Assembly (NCBI GenBank): GCA_029883975.1
Contig: JAOUIL010000001.1
Span: 65,255-129,254, forward strand
Source: Betaproteobacteria bacterium
GTDB taxonomy: Bacteria; Pseudomonadota; Gammaproteobacteria; Burkholderiales; SG8-39
Length of the DNA stretch: 64,000 nucleotides
Direction of reading: 5' to 3'
Position 1 is the stretch's first letter. Every line of letters begins with the position of its first letter. Position numbers and translations under genes: made by a program. A model generated the notes under the pieces. That model saw nothing but the letters and a program-made list of their open reading frames with translations, searched no databases and had not been told where the DNA came from. Below, one piece after another: positions 1-64,000 of this stretch.

Positions 1-399
1 TACTCGACGCAGCTGGCCGCCGACGAAATCCTCACGCAGATCCGCATCCCGGTTCCGGCCGCGGGCAGCGGCTGGTCCTACCAGAAGCTCAAGCGCAAGA
101 CCGGCGATTTCGCCACCGCTGCCACCGCGGTGATGCTGCAGATGAAAGGCAAGAGCGTCGCCAAGGCGGCGATCGGGCTTACCAACGCCGGGCCGACCGT
201 GCTCAAGGCGCGCGAGGCCGAGGCGTATCTCGCCGGCAAGGAGATCAACGACGCAAGCCTCAACGAGGCCGCGCGCCTGGCGATGAAGATCTGCAATCCG
301 ACGCCGGACCAGCGCGGCGACGCCGACTACAAGCGGGCGATGTGCGGCGAGATGACGCGGCGCGCCCTGCAGGCCGCGCACGCGCGCGCCAAGGCCTAG
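1..399 (+). CDS. coxM: Aerobic CO dehydrogenase medium (FAD-binding) subunit, C-terminal part (5' truncated by window)
   Basis: Open frame 1 from the window edge to the stop at 399 ([19 protein letters not shown]...[23 protein letters not shown]); typical CoxM C-terminus, directly upstream of coxS and coxL. Confidence 0.9.
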
Positions 400-426
400 A
401 CGAGGCATCGAGGGGGAGCGACGACC

Positions 427-909
427 ATGGCGAAAACACAAAAGGTGTCATTCAAGCTCAACGGCAAGCCGGTGGAAGCGACGGTCGAGGCGCGCGAGCT
501 GCTGATCTACACGCTGCGCGAGAAGCTCGCGCACACCGGGCCGCACATCGGCTGCGAGACGTCGCATTGCGGCGCCTGCACGGTGGATCTGGACGGCATG
601 TCGGTGAAGTCCTGCACCGTGCTGACGGTGCAATGCGAGGGCGCCGAGCTGACCACGATCGAAGGCATGGAGCAGGGCGGCGCGCTGCACGCGCTGCAGC
701 AGGCGTTCCACGAGGAGCACGGCCTGCAGTGCGGTTACTGCACGCCCGGCATGATCACGCGCGCCTACCGCCTGCTGAAGGAAAACCCGAACCCGAGCGA
801 GCAGGACATCCGCAAGGGCATCGCGGGCAACCTGTGCCGCTGCACCGGCTACCAGAACATCGTCAAGGCAGTGCAGTCCGCGGCGAAGAAGCTCGCGGCC
901 GCACGCTAA
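427..909 (+). CDS. coxS: CO dehydrogenase small subunit, [2Fe-2S] protein
   Basis: [15 protein letters not shown] and CGYCTPGMI...[13 protein letters not shown] iron-sulfur motifs. Confidence 0.95.
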
Positions 910-921
910 CGGAGAACCCTC

Positions 922-3336
<2,415 letters not shown>

Positions 3337-3363
3337 GCGAGGCAGGATGGCGGCGCTGCGCCG

Positions 3364-3936
3364 ATGAAGGTCCAGCTCAGCCGGGCGTTTCCGCTGCCCG
3401 CCTCGGCCGAGGCAGCCTGGGTGGCGTTGCAGGACATCGCCGCGGTCGCCGCCTGCATGCCCGGCGCGAAGATCACCGAGCGCGTGGACGCAACGCACTA
3501 CAAGGGCACAGTCGCCGTGAAGGTCGGGCCGGCGAGCCTTTCGTTCCGCGGCGAGATCGAAGTGAAGGGGGTGGACGCGTCCGCGCGCACGCTGCGCCTG
3601 TCGGCCAAGGGCACCGATACAACCGGCAGCTCGGCCGCGTCGATGGACCTGACGGCGCGCATCGACGCGCTCGGCGCGGACGCGTGCAACCTGGTAGGCG
3701 AAAGCGAAGTGTCCATGAGCGGCAAGGCGGCGGCATTCGGCTCGCGCCTGATGGGTCCCGTGTCCGACCAGGTGCTGAACCAGTTTGCCGCCAACTTCGC
3801 CGCGCGCCTGCAGGCGGCCCCCGCGCAGGCGCAGGCCGCTCCGGCGCCGGCACCCGAGGCAAAACCGCTGAACGCGCTCAGCTTGATGTGGGCGCTCGTC
3901 AAGGACTGGTTCCGCTCGATGTTCGGCAGGCGATGA
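3364..3936 (+). CDS. coxG: CoxG/SRPBCC family protein with amphipathic C-terminal helix
   Basis: N-terminal CoxG-like fold sequence (AWVALQDIAAVAACMPGAKI) and C-terminal LMWALVKDWFRSMFGRR; in cox operon. Confidence 0.85.
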   Translation: MKVQLSRAFPLPASAEAAWVALQDIAAVAACMPGAKITERVDATHYKGTVAVKVGPASLSFRGEIEVKGVDASARTLRLSAKGTDTTGSSAASMDLTARIDALGADACNLVGESEVSMSGKAAAFGSRLMGPVSDQVLNQFAANFAARLQAAPAQAQAAPAPAPEAKPLNALSLMWALVKDWFRSMFGRR

Positions 3937-3946
3937 GCGCAAGGGC

Positions 3947-4852
3947 ATGACCTCGCCGCGCGCACTCGACATCGCCGGATTGCAGCAGGAGCTTGCGCGC
4001 GTCGGCTACATCGCCGACGCGAGCCTCGCGGCGGCGCTGCTGCTGATGCGCGACCTGGCGCGTCCGCTGCTGCTCGAAGGCGACGCCGGCGTGGGCAAGA
4101 CCGAGGTCGCCAAGGCGCTCGCCGAGATCAACCGCACGCGGTTGATCCGGCTGCAGTGCTACGAAGGACTCGACGCGCATTCCGCGATGTACGAGTGGAA
4201 CTACCAGCGGCAGCTGCTCGCGATCAAGCTGCTCGAGCACGACGAGCGCTCGGGCGCGAAGGACCTGGCGCAGCGCGAGCAGGACATCTTCTCCGAGCGC
4301 TACCTGCTCAAGCGCCCGCTGCTCGAGGCGATCTCGGGCGAGCGTCCGCCGGTGCTGCTGATCGACGAGATCGACCGCGCCGACGCGGCCTTCGAGGCCT
4401 ACCTGCTCGAGCTGCTGTCGGATTTCCAGATCACGATTCCCGAGCTGGGCACCGTGCGCGCGACCAGCCGTCCGCTGGTGGTGATCACTTCCAACGGCAC
4501 GCGCGAGCTGTCGGATGCCTTGCGGCGGCGGTGCCTGTATCAGTATATCGACTATCCCGACTACGAGAAGGAGCTCGCCATCGTGCGCAAGAAAGCGCCC
4601 GAGGCCGAAGCGAAGCTCGCGCAGCAGATCGTCGCCTTCGTGCAGGCCGTGCGGCGCATGGAGCTGCAGAAGAAGCCCGGCGTCGCGGAAACGCTCGACT
4701 GGACCGCCGCGCTGCTGCGCCTGGAGATCTCCACCATCGACATCGACGGCGCCGAGCGCATCATGGATACGCTCAGCGCGCTGATCAAGACGCGCGACGA
4801 CCGCGTGGCCTTCCCCCGCGAAGTGGTCGCGCGCCTCGCGGCGGCCTCCTGA
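3947..4852 (+). CDS. coxD: MoxR-family AAA+ ATPase CoxD
   Basis: Walker A GDAGVGKTE, Walker B PVLLIDEIDRAD; cox operon position. Confidence 0.9.
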   Translation: MTSPRALDIAGLQQELARVGYIADASLAAALLLMRDLARPLLLEGDAGVGKTEVAKALAEINRTRLIRLQCYEGLDAHSAMYEWNYQRQLLAIKLLEHDERSGAKDLAQREQDIFSERYLLKRPLLEAISGERPPVLLIDEIDRADAAFEAYLLELLSDFQITIPELGTVRATSRPLVVITSNGTRELSDALRRRCLYQYIDYPDYEKELAIVRKKAPEAEAKLAQQIVAFVQAVRRMELQKKPGVAETLDWTAALLRLEISTIDIDGAERIMDTLSALIKTRDDRVAFPREVVARLAAAS

Positions 4853-4854
4853 GC

Positions 4855-5982
4855 ATGGGTGCGGGTCCGGCAATGCGTGCGGCGGAGCGCCTGGCCAGGT
4901 TTCCAGGCTTCCTGCGCGCCAATGGGTTCGGGATAGCCGGGGGCGACGCCGTGCAGGCGTTGCGCGCAGCGGAACGCACTGGCGTGCTCGATCGGGACGT
5001 GCTGCGCTGGAGCCTCAAGGCGCTGCTGTGCCACCGCGGCGACGAGTGGCAGCGCTTCGACGAATTGTTCGACGCCTGGTTCCTGCCCGCCAACCGCTGG
5101 CAGCGCCCCGAGCGACGCGAGAGCGCGGACGGGTCGCAAAGCGACGCGCATCCGGGCGGCTCCCGCGAAGGCGACAAGGCCGACGACGAGGATCTCCGCC
5201 CGCGGCGCGCGGCGAGCCGGGAGGAAGTGCTTTCCTCGGCCGACTTCAGCGCGCTTGCCGAGCGCGAGCACGCGCTCGAGATCGAGGCGCTGATGCGGCG
5301 CCTCGCGCGGCAGCTGAAACGCATCCGCCTGCGCCGCGAGATGCGCGCGCACCGCGGACGGCGGCTCGACCTGCCGGGCACGATCCGGCGCAGCGTGGCG
5401 AGCGGCGGCACGCCGTTCCACCTGCTGTGGCGCAACCAGCGCAGCGAGCGTCCGCGGCTCGTGCTGCTGATCGACGTCAGCCGCTCGATGGTGCTGTACA
5501 GCTTCTTCTACCTGCGCCTGGCGCGCGCGCTCGCGAGCGAGCTCGGCGACGTGCACAGCTTCATCTTCCACACGCGCGTGACCGAGGTGTCGCAGGCGCT
5601 GCACGATGCCGACCCGTGGCGCGCGCAGGAGCGGCTGCACCTCATCGCCCAGGGCTGGGCGGGCGGCACGCGCATCGGCGAGAGCCTCGCGCAATTCAAC
5701 CGCGAGCACGCGCCGCGCGTGGTGCACGGGCGCACCGCGGTGCTGGTGCTCAGCGACGGCTACGACACCGGCGAGCCGCGGCAGTTGTCCGACGCGCTGG
5801 CGCAATTGCGGCGCCGCGCGCGTCGCCTCGTGTGGATCAACCCGCTCAGCAATCGCCCGGGCTATGCGCCGACCTGCCAGGGCATGCAGGCGGCGATGCC
5901 GCACCTCGACCTGCTCGCGCCGGGCGGCGACCTGGCGAGCCTGCGCGCGGTGCTGCCGAACCTGATCGAGACACTGCATTGA
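4855..5982 (+). CDS. coxE: VWA-domain protein CoxE
   Basis: VLLIDVSRSM MIDAS motif; ATG at 4855 immediately after the coxD stop. Confidence 0.9.
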   Translation: MGAGPAMRAAERLARFPGFLRANGFGIAGGDAVQALRAAERTGVLDRDVLRWSLKALLCHRGDEWQRFDELFDAWFLPANRWQRPERRESADGSQSDAHPGGSREGDKADDEDLRPRRAASREEVLSSADFSALAEREHALEIEALMRRLARQLKRIRLRREMRAHRGRRLDLPGTIRRSVASGGTPFHLLWRNQRSERPRLVLLIDVSRSMVLYSFFYLRLARALASELGDVHSFIFHTRVTEVSQALHDADPWRAQERLHLIAQGWAGGTRIGESLAQFNREHAPRVVHGRTAVLVLSDGYDTGEPRQLSDALAQLRRRARRLVWINPLSNRPGYAPTCQGMQAAMPHLDLLAPGGDLASLRAVLPNLIETLH

Positions 5983-6037
5983 AGAACGGAGCCTGAACAT
6001 GGGGTGCCCCTACAAAGCCAACGGCCTCTACAGCCGC

Positions 6038-6694
6038 ATGTCGGTGGGCGCGGTGCTGCTCGCGGCCGGCGCCAGCGCGCGCATGGGGGGCCGCCCGAAG
6101 GCGCTGCTCGAGCTCGGCGGCGTGCCGCTGGTGCTGCGCCAGTTGATCGCGCTCTCGGGCGCGGGGGTGGACGAGGTCGTCGTCGTGCTCGGCCATCACG
6201 GCGACGCCATCGAAGCCGTGGTGCGGGCCTTTCCGATCACGCTGGTGCGCAATCCCTCTCCCGACGACGGCCAGGTCTCGTCGGTGCGACTGGGGCTGGC
6301 CGCGCTGTCGCCGAAGCTCGACGCGGTGATCGTCGCGCTCGCCGACCAGCCGCTGATCGACGCGCAGGACATCGTCGCGCTGATCAGCGCCTACCGCAAG
6401 CGTGGTGACGCTTCCATGATCGTGCCGCGAGTCAAGCGAACGGACGGCACGAACGTCCCGGGCAACCCGGTGATGTTCGACGCCACGCTGCGCGAGGAGT
6501 GGCTCGCGGGCGGCGCGGACCTCGCCTGCCGCAAGTGGCGCGAGCGCAATCCCGGGCGCGTCCATTGGCTCGACACCGACAACCAGCGCTATAGCGTCGA
6601 CATCGACACACCCGAGGACCTCGAGCGCTTTGCGGCCAGCACCGGCCATCGCCTCGTCTGGCCGGCGGCCTACGCGCAGGAAGCGGTGGCGTGA
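6038..6694 (+). CDS. MobA/MocA-like nucleotidyltransferase (molybdenum cofactor cytidylyltransferase type)
   Basis: VLLAAGASARMGGRPKALLELGGVPL signature; internal ATG 6038 preferred over 5999. Confidence 0.85.
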   Translation: MSVGAVLLAAGASARMGGRPKALLELGGVPLVLRQLIALSGAGVDEVVVVLGHHGDAIEAVVRAFPITLVRNPSPDDGQVSSVRLGLAALSPKLDAVIVALADQPLIDAQDIVALISAYRKRGDASMIVPRVKRTDGTNVPGNPVMFDATLREEWLAGGADLACRKWRERNPGRVHWLDTDNQRYSVDIDTPEDLERFAASTGHRLVWPAAYAQEAVA

Positions 6695-7887
6695 TCGACG
6701 CCGCCGCCGCGATCCGCGCGCGCCTGATGCTGGCGCGCGCCTGCGCCTGGGCGCTGCTGGTCGCGGGCTGGATCGGCATCGGCAGCTTCGCGCTGCTGGT
6801 CGCGCCGTCGCTGAGCAGCGGATTCGCGCTGGTCGCGCTGTGGCTGTTCGCCCTCGGCGCTGCCGCGGCGGTGGCGACACGGGGCGGCGTGCCGCCGGGG
6901 GCGCAGCGGGCGGCGCTGCTCGCGGGCGCCGCGGCAGCGGCCGGCGGCCTATGGGGGACCGTGCATGGCGGAGGATTGGGCGCGCTGCTGCTCGCGCTCG
7001 CCGGCTGGGCGGCGTTGACGGCGATGGCATCGGGCGTGGTGCGCAGTCTGCGCATTACTCAATCCGTGGCGCCGACGCCGCCGATCGTTCCTGCGAGCCT
7101 GGGTGCCTTGGCGGCGGCATTTTTCCTGGGCGACATCGGCGACCTGCCGGCGCTCGCCTTGCGCCTGATGGCATTCGTGACTGCCGTAAGCCTCTCGCTT
7201 CTCCTCTTGCAGGCTCGCGTCAGCGTGGGCGCGAGCAGGAAAGGCTGCCGTGCGGGCCTGTTCGATTGCTCGCTGCCGTCGTGGCCGGCGGGCGCCTGGC
7301 GGGATGTCATGCAGTGGCCGACCTTGATTGCGGGGCTGGTCATGCTGCCCGCCATGGCGGCACTGCCACTGATGGCGGAGTGGTGCCGGGCGGACGCCGT
7401 CGCGCCGCAGACGATGGTGCTGTTGCACCTGTCCGCCATGTTCGGACCCGCGCTGGTACTCCGCCGATGGATCGCACAGTGGTCGATGCGGACTCTCGCC
7501 TCTGTATGCGCGGGGTTGCTCGCACTTGGCGCAGCGGCGGCCTTGTGGGCCGCCTCGCCGCTCAATCTCCTGGGCATGTCCGCAGCGCAGGGCGCCGCCT
7601 GGGGAATTGCCTGGTGCGGCCAATTGTGGGCCCCCGCGCGGCGCGGACGGCAGGGCGCCTCGCCGCTGTATGCCGGCGTCGGCTATGCGGTGCTGACGCT
7701 TGCGTTCGGCGTTCTCGTCGATCATGCCGGGGCGCGCGGAGTCGTGCTCATGCACGCGTTCTTCGGCATCGCCGCAGCGCTGGCCTGGCTCGTCGCCGAC
7801 GCGGCGCGCCTCTGGTTCCGAAGGCGAAACCTGGCCGCGCAAAGCGAGCGCGAAGTCCTCGCGCGAGCAGAACCGGGAAGCGGCTAG
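6691..7887 (+). CDS. Multipass membrane protein of unknown function, co-oriented with cox genes
   Basis: 398 aa with many hydrophobic segments; overlaps the upstream gene by 4 nt. Confidence 0.75.
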   Translation: MIDAAAAIRARLMLARACAWALLVAGWIGIGSFALLVAPSLSSGFALVALWLFALGAAAAVATRGGVPPGAQRAALLAGAAAAAGGLWGTVHGGGLGALLLALAGWAALTAMASGVVRSLRITQSVAPTPPIVPASLGALAAAFFLGDIGDLPALALRLMAFVTAVSLSLLLLQARVSVGASRKGCRAGLFDCSLPSWPAGAWRDVMQWPTLIAGLVMLPAMAALPLMAEWCRADAVAPQTMVLLHLSAMFGPALVLRRWIAQWSMRTLASVCAGLLALGAAAALWAASPLNLLGMSAAQGAAWGIAWCGQLWAPARRGRQGASPLYAGVGYAVLTLAFGVLVDHAGARGVVLMHAFFGIAAALAWLVADAARLWFRRRNLAAQSEREVLARAEPGSG

Positions 7888-7933
7888 GGCGCGCGCTCGG
7901 CGGCTCGCTTCCGCCTCGAGACCGGCGGGAGCC

Positions 7934-9595
7934 CTACTGCTTCGTTGCGGCGGCCTGCTGCAGGTACTGGTGCACGAACGCGATCGTCATGCTGCCTTCG
8001 CCCACTGCGGAAGCCACACGCTTGACCTTGCTCGCGCGCACGTCGCCGCACGCGAAGATGCCGGGAACGCTCGTCTCCAGCAGATACGGGTCGCGATCGT
8101 GCGACCAGCGCCCGGCTTTCACCGTATCGTCGCCGGTGAGGACGTAGCCGTGCGCATTGCGGGCGATCTCGTCGGGCAGCCACTCGGTCTCGGCGTCGGC
8201 GCCGATGAAGACGAACAGGCCGTCGCAGTCGAGCCGGCGCACCGCCTGGCCGGCGTCGCGAACGTCGATGGCGGTCAGGTGCGTGTCGCCGTGCACCGCC
8301 TGCACTTCCGAGCGCAAATGGACCGCGACGTTCGACTTGCCGCGCAGCTGCTCGATCAGGTAGTGCGACATGCTCTTTTCCAGGGAGTCGCCGCGCACGA
8401 CGAGCGTCACCTGGCGCGCGTAGTTGGCGAAGTACATGGCCGCCTGGCCGGCCGAGTTTCCGGCGCCGATCAAGTAGATGTCCTGCCCGTTGGTGGCGCC
8501 GGCCTCGCTGCGCGCCGCGCCGAAGTAGATGCCCTTGCCGATCAGCCGGTCGAAGCCCTCGATCTTGAGGCGGCGCCACTTGACGCCGGTGGCGATGATC
8601 ACGGTCTTCGCCCGCACGACCTCGTCGTCGTCAAGATAGACCTCGCGCGTGCGCGGATCGAGGCGGGTGATGGCGCGCGTGACCAGGATCTCCGCTCCCA
8701 GGCGCTTCGCCTGCTGCAGCGCGCGGCTGGCGAGCTCGTCGCCCGAGACGCCGCTCGGGAACCCGCGGTAGTTCTCGATCCGCGAGGACGTGCCGGCCTG
8801 GCCGCCGGGCGCTTCGCGCTCGATGCAGAGCGTGCGCAGCCCCTCGGACGCGCCGTACACCGCGGCAGCGAGGCCGGCCGGCCCGCCGCCGATGATGACC
8901 GTGTCGTAATCGGCAAGGCGCGCGCTGGTTTGCAGGCCGAGGAGCTGGGCCACGTCGCGCGTCTTCGGCCGGATGAGCGCCTTGCCGTCGGCGAGCCGCA
9001 GCACCGGGCAATCGCCCTGCTTCGGGCGGGGCCCCTGCCAGCGCGCCATCAGATCGGGCGAGTCCAGGGTCACCCAGTCGAAAGTGATCTGGTTGCAGGC
9101 GAGGAACCAGCGCATGTCAGCGCACGCGGGGTCCCAGCGGTCGCCGAACATCGTGACCAGCGGCTTGGGGGGCTCGGCGGAGAAGCCCTGCATGCCGCCG
9201 ATGCGCTCGCGCGCGAGCGCGCTCACCTTCTGGAAGACCTCGGGCGCTGCGGCCGCGATGGCGAAGTACTGGCGGGCCTCGACGCGCATCAGGCGCGTGG
9301 GCTCCGACGCCCGGTAGCCTCCATAGAACGGCGAGCCGATGGCGATGGGAATCTCGCCGAAGATGGCGCCGACGATGCGCCAGCCCAGGGTACGCTCGAC
9401 GCCGTCGATCAACCTGACGACCTGCATCTTGCCCGAGAGCACCGCAAACAGGGCGCGGTCCGACGCGCCCTCGTGCACGGCAAATTCCCCGGCCGCGAGC
9501 TGGATGTCGGCGGAGGTCTGCGCGTGCAGCTGGAGCTCGGGGGTGGCGAGCGTCGAAAAGAGCGGGACGGCTCGGACGTCTTCAATGGTCAGCAT
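7934..9595 (-). CDS. cNMP-binding domain fused to thioredoxin-reductase-like FAD/NAD(P) oxidoreductase
   Basis: N-terminal Crp-like sensor (GEFAVHEGASDRALFAVLSGKMQV); VIIGGGPAGLAAAVYGASEGL, GAGNSAGQAAMY, VPGIFACGDVR. Confidence 0.9.
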   Translation of the reverse strand: MLTIEDVRAVPLFSTLATPELQLHAQTSADIQLAAGEFAVHEGASDRALFAVLSGKMQVVRLIDGVERTLGWRIVGAIFGEIPIAIGSPFYGGYRASEPTRLMRVEARQYFAIAAAAPEVFQKVSALARERIGGMQGFSAEPPKPLVTMFGDRWDPACADMRWFLACNQITFDWVTLDSPDLMARWQGPRPKQGDCPVLRLADGKALIRPKTRDVAQLLGLQTSARLADYDTVIIGGGPAGLAAAVYGASEGLRTLCIEREAPGGQAGTSSRIENYRGFPSGVSGDELASRALQQAKRLGAEILVTRAITRLDPRTREVYLDDDEVVRAKTVIIATGVKWRRLKIEGFDRLIGKGIYFGAARSEAGATNGQDIYLIGAGNSAGQAAMYFANYARQVTLVVRGDSLEKSMSHYLIEQLRGKSNVAVHLRSEVQAVHGDTHLTAIDVRDAGQAVRRLDCDGLFVFIGADAETEWLPDEIARNAHGYVLTGDDTVKAGRWSHDRDPYLLETSVPGIFACGDVRASKVKRVASAVGEGSMTIAFVHQYLQQAAATKQ

Positions 9596-9642
9596 GGCCT
9601 GGGTAGCGCCAGTGTATGCGGTAGGCGGTCAGTGGACTGCGC

Positions 9643-10869
9643 CTAGTCCGCCCGCGCGGCGAAATCGGCGCGCTCGAGCAGCCACGACACGGCGACGCCG
9701 AACACGAGACCCCAGAAGGGGGCGCCGACATTGAGGATCGCCACGTCCGCCACGGTCACGAGGAAAGTCACCAGCGCGCCAAGCGTGAACCTCCCGCCGA
9801 ACGAGATGCTGAATGCGGTCTGCAGCACCCGCAGCATCGCCAGTCCCGCGAGCGCGGCGATGAAGGCCGCGGGCGTGGCGAGCAGCAGGCGCGTGAATAC
9901 GGGCGACAGCAGCCCGAAGGCGAGCGCGAGCACGCCGACCATGATGCCCGAGGTGTAATGGCGGTGCTTCTCACCTGAAGCAGTGATGATTGCGTTGACC
10001 GGCCCGGTGAGGCAGGTCGAGACGGTTCCGACCATGCCGCTCACCAGCGCCCCGGCGCCGCACGCGGCGGCGATCGCGTTGACCGGCGGCTGGTGTTCCG
10101 CGGCGCGCAGCACGGCGATGCCTTGGCCGTTCTGCACGACGAGCACCGTGATGGCGATGGGCACGACCAGCTCCACCATCGCCTGCCAGGAGAACGCCGG
10201 CGCGTACAGATTCGGGCGCACGAAGGCGAGCACTTGCGCGCCGCGCGCGTCGAACAGGCCGAGCAACGCGACCATCAGCGCGCCCACGATCAGCGCCCCG
10301 ATGACGGGCGGCAGCGCCTTGGCGAGGCGCCGCGACACGGAGAGAGCGAGAAACGCGAGCGTCATGGGCGCGGCGATCCAGAAGGCGTCGCGGATCGCGA
10401 ACACCAGATCCAGGCCGAATCGCAGGAATACGCCCGCTACCATCCCCATGACGATCGGCATCGGGACGGCATCCATGAAGCGCTTGACCCAACCCGACAG
10501 GCCCAGCACGAGCATGAGCGCCCCGCAGGCGAGGTAGGCGCCGACGACTACCGCAAAGCTCAGGTGGCCGAGCGCGGGGCCCACCAGCACCACGCCGGGG
10601 ATCGACCAGAAAAAGACGAGCGGCTGGCGGTAGATCCAGCAGAACGCGATGCTGATGAGGCCGTTCACGAAGAACGCGCCGAAGATCCACGAGGCGAGGT
10701 CGGATTCGGCGAGGCCGCCGCGCGTGCCGACGGCGAGCAGGATCGCCACCGGCCCCGAGGCCGCGAAGACGAAGGCGACCAGCGCGTTGGCGGCGTACAG
10801 GCCGCCGAAGTCGGCGAGCGCCTGCCGCAGGGAGGGCGGCGCGACCGCGGGCTTCTCGAGCGTGCTCAA
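9643..10869 (-). CDS. BenE-like benzoate/H+ symporter family transporter
   Basis: Multipass protein with VLVVQNGQGIAVLRAAEHQPPVNAI...GTVSTCLTGPVNAIITAS; probable TTG start at 10869 overlapping the upstream stop. Confidence 0.8.
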   Translation of the reverse strand: MSTLEKPAVAPPSLRQALADFGGLYAANALVAFVFAASGPVAILLAVGTRGGLAESDLASWIFGAFFVNGLISIAFCWIYRQPLVFFWSIPGVVLVGPALGHLSFAVVVGAYLACGALMLVLGLSGWVKRFMDAVPMPIVMGMVAGVFLRFGLDLVFAIRDAFWIAAPMTLAFLALSVSRRLAKALPPVIGALIVGALMVALLGLFDARGAQVLAFVRPNLYAPAFSWQAMVELVVPIAITVLVVQNGQGIAVLRAAEHQPPVNAIAAACGAGALVSGMVGTVSTCLTGPVNAIITASGEKHRHYTSGIMVGVLALAFGLLSPVFTRLLLATPAAFIAALAGLAMLRVLQTAFSISFGGRFTLGALVTFLVTVADVAILNVGAPFWGLVFGVAVSWLLERADFAARAD

Positions 10870-11753
10870 GGCGCGACGCGCACCCGCACGACGCGGTTGT
10901 TGTAGGTGTCGATCACCCAGACGAACGGGGCGCGCGCGAGCACCGCCTCCGGCTTGTAGAACTCCATGGCCGAGCGGCCGCGCTTGCCGCTGCCCAGCAC
11001 GCCGAGCGGCCGCAGATCGCGGTCGAGCAGCAGGATGCGGTGGTTGTACTCGTCCGCGAGCCAAATGCGTGCGCCGTCGAAGGCGAGGTACTTGGGCTCG
11101 TTGAGCCCCAACGCCGCGTCGGAGGTGGCAAGGTGCCTAAGGTCCGCATCCAGCACCTGCACGCGATGGTTGCCGGAGTCGACCACGTAGACCTTGCCGT
11201 CGCTGCCGAACTCGATGTCGTGCGGCCGGGAGAACTCGCCCGGCCCGCGGCCGTACCTGCCCACGGTGCGCTCGAGCCGTCCGTCGCGGAACACGCTCAC
11301 GCTGCCCGCGCCCGTGTTCGTTGCGTAGACGCGGCCATCCGGCCCCAGCGCCACGCCCTCGGGATTCGACAGGCCCTTCAGCTCGCCGACGAGCCTCGGC
11401 TTCGTCCCGTCCACGGCGTAGATGGCGATGCGGTCGTTGCCCGTGTCCGCGACCAGCAGCCGGCCTTGCCGGTCGAACTCGGCGTCGTGCGGGCGCGAAA
11501 GCTCGCCGCGCCCGAACGTGTCGAGCAGTCGCAGCGAGTCCGCATCGAAGACGCGCATTTGGCTGTTCGCCATGTCGGTGACGTAGAGGCGCTTTCCGTC
11601 GGGCGAGAACGCACCGTCGTGCGGCTGCGCGAGGCCGACCGCATTCTCGGCGAGCAGCATCGCTTTGATTGCAGGTTGCGCGGGCGCGGCGGGCGCGAAG
11701 ACCCACAGCGCGAGCGGGAACGGGAGGATCCAGCGTATCGGCGTCATCTTCAT
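10866..11753 (-). CDS. Secreted NHL-repeat beta-propeller protein
   Basis: Signal peptide MKMTPIRWILPFPLALWVFAPAAPAQ and repeated LVADTGNDRI / YVVDSGNHRVQV / IDTYNNRVVRV. Confidence 0.85.
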   Translation of the reverse strand: MKMTPIRWILPFPLALWVFAPAAPAQPAIKAMLLAENAVGLAQPHDGAFSPDGKRLYVTDMANSQMRVFDADSLRLLDTFGRGELSRPHDAEFDRQGRLLVADTGNDRIAIYAVDGTKPRLVGELKGLSNPEGVALGPDGRVYATNTGAGSVSVFRDGRLERTVGRYGRGPGEFSRPHDIEFGSDGKVYVVDSGNHRVQVLDADLRHLATSDAALGLNEPKYLAFDGARIWLADEYNHRILLLDRDLRPLGVLGSGKRGRSAMEFYKPEAVLARAPFVWVIDTYNNRVVRVRVAP

Positions 11754-11921
11754 CCTCGCATGATCGAACGTCGTCCAACAGGATTCAACCCGGCGGACCG
11801 CGGCGACAGGTTCGCGGACGCCGAGATGGCGGCGCAACGACGAACAAGGTCTTTGTGTTGCGATGCAGCGCGCCTACCTGGGCGCCGCCGCGCACAGTTA
11901 GCGAACCGGAAGGAGACCCCG

Positions 11922-12383
11922 GTGCCCGAGGCCTACATCGCGCAGGCCGCCACGGACGACGAGCGCTTCTACGTGCCCTTCACCGAGACCGTGTCCTCGC
12001 GCCCGCTGTGGATCTCGCCTTCGCAGAACAAGTGGTGCGACATCCTGATGGCGAAGAGCGCGGGACTGGTGAACCGCCACTACCATCCGCACGAGGTGTT
12101 CGCCTACACCATCTCGGGCAAGTGGGGTTACCTCGAGCACGGCTGGACCGCCACCGCGGGCGACTTCGTCTACGAAACGCCGGGCGAGCGCCACACGCTG
12201 GTTGCCTACGAGCACCAGGATCCGATGAAGGTGTTCTTCAACGTCACCGGGCCGCTCATCTGGCTGGACGACAAGGGCGCCGAGGCGGGCTACTTCGACG
12301 TGCACAGCTACATTGCGCTGTGCCGGGCGCACTACGAGAAGGTCGGGCTGGGCGCCAGACGCATCGACGCGCTGTTCCGCTGA
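11922..12383 (+). CDS. Cupin-domain protein (2,4'-dihydroxyacetophenone dioxygenase-like)
   Basis: GTG start; NRHYHPHEVFAYTISGKWGYLEHGW...GDFVYETPGERHTL cupin motifs. Confidence 0.8.
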   Translation: MPEAYIAQAATDDERFYVPFTETVSSRPLWISPSQNKWCDILMAKSAGLVNRHYHPHEVFAYTISGKWGYLEHGWTATAGDFVYETPGERHTLVAYEHQDPMKVFFNVTGPLIWLDDKGAEAGYFDVHSYIALCRAHYEKVGLGARRIDALFR

Positions 12384-12392
12384 CCGGGGGAT

Positions 12393-13616
12393 TCAAAGGT
12401 ACGAGTTCGCCGCCGCCGTGCGCAGCCACAGCGTGCGGCGCCAGCGCAATGCGATGCCCGCGGAGGCCGCCAGGCCCAGCCCCGCATACAGCAGCGTGGT
12501 GGCGGAAAAGCCGACACTGGCAATGAGCGGCCCCGCGGCCACCAGCCCGAGCGGCAAGCCCCAGATGGCGAGCATGCGAATGCCCATCACGCGCCCACGC
12601 ATGTCCTCGCTGGAGGCGCGCAGCATGACCGCGGCGAGCGGCGTCATGCAGAAGCTCTGCACGAAGCCCACGGCGAACAGCAGGCCGATCCCAGCGGCGG
12701 GCGAGCGGATCTGGCCGAACAGCACGATCCCCAGGAACCACAGCGCCGTGCTGAGCAGCATGACCCGCGCCGCGCGCAGCGGCATGCGGTTCGCGCTTAC
12801 CACCAGCGATCCGGCGAGCGCGCCCACGGCGAACGACCCGGCCAGCCATCCGAGCCCCGACTGGCCGATGGCGTAGACGTCCTTCGCCACGTAAGGCAGC
12901 AAGCCGAGGAAGAAGGGATAGGCGAGGAAGTTGACGAGGAACGCCACGCTGAACGCGCCCAGCAGGTCGGGCTTGTCCCAGACGTAGCGCACGCCTTCCT
13001 TCAGCCCCGCGAGCACCTTCGCGGCGTGCGCTTGCGCCGCATGCACCGGTGCGACGCCGAGCGACAGCAGGAATGCCCCTACGTAGATCGCGCTCACCAC
13101 CGCGTACGCCGGCCCCATGCCGATCAGCGCCACGCCACCCGTGCCGGCGATCGCGCCGAAGATGCGCGCGGTGTCGGAGGTGGTGCGCGAGACGGCGAGC
13201 GCGCCCATCAGCGACTCGGGCGGAATCGTGTGCCCTACGAGCACGTGGCGCATGGCCATGTCGGAGGGCTTCATCAGGCCCGCGATCCCCGCCACGACGA
13301 GCACGTGCCAGGGCTCGAGCCACCCGCCGAGGGTGAGCGCCGCCATCAGCGCGGCGAGCAGCGCATAGCCGCCGCGCGTCAGGCACAGCAGCCGGCGCAC
13401 GCCGATGCGGTCGCCCGCGATGCCGAAGAAGGGCGAAAAGAGCGACCCCAGCCAGGCGAGCGCGCCCACGACCACGAGCAGCTGCACCGAGCCGGTGGTG
13501 GCGAACACGTACCAGCCCAGGATCAGCGCCTCCATCTCGAAGGCCCAGGACGTGGCGAGGTCCGCGGGCCACTGGAAACGGAAGCTGCGGACGCGGAAAG
13601 GGGCGAGCGCGCTCAA
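12393..13616 (-). CDS. MFS transporter
   Basis: 407 aa with about 12 TM segments; GIAGDRIGVRRLLCLTRGGYALLAALMAALTLGG. Confidence 0.85.
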   Translation of the reverse strand: MSALAPFRVRSFRFQWPADLATSWAFEMEALILGWYVFATTGSVQLLVVVGALAWLGSLFSPFFGIAGDRIGVRRLLCLTRGGYALLAALMAALTLGGWLEPWHVLVVAGIAGLMKPSDMAMRHVLVGHTIPPESLMGALAVSRTTSDTARIFGAIAGTGGVALIGMGPAYAVVSAIYVGAFLLSLGVAPVHAAQAHAAKVLAGLKEGVRYVWDKPDLLGAFSVAFLVNFLAYPFFLGLLPYVAKDVYAIGQSGLGWLAGSFAVGALAGSLVVSANRMPLRAARVMLLSTALWFLGIVLFGQIRSPAAGIGLLFAVGFVQSFCMTPLAAVMLRASSEDMRGRVMGIRMLAIWGLPLGLVAAGPLIASVGFSATTLLYAGLGLAASAGIALRWRRTLWLRTAAANSYL

Positions 13617-13629
13617 CGTGCCGCAGCGG

Positions 13630-14412
13630 CTACTTCGCCCGCCATCCTCCGTCCACCACCAGCGCGTGCCCGTTGATGTAGTCGGCCGCGCCGGAGGCGA
13701 GGAAGGCCACCGCGTCGGCGATGTTCCCGGGCGTGCCGCGCACGCCGGCCGGCACGAGTGCGCGCACCATGTCGTCGTTCACCGCGACGCCGCGGCCGCT
13801 CATGTCAGGCACACCCGGCCCGAGGATCGCCTGTGAGTGCGCGCGCAGGCCGGTGGCCACCGGGCCCGGGCAGACGCAGTTGGTGCGAATGCCGCGTGCG
13901 CCGTATTGCACCGCCATCTGGCGCGTGAGGCCGACCACGCCGTGCTTGGCGGCGATATAGGCGGCGCCGCCGCCCGTGCCATTCAACCCGGCGACGGAAG
14001 CCATGTTGACGATGCGTCCGCGCTGGCGCGGCAGCATCTCGCGCAGCGCGCGCTTGCAGCCGAGGAACACGCCGGTCAGGTCGATGTCGATCACTTTGCG
14101 CCACAGCGCCTCGTCCATCTCGTCGACGTCGAAGTAGCCGTCCAGGATGCCGGCGTTGTTGACCATCGCTTCGAGCGGACCGAGCTCGGCGACCGCCGCC
14201 GTCACCGCCCGGTCGAGCTCCGCCGCGCGGCTGACGTCGGCCTGCAGGGCGAGCGCCTTGCCGCCGGCGAGGCGCGCGGTCTCGCGCACGGCGGATTCGT
14301 CGAGGTCCAGCGCGGCGACCGCAAAGCCGTCCGCCGTGAGCTTGAGCGCGATCGCGCGGCCGAGGCCGGAGCCGGCCCCGGTGACGATCGCCAGACCCTG
14401 TTGCGCGCTCAT
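13630..14412 (-). CDS. SDR-family oxidoreductase
   Basis: TGAGSGLGRAIAL Rossmann motif, NNAG, YIAAKHGVVGLT active site; ATG at 14412. Confidence 0.9.
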   Translation of the reverse strand: MSAQQGLAIVTGAGSGLGRAIALKLTADGFAVAALDLDESAVRETARLAGGKALALQADVSRAAELDRAVTAAVAELGPLEAMVNNAGILDGYFDVDEMDEALWRKVIDIDLTGVFLGCKRALREMLPRQRGRIVNMASVAGLNGTGGGAAYIAAKHGVVGLTRQMAVQYGARGIRTNCVCPGPVATGLRAHSQAILGPGVPDMSGRGVAVNDDMVRALVPAGVRGTPGNIADAVAFLASGAADYINGHALVVDGGWRAK

Positions 14413-14419
14413 CGGGGCG

Positions 14420-14953
14420 CTAGTACCTGTAGGTGTAGCCGAGCGACGCGGCGTCGACCTTGTAATCCGAGCCGTCGAACAGCTCTGCCCACTCGAAATT
14501 GAGCACATGGTGCTGGCTGAGCGCCACATCGAAGCCCAGCCCGAAGGAAACGGCGGTGTCCGAGCGGCTCGCGCTGTAGCCGAAGCCCTGCGCCGTTACC
14601 TTGCCGGCGGCCACGCCGAGCACCCCGTAGAAGGCGAAGTATTCCGACACCGGCAGGATGCCCTTGGCGTAGGCGCCGAAGTAGTGGTCGAGCGTGAACT
14701 CTACGGGCGTGCCCGCGATGCTCACCGTGTCGTCACCGACGCCGAAGCCGGCGCGCACCTCGACCGCGAAGTTGCGGGTGAGCTCCCTGCCCGCCTTGAA
14801 GGCGAGCGCCTGCAGCTTGACCGTGGGCAGGCCGTCCTGCTTGTAGCTGAGCGATCCAAAGCTGACTCCGGAGTAGATGCCGTCCTGCGCCAGCGCCGGG
14901 CCCACGCAGCATAGTGCGGCGATCGCCAGGATTGCGGTCGCAAACGACTTCAT
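14420..14953 (-). CDS. Outer-membrane beta-barrel protein
   Basis: Signal peptide MKSFATAILAIAALCCVGPALAQ and terminal aromatic YTYRY. Confidence 0.75.
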   Translation of the reverse strand: MKSFATAILAIAALCCVGPALAQDGIYSGVSFGSLSYKQDGLPTVKLQALAFKAGRELTRNFAVEVRAGFGVGDDTVSIAGTPVEFTLDHYFGAYAKGILPVSEYFAFYGVLGVAAGKVTAQGFGYSASRSDTAVSFGLGFDVALSQHHVLNFEWAELFDGSDYKVDAASLGYTYRY

Positions 14954-14978
14954 GGCGCGCTCCCTTCGGCAGTAGTGC

Positions 14979-15875
14979 TCATGCGGCTGGCGGCTCGGCA
15001 CAGACCTGCTCGTACCGGTAGCGCTGCTTGAGCAGCCCATTGTATTCGAAGACGTCGAGCGTCCGTTCGTAGGCCGCGCGCGTGATCTCCACGTGCGGCG
15101 TCCAGCAGCCGAGCTTCTGGTAGGTGGCGATGCAATCGGCGAGCACGGCTTCGTCGATCTTCGGGAAGTAGGGCTTCTCGGCACGCGCGATCTCCGCGGC
15201 CGGCGCCTCGATCATGTAGACGCGCGTCCTGCGATAGGCGCGCACGAATGCTCCGGCCATGTCGGTCTTCAGCCAGTCGCGCGTCGCCGCGAGGCTGGAG
15301 AAGCCGCAGGGCCCGATCTGCGGGCCAACCTGCGCGACGACGTAGCCGACGCCGTCCGCTTGCAGTTGCTGCGGGTACGGCCCCTGCTGGTGCACGTACT
15401 GCCCCTGGCCCGCGCGGAAGGCCTGGTCGATCTCGGCGGGGCCGCCGGGGCAGACGAGCTTCAGCTTGGCGAAATCGATGCCCGCCCTGTGGCAGGCGTA
15501 CTTGAACATCGCGTGCGGCTGGCCGCCCTTGAAGGTGACCACCTCGGCGCCTTCGAGCTTCTCCCAGGCGAAAGCGGGATCGGCCTTGCGCGCCGTGAGA
15601 AAGAATCCGTCCATCTCGTTTACCTGCGCGAAATGCACCGCCTGCGGCGTCTTGCCCTCGTTGAGCGATGTGAAACCCTGGCTGAGGGCGGACTGCACGA
15701 CGTGCGCCGAGCCGTCCTGCAGCGCGGCAAGGGCCGACACGCCCGGGGGCGACACCGACCACTCCGGCTCGAGGCCCTCGGCCTTGAGGAAGCCGCCCGA
15801 CATCGCCGAGATGAGCGGCGAGTAGAACGCGGAAAACAACGTGAACTGGATGCGGATCTTTTCCAAGTCGCTCAC
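14979..15875 (-). CDS. NMT1/THI5-like substrate-binding-fold protein without an evident signal peptide
   Basis: 298 aa; IQFTLFSAFYSPLISAMSGGFLKAEGLEPEW... family-like pattern; N-terminus MSDLEKIRIQFT lacks a leader. Confidence 0.75.
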   Translation of the reverse strand: MSDLEKIRIQFTLFSAFYSPLISAMSGGFLKAEGLEPEWSVSPPGVSALAALQDGSAHVVQSALSQGFTSLNEGKTPQAVHFAQVNEMDGFFLTARKADPAFAWEKLEGAEVVTFKGGQPHAMFKYACHRAGIDFAKLKLVCPGGPAEIDQAFRAGQGQYVHQQGPYPQQLQADGVGYVVAQVGPQIGPCGFSSLAATRDWLKTDMAGAFVRAYRRTRVYMIEAPAAEIARAEKPYFPKIDEAVLADCIATYQKLGCWTPHVEITRAAYERTLDVFEYNGLLKQRYRYEQVCAEPPAA

Positions 15876-15921
15876 TCCCCTCCGTAGGAACCGTGGATGC
15901 CGACGCTCGCGTTCGTGCGGC

Positions 15922-16624
15922 TCAGTCCGGGCGCAGATCCCAGAAAGGCGAGTTGCCGCTCACCTGCAGAAGGCGCTGCACGAATTCCGGCACCGTCTCT
16001 GGCAGCGTGGAGACATAGTCCGGGCGCAGACGGTTCCGATGCCGCGGCGTGCTCATGACCCGCATGGCGTCGGAGGGTCAATATTCCCGCCTCGGTTCCC
16101 GCCTTGAACTCGGGCCACTTCTTCACGTGCTCTTTCGACCGAAAGAGATTCATGTGGCTTCAGGCGAAGGGCAGGTTGCCGTACCACTTCTTGATCGGCA
16201 AATCGACATAGAAGTGGATGTCGCCCGGATCCGCCCGCTGGATCTCGCCGTCGAGGATGTCGACGCGCAACGGCTCGCCGCAGTCCAGGCAAGGCGCGTC
16301 GACCGTCACGACCTTGCCCGGAAAAACCCAGGTCATGGCGAGCGACTCCAGCCCGCACTGGGCGAACCAGCGCTGCGCGCCGCCCACGGATATGCGGTAT
16401 TGCGTAGGCAGATTGTTGAACGGCGCAAACGAGGCGATCAGATCCGTTCCCGGGAACAGCCAGTTGGGGAGGCGGGCCGCCATGAGCTCGTGCAGGCGGC
16501 GCCTGCCCTCCTCGACGGGGATGCCGAACTCGGCGGCGATCTCGGTGAAATGCGGCGCCTGGCCCCGCGCCACGAACACCGACAGGATGTAATGATAGGT
16601 CTCGTCCAGAGGGTCCGCCGCCAT
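15922..16624 (-). CDS. Organomercurial lyase (MerB)-family protein; in-frame TGA (16160..16162) at the catalytic Cys position (putative selenocysteine); apparent 1-nt frameshift near 16078
   Basis: RWFAQCGLESL / APCLDCGEPLRVDILDGEIQRADPGDIHFYVDLP align to MerB; the frame continues across TGA into SHMNLFRSKEHVKKWPEFKAGTEAGIL, then in a shifted frame PSDAMRVMSTPRHRNRLRPDYVSTLPETVPEFVQRLLQVSGNSPFWDLRPD*. Confidence 0.7.
16114..16158 (-). promoter_or_regulatory. Putative bacterial SECIS-like stem-loop downstream of the in-frame TGA
   Basis: CUCUUUC-GGUC-GAAAGAG (16147..16130), perfect 7 bp; outer GCCAC(16158..16154)/GUGGC(16118..16114); first loop G at +20 nt from the UGA. Confidence 0.6.
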
Positions 16625-16694
16625 GCCGCCAGTTGACGCCCGCTGCGCCGCCGAGTCAAGCTTGCGGACCATGCACCCGATCCCCGTCCGCACC

Positions 16695-17492
16695 ATGAAG
16701 TTCGACGTGCCGAGCGCGGCGGACTTCCATCCGCTCTACATCGCCGGCAACTCGGTACTCTCCTACCAGCACACCGCCTTCGGCCTGTACGCGGCGCTGG
16801 TGGAGCCGTTCGTGGTCAAGAGCCTGCGCCGGACGCTCGAGCGCATCCGCGACGACAAGCTGCGCGAGGAGCTCGATCGCTACTGCCGCCAGGAGTCGCA
16901 GCACTACCAGCGGCACGTGGACTTCAACAAGGTGGTCCTCGAGCACGGCTACCCGGGGCTGGAGGAGCGCCTGGCCCGCCTGCGCGCCGAGCTGGACGGG
17001 TTCCTGCGCGACGGCGGCGACCAGGAGCGTTTCTGCGTGGGCTACACGGAAGGCTTCGAGTCCTACACCACGCAGTTCGCGCTGCGGATGATCGAGAGCG
17101 GCCTGTACGACCACAAGCGCACCCATCCCGCGTTCGGCAGCCTGTTCAAGTGGCACATGCTGGAAGAGATCGAGCACCGCAACGTCGCTTTCGACGTCTA
17201 CCAGCACCTGTACGGGGGCTACCTGTACCGCGTGCGCATGTGCTGGTTCACGCAAGGGCACATGCTGCGCTTCCAGGACGAGTGCGCGATGCTGATGTCG
17301 GCGATCGACGTGCCGCGCTACGGCGAGCGCTGCCGAATCACGCCGCGGCAGCGGCTGCAGATCGCCCTGTTCCCGGTCGGCATGCGGCTGCGCTCGATGC
17401 TGCCCGGCTACTCGCCGCACAACTACCGGGTGCCGGACGGCATCGCCCGGCTCTCCGCGCAGTTCACGGCGCTGGCCGAGAGCGTGCGCTAG
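16695..17492 (+). CDS. Metal-dependent hydrolase-like protein (PF10118-type)
   Basis: HPLYIAGNSVLSYQHTAFGLYAALVEPFVV...RQESQHYQRHVDFN...HMLEEIEHRNVAFDVY; start 16695 or 16671. Confidence 0.75.
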   Translation: MKFDVPSAADFHPLYIAGNSVLSYQHTAFGLYAALVEPFVVKSLRRTLERIRDDKLREELDRYCRQESQHYQRHVDFNKVVLEHGYPGLEERLARLRAELDGFLRDGGDQERFCVGYTEGFESYTTQFALRMIESGLYDHKRTHPAFGSLFKWHMLEEIEHRNVAFDVYQHLYGGYLYRVRMCWFTQGHMLRFQDECAMLMSAIDVPRYGERCRITPRQRLQIALFPVGMRLRSMLPGYSPHNYRVPDGIARLSAQFTALAESVR

Positions 17493-17505
17493 CGCGCCGT
17501 CGCGG

Positions 17506-19617
17506 CTACTGCTCGCGCGCGAGCTTCTTCACGTCCGGCAGCCGCCGCAGCGCGCGCATGATGCGCGCCAGGTGCTGGCGGTTGGCGACCTCGAGCACGA
17601 ACAGCATGTTGGCGAAGTGCGCGCGATCCTCTTCCATGCTGATCGAGTCGATGTTGGAGCCGGCTTCGGCGATCTCGGAGGCCACCTTGGCGAGCACGCC
17701 GCGCCGGTTGGCCACCATGACCTTGATCGCCGTGTGGTACAGGCGCGGCGAGGCTGGATCCCACTCCACGTCCAGCCACTGCTCAGGCTCGTTCCTGCGC
17801 GAGCGCTCGACCGCGCGGCAATCGGCGTTGTGCACCACCAGCCCCTGGCCCTTCTTCATCGAGCCGACGATGGCGTCGCCCGGGATCGGACGGCAGCAGG
17901 TGGCGAGCTGCACGGCGACGCCCTCGGTGCCGCGGATCACCACCTGCGCCGCCTTGCCCTTGGGCTCGGGTGCCACCTCGGCGCGCTTGAGCAGGCGCCG
18001 CGCGACGACCGCGGGCAGCTGCTTGCCTAGCCCGATGTCGGCGAGCAGCTCCTGGCGGGTGCGCCCCACGGTCTCGTGCACCACGCGCTCCCAGCTCGCC
18101 TCGTCGATCTCGGCAAGGGCCACGCCGTAGGCCTTCAGCGCCTGCTCGAGCAGGCGCTCGCCGAGCGCGGCCGATTCCTCGTACTGCATGGTCTTGAGGA
18201 AGTGGCGGATGTTGGCGCGCGCCTTGCCGGTGCGCACGTACTGCAACCATGCCGGGTTGGGCTTGGCGTGGCTCGCGGTGATGATCTCGACGCGGTCGCC
18301 GTTGCGCAGCTCGGTGCGCAGCGGCACCAGCTCGCCGTTCACCTTAACGGCCACGCAGCGGTTGCCGATGTCGGTATGCACCTGGTAGGCGAAGTCCACG
18401 GCGGTGGCGCCGCGCGGCAGTGACAGGATCTTGCCCGCCGGCGTGAACACGTACACCTCGTCGGGAAACAGGTCCACCTTCACGTGCTCGAGGAACTCGT
18501 GCGGGTCGCGCGACTGGTTCTGGATCTCGAGCAGCGACTGCAGCCACTGGTGCGTCTTCTTCTGCAGTTCCGACAGCGAGTCGCCGCTTTCCTTGTACAT
18601 CCAGTGCGAGGCGACGCCGGCCTCGGCGAGGCGGTGCATCTCCTCGGTGCGGATCTGCACCTCGAGCGGCACCCCGTAGGGGCCGATCAGTCCGGTGTGC
18701 AGCGACTGGTAGCCGTTTGCCTTGGGGATGGCGATGTAGTCCTTGAACTTGCCCGGTACGGGCTTGTACAGCGCGTGCAGAGCGCCGAGCGCCAGATAGC
18801 AGGTGGCGACGTCCTTCACCACCACGCGCAGGCCGTAGATGTCGTGCACCTCGGAAAACGACAGGTGCTTCTCGGTCATCTTGCGGTAGATGGAGTAGAT
18901 GTGCTTTTCCCGGCCGCCCACGACCGCGGCGATGCGCGCGTCGGACAGGCGCGCCTTGACCTGCGCCTCGATCTTGCTCACCACCTCGCGCCGGTTGCCG
19001 CGCGCCGCCTTGGTCGCCTTGGCGAGCACGCGGTAGCGCAGCGGGTGCAGGTGCGCGAAGGCGAGCTCCTGCAGCTCGTGGAACAGCCCGTTCAGGCCGA
19101 GACGGTTGGCGATCGGCGCGTAGATCTCCATGGTCTCGCGCGCCACGCGCCGGCGCTTGGCGGGCGGCACCGCATCGAGCGTGCGCATGTTGTGCAGCCG
19201 GTCGGCGAGCTTGATGAGGATGACGCGCACGTCGCGCGCCATCGCGAGGAGCATCTTGCGGAAGTTCTCGGCCTGCGCGTCCTCGGCGGTCTGGAACTCG
19301 ATCTTGTCGAGCTTCGACAGGCCGTCGACCAGCTCTGCCACCGGCTTGCCGAAGGTGTCGGTGATCTCGGCCTTGGTGACCGAGGTGTCCTCCATGACGT
19401 CGTGCAGCAGCGCCGCCATCAACGCCTGGCCGTCCAGGTGCCAGCCGGCGAGGATCTCGGCGACCGCCAGCGGGTGCGAGATGTAGGGGTCGCCCGACTG
19501 GCGCTTCTGCCCGGCGTGCGCCGACTCGGAGAAGCGGTAGGCGTCGGCCAGCCGCGCGATGTCCGCCTTCTTCAGGTAGCTGAAGCGGCTGGCATCGAGC
19601 GTCTGTACTGCGGCCAT
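17506..19617 (-). CDS. spoT: Bifunctional (p)ppGpp synthetase/hydrolase RelA/SpoT
   Basis: HD (ALLHDVMEDT), synthetase (DIYGLRVVVKDVATCYLALGALH), TGS and ACT regions; next to rpoZ. Confidence 0.95.
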   Translation of the reverse strand: MAAVQTLDASRFSYLKKADIARLADAYRFSESAHAGQKRQSGDPYISHPLAVAEILAGWHLDGQALMAALLHDVMEDTSVTKAEITDTFGKPVAELVDGLSKLDKIEFQTAEDAQAENFRKMLLAMARDVRVILIKLADRLHNMRTLDAVPPAKRRRVARETMEIYAPIANRLGLNGLFHELQELAFAHLHPLRYRVLAKATKAARGNRREVVSKIEAQVKARLSDARIAAVVGGREKHIYSIYRKMTEKHLSFSEVHDIYGLRVVVKDVATCYLALGALHALYKPVPGKFKDYIAIPKANGYQSLHTGLIGPYGVPLEVQIRTEEMHRLAEAGVASHWMYKESGDSLSELQKKTHQWLQSLLEIQNQSRDPHEFLEHVKVDLFPDEVYVFTPAGKILSLPRGATAVDFAYQVHTDIGNRCVAVKVNGELVPLRTELRNGDRVEIITASHAKPNPAWLQYVRTGKARANIRHFLKTMQYEESAALGERLLEQALKAYGVALAEIDEASWERVVHETVGRTRQELLADIGLGKQLPAVVARRLLKRAEVAPEPKGKAAQVVIRGTEGVAVQLATCCRPIPGDAIVGSMKKGQGLVVHNADCRAVERSRRNEPEQWLDVEWDPASPRLYHTAIKVMVANRRGVLAKVASEIAEAGSNIDSISMEEDRAHFANMLFVLEVANRQHLARIMRALRRLPDVKKLAREQ

Positions 19618-19667
19618 GCGGAGAGGTTACCGCAGGCCCGCCCCCCTCGGGGGGCTGGTCCCGGGCC

Positions 19668-19895
19668 TCAGGGAGTCGGGAGCGTCGGCACCGCGGGATT
19701 GCGCTTCAGCACCTCGGTGCCGACCTTGCCGAGCGCGATCTCGCGCAGCGCGATGACGGTCGACTTGTCGCGATTGGGTTCGACCAGCGCCGAGGCGCCG
19801 GCGCCGAGCTGGCGCGCGCGGTAGGTGGCGGCGAGCGTGAGCTGGAAGCGGTTGGGGATTCTCTGCAGGCAATCGTCGACGGTGATGCGGGCCAT
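19668..19895 (-). CDS. rpoZ: RNA polymerase omega subunit
   Basis: [30 protein letters not shown]. Confidence 0.95.
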
Positions 19896-19897
19896 GG

Positions 19898-20506
19898 TCA
19901 GCGTTCCATTCCAAAAATGTCCGGGTGCAGGGCGAGTTGGCGGCCGGTGGCCACGCGCTCGGCGCGGACGACCGCCCGCAGGTCCTGCAGGGCGTCGTCG
20001 AAGTATTTGTTAATTATAGCGTATTTGAACTCCACCGCGTGCGTCATTTCCTCGGCCGCATTCTGCAGCCGGCGGCGGATCACGGCGTCCGTGTCCTGCC
20101 CGCGCGCGCGCAGGCGCCGCTCGAGCTCGGCCATGGACGGCGGCAGCACGAAGATGCCGATGGTGTCGGGGTGCAGGCGCCGCACCTGCTCGGCCCCCTG
20201 CCAGTCGATTTCCAAGACGAGGTCACGCCCCGAGGCGCGCACCTGGTCGATCACCTTCTGCGAGGTGCCGTAGCGATGCCCATGGACCTCGGCGCTCTCC
20301 AGGAACTCGCCGCGCTCGAGCATGGCAGCGAAGGTCGCCGGGTCGACGAAGTGGTATTCGCGCCCGCTCTGCTCGCCCGGGCGCGGGGCGCGCGTGGTGT
20401 AGGACACCGACAGCCCGACGCCGGGGTCGGCCGCGAGCAGCGCGCGGATGAGCGAGGACTTGCCCGCGCCCGAGGGCGCCGTGACGACGAACAGCAGCCC
20501 CGTCAT
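19898..20506 (-). CDS. gmk: Guanylate kinase
   Basis: [21 protein letters not shown]...[21 protein letters not shown]. Confidence 0.95.
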
Positions 20507-21351
20507 TCGACGTTCTGCGCCTGCTCGCGCAATTGCTCGATGGCGAGCTTCAGGTCGAGCGCGCCGTCGGCGATCTCGCGCGTGGCGGCCTTGGAGGCGA
20601 GCGTGTTGGCCTCGCGGTTCAGCTCCTGCGCGAGGAAGTCGAGGCGCTTGCCGGCGGCGCCGCCCGTGGCGAGCACGCGCGCGGCCTCGTCGAGATGCGC
20701 CGCGAGCCGCTGCAGCTCCTCCGCGACGTCGGTCTTGACGGCGAACACCGCGAGCTCCGCGCGTACGCGCTCGTCGTCCGCGCTGCCCAGCGCTTCGCGC
20801 AAGCGCTCGGCGAGGCGCGCCTGGTAGACCTCGTTGGCCGCCGGCACGAGCGGCGCGATGCCGGCGAGGCGCGCGCGCATCTCGGCCAGGCGCGCACCGA
20901 GGACGGCGGCGAGCTTCTCGCCCTCGCGTGCGCGCGTCGCGCACAATTCCGCCACGGCGCGCGCGGCGAGCGCCGCGACCCGCGCCTGCAGCTCGCCGGC
21001 GGCGAGCGCGCCTTCCCTCAGCACGCCCGGCCAGCGCAGGACCTCGCTCGCCGTGAGCGGCGCGGCGTCCGGAAACGCGCGCCGAGCCTCGCGCTCGAGG
21101 GCGCGCAGCCCCTCGAGCGCGTCGGGATCCAGCGACGGCAGCCCGGCGGCGCGTCCCGAGAGCGTCAGCCGGCAGTCGACCTTGCCGCGCGCTACGCGCG
21201 CCGCGATCGCTTCGCGCAGCGCCGGCTCGAGCGCGCGCAGCTCGTCGGCGATGCGGAACTGCACGTCGAGAAAGCGCGCGTTCACCGAGCGCAGCTCGAG
21301 CGTCAGCGCGCCGTGCGGATGCTCGGCGGAGACGAGCGCGTAGCCGGTCAT
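20503..21351 (-). CDS. YicC/YloC family endoribonuclease-like protein
   Basis: MTGYALVSAEHPHGALTLELRSVNARFLDVQFR; C-term KRLDFLAQELNREANTLASKA. Confidence 0.9.
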   Translation of the reverse strand: MTGYALVSAEHPHGALTLELRSVNARFLDVQFRIADELRALEPALREAIAARVARGKVDCRLTLSGRAAGLPSLDPDALEGLRALEREARRAFPDAAPLTASEVLRWPGVLREGALAAGELQARVAALAARAVAELCATRAREGEKLAAVLGARLAEMRARLAGIAPLVPAANEVYQARLAERLREALGSADDERVRAELAVFAVKTDVAEELQRLAAHLDEAARVLATGGAAGKRLDFLAQELNREANTLASKAATREIADGALDLKLAIEQLREQAQNVE

Positions 21352-21418
21352 GCTCCGGATCACGGAAGGCGAAAAGCGCTGGAAAGGCGCGCGAGGCGAA
21401 GCGCGTATCATAGGGAAA

Positions 21419-22363
21419 ATGCCCTCGCAAGCCAACCAGCCGCTGCCGGAAGGGCATCCGCTGCAGAACTACCGCATCCTGCGCGTGCTGGCGCAAGGCG
21501 GCTTCTCCATCGTCTACCTGGCGCACGACGAGAACGAGACGCCGGTGGCGATCAAGGAGTACCTGCCCTCGACGCTCGCGCTGCGCACCGGCACGGGCGC
21601 CGTGCCCGTGGTGCCGGAAGCGCATGCGGCGGCGTTCCGCTACGGCCTGAAGTGCTTCTTCGAGGAAGGCAAGGCGCTTGCCTCGCTCGCGCACCCCAAC
21701 GTGGTGCGCGTGCTGAATTTCTTTCGCGCCAACGAGACCGTGTACCTGGTCATGCGCTACGAGCGCGGGCGCTCGCTGCAGGAGCACATCCACGCGCGCG
21801 GCGGGGTGCTGCGCGAGACCTGGATTCGCAACACCTTCGCCACGCTGCTCAACGGGCTGCGCGAGGTGCACTCCAACAAGCTGCTGCACCTGGACATCAA
21901 GCCCGGCAACGTCTACCTGCGCGGCGACGGCACGCCGCTGCTGATCGACTTCGGCGCCGCGCGCCAGATGCTGGCCGGCGAGGCGGTGCTGCCGCCCATG
22001 TACACGCCGGGCTTCGCCTCGCCCGAGCACCATGCGGACCGCTCGAAGCTCGGGCCGTGGAGCGACATCTATTCGGTCGGCGCCACGCTGTACGCGTGCG
22101 TGACGGCCGACGTGCCGCCCGCCGCCGCGGAGCGCATGGAGAAGGACAGGATCGTCCCCGCGCGCCGCGCGGCCGCCGGGCGCTTTTCCGCCGAGCTGCT
22201 CGATACCGTGGACTGGTGCCTGCAGATGAACCACCTGGAGCGCCCGCAGAGCGTCTTCGCCCTGCAGAAAGCGCTGCTCGGCGAGAAGCCGCCCGACTAC
22301 CGCGGTCCGGCGCCGGTGCTCGCGCAGCTGAAAGGGGCGCTCGCTAAGCTCGCGCGCCGATGA
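21419..22363 (+). CDS. Serine/threonine protein kinase
   Basis: GGFSIVYLAHDENETPVAIKEYLP, HLDIKPGNVYLR, DFGAAR kinase motifs. Confidence 0.9.
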   Translation: MPSQANQPLPEGHPLQNYRILRVLAQGGFSIVYLAHDENETPVAIKEYLPSTLALRTGTGAVPVVPEAHAAAFRYGLKCFFEEGKALASLAHPNVVRVLNFFRANETVYLVMRYERGRSLQEHIHARGGVLRETWIRNTFATLLNGLREVHSNKLLHLDIKPGNVYLRGDGTPLLIDFGAARQMLAGEAVLPPMYTPGFASPEHHADRSKLGPWSDIYSVGATLYACVTADVPPAAAERMEKDRIVPARRAAAGRFSAELLDTVDWCLQMNHLERPQSVFALQKALLGEKPPDYRGPAPVLAQLKGALAKLARR

Positions 22364-23265
22364 AGTGCGCGATCGCCCAGCAGTCGCACATCGGCCGGCG
22401 CCCGAGTAACGAGGATCGCCTGGGACACTGGCGCAGCGCGCAGGCGCTGCTGCTCGCCGCGGCCGACGGCATGGGCGGGCATGCGCACGGCGAGCTCGCC
22501 GCGGAGCTCGCGCTGCGCTATGTGGGCGCGCTGTTCCGGCGCGAGGCGCGCCCGCAGCTCGACGGGCCCGCGCAATTCCTCGCGCGCGCCGTGGCCGGCG
22601 CGCATGCCGTCCTGCTGCACGAGGCGCGCTCGCTCGGCCTGGAAGACTCGCCGCGCACCACGATCGTCGCCTGCGTGGTGCAGCAGGGCTGGGCCACCTG
22701 GGCGCACGTCGGCGACTCGCGCCTGTACCACGTGCGCCGGGGGGAGGTCATCGCGCGCACGCGCGACCACACACTGGTGCAGCAGATGGTGGACGAGGGG
22801 CGGCTGCAACCGGCCGAGGCGCGCGGCCATCCGCTGCGCAATCGGCTGCTGCATTGCCTGGGCGGCGCGCGCATCCCGCTGCTCGGCGCCGTGACGCAGG
22901 CGCGCCTCGAGCGCGACGACGTGCTGCTGCTGTGCACCGACGGATTCTGGGAGCCGCTGAATGACCGCCAGATCGTCGCCGGCCTGGAGAGCGGCCCGCT
23001 GGCCGAAGGCGTGGCGCGGCTCGCGGGGCTCGCGCGCGAGCGCGCCGGCGCGGACAGCGACAATATTTCCGCCCTGGCGCTGGCTTGGGACGAGCCGGCG
23101 GCGGCACTCGCCGAGGGGACGCTGCCGGGCCCGATGGTCGCGCCGCTCGCCGTGGCGGCGCCCGCGGTGCCGGATGCGGATATCCTTCGCGCCATGGAAG
23201 CCGATCCCGAGTCCGGCGTCGCGCGCCTGCGACAGGCCGTGCTGAGCACCGGGCGCCGCCCATGA
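22360..23265 (+). CDS. PP2C-family serine/threonine phosphatase
   Basis: [45 protein letters not shown]. Confidence 0.9.
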
Positions 23266-23981
23266 CACGCGCGCACGGCCGAGCCCCCGACGCGCTGCGC
23301 CCGGTGCGGCTGACGCGCGGCTACACGCGCTACGCCGAGGGCTCGGTGCTCGCCGAGTTCGGCGAGACGCGCGTGCTGTGCACCGTGAGCGTGGAGAACC
23401 GCGTGCCGCCGTTCCTGAGGGACAGGGGCCGCGGATGGCTGACGGCCGAATACGGCATGCTGCCGCGCGCCACGCATACGCGCGGCGAGCGCGAAGCGGC
23501 GCGCGGGCGGCAATCGGGGCGCACGCTGGAGATCCAGCGACTGATCGGCCGCGCGCTGCGCGCGGTGCTGGATCTGCCGGCGCTGGGCGAGCGCACGCTG
23601 CAGGTGGACTGCGATGTGCTGCAGGCCGATGGCGGCACGCGCACCGCGGCGATCACCGGCGCGTTCGTCGCAGTGCACGACGCGCTCGGCTGGATGCAGC
23701 GCGCGGGCTTGGTCGCCACGCTGCCCGTGAAGGACTTCGTCGCCGCGGTATCGGTGGGCTTGTCGGGCGACACCGGACTGCTCGACCTCGACTACGCCGA
23801 GGACTCGTCCTGCGACACGGACATGAACGTGGTGATGACGGGCGCGGGGCGCTTCGTCGAGGTGCAGGGTACCGCGGAGGGCGAGCCGTTCGCGCGCGCG
23901 CAGATGGACGCGCTGCTCGCGCTCGCCTCGCGCGGCATCGGCGAGTTGATCGGGCACCAGAAGCGCGCGCTCGGGCCGTGA
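23262..23981 (+). CDS. rph: Ribonuclease PH
   Basis: [57 protein letters not shown]. Confidence 0.95.
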
Positions 23982-24562
23982 AGCTGGTGCTGGCCTCCAA
24001 CAACCCGGGCAAGCTGCGCGAGATGCGTGCGCTGCTCGCGCCGCTCGGCCACCAGGTGATCGTGCAGGCGGAGCTCGGCATCGCAGAGGCCGAGGAGCCG
24101 CACGACACGTTCCTCGAGAACGCGCTCGCCAAAGCGCGCCATGCGAGCCGCGCCAGCGGCCTGCCGGCGCTGGCCGACGACTCCGGGCTGTGCGTCGACG
24201 CGCTCGGCGGCGCGCCGGGCGTGCACTCGGCGCACTTTGCCGGGCGCGAGGGCAGCCGCGAGCAGCGCGACGCGCGAAACAACGCGAAGCTCCTGGCGAG
24301 CCTGGGCGAGCAGCGCCGCGCCCATTACCGCTGCGTCATGGCGCTCGTGCGGCGCGCCGACGACCCCGAGCCGCTCGTCGCCGAGGGTAGCTGGCAAGGC
24401 AGCATCGCGCGCGCGCCGCGCGGCGCGCACGGCTTCGGCTACGACCCGCTGTTCCTGGTGCCCGGGCGCGGGCTGACCGCTGCCGAGCTGTCGGAGGACG
24501 AAAAGAACCGGCTCAGCCATCGCGGCCAGGCGGCCGCGCGGCTCGTGGAGCTGCTGCGGTGA
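23978..24562 (+). CDS. rdgB: RdgB/HAM1 non-canonical purine NTP pyrophosphatase
   Basis: GTG start; [50 protein letters not shown]. Confidence 0.93.
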
Positions 24563-25722
24563 GCGCGGTCCTGCGCGCGCGCCACGACGTGCGCTTCGCC
24601 GTGCTGCCGCCGCTTGCGCTCTATGCGCACCTGCCCTGGTGCGTGCGCAAGTGCCCGTACTGCGACTTCAACTCGCACGAGAAGGGCGACGCGCTGCCCG
24701 AGCGCGAGTACGTCGCCGCGCTGGTCGCCGACCTCGAGGGCCTGCTGCCCTCGGTCTGGGGCCGGCGTGCGGGGAGCGTGTTCATCGGCGGCGGCACGCC
24801 GAGCCTGTTCTCGCCCGAGTCGATCGACGCGCTGCTCGCCGCGCTGCGCGCGCGCGTGCCGCTCGAGCCCGGCGCCGAGGTGACGCTGGAGGCCAACCCC
24901 GGCACCGCGGAGGCCGGGCGCTTCCGCGGCTATCGCGACGCTGGGGTCAATCGCCTGTCGCTCGGCATCCAGAGCTTCGACGACGGCCGGCTCGCGTCGC
25001 TCGGGCGCATCCACTCGGCCGACGAGGCGCGCCGCGCGATCGAAATGGCGCAAGATGCCTTCGACAACGTGAATCTCGACCTCATGTACGGGCTGCCCGG
25101 TCAGACGGTGTCCGAGGCGCGCAAGGAGATCGCCGAAGCGGTGCGCTGGGGCACGACGCACCTGTCGGCGTACCAGCTGACCATCGAGCCGAACACAGTG
25201 TTCTTCAGCAAGCCGCCCGCGCTGCCCTCGCATGACGAGGCGGCCGACATGCAGCTTGCGGTGGAAGAGATGCTTGCCGCGGCCGGCTTCGAGCACTACG
25301 AGACCTCCGCGTTCGCGCGGCCCGGACGGCGCTGCCGGCACAACCTGAACTACTGGGAGTTCGGCGATTACCTCGGGCTCGGCGCCGGCGCGCACGGCAA
25401 GGTGTCGTACGCGGAGCGCGTGACGCGCCACGAGCGTCCCAAGCCGCCGCGCGAGTACATGGCGCAGGCGGGCGCCCTGAAGGAATCGGTGATCGCGTCG
25501 CGCGAGCTGCCTTTCGAGTTCATGCTTAACGCGCTGCGGCTCGTGCAAGGTGTGCCGTCGAAACTGTTCGAGGAGCGTACCGGGCTGCCGGCGGCCGCGG
25601 TGGCACGCAGGCTTTCGACTGCCCGCGAAAAGGGCCTGCTGGAGGACGATCCGCTGCGTATCCGCCCGACGCCGCGCGGGCAGCTGTTCCTCAACGAGCT
25701 GCTGCAGCTGTTCCTGGATTGA
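24559..25722 (+). CDS. hemW: Radical SAM heme chaperone HemW
   Basis: YAHLPWCVRKCPYCDFNSH CxxxCxxC motif; FIGGGTPSLF. Confidence 0.93.
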   Translation: MSAVLRARHDVRFAVLPPLALYAHLPWCVRKCPYCDFNSHEKGDALPEREYVAALVADLEGLLPSVWGRRAGSVFIGGGTPSLFSPESIDALLAALRARVPLEPGAEVTLEANPGTAEAGRFRGYRDAGVNRLSLGIQSFDDGRLASLGRIHSADEARRAIEMAQDAFDNVNLDLMYGLPGQTVSEARKEIAEAVRWGTTHLSAYQLTIEPNTVFFSKPPALPSHDEAADMQLAVEEMLAAAGFEHYETSAFARPGRRCRHNLNYWEFGDYLGLGAGAHGKVSYAERVTRHERPKPPREYMAQAGALKESVIASRELPFEFMLNALRLVQGVPSKLFEERTGLPAAAVARRLSTAREKGLLEDDPLRIRPTPRGQLFLNELLQLFLD

Positions 25723-25729
25723 CGGCCCG

Positions 25730-26084
<355 letters not shown>

Positions 26085-26101
<17 letters not shown>

Positions 26102-27005
26102 CCCAGCGCGCCAGGATCGGTGCGTAGGTCTGCGGCCAGCGCTCGAGCGCCTCGCCCGCGCCGTAGAACACCCGGCGCAGGAAGGCGAGCGAGAGCTCGC
26201 GCGTCGCCTGCTTCACCTGCGGATTGAGCTCCGCGCCGCCCGTGCCGGCGCGATTGGTGAAGATGCTGTGCGAGCCGCCCTCGAACACCGCGAGCGCCTT
26301 CACCGGGCTGCCCACCGCCTCGAATACCGCGACCCGGTCGCCCACGGGAGAGTAGTACCCCGGGATGGTGATCGTGTCCTCGGTCGCGGTCACGTGCAGG
26401 GTCGGCAGCGTGAGCGACCGCAGGATACGCTTGGGGTCCTGTTCGCCGTAGAACGGCGGCGCCGAGAGGAGCACCGCCGCCTTGATGCGTGGGTCGCGCA
26501 GCTCCATTCTGCGGCCATTGCGCTCGACGCCTGCGCCGGTGGCGAGCATCACGGTGTTGGCGCCATAGGAATGGCCCGCGGCGGCGATGCGCGCGCGGTC
26601 GATGCGCGCGCCGAACTCCCGGTGCGTAAGCAGCTGGTCGAGGGCGTAAGTGAGATCGCGCACGCGCTCCAGCGCCTCGCGCTCCTGCGCCGCGCCTTGC
26701 AGCCGTCCGATGAGCGAGAAGGGGTTGCCGAGCCAGAGGCTGCGGTCGCTGCCCACGTGCTGCAAGTGCAGGCTGGCGATGCCCTGGCTGGCGAAGTACT
26801 CGCCGAGGTAGCTGTAGCCGCGGCGCGAGCCGCCGATGCCGTGCGAGAAGACGACCAGGGGCACCGGCCGATCGGCCTCGGGCCAGTACAGGCGCACCGG
26901 CACGGGGCGCTCGCGCTTCTCGTCCACCCAGTCGAAGTCGTGCGTTTCAAACGCGGATGCGGTTCCCGCGACGAGCAGCAGCGCGAGCAAGAGCCAGCGG
27001 GCCAT
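26085..27005 (-). CDS. Alpha/beta hydrolase (dienelactone hydrolase/PAF-AH-like), exported
   Basis: Signal peptide MARWLLLALLLVAGTASA; VVFSHGIGGSRRG; AAGHSYGANT. Confidence 0.85.
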
Positions 27006-27006
27006 G

Positions 27007-27660
27007 TCAGGAGCGCTTTCTGAAGTGGAAGTCCCGGACCGTGTGACCGAGCCTCAGGCCGCGAAGTTCGAACTTGGTCGCCGGCCGCGCGCCCGCGCCG
27101 CCCGCGCGCTCGAGCAGCGGCTCGGCCCCCAGGACCTCGTCGATCTGCCGGGCGTAGTCCTCCCAGTCGGTGGCCGCGTGCAGGATGCCGCCCGGGGCGA
27201 GCTTGCGCGCGGCGAGCGCGGCAAAGGCGGGCTGCACGAGGCGCCGCTTGTAGTGGCGCTTCTTCGGCCAGGGATCGGGAAAGAAGAGGTGGATGCCGGC
27301 GAGCGCGCCGTCGGGGATCATGTTCGCGAGCACCTCGAGCGCATCGTGACGGATGACGCGCAGGTTACCGAGGCCTTGCTCGTCGATGCGTTTCAACAGG
27401 CTCCCCACCCCGGGCCCGTGCACCTCTATGGCGATGAAGTCGGTGCCGGGGTTGGCAGTGGCGATCGCCGCGGTGGTTTCGCCCATGCCGGAGCCGATCT
27501 CCAGCACGAGCGGGGCTGTGCGGCCGAACAACGCGCGCGTGTCGAGGAGCGCGGGCTGGTACTCGATGCCGTAAGCCGGCATCAGCTGCTCGAGCGCGCG
27601 CTGCTGCGACGGCGTCGTCCTGCTCTGGCGCAGGACGTAGCTGCGGATGCCGCGCTTCAA
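27007..27660 (-). CDS. trmB: tRNA (guanine-N7-)-methyltransferase
   Basis: [39 protein letters not shown]. Confidence 0.95.
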
Positions 27661-28460
27661 GCCGCCTTGCTGCGGGAAGACGAAATCGTCCCTTCGGTGG
27701 GCGAGGAGGGGGCGGCCGAGTAGAGCTTCTTCGGCATGCGCCCCGCGAGCCAGGCCTCGCGCCCCGCTTCAACTGCCTTCTTCATGGCGCGCGCCATGCC
27801 GATCGGGTCGCGCGCCGTGGCGACCGCGGTGTTCATCAGCACGCCGTCGCAGCCGAGCTCCATGGCGATGGCGGCGTCGGAAGCCGTGCCAACGCCCGCG
27901 TCGACAATCACCGGCAGCTTCACCGCGTCGCGCACGAGCTGCACCTGCCACGGATTGAGGATGCCCATGCCGGAGCCGATCAGCGAGGCGAGCGGCATGA
28001 TGGCGACGCAGCCTGCGTCTTCGAGCATCTTCGCCTGGATCGGATCGTCGGAGCAGTACACCATCACCTTGAAGCCTTCCTGGACGAGTTGCTGCGCGGC
28101 CTTCAGCGTCTCCGGCATGTTCGGATAGAGCGTGTGCGGATCGCCCAGCACCTCGAGTTTGACGAGGTCGTGGCCGTCCAGCAGCTCGCGCGCGAGGCGC
28201 AGCGTGCGCACCGCGTCCTCCGCGCTGTAGCAGCCGGCGGTGTTGGGCAGATACGTGAACTTCGACGGCGGCAAGGCCTCGAGCAGGCTCGGCTCGTTCG
28301 CGTTCTGTCCGATGTTGGTGCGGCGGATCGCGACCGTGACGATCTGCGCGCCGGAGGCTTCCACCGTAGCGCGCGTCTGCGCGAAGTCCTTGTACTTGCC
28401 CGTGCCGATCAGCAGGCGCGAGCCGTAGGACTTGCCGGCGACGAGGAACGGGTCGTTCAT
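27657..28460 (-). CDS. thiG: Thiazole synthase ThiG
   Basis: [72 protein letters not shown]. Confidence 0.95.
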
Positions 28461-28660
28461 CCGCCCCCCACCGCTGCGACGATCTCCAGCCGGTCGCCGT
28501 CGGCGACCAGCGTGGAAGCATGCGCGCTCTTCGGCACGATCTCGCCGTTGCGCTCCACGGCGACCTTCTTGCCGGCGAGGGACAGTTTCTGCACCAGTTC
28601 CGCGACCGCAAGCGGCGCGTCGTAGCGCTGCGCCGCGCCATTCACAGTGACTTGAATCAT
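28457..28660 (-). CDS. thiS: Sulfur carrier protein ThiS
   Basis: 66 aa ending in GG; directly upstream of thiG. Confidence 0.9.
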
Positions 28661-28689
28661 AGGGGAAATGATACACTTCGACGCCACCC

Positions 28690-28763
28690 GCGGGTGTCGT
28701 CTAATGGCAAGACAACAGCTTCCCAAGCTGTGAACGTGGGTTCGATTCCCATCACCCGCTCCA
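28690..28763 (+). tRNA. tRNA-Gly(CCC)
   Basis: Acceptor stem GCGGGTG/CACCCGC, anticodon arm ACAGC-TTCCCAA-GCTGT, T-arm GTGGGTTCGATTCCCAT, encoded CCA. Confidence 0.95.
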
Positions 28764-28773
28764 CGCCCGCCGT

Positions 28774-31700
28774 TCACTGCGGCGCGGGATTGCCCTCGAG
28801 CGGCGCGACCAGCTTCGCAGGCAGCTTCAGCGTGCGCTCGAAGATGCCGAGCAGCTCGTTGGTCACGGCGCGCGGGCCGAGCGGCACGACCAGCGGATCG
28901 CGGATGTCGCCGCTCACGCCGACCGGGACGCTCGTGAAGGCGCCGCCGATCACGTAGCCGATGATCGGGATGCCGCGCACGGTCCGGTCGACCCGGCTGA
29001 AGGGCGCGACCAGTACCGACAGCGACGACTGGTAGTCGAGGCCGATGGTTCCCGTCGCCGCGAGCCCGAGCGCGTCGCTGTCGAGAAAGCCCTGGTCCAG
29101 CGTGAACCGGCCGCCGCCGAAGCGACCCTTCGCTTCGATGTTGCGGTAGTCGAAGCCGTCGCGGTCGAGCCGGACTTCCTTGTCGAGCACGCCTTTCACG
29201 TTGGTGACCGACAGGATATTGCCGATGAGCGCGAACTTGCGGATCTCGCCGTTGCGGGCGCTAAACTGCACCGGGCCCTGCAAAGCGCGCGCGAAATCGC
29301 CCGGCCTACCGCGTGCGCGCAGGTCCGCTTCCAGGTCGAAGCGTCCGGAGATCAGGATTCCGCGATCGGTCAGGCAGTGCGCGACGCGCTCCAGCTCCTG
29401 GTCCTTGGCCGAAAGGCGCACGTTGGCGTCCAGAGCTTCGGGCGTGGCGCTGACCGAGAATGGGAACGCGATGCCGCACAACGCTGCCTCGGTGACCTTG
29501 AGGTCCGCGCGCTGCTGCTGGAGCGCGAGCGAGGCACGCAGCGACTCGACCCGCAGGCCCTGACGCTTCACGTAGCCGGCGCGCACGTCCACGGTGCCCG
29601 TCAGGGGCAAAGGCCAGAGCGCGCGGGGCGCTGCGGCCTTCTCGGTGGCTTGCGCCGGCAGCAGCGCGTCGAGGTCGACGCCGGGTGACTCCACTTCGGC
29701 CTGCACCACCAGGCCCGATGGGCGTCGAGCGATCTCGCCACGCACGGTGGCCTTCTGGCCTGCCCAGTGCGCAGTCAACTCGCGCACCTGCAGCGACTGG
29801 CCGTCGACGTCAAGGTCGGCGCGTTCCACCCTGACCGGCACTGGCAGCACGGCACCAAGGTTGAGGTCGTCCACGTCGAGATTGCCCCTGGCCGTCGTCT
29901 CTTCGGGACGGCTCCGATCGAAGTGGACCTGCAGATCGCCGCGCACGTTGCCGGAGAGCGCCGCCGGAGGCTCCGCCAGCATGGATACCACGCTACGGTC
30001 GGTCAGCTTGCCCGAGAAGCTCGCCTCGAAGATCGGGCCGCGCCTGGACAGGCCAAGCACCGCGTCGCTTTCGGCGTCCTCGAGCGCGAGCCGCCGCACG
30101 TGCAAGGCATCCTTGCGGATCTCGAGCGCGGCATCGGCGCGCAGGCCGGCAGGGAACCGGACGCGCGCCGCAAGATCCAGCACCTCCGCGCTCCACCGGA
30201 TGCGCTGCGCCTGCGCGCGGAGCGGCGTGGCCGGGCGCAACCGCTGCGGCAGGCCGGCGCGCTGCCAGACCCAGTCGACCGCGCGGGCGTCGACCACGGC
30301 TTCCTCGACGCGCACCTCGATGCGACGCGTGCTCGCCCGGTACTCGTCGACCGTCCCGGACACGCGAGCGGCCGCATCGAGAGACTTGACGCTCATGCGC
30401 TCGAGAGTGAGTGCCTCGGGCGTGACGCGTAGCGTACCGCCGTCCACAATCGCCGCTGGCAGGTCCCGCAATTGCACGCGCACTTCCCGGGGGGCTACCG
30501 AGACGTCGTAGACGATCTCGGCGGGCGCATCGAACCGCAGCCGCAGCGCGTGCAGCGTCGCATCGGCACTGCTGGAGAGCGCCTGGATGGGTTGCAGCGC
30601 CTGCGCAATCTTCTCGTTCGTGCGCAGCCACGCCAACCATTCCTCGAGCGCGAGCGTCGCCTTCCCGGTCGACGCCTCGAGTCGCATCGGCTTCCTGAGC
30701 ACGATGTCCACGTTCGCCTGCGCGAGGCGGGACGCGCCGAGCTGTCCATTTGCAGCGCGCACGCGCAGCGTGCTCCCGGCGAGCTGCAGGCGCGCGCTGA
30801 CGTCACGGGTGTCCATCTCGAGGAACGGGACGCGCATGGCCCCGCCCCGCAGGTCGAGGCTGCCCTCGATGCCGGGCAACCGGAACAGCGTATCCAGCGA
30901 CTTCGATCTGGCCGACACGCGCAGGGCGGAGATCCGGCCGGCGCGCACGCGACCCACGTAGTCGCGCACCGCCGGCAGGTCGCCGGCGAGCGCCAGTGCC
31001 GCTTCGCGCACGCGCGCGAGCTCCAGTGCGTCCATCTCGAGGCGCGCGGTTGGCGCGCGCTCCGCGCCCGCCAGGCGCAGCGTGCCCCGCGCCGACGGAA
31101 TCAGCTCGCCCAGGCGCGCCCCGGTCAGCGCGAGCTCGATGTCATCGGCGCCTGCCTTCGCGGTGCCTTCGAGCCGCACGTTCGCGATGTCGAGCGCTCG
31201 ACCGGCGCGGCCCAGCCGAAGGGACGCCAGCGTGGCGGTGGCCGTCGACTGCGCGTGCCCTCCCGAGAGCCTGGCGGTGCCCGATACATTTGCACGCACC
31301 GCCTCGAGCCGCATGTCCTCGCGGCGCAGACTCAGGCTCGGAACTTCAGCGCCGAATGTCGCGTCGATCGTTGCCTGGCCGTCGAAGCGCGCTTCAACCC
31401 GCGCGGATCCAGTGGGCAGCCGAAGTGCCGGCATCGGCTGCCCGAGCACCAGCTCCAGGATCTGCTGCGCTCTGGCGCCCGTTGCCTCCGCGCTCGCGTG
31501 GGCGCGCAGGTCGGCCGACTCGACGCGCGCCTCGAGCCGGGCGCGCTCCCAATAGCGGCTCGCCACCGTGCCTTGCGCGGCGACGCCCTCCCGGTCGGTC
31601 CGCACGCGCAGCGCGACCTCCAGCGGGCCGATCGGCGGCACCTGCGGGCCGAGGACTTCCAACCGTCCCTCGTCGAGCACCAGTTCCGCGTCCGGCCTGA

Positions 31701-32190
31701 AGCGCTGCGCCGCGTCCAGGGCCGTTCGCAACGTTGCGCGGTAGGTCGCTGCGGCATCGACCCGCTCCGCCGACCCCTTCTGCGCGGCGGGCAGCTGAAG
31801 CCTGAGCGCGGGTCGCGCAACGCGGAACGCGCTGATCTCCACTTCGCCGCGCAGCAGCGGGCGCAGGCGCAATTCAAGCTCCGCGCGCTCGATGCTCGCC
31901 TCGAGGGCGCCGGGAATCGCAACGCGCGCGCCGTGCAGTACGCCGTGCGGAACCGGGAGCAGGCGCACTTCGAGCGCCTCCCAGGTCACTTCGCCGCGTA
32001 CGGCGCTCGAGAGCCGCCGCTCGAGCCCGCGCTGTACTGCGGGGACGTCGACGAGCTGCGGCGCGACGAGCAGCACGGCCGCCAGCAGAACCAGCGCGCC
32101 GGCGGCCAGTCCAATGCTCCAGCGCAGGACGCGGTGGAATCGCGGCCTGCGGCGCGCGGGCGGCATCGCATCCATGGTGAAGGATTGCAT
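28774..32190 (-). CDS. Large AsmA-like inner-membrane-anchored protein
   Basis: N-terminal TM (VLRWSIGLAAGALVLLAAVLLVA) and AsmA-like C-terminal region (GDFARALQGPVQFSARNGEIRKFALIGNILSVTNV); start approximate. Confidence 0.8.
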   Translation of the reverse strand: MQSFTMDAMPPARRRPRFHRVLRWSIGLAAGALVLLAAVLLVAPQLVDVPAVQRGLERRLSSAVRGEVTWEALEVRLLPVPHGVLHGARVAIPGALEASIERAELELRLRPLLRGEVEISAFRVARPALRLQLPAAQKGSAERVDAAATYRATLRTALDAAQRFRPDAELVLDEGRLEVLGPQVPPIGPLEVALRVRTDREGVAAQGTVASRYWERARLEARVESADLRAHASAEATGARAQQILELVLGQPMPALRLPTGSARVEARFDGQATIDATFGAEVPSLSLRREDMRLEAVRANVSGTARLSGGHAQSTATATLASLRLGRAGRALDIANVRLEGTAKAGADDIELALTGARLGELIPSARGTLRLAGAERAPTARLEMDALELARVREAALALAGDLPAVRDYVGRVRAGRISALRVSARSKSLDTLFRLPGIEGSLDLRGGAMRVPFLEMDTRDVSARLQLAGSTLRVRAANGQLGASRLAQANVDIVLRKPMRLEASTGKATLALEEWLAWLRTNEKIAQALQPIQALSSSADATLHALRLRFDAPAEIVYDVSVAPREVRVQLRDLPAAIVDGGTLRVTPEALTLERMSVKSLDAAARVSGTVDEYRASTRRIEVRVEEAVVDARAVDWVWQRAGLPQRLRPATPLRAQAQRIRWSAEVLDLAARVRFPAGLRADAALEIRKDALHVRRLALEDAESDAVLGLSRRGPIFEASFSGKLTDRSVVSMLAEPPAALSGNVRGDLQVHFDRSRPEETTARGNLDVDDLNLGAVLPVPVRVERADLDVDGQSLQVRELTAHWAGQKATVRGEIARRPSGLVVQAEVESPGVDLDALLPAQATEKAAAPRALWPLPLTGTVDVRAGYVKRQGLRVESLRASLALQQQRADLKVTEAALCGIAFPFSVSATPEALDANVRLSAKDQELERVAHCLTDRGILISGRFDLEADLRARGRPGDFARALQGPVQFSARNGEIRKFALIGNILSVTNVKGVLDKEVRLDRDGFDYRNIEAKGRFGGGRFTLDQGFLDSDALGLAATGTIGLDYQSSLSVLVAPFSRVDRTVRGIPIIGYVIGGAFTSVPVGVSGDIRDPLVVPLGPRAVTNELLGIFERTLKLPAKLVAPLEGNPAPQ

Positions 32191-32239
32191 GTTCCGCGCG
32201 CCCCTATCCTGCGTCAACGCGCGCGTCATAGAATTGGCC

Positions 32240-33142
32240 ATGCCCGTGTCCTTCGAAGGCAAGCTCGTGGTCGCCATCTCCTCGCGGGCGCTGTTCGACT
32301 TCGAGGAGGAGAACCGGGTCTTCGAGCGCGACGGCGAGGCGGCCTACGTCACGCTGCAGCTCGGGCGCCTGGACGTGCCCGCCAAGCGCGGCGTCGCCTT
32401 CCCGCTGGTGCAGAAGCTGCTCGCGTTCAATGCGCCCGACGCGCAGCGCGTCGAGGTGGTGATCCTGTCCAAGAACGACCCGGTGAGCGGCCTGCGCGTG
32501 TTCCGCTCGGCGCAGCGCGAGGGCCTGCGCGTGGAGCGCGGCGTGTTCACGCGCGGGCGCGACCCCTACCGGTATCTCGACGCGCTGCGCGCCAACCTGT
32601 TCCTCTCCGCCAACGAGCGCGACGTGATGGCGGCGCTCGATGCGAGCGTGCCGGCGGCGCGCGTGGTGCCCGAGTCGGCGCAGGCCGCGAGCCGTCACGC
32701 GGAGGAGGTGCGCATCGCGTTCGACGGCGACGCGGTGCTGTTCTCCGACGAGGCCGAGCGCGTCTACCAGAAGGACGGCCTGGAAGCCTTCACGCGCCAC
32801 GAGGCCGACCGCGTAGACACGCCGCTGCCGCCGGGACCGTTCAAGCCGCTGCTCGAAGCGCTGCACCGGCTGCAGACCGCGGGTACCGCCATGCGGCTGC
32901 GCACCGCGCTCGTCACCGCGCGCAGCGCCCCGGCGCACGAGCGCGCGATCCGGACCCTGATGCACTGGAAGATCGCGGTCGACGAGGCACTTTTCCTCGG
33001 AGGCCTGGACAAGGGGGAGTTCCTCAAGGCCTTCGAGCCCGATTTCTATTTTGACGACCAGCGCGGCCACGTCGAGTCGGCGGGCCGGCACGTGGCCACC
33101 GGCCACGTCCCGTTCGGCATCGCCGGAAGGAAGCCTGCATGA
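32240..33142 (+). CDS. 5'-nucleotidase (cytosolic 5'-nucleotidase 1A-like)
   Basis: LVVAISSRALFDFEEENRVFE...; IAFDGDAVLFSDEAERVYQ; FEPDFYFDDQRGHVESA. Confidence 0.85.
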   Translation: MPVSFEGKLVVAISSRALFDFEEENRVFERDGEAAYVTLQLGRLDVPAKRGVAFPLVQKLLAFNAPDAQRVEVVILSKNDPVSGLRVFRSAQREGLRVERGVFTRGRDPYRYLDALRANLFLSANERDVMAALDASVPAARVVPESAQAASRHAEEVRIAFDGDAVLFSDEAERVYQKDGLEAFTRHEADRVDTPLPPGPFKPLLEALHRLQTAGTAMRLRTALVTARSAPAHERAIRTLMHWKIAVDEALFLGGLDKGEFLKAFEPDFYFDDQRGHVESAGRHVATGHVPFGIAGRKPA

Positions 33143-34956
33143 AATGGCTCAAGTATTCCCTGTACGCCCTCGGCGGGCTGCTGCTGCTTGTCGTCGCTGC
33201 GGCAGTGTTCGTGGTCGCGACCTTCGACCCCAATGCCTACAAGGGCGAGATCGAGAAGCTGGTGAAGGAGCGCACCGGCCGCACGCTCAAGTTCCACGGC
33301 GACATCGGGCTCGCCTTGTGGCCCTCGATCGGCGCCAGGGTCGGCAAGGTGTCGCTGTCGCGGCGCGCCAGCGCGCACGATTTCGCCGCGTTCGACACCG
33401 CGCACGTCTCGGTCAAGCTGCTGCCGCTGCTGCGCGGCGAAGTGCTGGTGGACGAGGTGAGCGTGACGGGGCTCAAGGCGAGCGTGATCCGCGCCAAGGG
33501 CGGCAAGTTCGACTTCGAGGACCTGGCGGGGGCGGCGGGCGGTGCGGCGCAGCCGGCGGCGGGCGCCGCGCCGGCGCGCAAGGTGAAGGTCGACGTCGCC
33601 GGCGTGCGCCTGAAGGATGCCACGCTTGCCTATCTGGACGAGGGTAGCGGGCAGCGCCTCGAGCTCGACAACCTCGAGCTCGTCACGGGGCGCATCGCCG
33701 AGGACGTGCCTGGCAAGCTCTCGCTCGCCACGCACGTCAAGGGCAAGAAGCCGATCATCGACCTGAAAGTGGCGCTGGAGGGCACCTACCTCCTCGGTCT
33801 GGCGCGCGAGGAGTACGCCTTGCGCGATCTGCGCCTCACGGTCACCGGCGTGGCCGCGGATTTCAGCCGCATCGCGCTCGCAGTCACGGGCGATGCGCGC
33901 GCCCAGGTCGCGAAGCAGGCCGTGGACGCCGAGCTGGTCGCCAAGTTCGATGACACCACGGTCAAGGCGAAGCTCGGCATGACGCAGTTCGACGCGCCGC
34001 GCTACCGCTTCGACGTGGCCGTGGACAGGATCGACCTCGACCGCTACCTCGTCGCGCAGTCGGACGCCAAGCCCAAGCCTACCTCCGCCGGACCCAAGGT
34101 CGAGGTCGACGTGCCCGTGGACCTGAGCGCGCTCGAGGGACTGCGCGCGGACGGCAAGCTTGCGGTGGGCGCGCTGAAGCTGATGGACCTGCGGATCGCG
34201 GAGCTGCAGGCCGAGCTCAAGGCGGCGAACGGCCGCGCCGACCTGGCGCCGCACTCCGCCAAGCTGTACGAGGGCACGCTGCGGGGAAGCATGTCGCTCG
34301 TGGCGAAGGGCAATCGCGTCGCGCTGAAGGAAACGCTCGACGGCGTTTCGATCGGACCACTGGTCAAGGACCTCATGGGCCGCGACGCGCTCGAAGGGCG
34401 CGGCAACGTGGCGCTCGATATCACGGCCGCCGGGCCGACGGTGAGCGCCATGAAGAAGTCGCTGGGAGGCACGGCGAGCGTGCTGCTCAAGGACGGCGCC
34501 GTGAAAGGCATCAACCTCACCGAGTCGCTGCGCAAGACCAGGGCCGCCTTCGGCTCGAAGTCGGCGCGCGAGCAGCCCTCCGACCCGTCGCAGCGCACCG
34601 ACTTCTCGGAGATGTCCGCCAGCTTCACCATCCGCGATGGCGTCGCGCACAACGATGACCTGAGCGTCAAGGCGCCGGCCGTGCGCGTGAGCGGCGCGGG
34701 CGACATCGACATCGGCAACTCGCGGCTCGATTACGTGGCCAAGGCCTCGGTGGTGACGACCAGCAAGGGACAGGGCGGCGCCGATCTCGACCATCTCGCC
34801 GGCCTGACCATCCCGGTGAAGCTGACCGGCACGTTCGACGTGCCCAAGTACGAGATCGACTACCGCGCGCTCGCCTCCAGCGCCGCCAAGGTGCGCATCG
34901 AGAAGGAGGGCAGGGAAAAGCTCAAGGAGAAGCTGCGCGGCCTGCTCAAGCGCTAG
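33139..34956 (+). CDS. AsmA family protein
   Basis: MKWLKYSLYALGGLLLLVVAAAVFVVATFDPNAYKGEIEKLVKERTGRTL. Confidence 0.9.
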   Translation: MKWLKYSLYALGGLLLLVVAAAVFVVATFDPNAYKGEIEKLVKERTGRTLKFHGDIGLALWPSIGARVGKVSLSRRASAHDFAAFDTAHVSVKLLPLLRGEVLVDEVSVTGLKASVIRAKGGKFDFEDLAGAAGGAAQPAAGAAPARKVKVDVAGVRLKDATLAYLDEGSGQRLELDNLELVTGRIAEDVPGKLSLATHVKGKKPIIDLKVALEGTYLLGLAREEYALRDLRLTVTGVAADFSRIALAVTGDARAQVAKQAVDAELVAKFDDTTVKAKLGMTQFDAPRYRFDVAVDRIDLDRYLVAQSDAKPKPTSAGPKVEVDVPVDLSALEGLRADGKLAVGALKLMDLRIAELQAELKAANGRADLAPHSAKLYEGTLRGSMSLVAKGNRVALKETLDGVSIGPLVKDLMGRDALEGRGNVALDITAAGPTVSAMKKSLGGTASVLLKDGAVKGINLTESLRKTRAAFGSKSAREQPSDPSQRTDFSEMSASFTIRDGVAHNDDLSVKAPAVRVSGAGDIDIGNSRLDYVAKASVVTTSKGQGGADLDHLAGLTIPVKLTGTFDVPKYEIDYRALASSAAKVRIEKEGREKLKEKLRGLLKR

Positions 34957-35933
34957 AGCCGGCCTTCCTCGACGGCGTGGCAGGCGACGCCCGCGCGCCA
35001 GGCGGGCCGCTCGTTGCGGCAGCGCTGGTTGGCGTGCGGGCAGCGCGGATGGAAGGCGCAGCCGGCCGGCGGGGCGAGCGGGTTGGGCACCTCGCCGCCC
35101 ACCGGCGTGCGCGGCGCGCCGCTCATGCCGAGATCGGGAATTGCGTCGAGCAGCAACCGCGTGTACGGGTGGCGCGGCGCCTTGAAGAGGGTCACGGCGT
35201 TCGCCAGCTCGACGATGCAGCCAAGGTACATGACGCCGACGCGGTCGGCGACGTGCGCGACCACCGCTAGGTTGTGCGAGATGAAGAGGTAGGTGAGGCC
35301 GAGGCGCTCCTGCAGCTCGCTCATCAGGTTGAGGATCTGCGCCTGCACGGACACATCGAGCGCGGAGGTGGGCTCGTCGCACACCAGGAACTCGGGGTGG
35401 CCGGAGAGCGCGCGCGCGATGGAGATGCGCTGCCGCTGGCCGCCGGAGAATTCGTGCGGGTACTTCTCGCCGTCCTCGGGCGCGAGCCCCACTTGCGCGA
35501 GCAGGGCGGCGATGCGCACGCGCTCCTCGTCGCCTGACTTCGCCAGGCCGAGCACGCGGATCGGCTCGGCGACGATGTCGCGCACGCGCCAGCGCGGGTT
35601 GAGGCTGGCATAGGGGTCCTGGAAGATCATCTGCATGCGCCGCCGCAGCGCGCTGGCGCCTGCGCCCGCGGCGGCGAGGTCCACGCCGTCGAACTCGATG
35701 CGGCCGCGTGTCAGCGCGTACAGCCCGACGATCAGGCGCGCAACGGTGGACTTGCCGCAGCCCGATTCTCCTACCAGCGCGAGCGTCTCGCCCCGCGCCA
35801 CGTCGAACGACACCATGTCCACGGCGCGCAGTAGCTGCCGCGGCGCGCCTTCGAGCATGCGGTTCAGCCAGGGACGTGAGACGTCGAAATCCCGGCCGAC
35901 GTCGGTCAGGCGAAGCAGGGGCCGGCTATCCAT
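34953..35933 (-). CDS. Dipeptide/oligopeptide ABC transporter ATP-binding protein (DppF-like)
   Basis: GESGCGKST, SGGQRQRISIARAL, C-terminal [14 protein letters not shown]. Confidence 0.92.
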   Translation of the reverse strand: MDSRPLLRLTDVGRDFDVSRPWLNRMLEGAPRQLLRAVDMVSFDVARGETLALVGESGCGKSTVARLIVGLYALTRGRIEFDGVDLAAAGAGASALRRRMQMIFQDPYASLNPRWRVRDIVAEPIRVLGLAKSGDEERVRIAALLAQVGLAPEDGEKYPHEFSGGQRQRISIARALSGHPEFLVCDEPTSALDVSVQAQILNLMSELQERLGLTYLFISHNLAVVAHVADRVGVMYLGCIVELANAVTLFKAPRHPYTRLLLDAIPDLGMSGAPRTPVGGEVPNPLAPPAGCAFHPRCPHANQRCRNERPAWRAGVACHAVEEGRL

Positions 35934-36903
35934 AGAGCCAGCAGGAAGCCCGGGCAGCGCCCGCCGGCAGCAATTCGGGCCGCTCGGCGCCGCAGCGCTC
36001 GAAGCGTCGCGGGCAGCGCGGATGGAACGCGCAGCCGGGCGGGATGGCGTTGAGGCGCGGCATCGCGCCCTCGATCTGCACTAGGCGCGCGTGGCGCTTG
36101 CCTGCGCCCGCGCCCAGCCGCGGAATGGAGCCCATCAGGCCCACGGTATAGGGGTGGCGCGGGGCCTGCAGCACCTCGCGCACCGGCCCGATCTCGGCGA
36201 TGCGCCCGGCGTACATGACGGCGACGCGATGCGCGGTCTCGGCGATCACGCCCATGTCGTGCGTGATCAGCATCACCGCGGTGCCGTGCTCGCGCGCGAG
36301 CATCTTGAGCAGCGCGATGATCTGCGCCTGGATGGAGACGTCGAGCGCCGTGGTCGGCTCGTCGGCGATGATGAGGCGCGGCCCGGCGGCAACGGCGAGC
36401 GCGATGACCACGCGCTGGCGCATGCCGCCGGAAAACTGGTGCGGGTAGTGGTCGATGCGCGCCCCGGGCGCGGGGATGCCGACCTCGTCGAGCAGCTGCA
36501 GCGCCCGGCGCCGTGCCTGCCCGCGGTCCAGCTCGAGGTGCGTGCGGATGGTCTCGACCAGCTGGTCGCCGACCGTGTAGAGCGGATTCAGCGACGTGAG
36601 CGGGTCCTGGAAGATGGCGCCGATGCGCCGGCCGCGCAGGCGCCGCATCTCCTCCGCCGGCAGGCGATCGATGCGCCGCCCCTCGAGCAGGATCTCGCCG
36701 GCGCCGATGCGCCCGGGCGGCTCGAGCAGCCCGATCACGGCCATGCCGGTGAGCGACTTGCCCGCCCCCGACTCGCCCACGACGCCGAGCACCTCGCCCG
36801 GCTCGATGGCGAACGACACGCCGTCCACGGCCACCAGCGTGCCGCGGCGCGTCGGGAACTCGACGCGCAGGTCGCGCACCTCGAGCAGCGGCGCCGGGCT
36901 CAC
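35926..36903 (-). CDS. Dipeptide/oligopeptide ABC transporter ATP-binding protein (DppD-like)
   Basis: GTG start at 36903; [41 protein letters not shown]. Confidence 0.92.
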
Positions 36904-37823
36904 CGCAACCTGGGATTGAGCGCGTCGCGCAGCCAGTCGCCGAGCAGGTTGACCGCCAGAACCAGCAGGACCAGCGCGGCACCCGGGAACAGCGAGATCC
37001 ACCATTCGCCCGAAATCAGGAAGTCGTTGCCGACGCGGATCAGCGTGCCGAGCGAGGGCTGGGTCGGCGGCACGCCGACGCCGAGAAAGGACAGCGTCGC
37101 CTCGGTGATGATGGCCGTGGCGATGTTGATGGTGGCGATGACCAGCACCGGCCCCATGGCGTTGGGCAGCACGTGGTGCACCATGATGGCGAGCGGCCGC
37201 CGGCCGATGACGCGCGCCGCCTGCACGTAGTCCTTGCCCTTCTCCACCAGGGTCGAGCCGCGTACGGTGCGCGCGTAGTCCACCCACTTGGACAGGCCGA
37301 TGGCCACCACCAGTACGTAGAGGGCAAGCGCGTCGTGCGCCTCGCGCGGCAGCGCGATGCGCGCGGTGCCGTCGATGAGCAGTGCGATGAGGATCGCCGG
37401 GAAGGAAAGCTGGATGTCGGCCACGCGCATGATGAAGGCGTCCAGCCGGCCGCCGAGGTAGCCCGAGACGAGCCCGAGCGAAACACCGAGCAGCGCGGAA
37501 AAGAGCACCGAAGCGAGCCCGACGCCGAGCGAGATGCGCGCCCCGTACAGGATCGTCGACAGGACGTCGCGCCCCTGGTCATCGGTGCCGAGCAGGTACT
37601 TGCGGGTGCCCTTCTCCGTCCAGGCGGGCGGCGTGAAGCCGTCCGAGAGGCTCAGCGTCGCGCTGTCGTAGGGATTCTGCGGCGCGACCCAAGGCGCGAG
37701 CACCGCTCCGCCGATGCAGACGAGCGTGAGAAACGCGGCGAGCAGCGCGACCGGCGAATGCCGGAAGCTCCACGCCAGGTCGTGGTCCCAGGCGCGCCGC
37801 GCCCAGCCGGCGACTGCGGGCAT
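36900..37823 (-). CDS. Dipeptide/oligopeptide ABC transporter permease (DppC-like)
   Basis: LGTDDQGRDVLSTILYGARISLGVGLASVLFSALLGVSLGL. Confidence 0.92.
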   Translation of the reverse strand: MPAVAGWARRAWDHDLAWSFRHSPVALLAAFLTLVCIGGAVLAPWVAPQNPYDSATLSLSDGFTPPAWTEKGTRKYLLGTDDQGRDVLSTILYGARISLGVGLASVLFSALLGVSLGLVSGYLGGRLDAFIMRVADIQLSFPAILIALLIDGTARIALPREAHDALALYVLVVAIGLSKWVDYARTVRGSTLVEKGKDYVQAARVIGRRPLAIMVHHVLPNAMGPVLVIATINIATAIITEATLSFLGVGVPPTQPSLGTLIRVGNDFLISGEWWISLFPGAALVLLVLAVNLLGDWLRDALNPRLR

Positions 37824-37842
37824 CGCCCGGGATCCCGCGCCT

Positions 37843-39408
37843 TCAGTCTACCCGCGTGTAGCGCGACTCGTGCCGGTCGACCGCATTGTGCACGGCGGTC
37901 ACGTTCCTCTTCATCGCCCACGGCCGCAGCTGGTGGTGCAGCGGCACGTAGTAGAAGTTGTCGCGCGTGGCCAGCAGCGCTTCGCGCAGCATCGCGTCGC
38001 GTTTCTTCACGTCGAGCTCGGTCTTGATGGCGTCCACCAGCGCGTCGATCTTCGCGTCGCTGATGCGTCCGAGGTTGAAGCTGCCGTCCGCGCCCGTCGT
38101 CTTGGTGCGCACCAGCGACTGCAGGGTGTAGTTGGCGTCGAAGTTCACCACGCCCCAGCCCAGCATGTAGGCGTCGTGGTCGAACTTCTGGATCTTCTGG
38201 ATGAAGGTCGCCATCGGCTGGGCGTTCAGCTTCGCCTTCAGCCCGATCTTCGCCCACATGCCGACCAGCGCCTGGCAGATCTCCTCGTCGTTCACGTAGC
38301 GGTTGTTCGGGCAGTCCAGGCCGAACTCGAAGCCGCCGCCGTAGCCCGCCTCGGCCAGCAGCTTCCTCGCGCCCTCGACGTCGAGCGCCTGCGCCTGGTC
38401 GATGTCCTTGCTGTGGCCGTGCACGCCCGGGGCCACCATGATGGCCGCTGGGATGGACAGGCCGCGCATCGTCACGCGCCGGATGGCCTCGCGGTCCACC
38501 GCAAGGTTGAGCGCCTTCCTTACGCGGATGTCCTTGAACGGGTTCTTGCCCTTGACGCTGGAGTACTTGAGCTCGGCCGAGTGCTGGTCCAGGCCGATGA
38601 AGATGGTGCGCACCTCGTGCCCGTCGAGGATCTTGAGCTTGGGCTCGCTCCTCAACCGCGTCACGTCCTGCGTCGGCAGGTCGGTGACCATGTCCACGTC
38701 GCCCGAGAGCAGCGCGGCGATGCGCGTGGCGTCGGCCTTGATCGGCGTGTAGATGACCTCGGTGACGTTGCCCGGGCGCTTGTCCCACCAGTCCGGGTTG
38801 GCCGTGAACACGACGCGCTTGTCCGGCTCCCAGGACTTGAGGATGTACGGACCCGTGCCGTTGGCGTTGCGCGAGGCGTAGGACTCCTCCTTGGCGACGT
38901 AGTCCTGCACGTTCTCGGACTTGTGCTTCACCGACCAGCCCTTGCTCATGATGCGGAAGTCGGCGATGTTCCTCAGCAGCACCGGGTTGGGCCCCGAGAG
39001 CACGAAATCGACGGTGTAATCGTCCACCTTCCTCACTTCCTTCACGCCACCGACGTAGATCTGCATGGTGCCCTTGGGCTGCATGATCCTGCCGTAGCTG
39101 AACACGACGTCGTCCGCGCTGAACGGGCTGCCGTCGTGGAACTTGACGCCCTTGCGCAGGGTGAAGCGCAGTTGCGTGGGGGAGATCTGCGTCCACGCGG
39201 TGGCGAGCGCCGGCTCGATGCTGTAGTCCTTCGCGTAGCGCGTCAGCCCCTCGTAGCTGTGCTGCAGGATGGAGCTGGTGGTGGCGTGGTTCTGCGAATG
39301 CGGGTCGAGCGTGAGGATGTCGTTCTGCGCCGCCCACCGCAGCGTGGCGGCGTGCGCGGGCAGCGCCAGGGCGACGAGCGCCCCGGCCAGCAGGTGCTTG
39401 AGCTTCAT
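37843..39408 (-). CDS. Dipeptide/oligopeptide ABC transporter substrate-binding protein
   Basis: Signal peptide MKLKHLLAGALVALALPAHA; SBP family 5 pattern (LRFTLRKGVKFHDGSPFSADDVVFS). Confidence 0.92.
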   Translation of the reverse strand: MKLKHLLAGALVALALPAHAATLRWAAQNDILTLDPHSQNHATTSSILQHSYEGLTRYAKDYSIEPALATAWTQISPTQLRFTLRKGVKFHDGSPFSADDVVFSYGRIMQPKGTMQIYVGGVKEVRKVDDYTVDFVLSGPNPVLLRNIADFRIMSKGWSVKHKSENVQDYVAKEESYASRNANGTGPYILKSWEPDKRVVFTANPDWWDKRPGNVTEVIYTPIKADATRIAALLSGDVDMVTDLPTQDVTRLRSEPKLKILDGHEVRTIFIGLDQHSAELKYSSVKGKNPFKDIRVRKALNLAVDREAIRRVTMRGLSIPAAIMVAPGVHGHSKDIDQAQALDVEGARKLLAEAGYGGGFEFGLDCPNNRYVNDEEICQALVGMWAKIGLKAKLNAQPMATFIQKIQKFDHDAYMLGWGVVNFDANYTLQSLVRTKTTGADGSFNLGRISDAKIDALVDAIKTELDVKKRDAMLREALLATRDNFYYVPLHHQLRPWAMKRNVTAVHNAVDRHESRYTRVD

Positions 39409-39424
39409 TTGGCTTGGTCTCCCG

Positions 39425-40609
39425 TTAGTTGAGCGGCAATGCTTCCTCGACCAGCGCCGCCAGATAGCCGGCGCCGAGCGGAATCACCTCGTCGTTGAAA
39501 TCGTAGGCCGGGTTGTGCAGGAAGCAGCCGCCCTGGCTGCCGCCCTGGCCGAGGAACACGTAGGCGCCCGGCCTCGCCTGCAGCATGTAAGAGAAGTCCT
39601 CGCCGCCCATGGTCGGCTCGCCGTCGGTGACGACGTTGCCCTTGCCGAACACGCGCTCGCCCACGCGCGCCGCGAAGCGCGCCTCCTCGTCGGTGTTGAC
39701 GGTCGCGGGGTAGCCGCGCCTGTACTCGATCTCCGCCGTGCCGCCCAGGCCCAGGGCCACGGACTCGGTGATCTGCTTGATGCGCTGCTCGGCGAGGTCG
39801 CGCATGGCGGGCGTGAAGCTGCGCACCGTGCCCACCAGCTCGACGTGCGCGGGGATGATGTTGAAGGCGCCGACCTGGCTCGTCTGCAGCGAGCACAGCG
39901 ACACGACGAGGGCGTCCACCGGGTTGGCGTTGCGGCTGGCGATGGTCTGCAGCGCGGTGATGACGTGCGCCGCGATCACCACCGGGTCGATGGCGAGGTG
40001 CGGCAGCGCCGCGTGGCCGCCGCGGCCCTGCAGGCGGATGCGGATCTCGTCGGTGGCGGCCATCATCGGCCCCGGGCGCACCGCGATCTTGCCGGCGGGC
40101 AGGCCGGGCCAGTTGTGGATCGCGTATACGGCGTCGCAGGGAAACTTCTCGAATAGCCCTTCCTCGACCATGACGCGTCCGCCGCCGCCGCCTTCCTCGG
40201 CCGGCTGGAAGATGAGGTGCGCCGTGCCGGCGAAGTTGCGCGTCTGCGCAAGATACCGCGCCGCGCCGAGCAGCATCGTCGTGTGGCCGTCGTGGCCGCA
40301 GGCGTGCATGCGGCCGGCGACCGTCGAGCGGTGCGGCACGTCGCTCACTTCCTGCAGCGGCAGGCAGTCCATGTCGGCGCGCAGCCCGATGGCGCCCTTG
40401 CCCTTCTTCCTGCCGTGGACGACGCCGACCACGCCCGTCCCGGCGAGGCCGCGATGCGCCTCGATGCCCCACTCGGCGAGCTTGTCGGCCACCAGCTGCG
40501 AGGTGCGCTTCTCCTCGAAGCCGAGCTCGGGATGGGCGTGGATATCGCGGCGGATGTGCACCAGCTCGGCGTGGAACAGGCGCAGCATTTCCAGGGCATC
40601 GTTCTTCAT
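39425..40609 (-). CDS. M20-family amidohydrolase (hippurate hydrolase-like)
   Basis: RRDIHAHPELGFEE, MHACGHDGHT, PAEEGGGGGRVMVEEG. Confidence 0.92.
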   Translation of the reverse strand: MKNDALEMLRLFHAELVHIRRDIHAHPELGFEEKRTSQLVADKLAEWGIEAHRGLAGTGVVGVVHGRKKGKGAIGLRADMDCLPLQEVSDVPHRSTVAGRMHACGHDGHTTMLLGAARYLAQTRNFAGTAHLIFQPAEEGGGGGRVMVEEGLFEKFPCDAVYAIHNWPGLPAGKIAVRPGPMMAATDEIRIRLQGRGGHAALPHLAIDPVVIAAHVITALQTIASRNANPVDALVVSLCSLQTSQVGAFNIIPAHVELVGTVRSFTPAMRDLAEQRIKQITESVALGLGGTAEIEYRRGYPATVNTDEEARFAARVGERVFGKGNVVTDGEPTMGGEDFSYMLQARPGAYVFLGQGGSQGGCFLHNPAYDFNDEVIPLGAGYLAALVEEALPLN

Positions 40610-40619
40610 GGCGCGTTCC

Positions 40620-41603
40620 TCAGTGCGCCGCGGCCGCGCGGTCGATCCGCAGGCGGGGATCGACCGCGTAGTACAGCAGGTCCACGGCTAGGTTGATGAC
40701 GACGAAGATCAGGGCGATCAGGCAAAGGTAGGCGGCCATGACGGGCACGTCGGCGAATCCGACCGCCTGGATGAACAGCAGGCCCATGCCCGGCCACTGG
40801 AACACCGTCTCGGTGATGATGGCGAAGGCGATGATGGCGCCGAGCTGCAGCCCGGTGATGGTGATCACCGGCACGAGCGTGTTCTTCAGCGCGTGGCCGA
40901 AGTGCACCGCGCGGTCGGTGAGGCCGCGCGCGCGTGCGAACTTGATGTAGTCGGTGCGCAGCACCTCGAGCATCTCGGCGCGCACCAGCCGCTGGATCAG
41001 GGTCATCTGGAACAGGCCGAGCGTCACGGCCGGCAGGATCAGCGACTTGATGCCGCTCCAGGTGAGCAACCCCGTGCTCCACCAGCCGAGCGCCACGGTC
41101 TCGCCACGCCCGAACGAGGGCAGCCAGCCGAGCATCACGGCGAACACGAGGATCAGCAGGATGCCGATCAGGAACGTGGGCAGCGATACGCCGACCAGCG
41201 ACAGCGCGAGCAGCGCCTGCGACAGCCACGAGTCGCGCCGCAGCGCCGTGTACACGCCCATGCCGACACCGGCGACCAGCGCGAGCGCGGCGGCCGCGAA
41301 GGACAGCTCGAGCGTGGCGGGCAGCCGCTCGACGAACAGCCGCGAGACCGGCTGCACCTGGCGCAGGCTGAGCCCGAAATCGCCCTGCACCGCGCGGCCG
41401 ACGAACTTCGCGTACTGGACGTAGAACGGCTGGTCGAGCCCGAGCAGGCGCGTCACGCGCTCGCGGTCCTCGGGCGTCGCGTCCTGGCCGAGCATGAACA
41501 GCACCGGGTCGCCGACGAAGCGGAACAGCGCGAAGGCGATGAACCCCACCGTCAGCATGACGAGCACGGCCTGCGCGATCCGCCGCAGCACGAAGGCGAA
41601 CAT
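40620..41603 (-). CDS. Dipeptide/oligopeptide ABC transporter permease (DppB-like)
   Basis: MFAFVLRRIAQAVLVMLTVGFIAFALFRFVGDP; RAEMLEVLRTDYIKFARARGL. Confidence 0.92.
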   Translation of the reverse strand: MFAFVLRRIAQAVLVMLTVGFIAFALFRFVGDPVLFMLGQDATPEDRERVTRLLGLDQPFYVQYAKFVGRAVQGDFGLSLRQVQPVSRLFVERLPATLELSFAAAALALVAGVGMGVYTALRRDSWLSQALLALSLVGVSLPTFLIGILLILVFAVMLGWLPSFGRGETVALGWWSTGLLTWSGIKSLILPAVTLGLFQMTLIQRLVRAEMLEVLRTDYIKFARARGLTDRAVHFGHALKNTLVPVITITGLQLGAIIAFAIITETVFQWPGMGLLFIQAVGFADVPVMAAYLCLIALIFVVINLAVDLLYYAVDPRLRIDRAAAAH

Positions 41604-41627
41604 GGCGCGCCAATCATACAATGCGGC

Positions 41628-42608
41628 ATGCGCGGATTCGCTGCATCCGTCGTCGCCTGGCAGCAGCGCCACGGCCGCCACGACCTGCCGTGGCAGGCGA
41701 GCCGCGATCCCTATCGCGTCTGGCTCGCCGAAGTGATGCTGCAGCAGACGCAGGTCGCCGCGGTCATCCCCTACTACCGGCGATTCCTCGAGCGCTTTCC
41801 CGACGTCGGTACGCTGGCGGCGGCCTCGCAGGACGAGGTGCTGCGCCTGTGGAGCGGCCTGGGCTACTACGCGCGCGGCCGCAACCTGCATGCCGCCGCC
41901 AGGGCTCTGGCGGCTGCGGGAGAGTTCCCGCGCACGGCTGACGGCCTGCGCAAGCTTCCCGGAGTCGGGCGCACCACGGCGGGGGCGATTGCCGTGTTCG
42001 CCTTCGGCCGGCGCGCCGCCATCCTCGACGGCAACGTGAAGCGGGTGCTCGCGCGCTGCTTCGGCGTGCAGGGCGAGGCGCGCCAGTGGGCGCTGGCGGA
42101 GCGGCTGCTGCCGCGCCGCGACCTGCGCACCTATACGCAGGCGCTGATGGATCTGGGTGCGACGGTGTGCGCGCGCGCGCGCCCGGATTGCGACCGATGT
42201 CCGGTAGCGCGCGGCTGCGTGGCGCGGCGCGAGGGCCGGATCGGCGAGTTGCCCGCGTCACGCGCGCGCAAGGCACTGCCGACGAGGCGGGCGACGTGGT
42301 ATGTGCATCTGCAGGCCGGAAAGGTGCTGCTCGAGCGCCGGCGCGAGGCGGGCCTGTGGGGCGGGCTCTGGACTTTCCCGGAGCGGCGCCTGCGGGGGGC
42401 GAAGATCACGCGGCGCCTACCCGCGCTCGAGCATGGTTTCACGCATTTCCGCCTGCGCGCGCAGCCGGTGCTCTGCGCCGCGCCGGGCAACGCGGCTCCG
42501 GGTCAGCTCTGGCTGGATCTTGCCGACGCGCCGGGCGCCGCGGTGCCGACGCCGGTGCGCCGCGTGCTGCGTGCGCTATTGCCCGGCGGGACGCACCAGC
42601 CGGCGTAG
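41628..42608 (+). CDS. mutY: A/G-specific adenine glycosylase
   Basis: LAEVMLQQTQVAAVIPYYRRFLERFP, LPGVGRTTAGAI, CDRCPVARGC. Confidence 0.95.
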   Translation: MRGFAASVVAWQQRHGRHDLPWQASRDPYRVWLAEVMLQQTQVAAVIPYYRRFLERFPDVGTLAAASQDEVLRLWSGLGYYARGRNLHAAARALAAAGEFPRTADGLRKLPGVGRTTAGAIAVFAFGRRAAILDGNVKRVLARCFGVQGEARQWALAERLLPRRDLRTYTQALMDLGATVCARARPDCDRCPVARGCVARREGRIGELPASRARKALPTRRATWYVHLQAGKVLLERRREAGLWGGLWTFPERRLRGAKITRRLPALEHGFTHFRLRAQPVLCAAPGNAAPGQLWLDLADAPGAAVPTPVRRVLRALLPGGTHQPA

Positions 42609-43163
42609 CACCTCGAGCCGGTCGGCGGCGCTGTCCATCTCCAGCAGTCGCTGGCGCGCCTCCGGCGACAGCGGCAGCAGCTCGGCGAGGCGTGCACCCA
42701 CCCAGGCCGCGGAGTCGTAGCGCAGCGGCGGCTCGACCAGCGCCTCGCCGCCGGACTCGATCGCCCGGCGCAGGATGCGCACGCAGACGTCCGTCCCGTC
42801 CAGCGCGGCGTCGGCTTCCTCCTCGGGTAGCGCGACGCTCGCGCGCGCGAGGCCGTCGGCCTGCACGCGGCGCTCCTGGATGCGAAAGCGCCGCGTGCCG
42901 AGCGCGAGCACCTGCAGCACGCCGAGCTGCGGCATGTCCCAGGCGCTGATGCGCGCCAGGCAGCCGACCTCATAGGGCGAGGCCGGCGCGCCGACCTCGC
43001 CGCCCTCGCGGATCAGGCACACGCCGAACGGCGACTCGTCGCGCAGGCAGGCCTTGGCCATCGTCAGATAGCGCTGCTCGAACAGGCGCAGCGGCAGCCG
43101 CCCGCCGGGAAACAGCACCGTGCGCAACGGAAACAGCGGCAGGTCCGCGATGCCGCCGCTCAC
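42576..43163 (-). CDS. LON peptidase substrate-binding domain protein
   Basis: LPLFPLRTVLFPGGRLPLRLFEQRY; GTG start. Confidence 0.88.
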   Translation of the reverse strand: MSGGIADLPLFPLRTVLFPGGRLPLRLFEQRYLTMAKACLRDESPFGVCLIREGGEVGAPASPYEVGCLARISAWDMPQLGVLQVLALGTRRFRIQERRVQADGLARASVALPEEEADAALDGTDVCVRILRRAIESGGEALVEPPLRYDSAAWVGARLAELLPLSPEARQRLLEMDSAADRLEVLRRLVRPAGQ

Positions 43164-43999
43164 TCGCGCGCCAGGCCCCGGTGGCGCACCAGCACCCGCC
43201 AGTCCCCGGCGAACGCCGCGGCCAGCCGCTCGGCGAGGTACACGGAGCGGTGCCGCCCGCCGGTGCAGCCGATGGCCACCGTGAGGTAGCTGCGGTTCTC
43301 CTTCACGATCTCGGGCAGCCAGCGGCCGAGAAAGTCGCGCACGTCGCCGAGCAGGCGCTGCACCGACGGCTGGCCGTCGAGGAACGCGCTCACCGCGGCG
43401 TCGCGTCCGGTGAGCGGCCGCAGCGCCGGCTCGTAGTGCGGGTTGGGCAGCATGCGCGCGTCCACCACCCAGTCCGCGTCGAGCGGGATGCCGTCGCGAA
43501 AGGCGAAGGATTCGAACAGCAGGGTGAGCGAGCCCGCGCCCAGGCCGAGCAGGTCGCGGATCCACTGGCGCAGCACGCGCGGCTGCAGCTCGCTGGTGTC
43601 GATGCGGTGGCCGAGCGCGGCGACGTCGGCGAGCAGCGCGCGCTCCTTGGCGATGGCCTCGTCGAGCGCCAGCCCGACGATGGTGAGCGGGTGCCGGCGA
43701 CGCGTCTCGGAGAAGCGCCGCATCAGCGTCTGCGTGTTGGCCTCGAGATACAGCACGCGGCAATCGATGCCCTTCGCCTTGAGCTGCGCCACGCTCTCGG
43801 GCAACGCGGCGAGCGCCGCGCTGCGCGCATCCACGCTCACCGCGCTGCGCTCGTGCCCGGCCGAGGCGAGGAACGCGGCCACGTCGAGCAGCAGCGTGGC
43901 GGGCAGGTTGTCGACGCAGTAATAGCCGCCATCCTCCAGCACGTCGAGCGCGATGCTCTTGCCGGCGCCCGACAGGCCGCTGACCAGGATCAGCTGCAA
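43160..43999 (-). CDS. rapZ: RNase adapter protein RapZ
   Basis: LILVSGLSGAGKSIALDVLEDGGYYCVDNLP; IGCTGGRHRSVYLAERLA. Confidence 0.95.
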   Translation of the reverse strand: MQLILVSGLSGAGKSIALDVLEDGGYYCVDNLPATLLLDVAAFLASAGHERSAVSVDARSAALAALPESVAQLKAKGIDCRVLYLEANTQTLMRRFSETRRRHPLTIVGLALDEAIAKERALLADVAALGHRIDTSELQPRVLRQWIRDLLGLGAGSLTLLFESFAFRDGIPLDADWVVDARMLPNPHYEPALRPLTGRDAAVSAFLDGQPSVQRLLGDVRDFLGRWLPEIVKENRSYLTVAIGCTGGRHRSVYLAERLAAAFAGDWRVLVRHRGLARE

Positions 44000-44021
44000 C
44001 GCGCCCCCGTCCCTGCAGCGA

Positions 44022-44933
44022 TCACCGCTCGTCTTCCATCGCGCGGCGCTGCCGCGCCATGAACTGCGCTCCCGAATGGATGCCGCGCAGCTGCAGGATG
44101 TAGTTGCGCACGGCCGCTTCGAGCAGCACCGCGAGATTGCGCCCGGCGGCGACCGGGATGACGACCTTGCGCACCGTGACGCCGAGGATCTCCTCGGACT
44201 GCTCGGCGAGCGGCAAGCGCTCGGTGATGTCGTGGCTGCCGGCGGCCGCCGGCTTGTCCAGGTGCGCGATCAGCTTGAGCTTCATCTTGGGACGCACCGC
44301 GGTCTCGCCGAAGATGGTGCGCACGTCCAGCAGGCCCAAGCCGCGCACCTCGATGAAGTCCTTCAGCATCGGCGGGCAGCGGCCCTCGAGCGTGTCGGGC
44401 GCGAGTCGCGAGATCTCCACCACGTCGTCGGCGACCAGGCCATGGCCGCGGCTGATCAGCTCCAGCCCCAGCTCGCTCTTGCCGACGCCCGAGTCGCCGG
44501 TGATCAGCACGCCGAGGCCCAGGACATCCATCAGCACGCCATGGCGCTGGGTGCGCTCGGCGAGCGACTTGGACAGGTAGCGCGCCAGCTTCTCGATGAC
44601 GCGCGCGGCGGGCAGCGGCGTGGCGAACAGCGGCGTTCCGGTGCGCGCGGCGCGCTCGACGAGCGCTGCCGGTGCGGCGATGCCGTCGGCCAGGATGACC
44701 GCCGCCGGCCCGGCGTCGATCAGCTGCCCGGCAAGGCGTTCCAGCGCGGCCGCCTCGTCGGCGCCCGCAACCTGGATGCGGTTCGGATGCGTGAGATTGA
44801 GGTGGCCGATCAGCGCGGCCGCGCCCGCCTGGTCGCGGCGCACGACCGCGTCGCTGTCGCGCCCCTCCGCCCAGGTGAGCGCGAGCGCCGCACCGTTGTC
44901 CTCATGCAACCGCTTGACGCTGACCTGCTGCAT
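44022..44933 (-). CDS. hprK: HPr kinase/phosphorylase
   Basis: GVLITGDSGVGKSELGLELISRGHGLVADD; EVRGLGLLDVR. Confidence 0.95.
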   Translation of the reverse strand: MQQVSVKRLHEDNGAALALTWAEGRDSDAVVRRDQAGAAALIGHLNLTHPNRIQVAGADEAAALERLAGQLIDAGPAAVILADGIAAPAALVERAARTGTPLFATPLPAARVIEKLARYLSKSLAERTQRHGVLMDVLGLGVLITGDSGVGKSELGLELISRGHGLVADDVVEISRLAPDTLEGRCPPMLKDFIEVRGLGLLDVRTIFGETAVRPKMKLKLIAHLDKPAAAGSHDITERLPLAEQSEEILGVTVRKVVIPVAAGRNLAVLLEAAVRNYILQLRGIHSGAQFMARQRRAMEDER

Positions 44934-45387
44934 CGGGCTGCCAGGCGACGATCCGCTGGTGCAGCGCTTCGGCGTCGGCGGCGGTGGCGAGCGCGTCGCG
45001 CAGCGCCCGGTCGCTGAACATCTGCGCAAGCTCGGAAAGGATCTGCAGGTGCTTCTCGGTGGCCTGCTCGGGCACCAGCAGCACGAACAGCAGGTTCACG
45101 GGCTTCGCGTCGGGCGCGTCGAACGGCACCGGTTGCGCGAGGCGCACGAAGGCGCCCAGCGCGTCCTTCAGCCCCTTGATGCGGCCGTGGGGAATGGCCA
45201 CGCCCTGGCCGAGGCCGGTGGAGCCCAGGCGCTCGCGCGCGAACAGGCTGTCGAACACGAGGCTGCGGCCGATGCCGTGGTTGTTCTCGAACAGCAGCCC
45301 GACCTGCTCGAACAAGCGCTTCTTGCTCGACACCTGGAGGTCGAGCAGCACGTTGGCGGGCGGCAGAAGTTTCGCGACGAGACTCAT
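44902..45387 (-). CDS. ptsN: PTS IIA-like nitrogen regulatory protein PtsN
   Basis: EIIA-Ntr pattern LGQGVAIPHGRIKGLKDALGAFVRL. Confidence 0.9.
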   Translation of the reverse strand: MSLVAKLLPPANVLLDLQVSSKKRLFEQVGLLFENNHGIGRSLVFDSLFARERLGSTGLGQGVAIPHGRIKGLKDALGAFVRLAQPVPFDAPDAKPVNLLFVLLVPEQATEKHLQILSELAQMFSDRALRDALATAADAEALHQRIVAWQPDAAGQRQAVA

Positions 45388-45468
45388 CGAGCGGGGGCGC
45401 CGCGGCGGCGCAGCAGAGGGCGCGGATTATAGCCCATCGGGGGGGCGCCGGCGCCGGGCCGCGGCGCG

Positions 45469-45789
45469 TCAGGGCTGGTCCGCGCGGCGGGGCGACTCGT
45501 GCCCCTTGTCCTGACGTTTGTCCTTGTACTTGAGGACCTGGCGGTCGAGCTTGTCGATCAGCAGATCGATGGCCGCATACAGGTCGAGATCCTCGCTCGC
45601 GCAATGGATGTCCTTGCCGCGCACGCGCAGCGTCACCTCGGCCTTCTGCCGCAGCTTGTCCACCGACAGCACCACGTGCGCGTCGATCACGTGGTCGAAA
45701 TGACGCGTCACGCGCCCCAGCTTTTCCTGCACGTAGGTGCGCAGCGCCGGGGTGATGTCGAGATGGTGGCCGCTCAGGTTCAGGTTCAT
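45469..45789 (-). CDS. hpf: Ribosome hibernation promoting factor
   Basis: [34 protein letters not shown]; between rpoN and ptsN. Confidence 0.92.
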
Positions 45790-45797
45790 CAATGCTC

Positions 45798-47213
45798 CTA
45801 TAGGCTCTTTCTCTGGTTGACCGGCGGGATCTGCAAAGATTCCCGGTACTTGGCGATCGTGCGGCGCGCGACGACGATGCCCTGCTGGCCGAGGATCTCG
45901 GCGATGCGCGCGTCCGACAGCGGCGCGCGCGGGTCCTCCGCGGCGACCAGCTGGCGGATCAGGGCGCGGATGGCGGTCGAGGAAGCCGCGCCGCCCGTGT
46001 CGGTGGCCACGTGGCTGCCGAAGAAATACTTCAGCTCGAAGGTGCCGCGCGGCGTGGCCATGAACTTCTGCGTGGTGACGCGCGAGATCGTGCTCTCGTG
46101 CAGGCCCAGGGTCTCGGCGATCTCGCGCAGCACCATCGGCCGCATCGCCACCTCGCCGTGCTCGAAGAAGTGCCGCTGGCGGTCGACGATGGCCTGCGAC
46201 ACGCGCAGGATCGTGTCGAAGCGCTGCTGCACGTTCTTGATCAGCCAGCGTGCCTCCTGCAGCTGCGAGGCGAGCGCGTTGCCGCCGTTGCGGCCGCTCC
46301 CGGCGAGGTCGGCATACAGGCGGTTGATGCGCAGCCGCGGCATCGCCTCCGGGTTCAGGCTCGCGCGCCAGACGTTCTTCACCTTGCGCACGATCACGTC
46401 GGGGATCATGTAGCGCGTCTCGACGCGCGCGAACGCCGCGCCCGGGCGCGGGTTGAGGCTCTGGATCAGCTTCTGCGCGGCGCGCAGCGCCTCCTCGGTC
46501 GCCCCGGTGACGGCGCGCAGGCGCGCGTAGTCCCGGCTCGCCAGCAGCGCGAGATGCTTGCCGGCGATCTCCTGCGCCAGCGCGCACGCCGGGTGCTCGC
46601 CCAGCGCGCGCAGCTGCAGCAGCAGGCACTCGGCGGGCGCGCGCGCGCCGACGCCGGCCGGCTCGAAGTTCTGCAGGTGCTTGAGCGCGATGCCCAGCTC
46701 CCCGGCGTCGACCTCGGCCTCCGGCGGAAAGAGCGCCGCGATCTCCTCCAGCGGCTGCGTCAGGTAGCCGTCCTCGTCCAGCGCGTCGATCAGTACCGCG
46801 ACCAGCGCCCGGTCGCGCTCGCCGATGCCCGTGAGCGTGAGCTGCTGATTGAGGTGATCGCGCAGCGTCGGGGTGTCCGGCGCGGAGAACGAGCGGTCGC
46901 CCTCGTCGTCGTCCTCCGCGCGCCAGGAGGGCGTGGCGATCTCGGCCAGCCAGTCCTCGCGGCGCTCGACGGATTCGTCGGCCGCGTGGGTCGCGGCCTC
47001 GCCGGCGCTCTGCGTCGTGTCGCGCGGCGGCGCGAACGCCGCCTGCGCGTCGCCCTCCGCGTCCTCGCGCTCGAGGATCGGGTTCTCCATCAGCAGGCGC
47101 TCGATCTCCTGGTTCAGCTCGACGGTGGAGAGCTGCAACAGGCGGATCGACTGCTGCAGCTGCGGCGTCAGCGTCAGGTGCTGCGAGAGCCGGAACTGCA
47201 GGGTGGGCTTCAT
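45798..47213 (-). CDS. rpoN: RNA polymerase sigma-54 factor
   Basis: [82 protein letters not shown] RpoN box. Confidence 0.95.
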
Positions 47214-47241
47214 GACGAATGGGGCCGCGGTCGGCCCGCGG

Positions 47242-47964
47242 TTACATGCGGAAATGCTCGCCGAGATAGACCCGGCGCACGCTGTCATTATAGACGATCT
47301 CCTCGGGGTGGCCCGAGGCGAGCACCGCGCCTTCGTTGATGATGTAGGCGCGGTCGCAGATACCGAGCGTCTCGCGAACGTTATGATCTGTGATGAGCAC
47401 GCCGATCTGGCGCTCCTTGAGGAACCGGATGATGCGCTGGATGTCGAGCACGGCGATCGGGTCGACGCCGGCGAACGGCTCGTCGAGCAGGATGAACGCC
47501 GGCCGGGTGGCGAGCGCGCGCGCGATCTCCAGCCGCCGGCGCTCGCCGCCCGAGAGCGACAGCGCGGCGTGCTTGCGCAGGTGGGCGATGTTGAGGTCCT
47601 TGAGCAGCTCCTGCAGCCGCGGCTCGATCTGTTCGCGCGCCAGCCCCTGCAGCTCGAGCACTGCCTGCACGTTCTCCTCGACGGTGAGCTTGCGGAACAC
47701 CGAGTTCTCCTGCGGCAGGTAGGAGATGCCCAGGCGCGCGCGCGCGTGGATCGGCAGGTGCGTCAGCTCGCGCCCGTCGAGATGGATGCGCCCCGAATCG
47801 GCGGCGATCAGGCCGACGATCATGTAGAAGCAGGTCGTCTTGCCGGCGCCGTTCGGCCCGAGCAGCCCGACCACCTCGCCGCTCGACACCTCGAGCGACA
47901 CGTCCTGCACCACGGCCCGCGCCTTGTACCGCTTGCGCAGGCGCTCGCAGCGCAGCTGGCTCAC
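47242..47964 (-). CDS. lptB: LPS export ABC transporter ATPase LptB
   Basis: [35 protein letters not shown]. Confidence 0.95.
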
Positions 47965-48518
47965 TTGCGCGCCTCGGGCTTGCGCGGTGCGGGGGCGGGC
48001 GCCTCCGGCTTCTTCGGCTGGATGGTGGCCGTGACGCGCGAGCCCGGCGCGCCCTTGGCGTTCGACACCGAGAAGAACTCCGAGCGCTGGTCATAGAGGA
48101 TGTAGCTGCCGCGCACTTCGTCCTTCTCGCGCACCACCTGCGCGTTCTCGAACAGCTCGACGCGCTCGTTCTTCTCGTCGATCTCGACGCGCGCGGCCTG
48201 CGCCTCGACCCACACGCCTTCCTGGGAGCCGCGCGGGTCGCTCTTCTGACGGAACTGCACCGGCGCGCCGGTGGCCGAGGCATACACGAAGCCGTCGGCG
48301 TCCTGGCGCAGCACGACGCGCTCCGCGCGCAGCTCCATGGTGCCCTTGCGCAGCACGACCTTGCCCTCGAAGATGCTGATGCGCCGCGCCTCGTCCGAGG
48401 TCATGCGGTTCGCTTCCACCTCCGTGGGTTTCCCCTGATCTGCCTTTTCGGCCCTGGCCGAAAAGGCAGACAATGCAGCGGCCGCCATGGCGACGGCGAT
48501 GGCGCAGCGCCGGAGCAT
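47961..48518 (-). CDS. lptA: LPS transport periplasmic protein LptA
   Basis: Signal peptide; [35 protein letters not shown]; upstream of lptB. Confidence 0.92.
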
Positions 48519-49087
48519 CAGGGTTTCACCCCGAAGCTGCCGCGCACCTGCGATTGCAGCTCCAGCTGACGGGCCTGGTTGTCGAACTGCATGCCGCGGC
48601 CGACGAGCGTGCGCCCGGGCTCGTCGATGCGTACCTCGCGATCGGTGCGCGCCAGCGCGCGCACGCGCTCCAGGTGCAGGTAGCTGGTGCGCACGCGCGC
48701 CTCGGGCAGCCCGTGGCCCGCCTCGCGCAGCAGCTGCACGTTGTCGTTGAGGGAGATCTCCGCCGCGTCGCGCGACAGCGTGCCACGGTCCGCGCTCACC
48801 ACCACGCGCGGCTCGGCCGGTCGCTCGTGCACCAGGCGCGGAGCGGCAAGCTCGGTCGAGTCGTCGTCGGGGTAGTGCACCATCTTCACGGCGGAGAGCG
48901 TCGAGACCGGCGTGCCCTCGCGGCTGAAGTCGGTGATGCTGAAGCGCTCTACCGTGTAGTCGGGGTCGTGCCGGCGCTGCACGCCCTGCACGGGCTCCTC
49001 GCGCGCCGTGCGCTCGAGCCAGAAGCTGAGCAGGGCGAGCGTCACCATCAGCAGCAGGGGAAACAACCGCGTCGAGGAAAGCTTCAC
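48518..49087 (-). CDS. lptC: LPS export protein LptC
   Basis: GTG start; N-terminal TM; DYTVERFSITDFSREGTPVSTLSA. Confidence 0.88.
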   Translation of the reverse strand: MKLSSTRLFPLLLMVTLALLSFWLERTAREEPVQGVQRRHDPDYTVERFSITDFSREGTPVSTLSAVKMVHYPDDDSTELAAPRLVHERPAEPRVVVSADRGTLSRDAAEISLNDNVQLLREAGHGLPEARVRTSYLHLERVRALARTDREVRIDEPGRTLVGRGMQFDNQARQLELQSQVRGSFGVKP

Positions 49088-49620
49088 GTCGCATACCTCT
49101 GCAGCAGCGCGTCCAGGCGGCCCTGCGCGCGCAGCACGAACTCGCAGACCTCGCGCGCGGCGCCCGCGCCGGCCGGCGCCTCGGCGACGTAGTGCGCCCT
49201 GCGCAGCGCGAGCGCATGCGCCTCGCGCGGCGCGCAGGCAAAGCCGCAGCGCGCCAGCACCGGCAGGTCGGGCAGGTCGTCGCCCATGTACCCGGCGCTC
49301 GCCGCTTCCAGGCCGAGGCGCGCGAGCAGCGCCGCGAAGGCGGGCGCCTTGTCGTCCACTCCCTGCAGGACGTGCGCGATGCCGAGCTCCGCGGCGCGCG
49401 CCTCGACCGCCGCGGAGCGCCGTCCGCTGAGCAGCGCCGGGGCGACGCCGCACTGCGCCAGCATCTTCAGGCCCTGCCCGTCGCGCACGTCGAATGCCTT
49501 GAGGGCCTCGCCCTGCGGGCCGAACCAGAGACGCCCGTCGGTCAGCACGCCGTCGATGTCGAACACCATGAGCCGGATGCGCCGCGCACGCTCGGGCGCG
49601 TCGGCAGTGACCTGCGCCAT
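49084..49620 (-). CDS. kdsC: KDO-8-phosphate phosphatase KdsC
   Basis: LMVFDIDGVLTDGRLWFGPQGEALKAFDVRDGQGLKML; YMGDDLPDLPVL. Confidence 0.95.
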   Translation of the reverse strand: MAQVTADAPERARRIRLMVFDIDGVLTDGRLWFGPQGEALKAFDVRDGQGLKMLAQCGVAPALLSGRRSAAVEARAAELGIAHVLQGVDDKAPAFAALLARLGLEAASAGYMGDDLPDLPVLARCGFACAPREAHALALRRAHYVAEAPAGAGAAREVCEFVLRAQGRLDALLQRYAT

Positions 49621-49624
49621 CGGC

Positions 49625-50647
49625 TCACACCACCTTCGCGCGCAGCAGGTCATTCATGTTCAGCGCGCCGACCAGCTCGCCCGCCGCGTTCACCACCAGC
49701 AGCTGGCTGATGCGGTGCCGCTCCATCAGCGCCACGGCTTCCGCGGCGAGCGCGTCGGGCACGATGGTGCGCGGCCCGGGCGTCATCAGGCGCGCGATGC
49801 GCGCGCTGCCCGGGCGGGCGCCCTTCTTCAGCGCGCGGCGCAGGTCGCCGTCGGTGAAGATGCCCTTGACGCGTCGCGCGCCATCCACCACCGCGGTCAT
49901 GCCGAGGCCGCCGCGCGTCATCTCGTCGAGCGCCTGCTTGAGCGTCGCGCGCTCGCGCACTACGGGCACGCCGGCCCCGCGGTGCATGACGTCGGCGACG
50001 TGCTTCAGCGCCTCGCGGTGCAGCGCGCCGCCGGGGTGCGAGCGCGCGAAGTCCGCGGCGGAAAAGCCGCGCGCATCCAGCAGCGCAATGGCCAGCGCGT
50101 CGCCGAGCGCGAGCGCGGCCGTGGTGCTGGCGGTGGGCGCGAGGTTGTGCGGGCAGGCCTCGCGCGACACCGCGGCATCGAGCAGCACGTCCGCCTCGCG
50201 CGCCAGCGACGATTCCGGCTTGCCGGTGATCACCAGCAGCTTCGCGCCTTCGCGCTTGATCGCCGGCACGATGCGCAGCAGCTCGGCGCTCTCGCCCGAG
50301 TGGGAGATGCCGATGAAGACGTCCTCGGCGCGGATCATGCCCAGGTCGCCGTGGCTCGCTTCCGCCGGGTGCACGAAGTAGGCCGGCGTGCCGGTGCTCG
50401 CCATGGTGGAGGCGATCTTGCGCGCGATGTGTCCCGACTTGCCGATGCCGCTGACGATCACGCGGCCGCGCCGGCCGTCGATGCAGGCCTGGATGACGTG
50501 CAGCGCATCGAGGAAGCGCGCGTCCAGCCGCTCGACCAGCGCATGCACCGCCTGCGCTTCGACGGCCAGCACGCGACGCGCGAGCTCGAGCGCGCTGCGG
50601 TCGGTCCGCGTCGCCGCCTGTCGCGTGCTGCGCACTGCGCTTATCAT
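49625..50647 (-). CDS. kdsD: Arabinose-5-phosphate isomerase KdsD/KpsF family
   Basis: SIS domain (VSGIGKSGHIARKIASTMASTGTPAYFVHPAEASHGDLG) plus CBS pair. Confidence 0.95.
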   Translation of the reverse strand: MISAVRSTRQAATRTDRSALELARRVLAVEAQAVHALVERLDARFLDALHVIQACIDGRRGRVIVSGIGKSGHIARKIASTMASTGTPAYFVHPAEASHGDLGMIRAEDVFIGISHSGESAELLRIVPAIKREGAKLLVITGKPESSLAREADVLLDAAVSREACPHNLAPTASTTAALALGDALAIALLDARGFSAADFARSHPGGALHREALKHVADVMHRGAGVPVVRERATLKQALDEMTRGGLGMTAVVDGARRVKGIFTDGDLRRALKKGARPGSARIARLMTPGPRTIVPDALAAEAVALMERHRISQLLVVNAAGELVGALNMNDLLRAKVV

Positions 50648-50694
50648 AGCCGCGAAGTATAACCCTGACTTTTCGACGGATTTCCCTGCAATCC

Positions 50695-52674
50695 ATGGAC
50701 GCCACCGGCCTCGCGCTGCAACCGGTCCTCGTGCTGCTCGCGGGCGGCGTGCTGGCCGTCGTGGCCTGCCGCAGCCTCGGCCTGCCGCCGATCATCGGCT
50801 ACCTCGTGGCCGGGGTGACCCTCGGGCCGCACGCGCTCGGCCTGGTCGGGGACACGGAAGCCGTGCGCCACCTGGCGGAGTTCGGCGTGGTGTTCCTCAT
50901 GTTCTCCATCGGGCTGGAGTTCAGCCTGCCGCGGCTGCGCGCCATGGGGCGCTCGGTCTTCGGCCTCGGGCTCGCGCAGGTGGCGGCGAGCATCGCGCTG
51001 TGCGTGGCCGCGGCGCTCGCGGCGGGCGGCACCTGGCAGGCAGGCATCGCGCTCGGCGGCGCGCTCGCCATGTCCTCCACCGCGATCGTATCGAAGCTGC
51101 TGGCCGAGCGCCTCGAGCTCGACACGCCCCACGGGCGCGACGTGATCGGCGTGCTGCTGTTCCAGGACCTCGCCGTCGTGCCGCTGCTCATCCTGGTGCC
51201 CGCGCTGGGCGCGCCGGTGGAGGTCATCGGCCGGGACATCGCCGTGGCGCTCGCCAAGGCGGCGGTGGTGCTCGCCATCCTCACGCTCGCCGGGCCGCGC
51301 CTCATGCGCGCCTGGCTGGGCATCATCGCGCGGCGCCGCTCCACGGAGCTGTTCGTGCTCAACGTGCTGCTCATCACGCTGCTGCTCAGCTTCGTGACGG
51401 GCATCGCCGGGCTGTCGCTCGCGCTCGGCGCCTTCCTCGCCGGCATGCTGATCGCGGAAACGCAGTACCGCTACCAGGTGGAGGAGGACATCAAGCCGTT
51501 CCGCGACGTGCTGCTCGGGCTGTTCTTCGTCAGCGTCGGCATGATGCTCGACTTGGCACAGGTGCTGGCGCACGGCTGGCTGGTGGTGTTGTTCGTCACG
51601 CTGCTGATCGCGGTGAAGGGCACGGTGATCGCGCTCCTCGCGCGCGTCTTCGGTGCCGCCGCTGGCACGGCGCTGCGCACGGCGCTGGCGCTCGCGCAGG
51701 GCGGCGAGTTCGGCTTCGTGCTGCTCGCGCAGGCGCGCTCGGCCGAGCTCGCCCCGGAGCCGGTGCTGCAGGCGCTGTTCGCGGCCGTGATCCTGTCGAT
51801 GCTCGCCACCCCGTTCCTGGTCGCGGCGAGCGACCGCATCGTGCTGCGCTTTGCCGCGTCGGAATGGATGACGCGCTCGCTCGAGCTGCACCGCGTCGCG
51901 GTGCGTACGCTGGAGTCCGAGCGCCACGTGATCATCCTCGGCTACGGCCGCAACGGCCAGCGGCTCGCGCGACTGCTCGAGGCGGAAGGGCAGCGCTACG
52001 TCGCGCTCGACCTCGACCCCGAGCGGGTGCGCGAGGCGGCGCTCGCGGGCGACACGGTCGTGTACGCCGACTGCACGCGCCGCGAGTCGCTCGTGGCGGC
52101 GGGGCTGGCGCGGGCAGCAGCGGTCGTGGTCACATTCGCCGACGTCGCCGCGGCGGTGCGGGTGCTCGCCCATGTGCACGCGCTGCAGCCGGCGGTGCCG
52201 GTCATCGTGCGCGCGCGCGACGAGGCCGACATCGCGCCGCTCACGGCCGCGGGCGCCTCCGAGGTGGTGCCCGAGGCGTTCGAGTCGGGCCTGATGCTCG
52301 CCTCGCACGCGCTGGTGTGGGTCGGCGTGCCGCTCGCGCGCGTCATGCGACGCGTAAGCCAGGTGCGCGAGGAGCAATACGGCCTGCTGCGCGGGCTGTA
52401 CTACGGGGCGAGCGATGCGCCGGACACCGGCGAGACAGCGCAGCCCCGGCTGCACGCGGTGACCCTGCATGCGCATGCCGCGGCGCTGGCGCGGGCCCTG
52501 GACCTGGAAGGGCTGGAGGCGCTGGGCGTGCAGGTGCGCGCCGTGCGCAGGCCGGGCCAATCGAAGAAGCTCTCGGCCGAGGAGGCGGGCGCGCTGCGCG
52601 AGGGCGACGTCATCGTGCTGCTCGGGCCACCGGCCGCGCTTGCGCTGGCCGAGCTCCGGCTGCTGCAGGGATAG
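50695..52674 (+). CDS. CPA2 monovalent cation:proton antiporter with RCK/TrkA-N domain
   Basis: FGVVFLMFSIGLEFSLPRLRAMG; GYGRNGQRLARLLEAEGQRYVALDLDPERV. Confidence 0.93.
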   Translation: MDATGLALQPVLVLLAGGVLAVVACRSLGLPPIIGYLVAGVTLGPHALGLVGDTEAVRHLAEFGVVFLMFSIGLEFSLPRLRAMGRSVFGLGLAQVAASIALCVAAALAAGGTWQAGIALGGALAMSSTAIVSKLLAERLELDTPHGRDVIGVLLFQDLAVVPLLILVPALGAPVEVIGRDIAVALAKAAVVLAILTLAGPRLMRAWLGIIARRRSTELFVLNVLLITLLLSFVTGIAGLSLALGAFLAGMLIAETQYRYQVEEDIKPFRDVLLGLFFVSVGMMLDLAQVLAHGWLVVLFVTLLIAVKGTVIALLARVFGAAAGTALRTALALAQGGEFGFVLLAQARSAELAPEPVLQALFAAVILSMLATPFLVAASDRIVLRFAASEWMTRSLELHRVAVRTLESERHVIILGYGRNGQRLARLLEAEGQRYVALDLDPERVREAALAGDTVVYADCTRRESLVAAGLARAAAVVVTFADVAAAVRVLAHVHALQPAVPVIVRARDEADIAPLTAAGASEVVPEAFESGLMLASHALVWVGVPLARVMRRVSQVREEQYGLLRGLYYGASDAPDTGETAQPRLHAVTLHAHAAALARALDLEGLEALGVQVRAVRRPGQSKKLSAEEAGALREGDVIVLLGPPAALALAELRLLQG

Positions 52675-52693
52675 GGCGAGACGCGCCGCGCGG

Positions 52694-53326
52694 CTACAGC
52701 GCGCGGCAGAGCACGTACTGGTTGGTGCCGTTCTCCACGTAAGCGCTCGCCGCGCTTGCGTTGTCGACAGTCTGGTTGGACGTCGATTCCAGCATCGCGC
52801 GCACGGCGCCCGTGGAGCCGACGCCGTCGTCCACCTGCACGTCGACGGCGATGGAGATCTTGTCCGGCACGTTTGCAGAGCAAAAGATGAGGCCGGCGAA
52901 GCCGCCCAGCGTCATGCCGGGCGTGACCTGCCCGTCGCCGGTCTGCACGCCGAGCATTCCGGCAAGCGAATTGCTCGGCTGCTGCGCTCCGGCGCCGGAG
53001 ACAAATCTCGCGCGGCGCAAGTGGTCCCACCAGTGCCGCGACTCGTCGGTGGGGATAGCGCTGTTGTATGCCCCGCCCAGGAGGCCGTTGCCGTCGCCCG
53101 GCGTTGCCGGCGGCCAGCGGCCGGCGCCCGCGTCGTCGCCCGGCATTGCACGGTAGCGATCCTGATACCCGTAGTAGGCCGCCGAAAGACCGGCGAAGTC
53201 GGCGATGACGCTCTTGATCCTGGCCTGGACGATCATCTCCTGGGCCTTGAGGATGCTGCCGACCAACAGGCCGATGATCACCAGCACGATCGCGATCTCG
53301 GCCAGCGTGAAGCCCTCCTGCCTCAT
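52694..53326 (-). CDS. Prepilin-type pseudopilin (tandem paralog 1)
   Basis: MRQEGFTLAEIAIVLVIIGLLVGSILKAQEMI. Confidence 0.88.
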   Translation of the reverse strand: MRQEGFTLAEIAIVLVIIGLLVGSILKAQEMIVQARIKSVIADFAGLSAAYYGYQDRYRAMPGDDAGAGRWPPATPGDGNGLLGGAYNSAIPTDESRHWWDHLRRARFVSGAGAQQPSNSLAGMLGVQTGDGQVTPGMTLGGFAGLIFCSANVPDKISIAVDVQVDDGVGSTGAVRAMLESTSNQTVDNASAASAYVENGTNQYVLCRAL

Positions 53327-53353
53327 ATAGGATCGACGGTCACGAACGCCGCA

Positions 53354-53382
53354 AATGAAAAGGGCCGGCAGCGCCGGCCCTT
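53354..53382 (-). terminator. Rho-independent terminator downstream of the 53405..54040 pseudopilin gene
   Basis: Minus strand AAGGGCCGGC-GCT-GCCGGCCCTT followed by TTCATTT; 10-bp perfect stem. Confidence 0.75.
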
Positions 53383-53404
53383 GGAGGTTGCGCAGCCTCC
53401 AGTC

Positions 53405-54040
53405 TTACATGGCGCGGCACAGCACGTAAGTGTTTGTGCCGTTTTCTGCGTATGTATCCGCGGTGGCGGCAGCACCGATGGCCATGTTGGCCGTCGTCTG
53501 CAACTTGCCGCGTACGGTACCAGTCGTGCCGACCCCGTCATCGACCTGGACGTCGGTGGCAATCGCGATCTTGTCCGGCAGGTTTGCCGAGCACACGATC
53601 AGGCCTGCGAAGCCCCCAAGCGTAGCAGCGGGCGTGATCCCGTCGCCGGTCTGCACGCCGATGATCCCGGCCACGGCATTGTACGGCTGCTGCTGCCCCG
53701 TGCCGGCGACGAAGCCGGCGCGGCGCAGGTGGTCCCACCAGAGGCGCGACTCGACGTTGGCGGTCGTGTCCGCGTACGTGCCGGCAACCACGCCGTTGCC
53801 ACTGCCCGCAGTCGCTCCCGTCCAGCGCGTGGCGTTCAGATCGTCGCCCGGAATCGCGCGATAGCGGTCCTGGTAGCCATGGTAGGCAGCCGAAATCCCC
53901 GAGAAATCCGCGATCACGTTCTTGATCTTCGCCTGCGTGATCATTTCCTGGCCCTTGAGGATGCCGCCCAGAAGCAGGCCGATGATCACCAGAACGATCG
54001 CGATTTCCACCAGCGTGAAGCCTTTTTGTTGCGTTTTCAT
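53405..54040 (-). CDS. Prepilin-type pseudopilin (tandem paralog 2)
   Basis: MKTQQKGFTLVEIAIVLVIIGLLLGGILKGQEMI; strongly similar along its length to 52694..53326. Confidence 0.9.
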   Translation of the reverse strand: MKTQQKGFTLVEIAIVLVIIGLLLGGILKGQEMITQAKIKNVIADFSGISAAYHGYQDRYRAIPGDDLNATRWTGATAGSGNGVVAGTYADTTANVESRLWWDHLRRAGFVAGTGQQQPYNAVAGIIGVQTGDGITPAATLGGFAGLIVCSANLPDKIAIATDVQVDDGVGTTGTVRGKLQTTANMAIGAAATADTYAENGTNTYVLCRAM

Positions 54041-54170
54041 TCAATTACTCCTTCTGGAGCAGACTGGGTGATAAAAGAGGCCCGCAACTTTCATGCCCGT
54101 CGGATTCTCTCATCTACCGGGGAAAACAGCCAAAATTCACGGGAAAAGCGTCGGTAGATCGACAAGTGCG

Positions 54171-54890
54171 TCAGGGTTTCGACGCCATCCGCCGCTCGAG
54201 TTCTTCAAGTCGCTCTTTCACGAACCTGCGCTCGGCGGGATCCTGAAGCTGGCCGCTCTCCAGGAGGCCGCCGAGCATGACCTTGGCTGCCTCCAGCTCG
54301 TTCATGTCCTCTGCAATGAAGATCTCCATCTGCCTGGCCCAGAGCGGCATGCGCGGATCGCTCGTCAGCCGCTGCAGGTCCGCGGCGTAGCGGCGCGCGA
54401 GCGAGAGGTCGCGCAGCCGGTGCTTGGCGAGCAGCGCGGCTTGGGCCAGCCATGGCCAGCGACCGCCGGGATTCTCCAGGAACGCCTCGTGGACGAAGTC
54501 GAGCATTTCCCGGCACTTGGCGGGGTCGTCGACCTCGGCGTAGATGCGCGCAGCCGCAAAGAGCGGGTAGTCGCTGCGAGGGTCGGTATCGAGCGCCGCC
54601 CGCAGCCAACCGCGCAATCGGCCGTAGTCCAGCCGCCGGTAGGGCAGCACGTTACCGGCGCCGAGGTCGAACGCCTGCACGTATAGCATGGCGAGGCGCG
54701 ACACGGCTGCTGGCTCGCCCAGGCTCGCCGCGCGCAGCGCGGCGGCGCGCGGCGCCGGCGGCAAGTCTTCCGCTGCTGTGGCGGGAAGCGGGCGCCAGGC
54801 CTGCCACGCGACCTGGGCGGCAAGTCCGAAGGCGAGCGCGGCCCACAGCCAGGAAGGCACGACGGCCAGCGGGCGTTCGCTGGCGCTCAC
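54171..54890 (-). CDS. Hypothetical membrane-anchored protein (TPR-like)
   Basis: GTG start at 54890 after frame inspection; N-terminal TM WLWAALAFGLAAQVAWQAW, helical repeat character. Confidence 0.6.
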   Translation of the reverse strand: MSASERPLAVVPSWLWAALAFGLAAQVAWQAWRPLPATAAEDLPPAPRAAALRAASLGEPAAVSRLAMLYVQAFDLGAGNVLPYRRLDYGRLRGWLRAALDTDPRSDYPLFAAARIYAEVDDPAKCREMLDFVHEAFLENPGGRWPWLAQAALLAKHRLRDLSLARRYAADLQRLTSDPRMPLWARQMEIFIAEDMNELEAAKVMLGGLLESGQLQDPAERRFVKERLEELERRMASKP

Positions 54891-55651
54891 AGGTTGCGCC
54901 GGTGGAAATCGAACATGCCCGCGGCGGCGAGCAGTGCAGCGTAGACCACGAGCCCGGCCACGCTCATGCCGTATTCGGCGGCCGACGGCGGGCCGTACAG
55001 GAGCCACTCGCTCTTCGTCGCCGCATCCAGGCGCGGCAACAGCAGCGCGACTGCATCGACGGCCCCGCGCGAAAGCCATTGCAGCCAGTTCTCCTCGACG
55101 AGCGGTCCCCGCGCGAGCAGCTGGATCGAGGCGATCGCCCGGCCGAGCAGGTACAGGCCCGCGACGGCCGCGAGCGCTGGCACCACCTGCGCGAGCGTGA
55201 GCGCGAAGAACAGGCTCGCGGCGCACACCAGCAGCAGCTCCAGGGCGAGCGAGGCGCCCCACAGCGCCACGCCTGCCGGGCCTGACCACAGCAGCAGCGG
55301 CAGCGAGAAGACGAGCGCGAGCCCGAGCCCCGCGGCGCCGTAGCCGGCCAGCTTGCCGAGGTAGTACTCGCTGCGCGACAGCGGCAGGGCGAGCGCCAGT
55401 TCGAGCACCTTGTCGTTGGCTTCCCGCACCAGGCTGGTGGCCACGTGCGTGGCGAGCAGGAACGCGGCGCCCGCGCGCAGCAGCGCAGCCGCGAACGCGG
55501 CCTGCAGCTCGCGGCTCTCGGTGACCGCCACCTGCGACAAGAAGACGGCGAGCCCGAGCGCAGCGGCGAGCAGCCCGAGCGCCAGCCAAGGCAGGCCGGA
55601 GCGGCGCGCTTCAAGCAACGTGGCGCGGGCGAGAAGGAGGGAGGCGGGCAT
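54887..55651 (-). CDS. ABC-2-type transporter permease
   Basis: About 6 TM; VREANDKVLELALALPLSRSEYYLGKL. Confidence 0.75.
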   Translation of the reverse strand: MPASLLLARATLLEARRSGLPWLALGLLAAALGLAVFLSQVAVTESRELQAAFAAALLRAGAAFLLATHVATSLVREANDKVLELALALPLSRSEYYLGKLAGYGAAGLGLALVFSLPLLLWSGPAGVALWGASLALELLLVCAASLFFALTLAQVVPALAAVAGLYLLGRAIASIQLLARGPLVEENWLQWLSRGAVDAVALLLPRLDAATKSEWLLYGPPSAAEYGMSVAGLVVYAALLAAAGMFDFHRRNL

Positions 55652-55658
55652 CTATCGC

Positions 55659-57425
55659 ATGGCGGCGATTCTGCGTATCTTTGCCTGCGCCGTGCCCATC
55701 ACGCAAGCCGACGTTCTGCACGACGACGCCGCCCGGCTTCCGCGCGCGGCGCTCGCCTTCAGCCAGCGCCACTGGCGCTTCGTCGCCGTCGGCATGCTCG
55801 CGCTGCTGCACGTGGTGGCGCTGCGCGGGGTGGCCGACGACGGCGCGCGCGTGCTGCTGATCGCCCACCTGGGGCTCGTGCTGCTCTGGCAGCCGCTGCT
55901 GCGCGGCGAGCGGCGCGTCACGCTCGCGCAGACGGTGCTCATCGGCGCTTTTGCCGCCGCGCTGGTGTACTGGCTGAACGGCTGGCTGCTGGCCGCCTGG
56001 ACCGTGATCCTCGCCGGCCTGGTCGGCGGCCGCGTGTTCCTGCACCAGGCGCGCTGGCAGCGGCGCTTCTACTTGTTGATGCTCGTGTACCTGCTCGCGC
56101 TGCTCGTGGTGGTCGTGCTGCCGCAGATCGCGCCGCGCAACGAGATCGATCCCGTGATCCGCGGCTATGCCGCGTGGGGTCTGCCGGTGCTGTTCGTGGC
56201 CATGGCGCTCGCGCCCACGGAGACCGACCCGCCCGAGGCGGCGCAGGTGATCGACTATTTCTACAGCGTATTCCTGATGCTGATGCTCGGCGTCGTCATC
56301 CTGGGCTGCTTCGCTTTCATGATGCTCGGGCGCACGGGCTACCTGCAGGCGCTGACCTACATCGTGTTCGTGATCGCCGCGGTCCTGCTGGCGATCGGCC
56401 TGGCGTGGAACCCGCGTACCGGCTACGCGGGCTTGAGCGTGTTCGTGTCGCGCTACCTGTTCTCCATCGGCCTGCCGATCGAGCAATGGCTGCAGACGCT
56501 CGCCCGCCTGTCGCATGCGGAGAGGGAGCCCGGGCGCTTCCTGGTCGAGGCGGCCGCGGCGCTCGCGCGCCTGCCCTCGGTGCAGGGCGCGTCCTGGCGC
56601 GCGGCCGGCGAATCGGGCGAGGCCGGATCGCGCACGCCTTACCCGGTCGAGTTCTCGAACGAAGAGCTCGCGCTCATCATCTACTCGCGCTACCGCACCA
56701 GCCCCGCGCTGCAGGGGCACCTGCGCCTGCTGGGGCAGCTGCTCGGCGAGTTCTACCTCGCCAAGCTGCGCGAGCGCGCGCTGCGGCAGGCGAGCTACAT
56801 GGAAGCCGTGCACGAGACCGGGGCGCGCGTCACGCACGACGTGAAGAACCTGCTGCAGTCGCTCAACGTGCTGTGCTCGGTGGCGCTCGCCGAGGGCGGC
56901 GACTCGCCGGCGTCGCTGGCGCTGCTGCGCCGGCAGCTGCCGGCGGTCGCGCAGCGGCTGGGCGCCACGCTGGACAAGCTGCAGCGCCCGGCAGAGGCGA
57001 CCGAGGCACCGGCGCCGGCCGCTGAGTGGTGGGAGAGCCTCGTGCGCCAGTATGCCGACCGCGGCGTGGAGTTCAGCGCACGCGCGCTGGAGGGCACCGA
57101 GCTGCCGCGCGGCCTGTTCGACAGCGTGGCGGACAATCTGCTGCAGAACGCGCTCGCCAAGCGCGCGGCCGAGCCGGGCGTGCGCGTGTCCGCCGCGCTG
57201 CAGGGCGGCGACGCGCCGGCGCTGCGGGTACGCGATTCCGGGCGAGCCGTTCCCGCCGCGCTTGCGGCGACGCTGCTGCGTGCGCCGATGCTCCAGTCCG
57301 CTGGGGGCCTGGGCATCGGGCTGTACCAGGCGGCGCGCCAGGCGCAGGCGGCGGGCTGGGTGCTGCGGCTGGAAACGAATCGCGACGGCGAGGTGTGCTT
57401 CGCGCTGGAGCGCGCGAGCGGCTAG
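55659..57425 (+). CDS. Membrane sensor histidine kinase (PrsK-like architecture)
   Basis: Several N-terminal TM segments, GARVTHDVKNLLQSLNVL H-box, NLLQNALAKR N-box, GGLGIGLYQAAR G-box. Confidence 0.8.
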   Translation: MAAILRIFACAVPITQADVLHDDAARLPRAALAFSQRHWRFVAVGMLALLHVVALRGVADDGARVLLIAHLGLVLLWQPLLRGERRVTLAQTVLIGAFAAALVYWLNGWLLAAWTVILAGLVGGRVFLHQARWQRRFYLLMLVYLLALLVVVVLPQIAPRNEIDPVIRGYAAWGLPVLFVAMALAPTETDPPEAAQVIDYFYSVFLMLMLGVVILGCFAFMMLGRTGYLQALTYIVFVIAAVLLAIGLAWNPRTGYAGLSVFVSRYLFSIGLPIEQWLQTLARLSHAEREPGRFLVEAAAALARLPSVQGASWRAAGESGEAGSRTPYPVEFSNEELALIIYSRYRTSPALQGHLRLLGQLLGEFYLAKLRERALRQASYMEAVHETGARVTHDVKNLLQSLNVLCSVALAEGGDSPASLALLRRQLPAVAQRLGATLDKLQRPAEATEAPAPAAEWWESLVRQYADRGVEFSARALEGTELPRGLFDSVADNLLQNALAKRAAEPGVRVSAALQGGDAPALRVRDSGRAVPAALAATLLRAPMLQSAGGLGIGLYQAARQAQAAGWVLRLETNRDGEVCFALERASG

Positions 57426-58177
57426 GGCAGCAGGCCCGCGGCGACCAGCTTGGAGTAGAGCTCGCCGACCGTGATCCACGTCATCTGGTCGTCGAACTCG
57501 CCGTTCGTGGCGCCGGCCGGCGTCGGCGTGTGCCAGACGAAGACCCGGTCGCCGTTGACGTTGGCGGCCTCGTCGATGCCAGCGCTGCCGCTGACGCCGT
57601 TCTTGCCGGTGGAGAACAGGAGGGCGACGAGCGTCGTCTGGTTGCTGACCGGCGTTGCGGTGCCACAAGCGGTTGCCGTGATACCGGTTGCCGAGGCGCA
57701 CACTACGAGGTCGTTCGGCTGGCAGGTGATGCCATTGGTCCTCAGGTTGGCCGCATTGGTGAAATGCGGAGCGGCACTGGCTGCCGGCGTACAGGTCGGG
57801 GTCGTGCTCGACACGGCGTAGCGGATGCGGTTGCCCCAGGCGTCGATGGCGAAGCCGTTGCCGTCCACGATCTGGAAGCCGATCGCTTGCGCGGGGAGGA
57901 AGCCGCCGTAGCTGGCGTCGCAGTTGGGCGGCGTGGTGATCGCCTCGGCGCCGGATGCCGTCGCCGGGCAGGGCAGGCGGCCGTTCACCAGGGCGAAGGC
58001 CAGGACCAACTCGCGCGCCAACTCCAGACGCCGGCGCGTTTCCTCGAAATTGCGCACGTCCGTCTGCGCCGAAAGCGTGTACAGGCCGGCAGCGAGCAGC
58101 AGGGCGACGATGGCGAACACCACCGCAAGCTCGGTGAGCGTGAAGCCGCGGGCGCGGCGGGCGCGAGAGGCCGACAT
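57422..58177 (-). CDS. Prepilin-type pseudopilin
   Basis: RGFTLTELAVVFAIVALLLAAGLYTLSAQ; ATG at 58177. Confidence 0.8.
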   Translation of the reverse strand: MSASRARRARGFTLTELAVVFAIVALLLAAGLYTLSAQTDVRNFEETRRRLELARELVLAFALVNGRLPCPATASGAEAITTPPNCDASYGGFLPAQAIGFQIVDGNGFAIDAWGNRIRYAVSSTTPTCTPAASAAPHFTNAANLRTNGITCQPNDLVVCASATGITATACGTATPVSNQTTLVALLFSTGKNGVSGSAGIDEAANVNGDRVFVWHTPTPAGATNGEFDDQMTWITVGELYSKLVAAGLLP

Positions 58178-59958
58178 CACTGCACGTACGCGAGCGGGAA
58201 TGTCGGGTTGGGCGTGATCCAGTCGACAATCACCAGGCGGTCGTTCCAGGGCGCGTTGAGCCCGACGTTCGCAACCCGGTCGACCCTTGGGCGGCGCTGC
58301 TCGTAGAACGTGCCGCCATCCATGTTCTGGTACTCGAGGTAGTTGGAGAACGTCGCGCTGGGGCGCGTCTGCCCGGCGAGCGCGCGGCCCGCCAGCACCA
58401 GCAGCACGCGCGTGTTTCGGATGGTATCGTCGTTGAAGCGCAGGCAGTTGGTGGAATCGCAGCCGCCGGTGCCGGGCAGAACGTTCGGCGTGTTCTGCTG
58501 GGCGACTGCGTAGTAGAAGTTCCGGTGCCAAAGATTGCGCGCGAACCAGCTTGTATCCGGCCCGCCGCTCGGGCACACAGTACTTGTCGTGGCGAGCAGG
58601 CAATGATCGCTGACGACGTCGCGATCCATGCGGATGCGGAATTCCGCTATCGTGCCCCAGCCCATGGCGTCGATGTTGGGCAGGGTGACGTCGATCTGCG
58701 CGGTCACCGAACCATGCGGCTTGTTCCAGACGCTGCCGTCGTTCATTTCCAGTCGGCGCGAAACCGAGACCGATGCCGTCGACCAGGTGGGATCACCGTT
58801 GTTGCGCGCCTCCGCCGTCAGCTTCGACACGATCCTGCTGCGAAGCCCCATGGCGACGTCGGTGAAGGTTGCGGTCATGCGCAGCGATATCGGGAGCGAC
58901 GGATCGACTCCATCTTCTCGGTACACGCCCTCGCAGGCATACACGGTGGAGGATTCCCAGTAGCAGCTCTGCGAATCGATGCCGCCCGCGGAGGTGGTCT
59001 TCACCGCGTCGCCCGGTGCCTCGTAGAAATCGACGAATCCGGCCACGGCGGCCATCGGCAGCAACCCCTGATAAATCCCGACGTCACCCCTGAAATTGGA
59101 CGCACCAGGGCTCGTGTCGAACTGCACCGCATAGGGGTAGATCGGCGCGTTTGACGTCGACGAGACCCAGCGTCGTGGCGAGTTCGAGTCGAGGGCAAAC
59201 GCGGCATTGCGCAGCGCGGGCGCGATCTCGCGCTGCGCGCGCTCCTGGATCGCGGCCTCGAGCGCAGGCATGATGTCGGCGACCGTCACGCGCAGGATCT
59301 GGTCATTGAAGCTCGCGTTCGCCGAGCTGCTGACGAAACTGTTGGTGGCGTTGCCGCACTCGAGGTAGTTGCGCTTGTCCGGCGCGCCGCTCGCGGGCCG
59401 CGCCTGCGCCCAGGCCGTACAGCCCGCCACTGCCGGTACGGCGACCACCGGCCCCGGCGCGATGATCAGCGCCACCGCGGCGTTGGCAGTGCCGTCGATG
59501 GTCAGCTGGCCGACCGAATCCGGGTTGATGACCGTCTGCGCGCCGGAGAAGGCCCAGCCGGGGGAAACGATGTACCAGAGCGGCTCGCCCGCGGCATCCA
59601 CCAGCTTTTCGACGCCGATCGTGCGCCACGGCAGCCTGCCGACCGCCGGCAGGCTGCAGTTGCCGTTGGCCGTGCCCTCCGCGCCCGGGACGTTGAAGTC
59701 GGCGGGCGCCTCGGGGCAGGGCAGGCTGCCGGGATTGTTCTCACCCGCCATCGCTGCACGCTGCGCCATGTAGCCGATCAGCGCCGCCTTCGCCCGGCTC
59801 AACACCTTCGCGTTGTGCTCTCGGTCGAGCGCCACGTGGCTGTTAGCGGCGTTCAGCCGGCTCGTCAGTATCCAGGCGAACACCATGACGATCACCGCGA
59901 GCAGGCCGAGCAGCGCGAGGCCGCGCTGCGCGCCGCGCCTAGCGGGACGCGTCGCCAC
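58177..59958 (-). CDS. Large pilin-like/PilX-like secretion-associated protein of unknown function
   Basis: 593 aa; N-terminal GLALLGLLAVIVMVFAWILTSRLNAAN single hydrophobic helix; in a GspE/GspF operon. Confidence 0.65.
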   Translation of the reverse strand: MATRPARRGAQRGLALLGLLAVIVMVFAWILTSRLNAANSHVALDREHNAKVLSRAKAALIGYMAQRAAMAGENNPGSLPCPEAPADFNVPGAEGTANGNCSLPAVGRLPWRTIGVEKLVDAAGEPLWYIVSPGWAFSGAQTVINPDSVGQLTIDGTANAAVALIIAPGPVVAVPAVAGCTAWAQARPASGAPDKRNYLECGNATNSFVSSSANASFNDQILRVTVADIMPALEAAIQERAQREIAPALRNAAFALDSNSPRRWVSSTSNAPIYPYAVQFDTSPGASNFRGDVGIYQGLLPMAAVAGFVDFYEAPGDAVKTTSAGGIDSQSCYWESSTVYACEGVYREDGVDPSLPISLRMTATFTDVAMGLRSRIVSKLTAEARNNGDPTWSTASVSVSRRLEMNDGSVWNKPHGSVTAQIDVTLPNIDAMGWGTIAEFRIRMDRDVVSDHCLLATTSTVCPSGGPDTSWFARNLWHRNFYYAVAQQNTPNVLPGTGGCDSTNCLRFNDDTIRNTRVLLVLAGRALAGQTRPSATFSNYLEYQNMDGGTFYEQRRPRVDRVANVGLNAPWNDRLVIVDWITPNPTFPLAYVQ

Positions 59959-60379
59959 GACGCTCGACCCTTACATGCCCGGACCCGAGCGGATCCTTGA
60001 CCTCGCCCGTGGCGCGATCCAGCGTCTGGCCGACGCGCACCGGCACGCGGCGCCCGTCGTCGCCGACGCCGATGGTGACGCGCGTCGGGTCGCTGCCGCG
60101 GTTCACGCGAATGCCCTCGGCGCGCACGCCGTCGGGAATGGCATAGCCGTCCAGCCAGATGGTCGACTTGCCCTGCGAGCGCTTGACGTACCCGTCCAGG
60201 CGCGTCGTAGGCGAGGCGGCGGCCACGGCAGCCGGCTTGTCGGGCAGGCGCGCCTTGCGCCGCGCGTCCAGCGCCTCGCGCTGCTCCGGCGTGAAGAACA
60301 GGCGTCCCAGCTGCTGCGCGCCGGCAGACGCGGGCGCCAGCAGTCCGAGCGCAAGGAGCAAGAGCGCGGCGCGCCTCAC
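59939..60379 (-). CDS. Exported hypothetical protein, pilus/secretion locus
   Basis: GTG start; signal peptide VRRAALLLLALGLLAPASAGAQ. Confidence 0.65.
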   Translation of the reverse strand: MRRAALLLLALGLLAPASAGAQQLGRLFFTPEQREALDARRKARLPDKPAAVAAASPTTRLDGYVKRSQGKSTIWLDGYAIPDGVRAEGIRVNRGSDPTRVTIGVGDDGRRVPVRVGQTLDRATGEVKDPLGSGHVRVERRGDASR

Positions 60380-60984
60380 GCTTTGGCTCCATGGTCGACG
60401 ATGGTGATCAGGTCGATCTCGCACTCGGCGCGCAGGCGCGGCGACAGGTTGGGCGTCGCGGCCGCGACGCCGGTGCGCGTGATCGCGCAGCGGCGCACGG
60501 CGTAGTAGGCCTTGCCCGACGAGCGCAGCGCCCACAGCAGTCCGAACAGGTCGCCCTCGTGCAGCAGCGCAAGCTCCACGCGCATGGCGCTGGCGTAGAA
60601 ATCCACCGTGCCGGGCTTGCCCGGCACCGAGGCGAGGGGGCGCTGGCGCTCGACGCGGTAGCGCAGATCGGGCAGCTCGAGCTCGGAGCGGATGCGCGAC
60701 ATGGCATCGGCCCACTCCAGCCGCTGCTCCTCGCCGAGGATGCCGAGCGCCTTCAGCTGCTGGTAGACCTTGAGCTTTTCCTTGACCTCGCGCTCCTCCT
60801 CGGCGATGCGCATGAGGCGTTCCTTGACCTGCGTACGCTCGAGCCGCGCCTGCGCAAGCAGGCGCGCCTCGGCGGCACTCTTGTCCTGCACCCAGAACAC
60901 CAGCCAGGCCCCCGCGGTGAGGAGCACCATGAACGCCGCGAGGGGCAGGGCGAGCTGGCGGACTTCGCGCGCGCTCAGGTTCAT
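60376..60984 (-). CDS. PilO/GspM-like bitopic protein
   Basis: N-terminal TM, coiled-coil (LEWADAMSRIRSEL), position between PilM/GspL-like and PilP-like genes. Confidence 0.55.
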   Translation of the reverse strand: MNLSAREVRQLALPLAAFMVLLTAGAWLVFWVQDKSAAEARLLAQARLERTQVKERLMRIAEEEREVKEKLKVYQQLKALGILGEEQRLEWADAMSRIRSELELPDLRYRVERQRPLASVPGKPGTVDFYASAMRVELALLHEGDLFGLLWALRSSGKAYYAVRRCAITRTGVAAATPNLSPRLRAECEIDLITIVDHGAKA

Positions 60985-62522
60985 GGCAGGCCCCGCGCCA
61001 GGTAGATCGTGAAGCGCGGCGCCTCGCCGCCCTCGGAGGCGGTACCGATGTCGCCCGAAAGCGTGCCCTCGGAAGTCACGTCGAAGGGCAGTTGCGTGCG
61101 CTGCACCTGGAAACTCGGGTCGGCGCGCAGCGCGTCGGCGAAGCGCTGCACTTCCGCAGTGATGGCGCGGTATTCGGAGCGGCGCATGGCCGTCACCCGC
61201 CCTTGGATCTCGAGCACCTCGGCCTGCGCACCGGGCTTGGGCTTCGCGGTCGTGGCGCCTCCCGCTGCGGGCTTGCCGCCTTCGGCCGGCCGGTCCACGG
61301 ACCATAGCAGCGAGTCGATCTCGATCTGCGGAAAATCCTCCAGCACGCGCGACACATAGCGCAGCGTCTGCTCCGGCGAGCCGCTGCGCTGCGCGATCCT
61401 GGTGAACTCCTGCACCGTGGCGCGCATGTTCTCGGTGGTGGTCTGCGTGACGGGGAAGGTGGAGAACAGGCGCTCGTACTGCTGCTGATCGGCGCGCGAG
61501 TCGGTGCGCACTCGGGCGGTCTCGCCGCGCGCGGAGAGAATGTCGAGCCAGGCGGCGCCCGCGTACAGCGTGCATGCGGCGAGGCCGAGCGCGCCGGCCG
61601 CCACCAGGCCGCGCTGCAGCTGCCACAGGAAGTACCCGCGCCGCTCCTCGCGGCGCGCGAACTGCTCGCGCGGCGGCCGGCGGACTGCCAGGTGCAGGTA
61701 GAGCTGCTCGGCGCCCATGCCCGCCGGCGCCGACTTCACGCCGAGGCGTTGCGCGGCCTCCGCCAGGTCCACGGTGACGAACGACAGCCGCGCATCGGAC
61801 ACCAGCGCCTGCTCGAATACCGCACGCTGGCCGGGCGGCGCGATGACGACCACGTGCACCGGGGGGGCATCGCGCGGCAGCACGCGCAACGTGGAGAGGT
61901 ACTGCGCGAGCCGGCCCGTCTCCGAGCGCACGAACGCGGCGAACGCCTCCGGCGTCATGTCGGCCGCGCGCTCCAGGCGCGCGAAGCGCAGCCTGCCGTT
62001 GTCCACGTAGCACTGGCGCAGCCCGGCGCTGTTGGCGTTCACGACGAAGCAGCGCCCGCCCTTCACGCCCAGGCGCGCGGCCAGCGCCGGCGCGAGCAGC
62101 GGCACGGAGAACATGCCGGCCATCTTGGCCTCGGACTCGATGAGCGCGTCCAGCCACGGTGCCAGGCGCTGCGTGTTGGTGAACGAGGTGAGCAGCAGCC
62201 GCTCGTTGCGCCGCTCGCCGCTCACGTAGCCGAGCGACAGCGCGGCGGCGAGCCGCGTGTCGCGGTAGCGCTGGGCGAGGCGCCGCCGGATGACCTGCTC
62301 GCGGTCGTTGCCGCGCAGGTACGGGATCAGCTCCTCGTGGAAGTCCTCGCCGGCCAGATCGACCACCACGGAGAACAGCGCGCCGCGATGGCCCGCGAGG
62401 TACTCGCGGAACGCCGCCACACCCACCTCGTCGACCGGGAACTTCGCCTCCAGGTCGAGCCGCCCGCCGGACCAGGCGTAGACGCGGTGCTCGTCGGCGG
62501 TGAAGTAGGCGAGGCGCTTCAT
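60981..62522 (-). CDS. PilM/PilN- or GspL-like inner-membrane assembly protein
   Basis: 513 aa, central TM, operon context. Confidence 0.55.
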   Translation of the reverse strand: MKRLAYFTADEHRVYAWSGGRLDLEAKFPVDEVGVAAFREYLAGHRGALFSVVVDLAGEDFHEELIPYLRGNDREQVIRRRLAQRYRDTRLAAALSLGYVSGERRNERLLLTSFTNTQRLAPWLDALIESEAKMAGMFSVPLLAPALAARLGVKGGRCFVVNANSAGLRQCYVDNGRLRFARLERAADMTPEAFAAFVRSETGRLAQYLSTLRVLPRDAPPVHVVVIAPPGQRAVFEQALVSDARLSFVTVDLAEAAQRLGVKSAPAGMGAEQLYLHLAVRRPPREQFARREERRGYFLWQLQRGLVAAGALGLAACTLYAGAAWLDILSARGETARVRTDSRADQQQYERLFSTFPVTQTTTENMRATVQEFTRIAQRSGSPEQTLRYVSRVLEDFPQIEIDSLLWSVDRPAEGGKPAAGGATTAKPKPGAQAEVLEIQGRVTAMRRSEYRAITAEVQRFADALRADPSFQVQRTQLPFDVTSEGTLSGDIGTASEGGEAPRFTIYLARGLP

Positions 62523-62523
62523 G

Positions 62524-63729
62524 TCAGAACTTCATCTTGCTGATCGTGTCGTACACCGGCCCGAGCACGGCGAGCATCACCCAGCCGAGGATCGCGCCGA
62601 GCACCACGGTGAGCAGCGGCTCGATCATCGCCTGCAGCCGCCCGATCGCCTCGCGCACCTCGCGGTTGTAGAAGTAGCTGACGTTGAGCAGCGCCGTGTC
62701 CAGCCCGCCGGTATTCTCGCCGATCCTCAGCATGCGGATGACGAGCGGCGGGAACAGCCCCGCGTCCTGGAAGGCCACCGTGAGGTTCTTGCCCTCGGCG
62801 ATCTGCTGGCCCGCGCCGCGCAGCGCCTGCTCGACCGGGCGGTTGCCGACGATCTCCTCGCAGCTGCGGATGGCGTCGAGCACCGTGATGCCCGAGGAGT
62901 ACATCATCGCGAAGCTCGAGGCGAAGCGCGACAGCACGATGCGCTTCATGATCGGGCCGATCAGCGGCATCGAGATCTTGTAGCGGTCGAGCGCATAGGC
63001 GACCGCCGGGTTGGTGCGCGCCGCGTACTTCAGCCCGAACCATGCCACGAACGGCGCGGCGAGCACCGCCCACCAGTAGTCGATGCAGAAGTTCGACACC
63101 ACCATCAGGATGCGCGTCTGCAGGGGGATGTCCTGGCCCATGTTGCGGATGAACCCGGTCATCTGCGGCACGAGGTAGATCATCAGGAAGAAGGTCACCA
63201 GCAGCACGATCGAGCCGACGAAGGCCGGATACATGATCAGCTTCTTGGTCTGCGCGGCGAGCTCGTCCTCCCACTTCAGCGACTCGGTGAGGCTCTTCAG
63301 CACCTCCGCCAGGCGCCCGGTCTGCTCGCCCGAGCGCACCAGGCTGACGAACACCTTGCTGAAGACCTCCGGGTACTCGGCCAGCGCCTGCGACAGGTTC
63401 TTGCCGCCCTCGATCGCCTCCAGCAGACCGGAGATGATCTCGCGGAAACGCCGGTTCTCCGCGCTCTCGCGCAGGTCCGTCAGGCCCTCGACGACCGGCA
63501 CGCCCGCGTTGGCCAGCTGCTCGAGGTGGAAGCAGAAGTTGATCAGGTCCTGGCGCGAGACGCGCGTGCCGCCGATCAGCTTGGCCGCGTCGCCGGCCGG
63601 CGCGCCATAGACCAGGTCGAGGCCCATGCGCAGCAGGCGCTGCTCGAGGTCGAACGGGTTGACCGCCTCCGTGCGGCCGAGCACGCTCTTGCCGTCCGCG
63701 TCGATCGCCTTGTAGGTGTACAGAGGCAT
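62524..63729 (-). CDS. Type II secretion/type IV pilus inner membrane protein F (GspF/PilC family)
   Basis: MPLYTYKAIDADGKSVLGRTEA; GVPVVEGL; SGITVLDAIRSCEEIVGN. Confidence 0.93.
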   Translation of the reverse strand: MPLYTYKAIDADGKSVLGRTEAVNPFDLEQRLLRMGLDLVYGAPAGDAAKLIGGTRVSRQDLINFCFHLEQLANAGVPVVEGLTDLRESAENRRFREIISGLLEAIEGGKNLSQALAEYPEVFSKVFVSLVRSGEQTGRLAEVLKSLTESLKWEDELAAQTKKLIMYPAFVGSIVLLVTFFLMIYLVPQMTGFIRNMGQDIPLQTRILMVVSNFCIDYWWAVLAAPFVAWFGLKYAARTNPAVAYALDRYKISMPLIGPIMKRIVLSRFASSFAMMYSSGITVLDAIRSCEEIVGNRPVEQALRGAGQQIAEGKNLTVAFQDAGLFPPLVIRMLRIGENTGGLDTALLNVSYFYNREVREAIGRLQAMIEPLLTVVLGAILGWVMLAVLGPVYDTISKMKF

Positions 63730-63760
63730 GCTGTCGCGCTCCGGCGGCCCGGCTCCCCGG

Positions 63761-64000
63761 CTAGGCCATGCGATCGGTCAGGTCGACCACGCGCATCAGC
63801 TCGTCCAGGCTGCTGAGCCCCGCGCGCACCATGCGCACCCCGTCGTCGGCGAGCGTCTTGAAGCCCTTGGCGCGCGCCGCGGTGAGGATCTCCCGCGCGG
63901 TCGCGCGGCGCGCGATCAGCTCATCCAGGCCGCCGTCGATCTTCAGGATCTCGAGGATGGACTGCCGCCCTCGGTAGCCCTGGTAGTCGCACTGGTCGCA
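63761..64000 (-). CDS. GspE/PulE-family secretion ATPase, C-terminal part (5' end beyond window)
   Basis: CDQCDYQGYRGRQSILEILKIDGGLDELIARRATAREILTAARAKGFKTLADDGVRMVRAGLSSLDELMRVVDLTDRMA*. Confidence 0.9.
   Translation of the reverse strand, partial: CDQCDYQGYRGRQSILEILKIDGGLDELIARRATAREILTAARAKGFKTLADDGVRMVRAGLSSLDELMRVVDLTDRMA

Follow-up and report, generated by a model that had tools for sequence, protein, structure and literature searches.

An in-frame UGA followed by a conserved hairpin in a MerB-like gene points to a family of predicted selenoproteins with up to two selenocysteines

The hairpin that follows an in-frame UGA codon in a MerB-like gene within the 64,000-nucleotide stretch of betaproteobacterial DNA analysed here (hereafter, the window) is very probably a bSECIS element. 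In this reading, which rests on sequence comparison, the UGA would specify a selenocysteine (Sec155) at the place of Cys159 in a protein of the MerB superfamily, and a typical member of the family is predicted to have a Sec/Glu/Sec active site, with Cys at the first site in the window copy. At the level of the family, we regard the bSECIS identification as correct with high confidence. Incorporation of Sec itself is inferred, there being no expression or protein data.

On the minus strand, the MerB-like open reading frame (ORF) terminates at the TGA at 16162-16160 unless this codon is read through. Read-through with an unchanged frame yields U-SHMNLFRSKEHVKKWPEFKAGTEAGILTL, beyond which homology resumes in another frame (DAMRVMSTPRHRNRLRPDYVSTL...FWDLRPD*, with the stop at 15922). 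The read-through product matches the Pfam MerB family (PF03243; E=1.1e-15; 58.2 bits, above the gathering cut-off of 27), as do all 13 family members tested (E<=0.001), and MerB2 and MerB of the PDB are matched at the sequence level as well. The structure of the product was predicted with a mean pLDDT of 81, and in a Foldseek search with this model, ranks 1-11 were all occupied by PDB MerB chains (best E 3.4e-8; TM about 0.6), MerB structures being the only ones with E below 0.001. In the alignment to MerB, the UGA coincides with the catalytic Cys159, Cys90 with Cys96, and Glu93 with Asp99, that is, with the three residues that are essential in MerB (PMC8261052, PMC4525700). The Cys96/Asp99/Cys159 triad of MerB proper is not met, given Cys90, Glu93 and a predicted Sec155 in the window and, by prediction, Sec/Glu/Sec in most of the relatives. 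The scores with the MerB organomercurial lyase models NF033555 and NF009710 (22.8 and 28.8 bits) are likewise short of the respective cut-offs (200 and 193). Downstream of the MerB-like gene, also on the minus strand, lies an ORF (14979-15875) that by eye has the look of an NMT1/SsuA-type ABC substrate-binding protein; it was not found conserved near the loci of the relatives.

Table 1. Features of the MerB-like locus, with positions counted from the first letter of the window
Feature	Position	Strand	Basis
MerB-like gene with an in-frame TGA inside (ATG 16624 to TGA 15922, 703 nt)	15922..16624	-	Pfam, Foldseek, frame analysis
TGC codon, Cys90, MerB Cys96 position (TGA in most relatives)	16355..16357	-	codon alignment
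GAG codon, Glu93, MerB Asp99 position	16346..16348	-	alignments
Putative decayed remnant of the first SECIS, loop CATGA, 3/6 pairs left	16327..16343	-	hairpin comparison
UGA codon, predicted to be read as selenocysteine, residue 155, MerB catalytic Cys159 position	16160..16162	-	aligned TGA in relatives, MerB alignment
Possible outer helices GCCAC/GTGGC and CACATG/CACGTG, window-specific	16114..16158	-	in MFE fold, not conserved
Putative bSECIS apical hairpin, 7-bp stem CTCTTTC/GAAAGAG, loop GGTC	16130..16147	-	sequence, conservation, fold
Frameshift site, CTCC-GAC-GCC compared with CTC-GCC-GAC-GCC in L038 (2 nt fewer)	16072..16075	-	L038 comparison, frame analysis

The sequence-only reading of this locus had described a perfect 7-bp stem with a GGUC loop after the UGA, and both are present (5' arm, 16147-16141; loop, 16140-16137; 3' arm, 16136-16130), with the first G of the loop, as read directly from the sequence, at nucleotide (nt) 20 past the UGA. 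The bSECIS model includes an apical loop of 3-9 nt with a G in the first two positions, an upper stem of 4-16 bp, a distance of 16-37 nt from the UGA to the loop, and an MFE of at most -7.5 kcal/mol (PMC13188914). The window hairpin meets the model in its loop, in its stem, where every pair is formed, in its spacing, with 19 nt between the UGA and the loop, and in the MFE of the 45-nt (-10.2 kcal/mol) and 52-nt (-14.0 kcal/mol) segments; the isolated 30-nt window hairpin alone yields -7.2 kcal/mol. The outer helices that had been proposed around this stem can indeed form, in that GCCAC (16158-16154) can pair with GTGGC (16118-16114) and the 52-nt MFE fold uses both helices, but they are unsupported in the relatives: structure prediction on the 80 aligned segments with RNAalifold retains the 7-bp stem alone, and the ATG/CAC pairing of the outer helix is a consequence of Met and His codons that hardly vary.

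Taken by itself, the fold is only modestly stable, with a z of -1.5 and 15 of 200 shuffles equally stable. When TGA triplets were counted over the whole window, on both strands and in any frame, 12 of the 1136 (1.1%) were followed by a comparable hairpin under a loose criterion (perfect stem of at least 7 bp, loop of 3-8 nt, G in the first two loop positions and loop start at nt 14-26), and 3 of the 1136 (0.26%) under a tight one (loop of 4-5 nt at nt 16-23). The hairpin nevertheless stands far above chance because the stem and the loop recur after the aligned TGA in 80 of the 80 relatives that were kept.

These relatives come from a scan of one genome per species (85,488 species) that produced 293 relatives, of which the best 80 were kept. 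The probe consisted of the window protein and four artificial degenerate copies of it, which limits the relatives that could be seen; the real sequence served as the tblastn query by which the matches were confirmed, and the analysis is confined to real loci. The 80 kept relatives show 48-66% identity and belong to several phyla, the family being best represented in Desulfobacterota, and the aligned codon is TGA in every one of them. In a sample of 248 genomes from the phylum of one carrier, G796, all 18 long family matches (at least 41% identity) contain two TGA codons; some of these loci overlap with the set of 80.

Across the alignment, the 7-bp stem is 98.9% paired, and a tested structure of 10 pairs is 93% paired compared with 40-56% with slid partners. 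Covariation of the stem in relatives, the check that had been suggested from the sequence alone, is borne out by compensatory changes: the column pair 16/33 is CG in 53 sequences and UA in 18, at the pair 21/28 the window and L039 alone have UA where 78 sequences have CG, and the double-changed cells (CG to UA or the reverse) exceed all 500 shuffles. Since the sequences counted are related, comparison with the shuffles offers guidance and should not be taken as a probability. The codons TTT and AAA, which together with AAT had been remarked upon as a sign of selection on the RNA, turn out to carry the partner bases of a single compensatory pair change common to the window and L039. In L130 and L131, the pair 17/32 is changed from UA to GC, which preserves the RNA pair at the cost of an amino-acid change on each arm, and the resulting hairpin, TGCTTCC-GGTC-GGAAGCG, encodes CFRSEA, not LFRSEE. 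Synonymous constraint in the hairpin is near-absolute, with Arg encoded by CGG, Ser by TCG and Phe by TTC in 78 of 79 cases each (99%), compared with 26%, 24% and 54%, respectively, in the rest of the same genes; the bias is also present in low-GC3 genes.

Such conservation bears on the possibility that the gene is a pseudogene in which the TGA arose by ordinary nonsense mutation (for example, from TGC or TGG), the hairpin is a chance occurrence and the frameshift described below is a second disabling mutation. The gene does carry a frameshift, and a comparable hairpin follows about 1% of all TGAs in the window, but the TGA is common to all 80 kept relatives and its hairpin shows compensatory changes, and among the copies read, the frameshift is found in the window copy only. 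We consider this explanation highly improbable.

In homologs of about 25-30% identity, both sites are occupied by Cys. The LFRSEE coding itself favours part of the hairpin, and comparable hairpins occur in some Cys-type homologs because FF(S/R)SEE coding likewise favours one; none of the latter has the CGGTCG loop context. In one Cys/Cys MerB-like homolog, L151 (G863:C549), a hairpin of -14.6 kcal/mol is found at the same place without a UGA, either by chance from FFSSEE coding or as a relic of a former SECIS. Hairpin stability, on which the sequence-only reading had relied as a test, does not discriminate, with some distant Cys-type homologs folding comparably; because such folds arise there in single cases, stability in Cys homologs is a poor test. 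Thermodynamic stability alone as proof of a SECIS is ruled out by the z value and by the equally stable Cys homologs. Two outcomes had been named that would refute a SECIS: a missing stem in Sec-type relatives, which is not the case, and equal stability in Cys-type homologs, which is met in single cases only, such as L151.

The locus L145 (G857:C171), a distant MerB-like ORF at about 25% identity, has one in-frame TGA, aligned to Cys159 (match WCAVD...AYT*PLINFF), with Cys and Asp retained at 96 and 99 and a weaker hairpin after the TGA; it is a possible independent single-Sec MerB. The first homolog searches in the order and phylum of the source genome returned distant MerB only, a plasmid search gave matches of 24-32% identity only, and no matches came from a phage search or from scans of viruses, whether single or mixed queries were used.

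The codon at the MerB Cys96 position is also TGA in 75 of the 80 relatives kept as the best of the 293. This first UGA is followed by a conserved hairpin of its own, with a loop mostly of the GGUCU or AGUUU type that starts at nt 18; in all 75, the stem (15-20/26-31) has 5-6 of 6 pairs and at least one of the first two bases of the loop is G. Six members, namely, the window, L038, L039, L042, L053 and L111, have TGC at this site, and the tree requires three separate changes between UGA and TGC (the root of the tree was not used, and several outgroup rows came from wrong frames). The first-site hairpin is retained in L042, L053 and L111, whereas L039 has lost pairs, and both the window and L038 have lost pairs together with the GG of the loop. 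Cys would have replaced the first Sec in the lineage that comprises these last three, with decay of the corresponding SECIS.

The source genome contains genes of the Sec machinery, including a tRNA-Sec with a UCA anticodon (72.8 bits), SelB (419 bits) beside it, SelA split across two contig ends, and an N-terminal piece of SelD at a contig end; a Sec-form formate dehydrogenase was not found in this genome. All 30 genomes searched, including the source genome, have SelB-type matches, above the cut-off in 25; the weaker matches could come from other translation GTPases where the genome is incomplete. Two criteria for a selenoprotein gene, a UGA aligned to a functional Cys of homologs and Sec machinery in the genome, are met. 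The original bSECIS reading is upheld by the family-wide UGA and hairpin, the compensated stem and this machinery. SelB acting on the hairpin would deliver Sec-tRNA(UCA) to the ribosome, and the UGA would then be decoded as selenocysteine, placing Sec155 where MerB has the metal-binding Cys159, with Cys90 and Glu93 in the places of Cys96 and Asp99.

The window copy reads in frame 0 until about 16073 and in the other frame from there to the stop: after residue 184, about 85 nt past the UGA, a 2-nt deletion relative to L038 shifts the frame of the last 50 codons. Whether this frameshift is a real mutation, which would make the copy a pseudogene, or an assembly error cannot be told apart, and the copy, dead or misassembled, may be inactive despite the family-level SECIS; its descent from an active gene is an inference. 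It is a serious possibility, if one we rate slightly below even, that the Sec family is genuine and the window copy a recently inactivated relic, in which the frameshift is real and the SECIS yields no complete protein. The 2-nt deletion fits such a relic, as does the single copy of the gene in the source genome, but the sequence past the shift is still homologous to L038 and L039 in the other frame, the SECIS is intact, and indel errors occur in MAG assemblies.

The putative bSECIS resembles the E. coli fdhF type in its GG-first 4-nt loop, the length of its stem, the location of the loop and an MFE below the threshold in the two longer segments, and differs in having a GGUC tetraloop on a CUCUUCC stem and an outer stem that is not conserved. 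Among the 119 prokaryotic selenoprotein families in a 2026 review, the only MerB relative is SaoL, with the motif CU and one Sec (PMC13188914). The present family shares with SaoL (NF040728) a Sec within the MerB superfamily but has up to two separated Secs (predicted) and no conserved operon neighbours: no neighbour cluster is common to more than 6 of the 81 loci, and the neighbours of the SAO operon were not met in this clustering, which was done without SAO gene models. With the SaoL model, the family reaches 34 bits where 140 are required, and in 13 relatives SaoL is the best match, but a weak one. A two-Sec MerB is absent from the 2026 inventory (PMC13188914); earlier notice of the family cannot be excluded, the papers behind the SaoL entry being outside the comparison. 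With MerB (PF03243; PDB 3f0o; MerB2, 5c17), the family shares the fold and the catalytic positions Cys96/Cys159, and differs in its predicted Sec at 159 and usually also at 96, Glu for Asp99, a C-terminal extension that usually ends near a PFW motif, and the lack of a mer operon, no mer genes having been seen at the family loci.

In the best-fitting mechanism for the family, which is MerB-like, two chalcogenolates would act as ligands of the metal, and a carboxylate (Glu) would handle the proton. Mercury detoxification by MerB proceeds by a two-cysteine mechanism, and selenium is a stronger mercury ligand than sulfur; because of this, alkyl-mercury is the most likely substrate. Organometal cleavage as such is inferred, without enzyme activity data. 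HgcA (mercury methylation) is above the cut-off in 7 of 13 carriers of the two-UGA gene compared with 68 of the 248 sample genomes (one-sided Fisher p 0.035, or 0.002 with truncated matches included); the test ignores kinship and genome size, and the association hints at mercury only as a lead. Alternatively, the protein could be a MerB-fold selenoprotein that does not cleave C-Hg bonds, that is, a redox enzyme, a metal- or metalloid-binding protein or an enzyme acting on another organometal. Compatible with this are the Glu in place of Asp99, the wide miss of the NCBIfam MerB cut-off, the lack of conserved neighbours of any kind and the extra C-terminal segment, but all three catalytic positions keep the chalcogen-carboxylate-chalcogen pattern and hgcA is enriched in the carriers, so we judge this alternative unlikely without dismissing it. 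Tentatively, and with slightly more doubt against it than belief in it, we propose widespread, so far unlisted di-selenol organometal lyases with the MerB fold and a Sec/Glu/Sec site, in anaerobes many of which methylate mercury, that would act on C-Hg or similar bonds and would have repeatedly undergone partial change to Cys/Glu/Sec, the window copy being one such case.

A natural family with selenium at one or both MerB positions would offer a test of what this element contributes to the cleavage of C-Hg bonds and the release of the product, and the three separate Sec/Cys changes, all at one site while the other remains Sec, provide natural variants for comparing the sites. Because the UGA is taken for a stop, annotation easily turns such genes into truncated fragments that merB surveys pass over, and the family could represent a demethylation gene that has been overlooked in anaerobes that methylate mercury.
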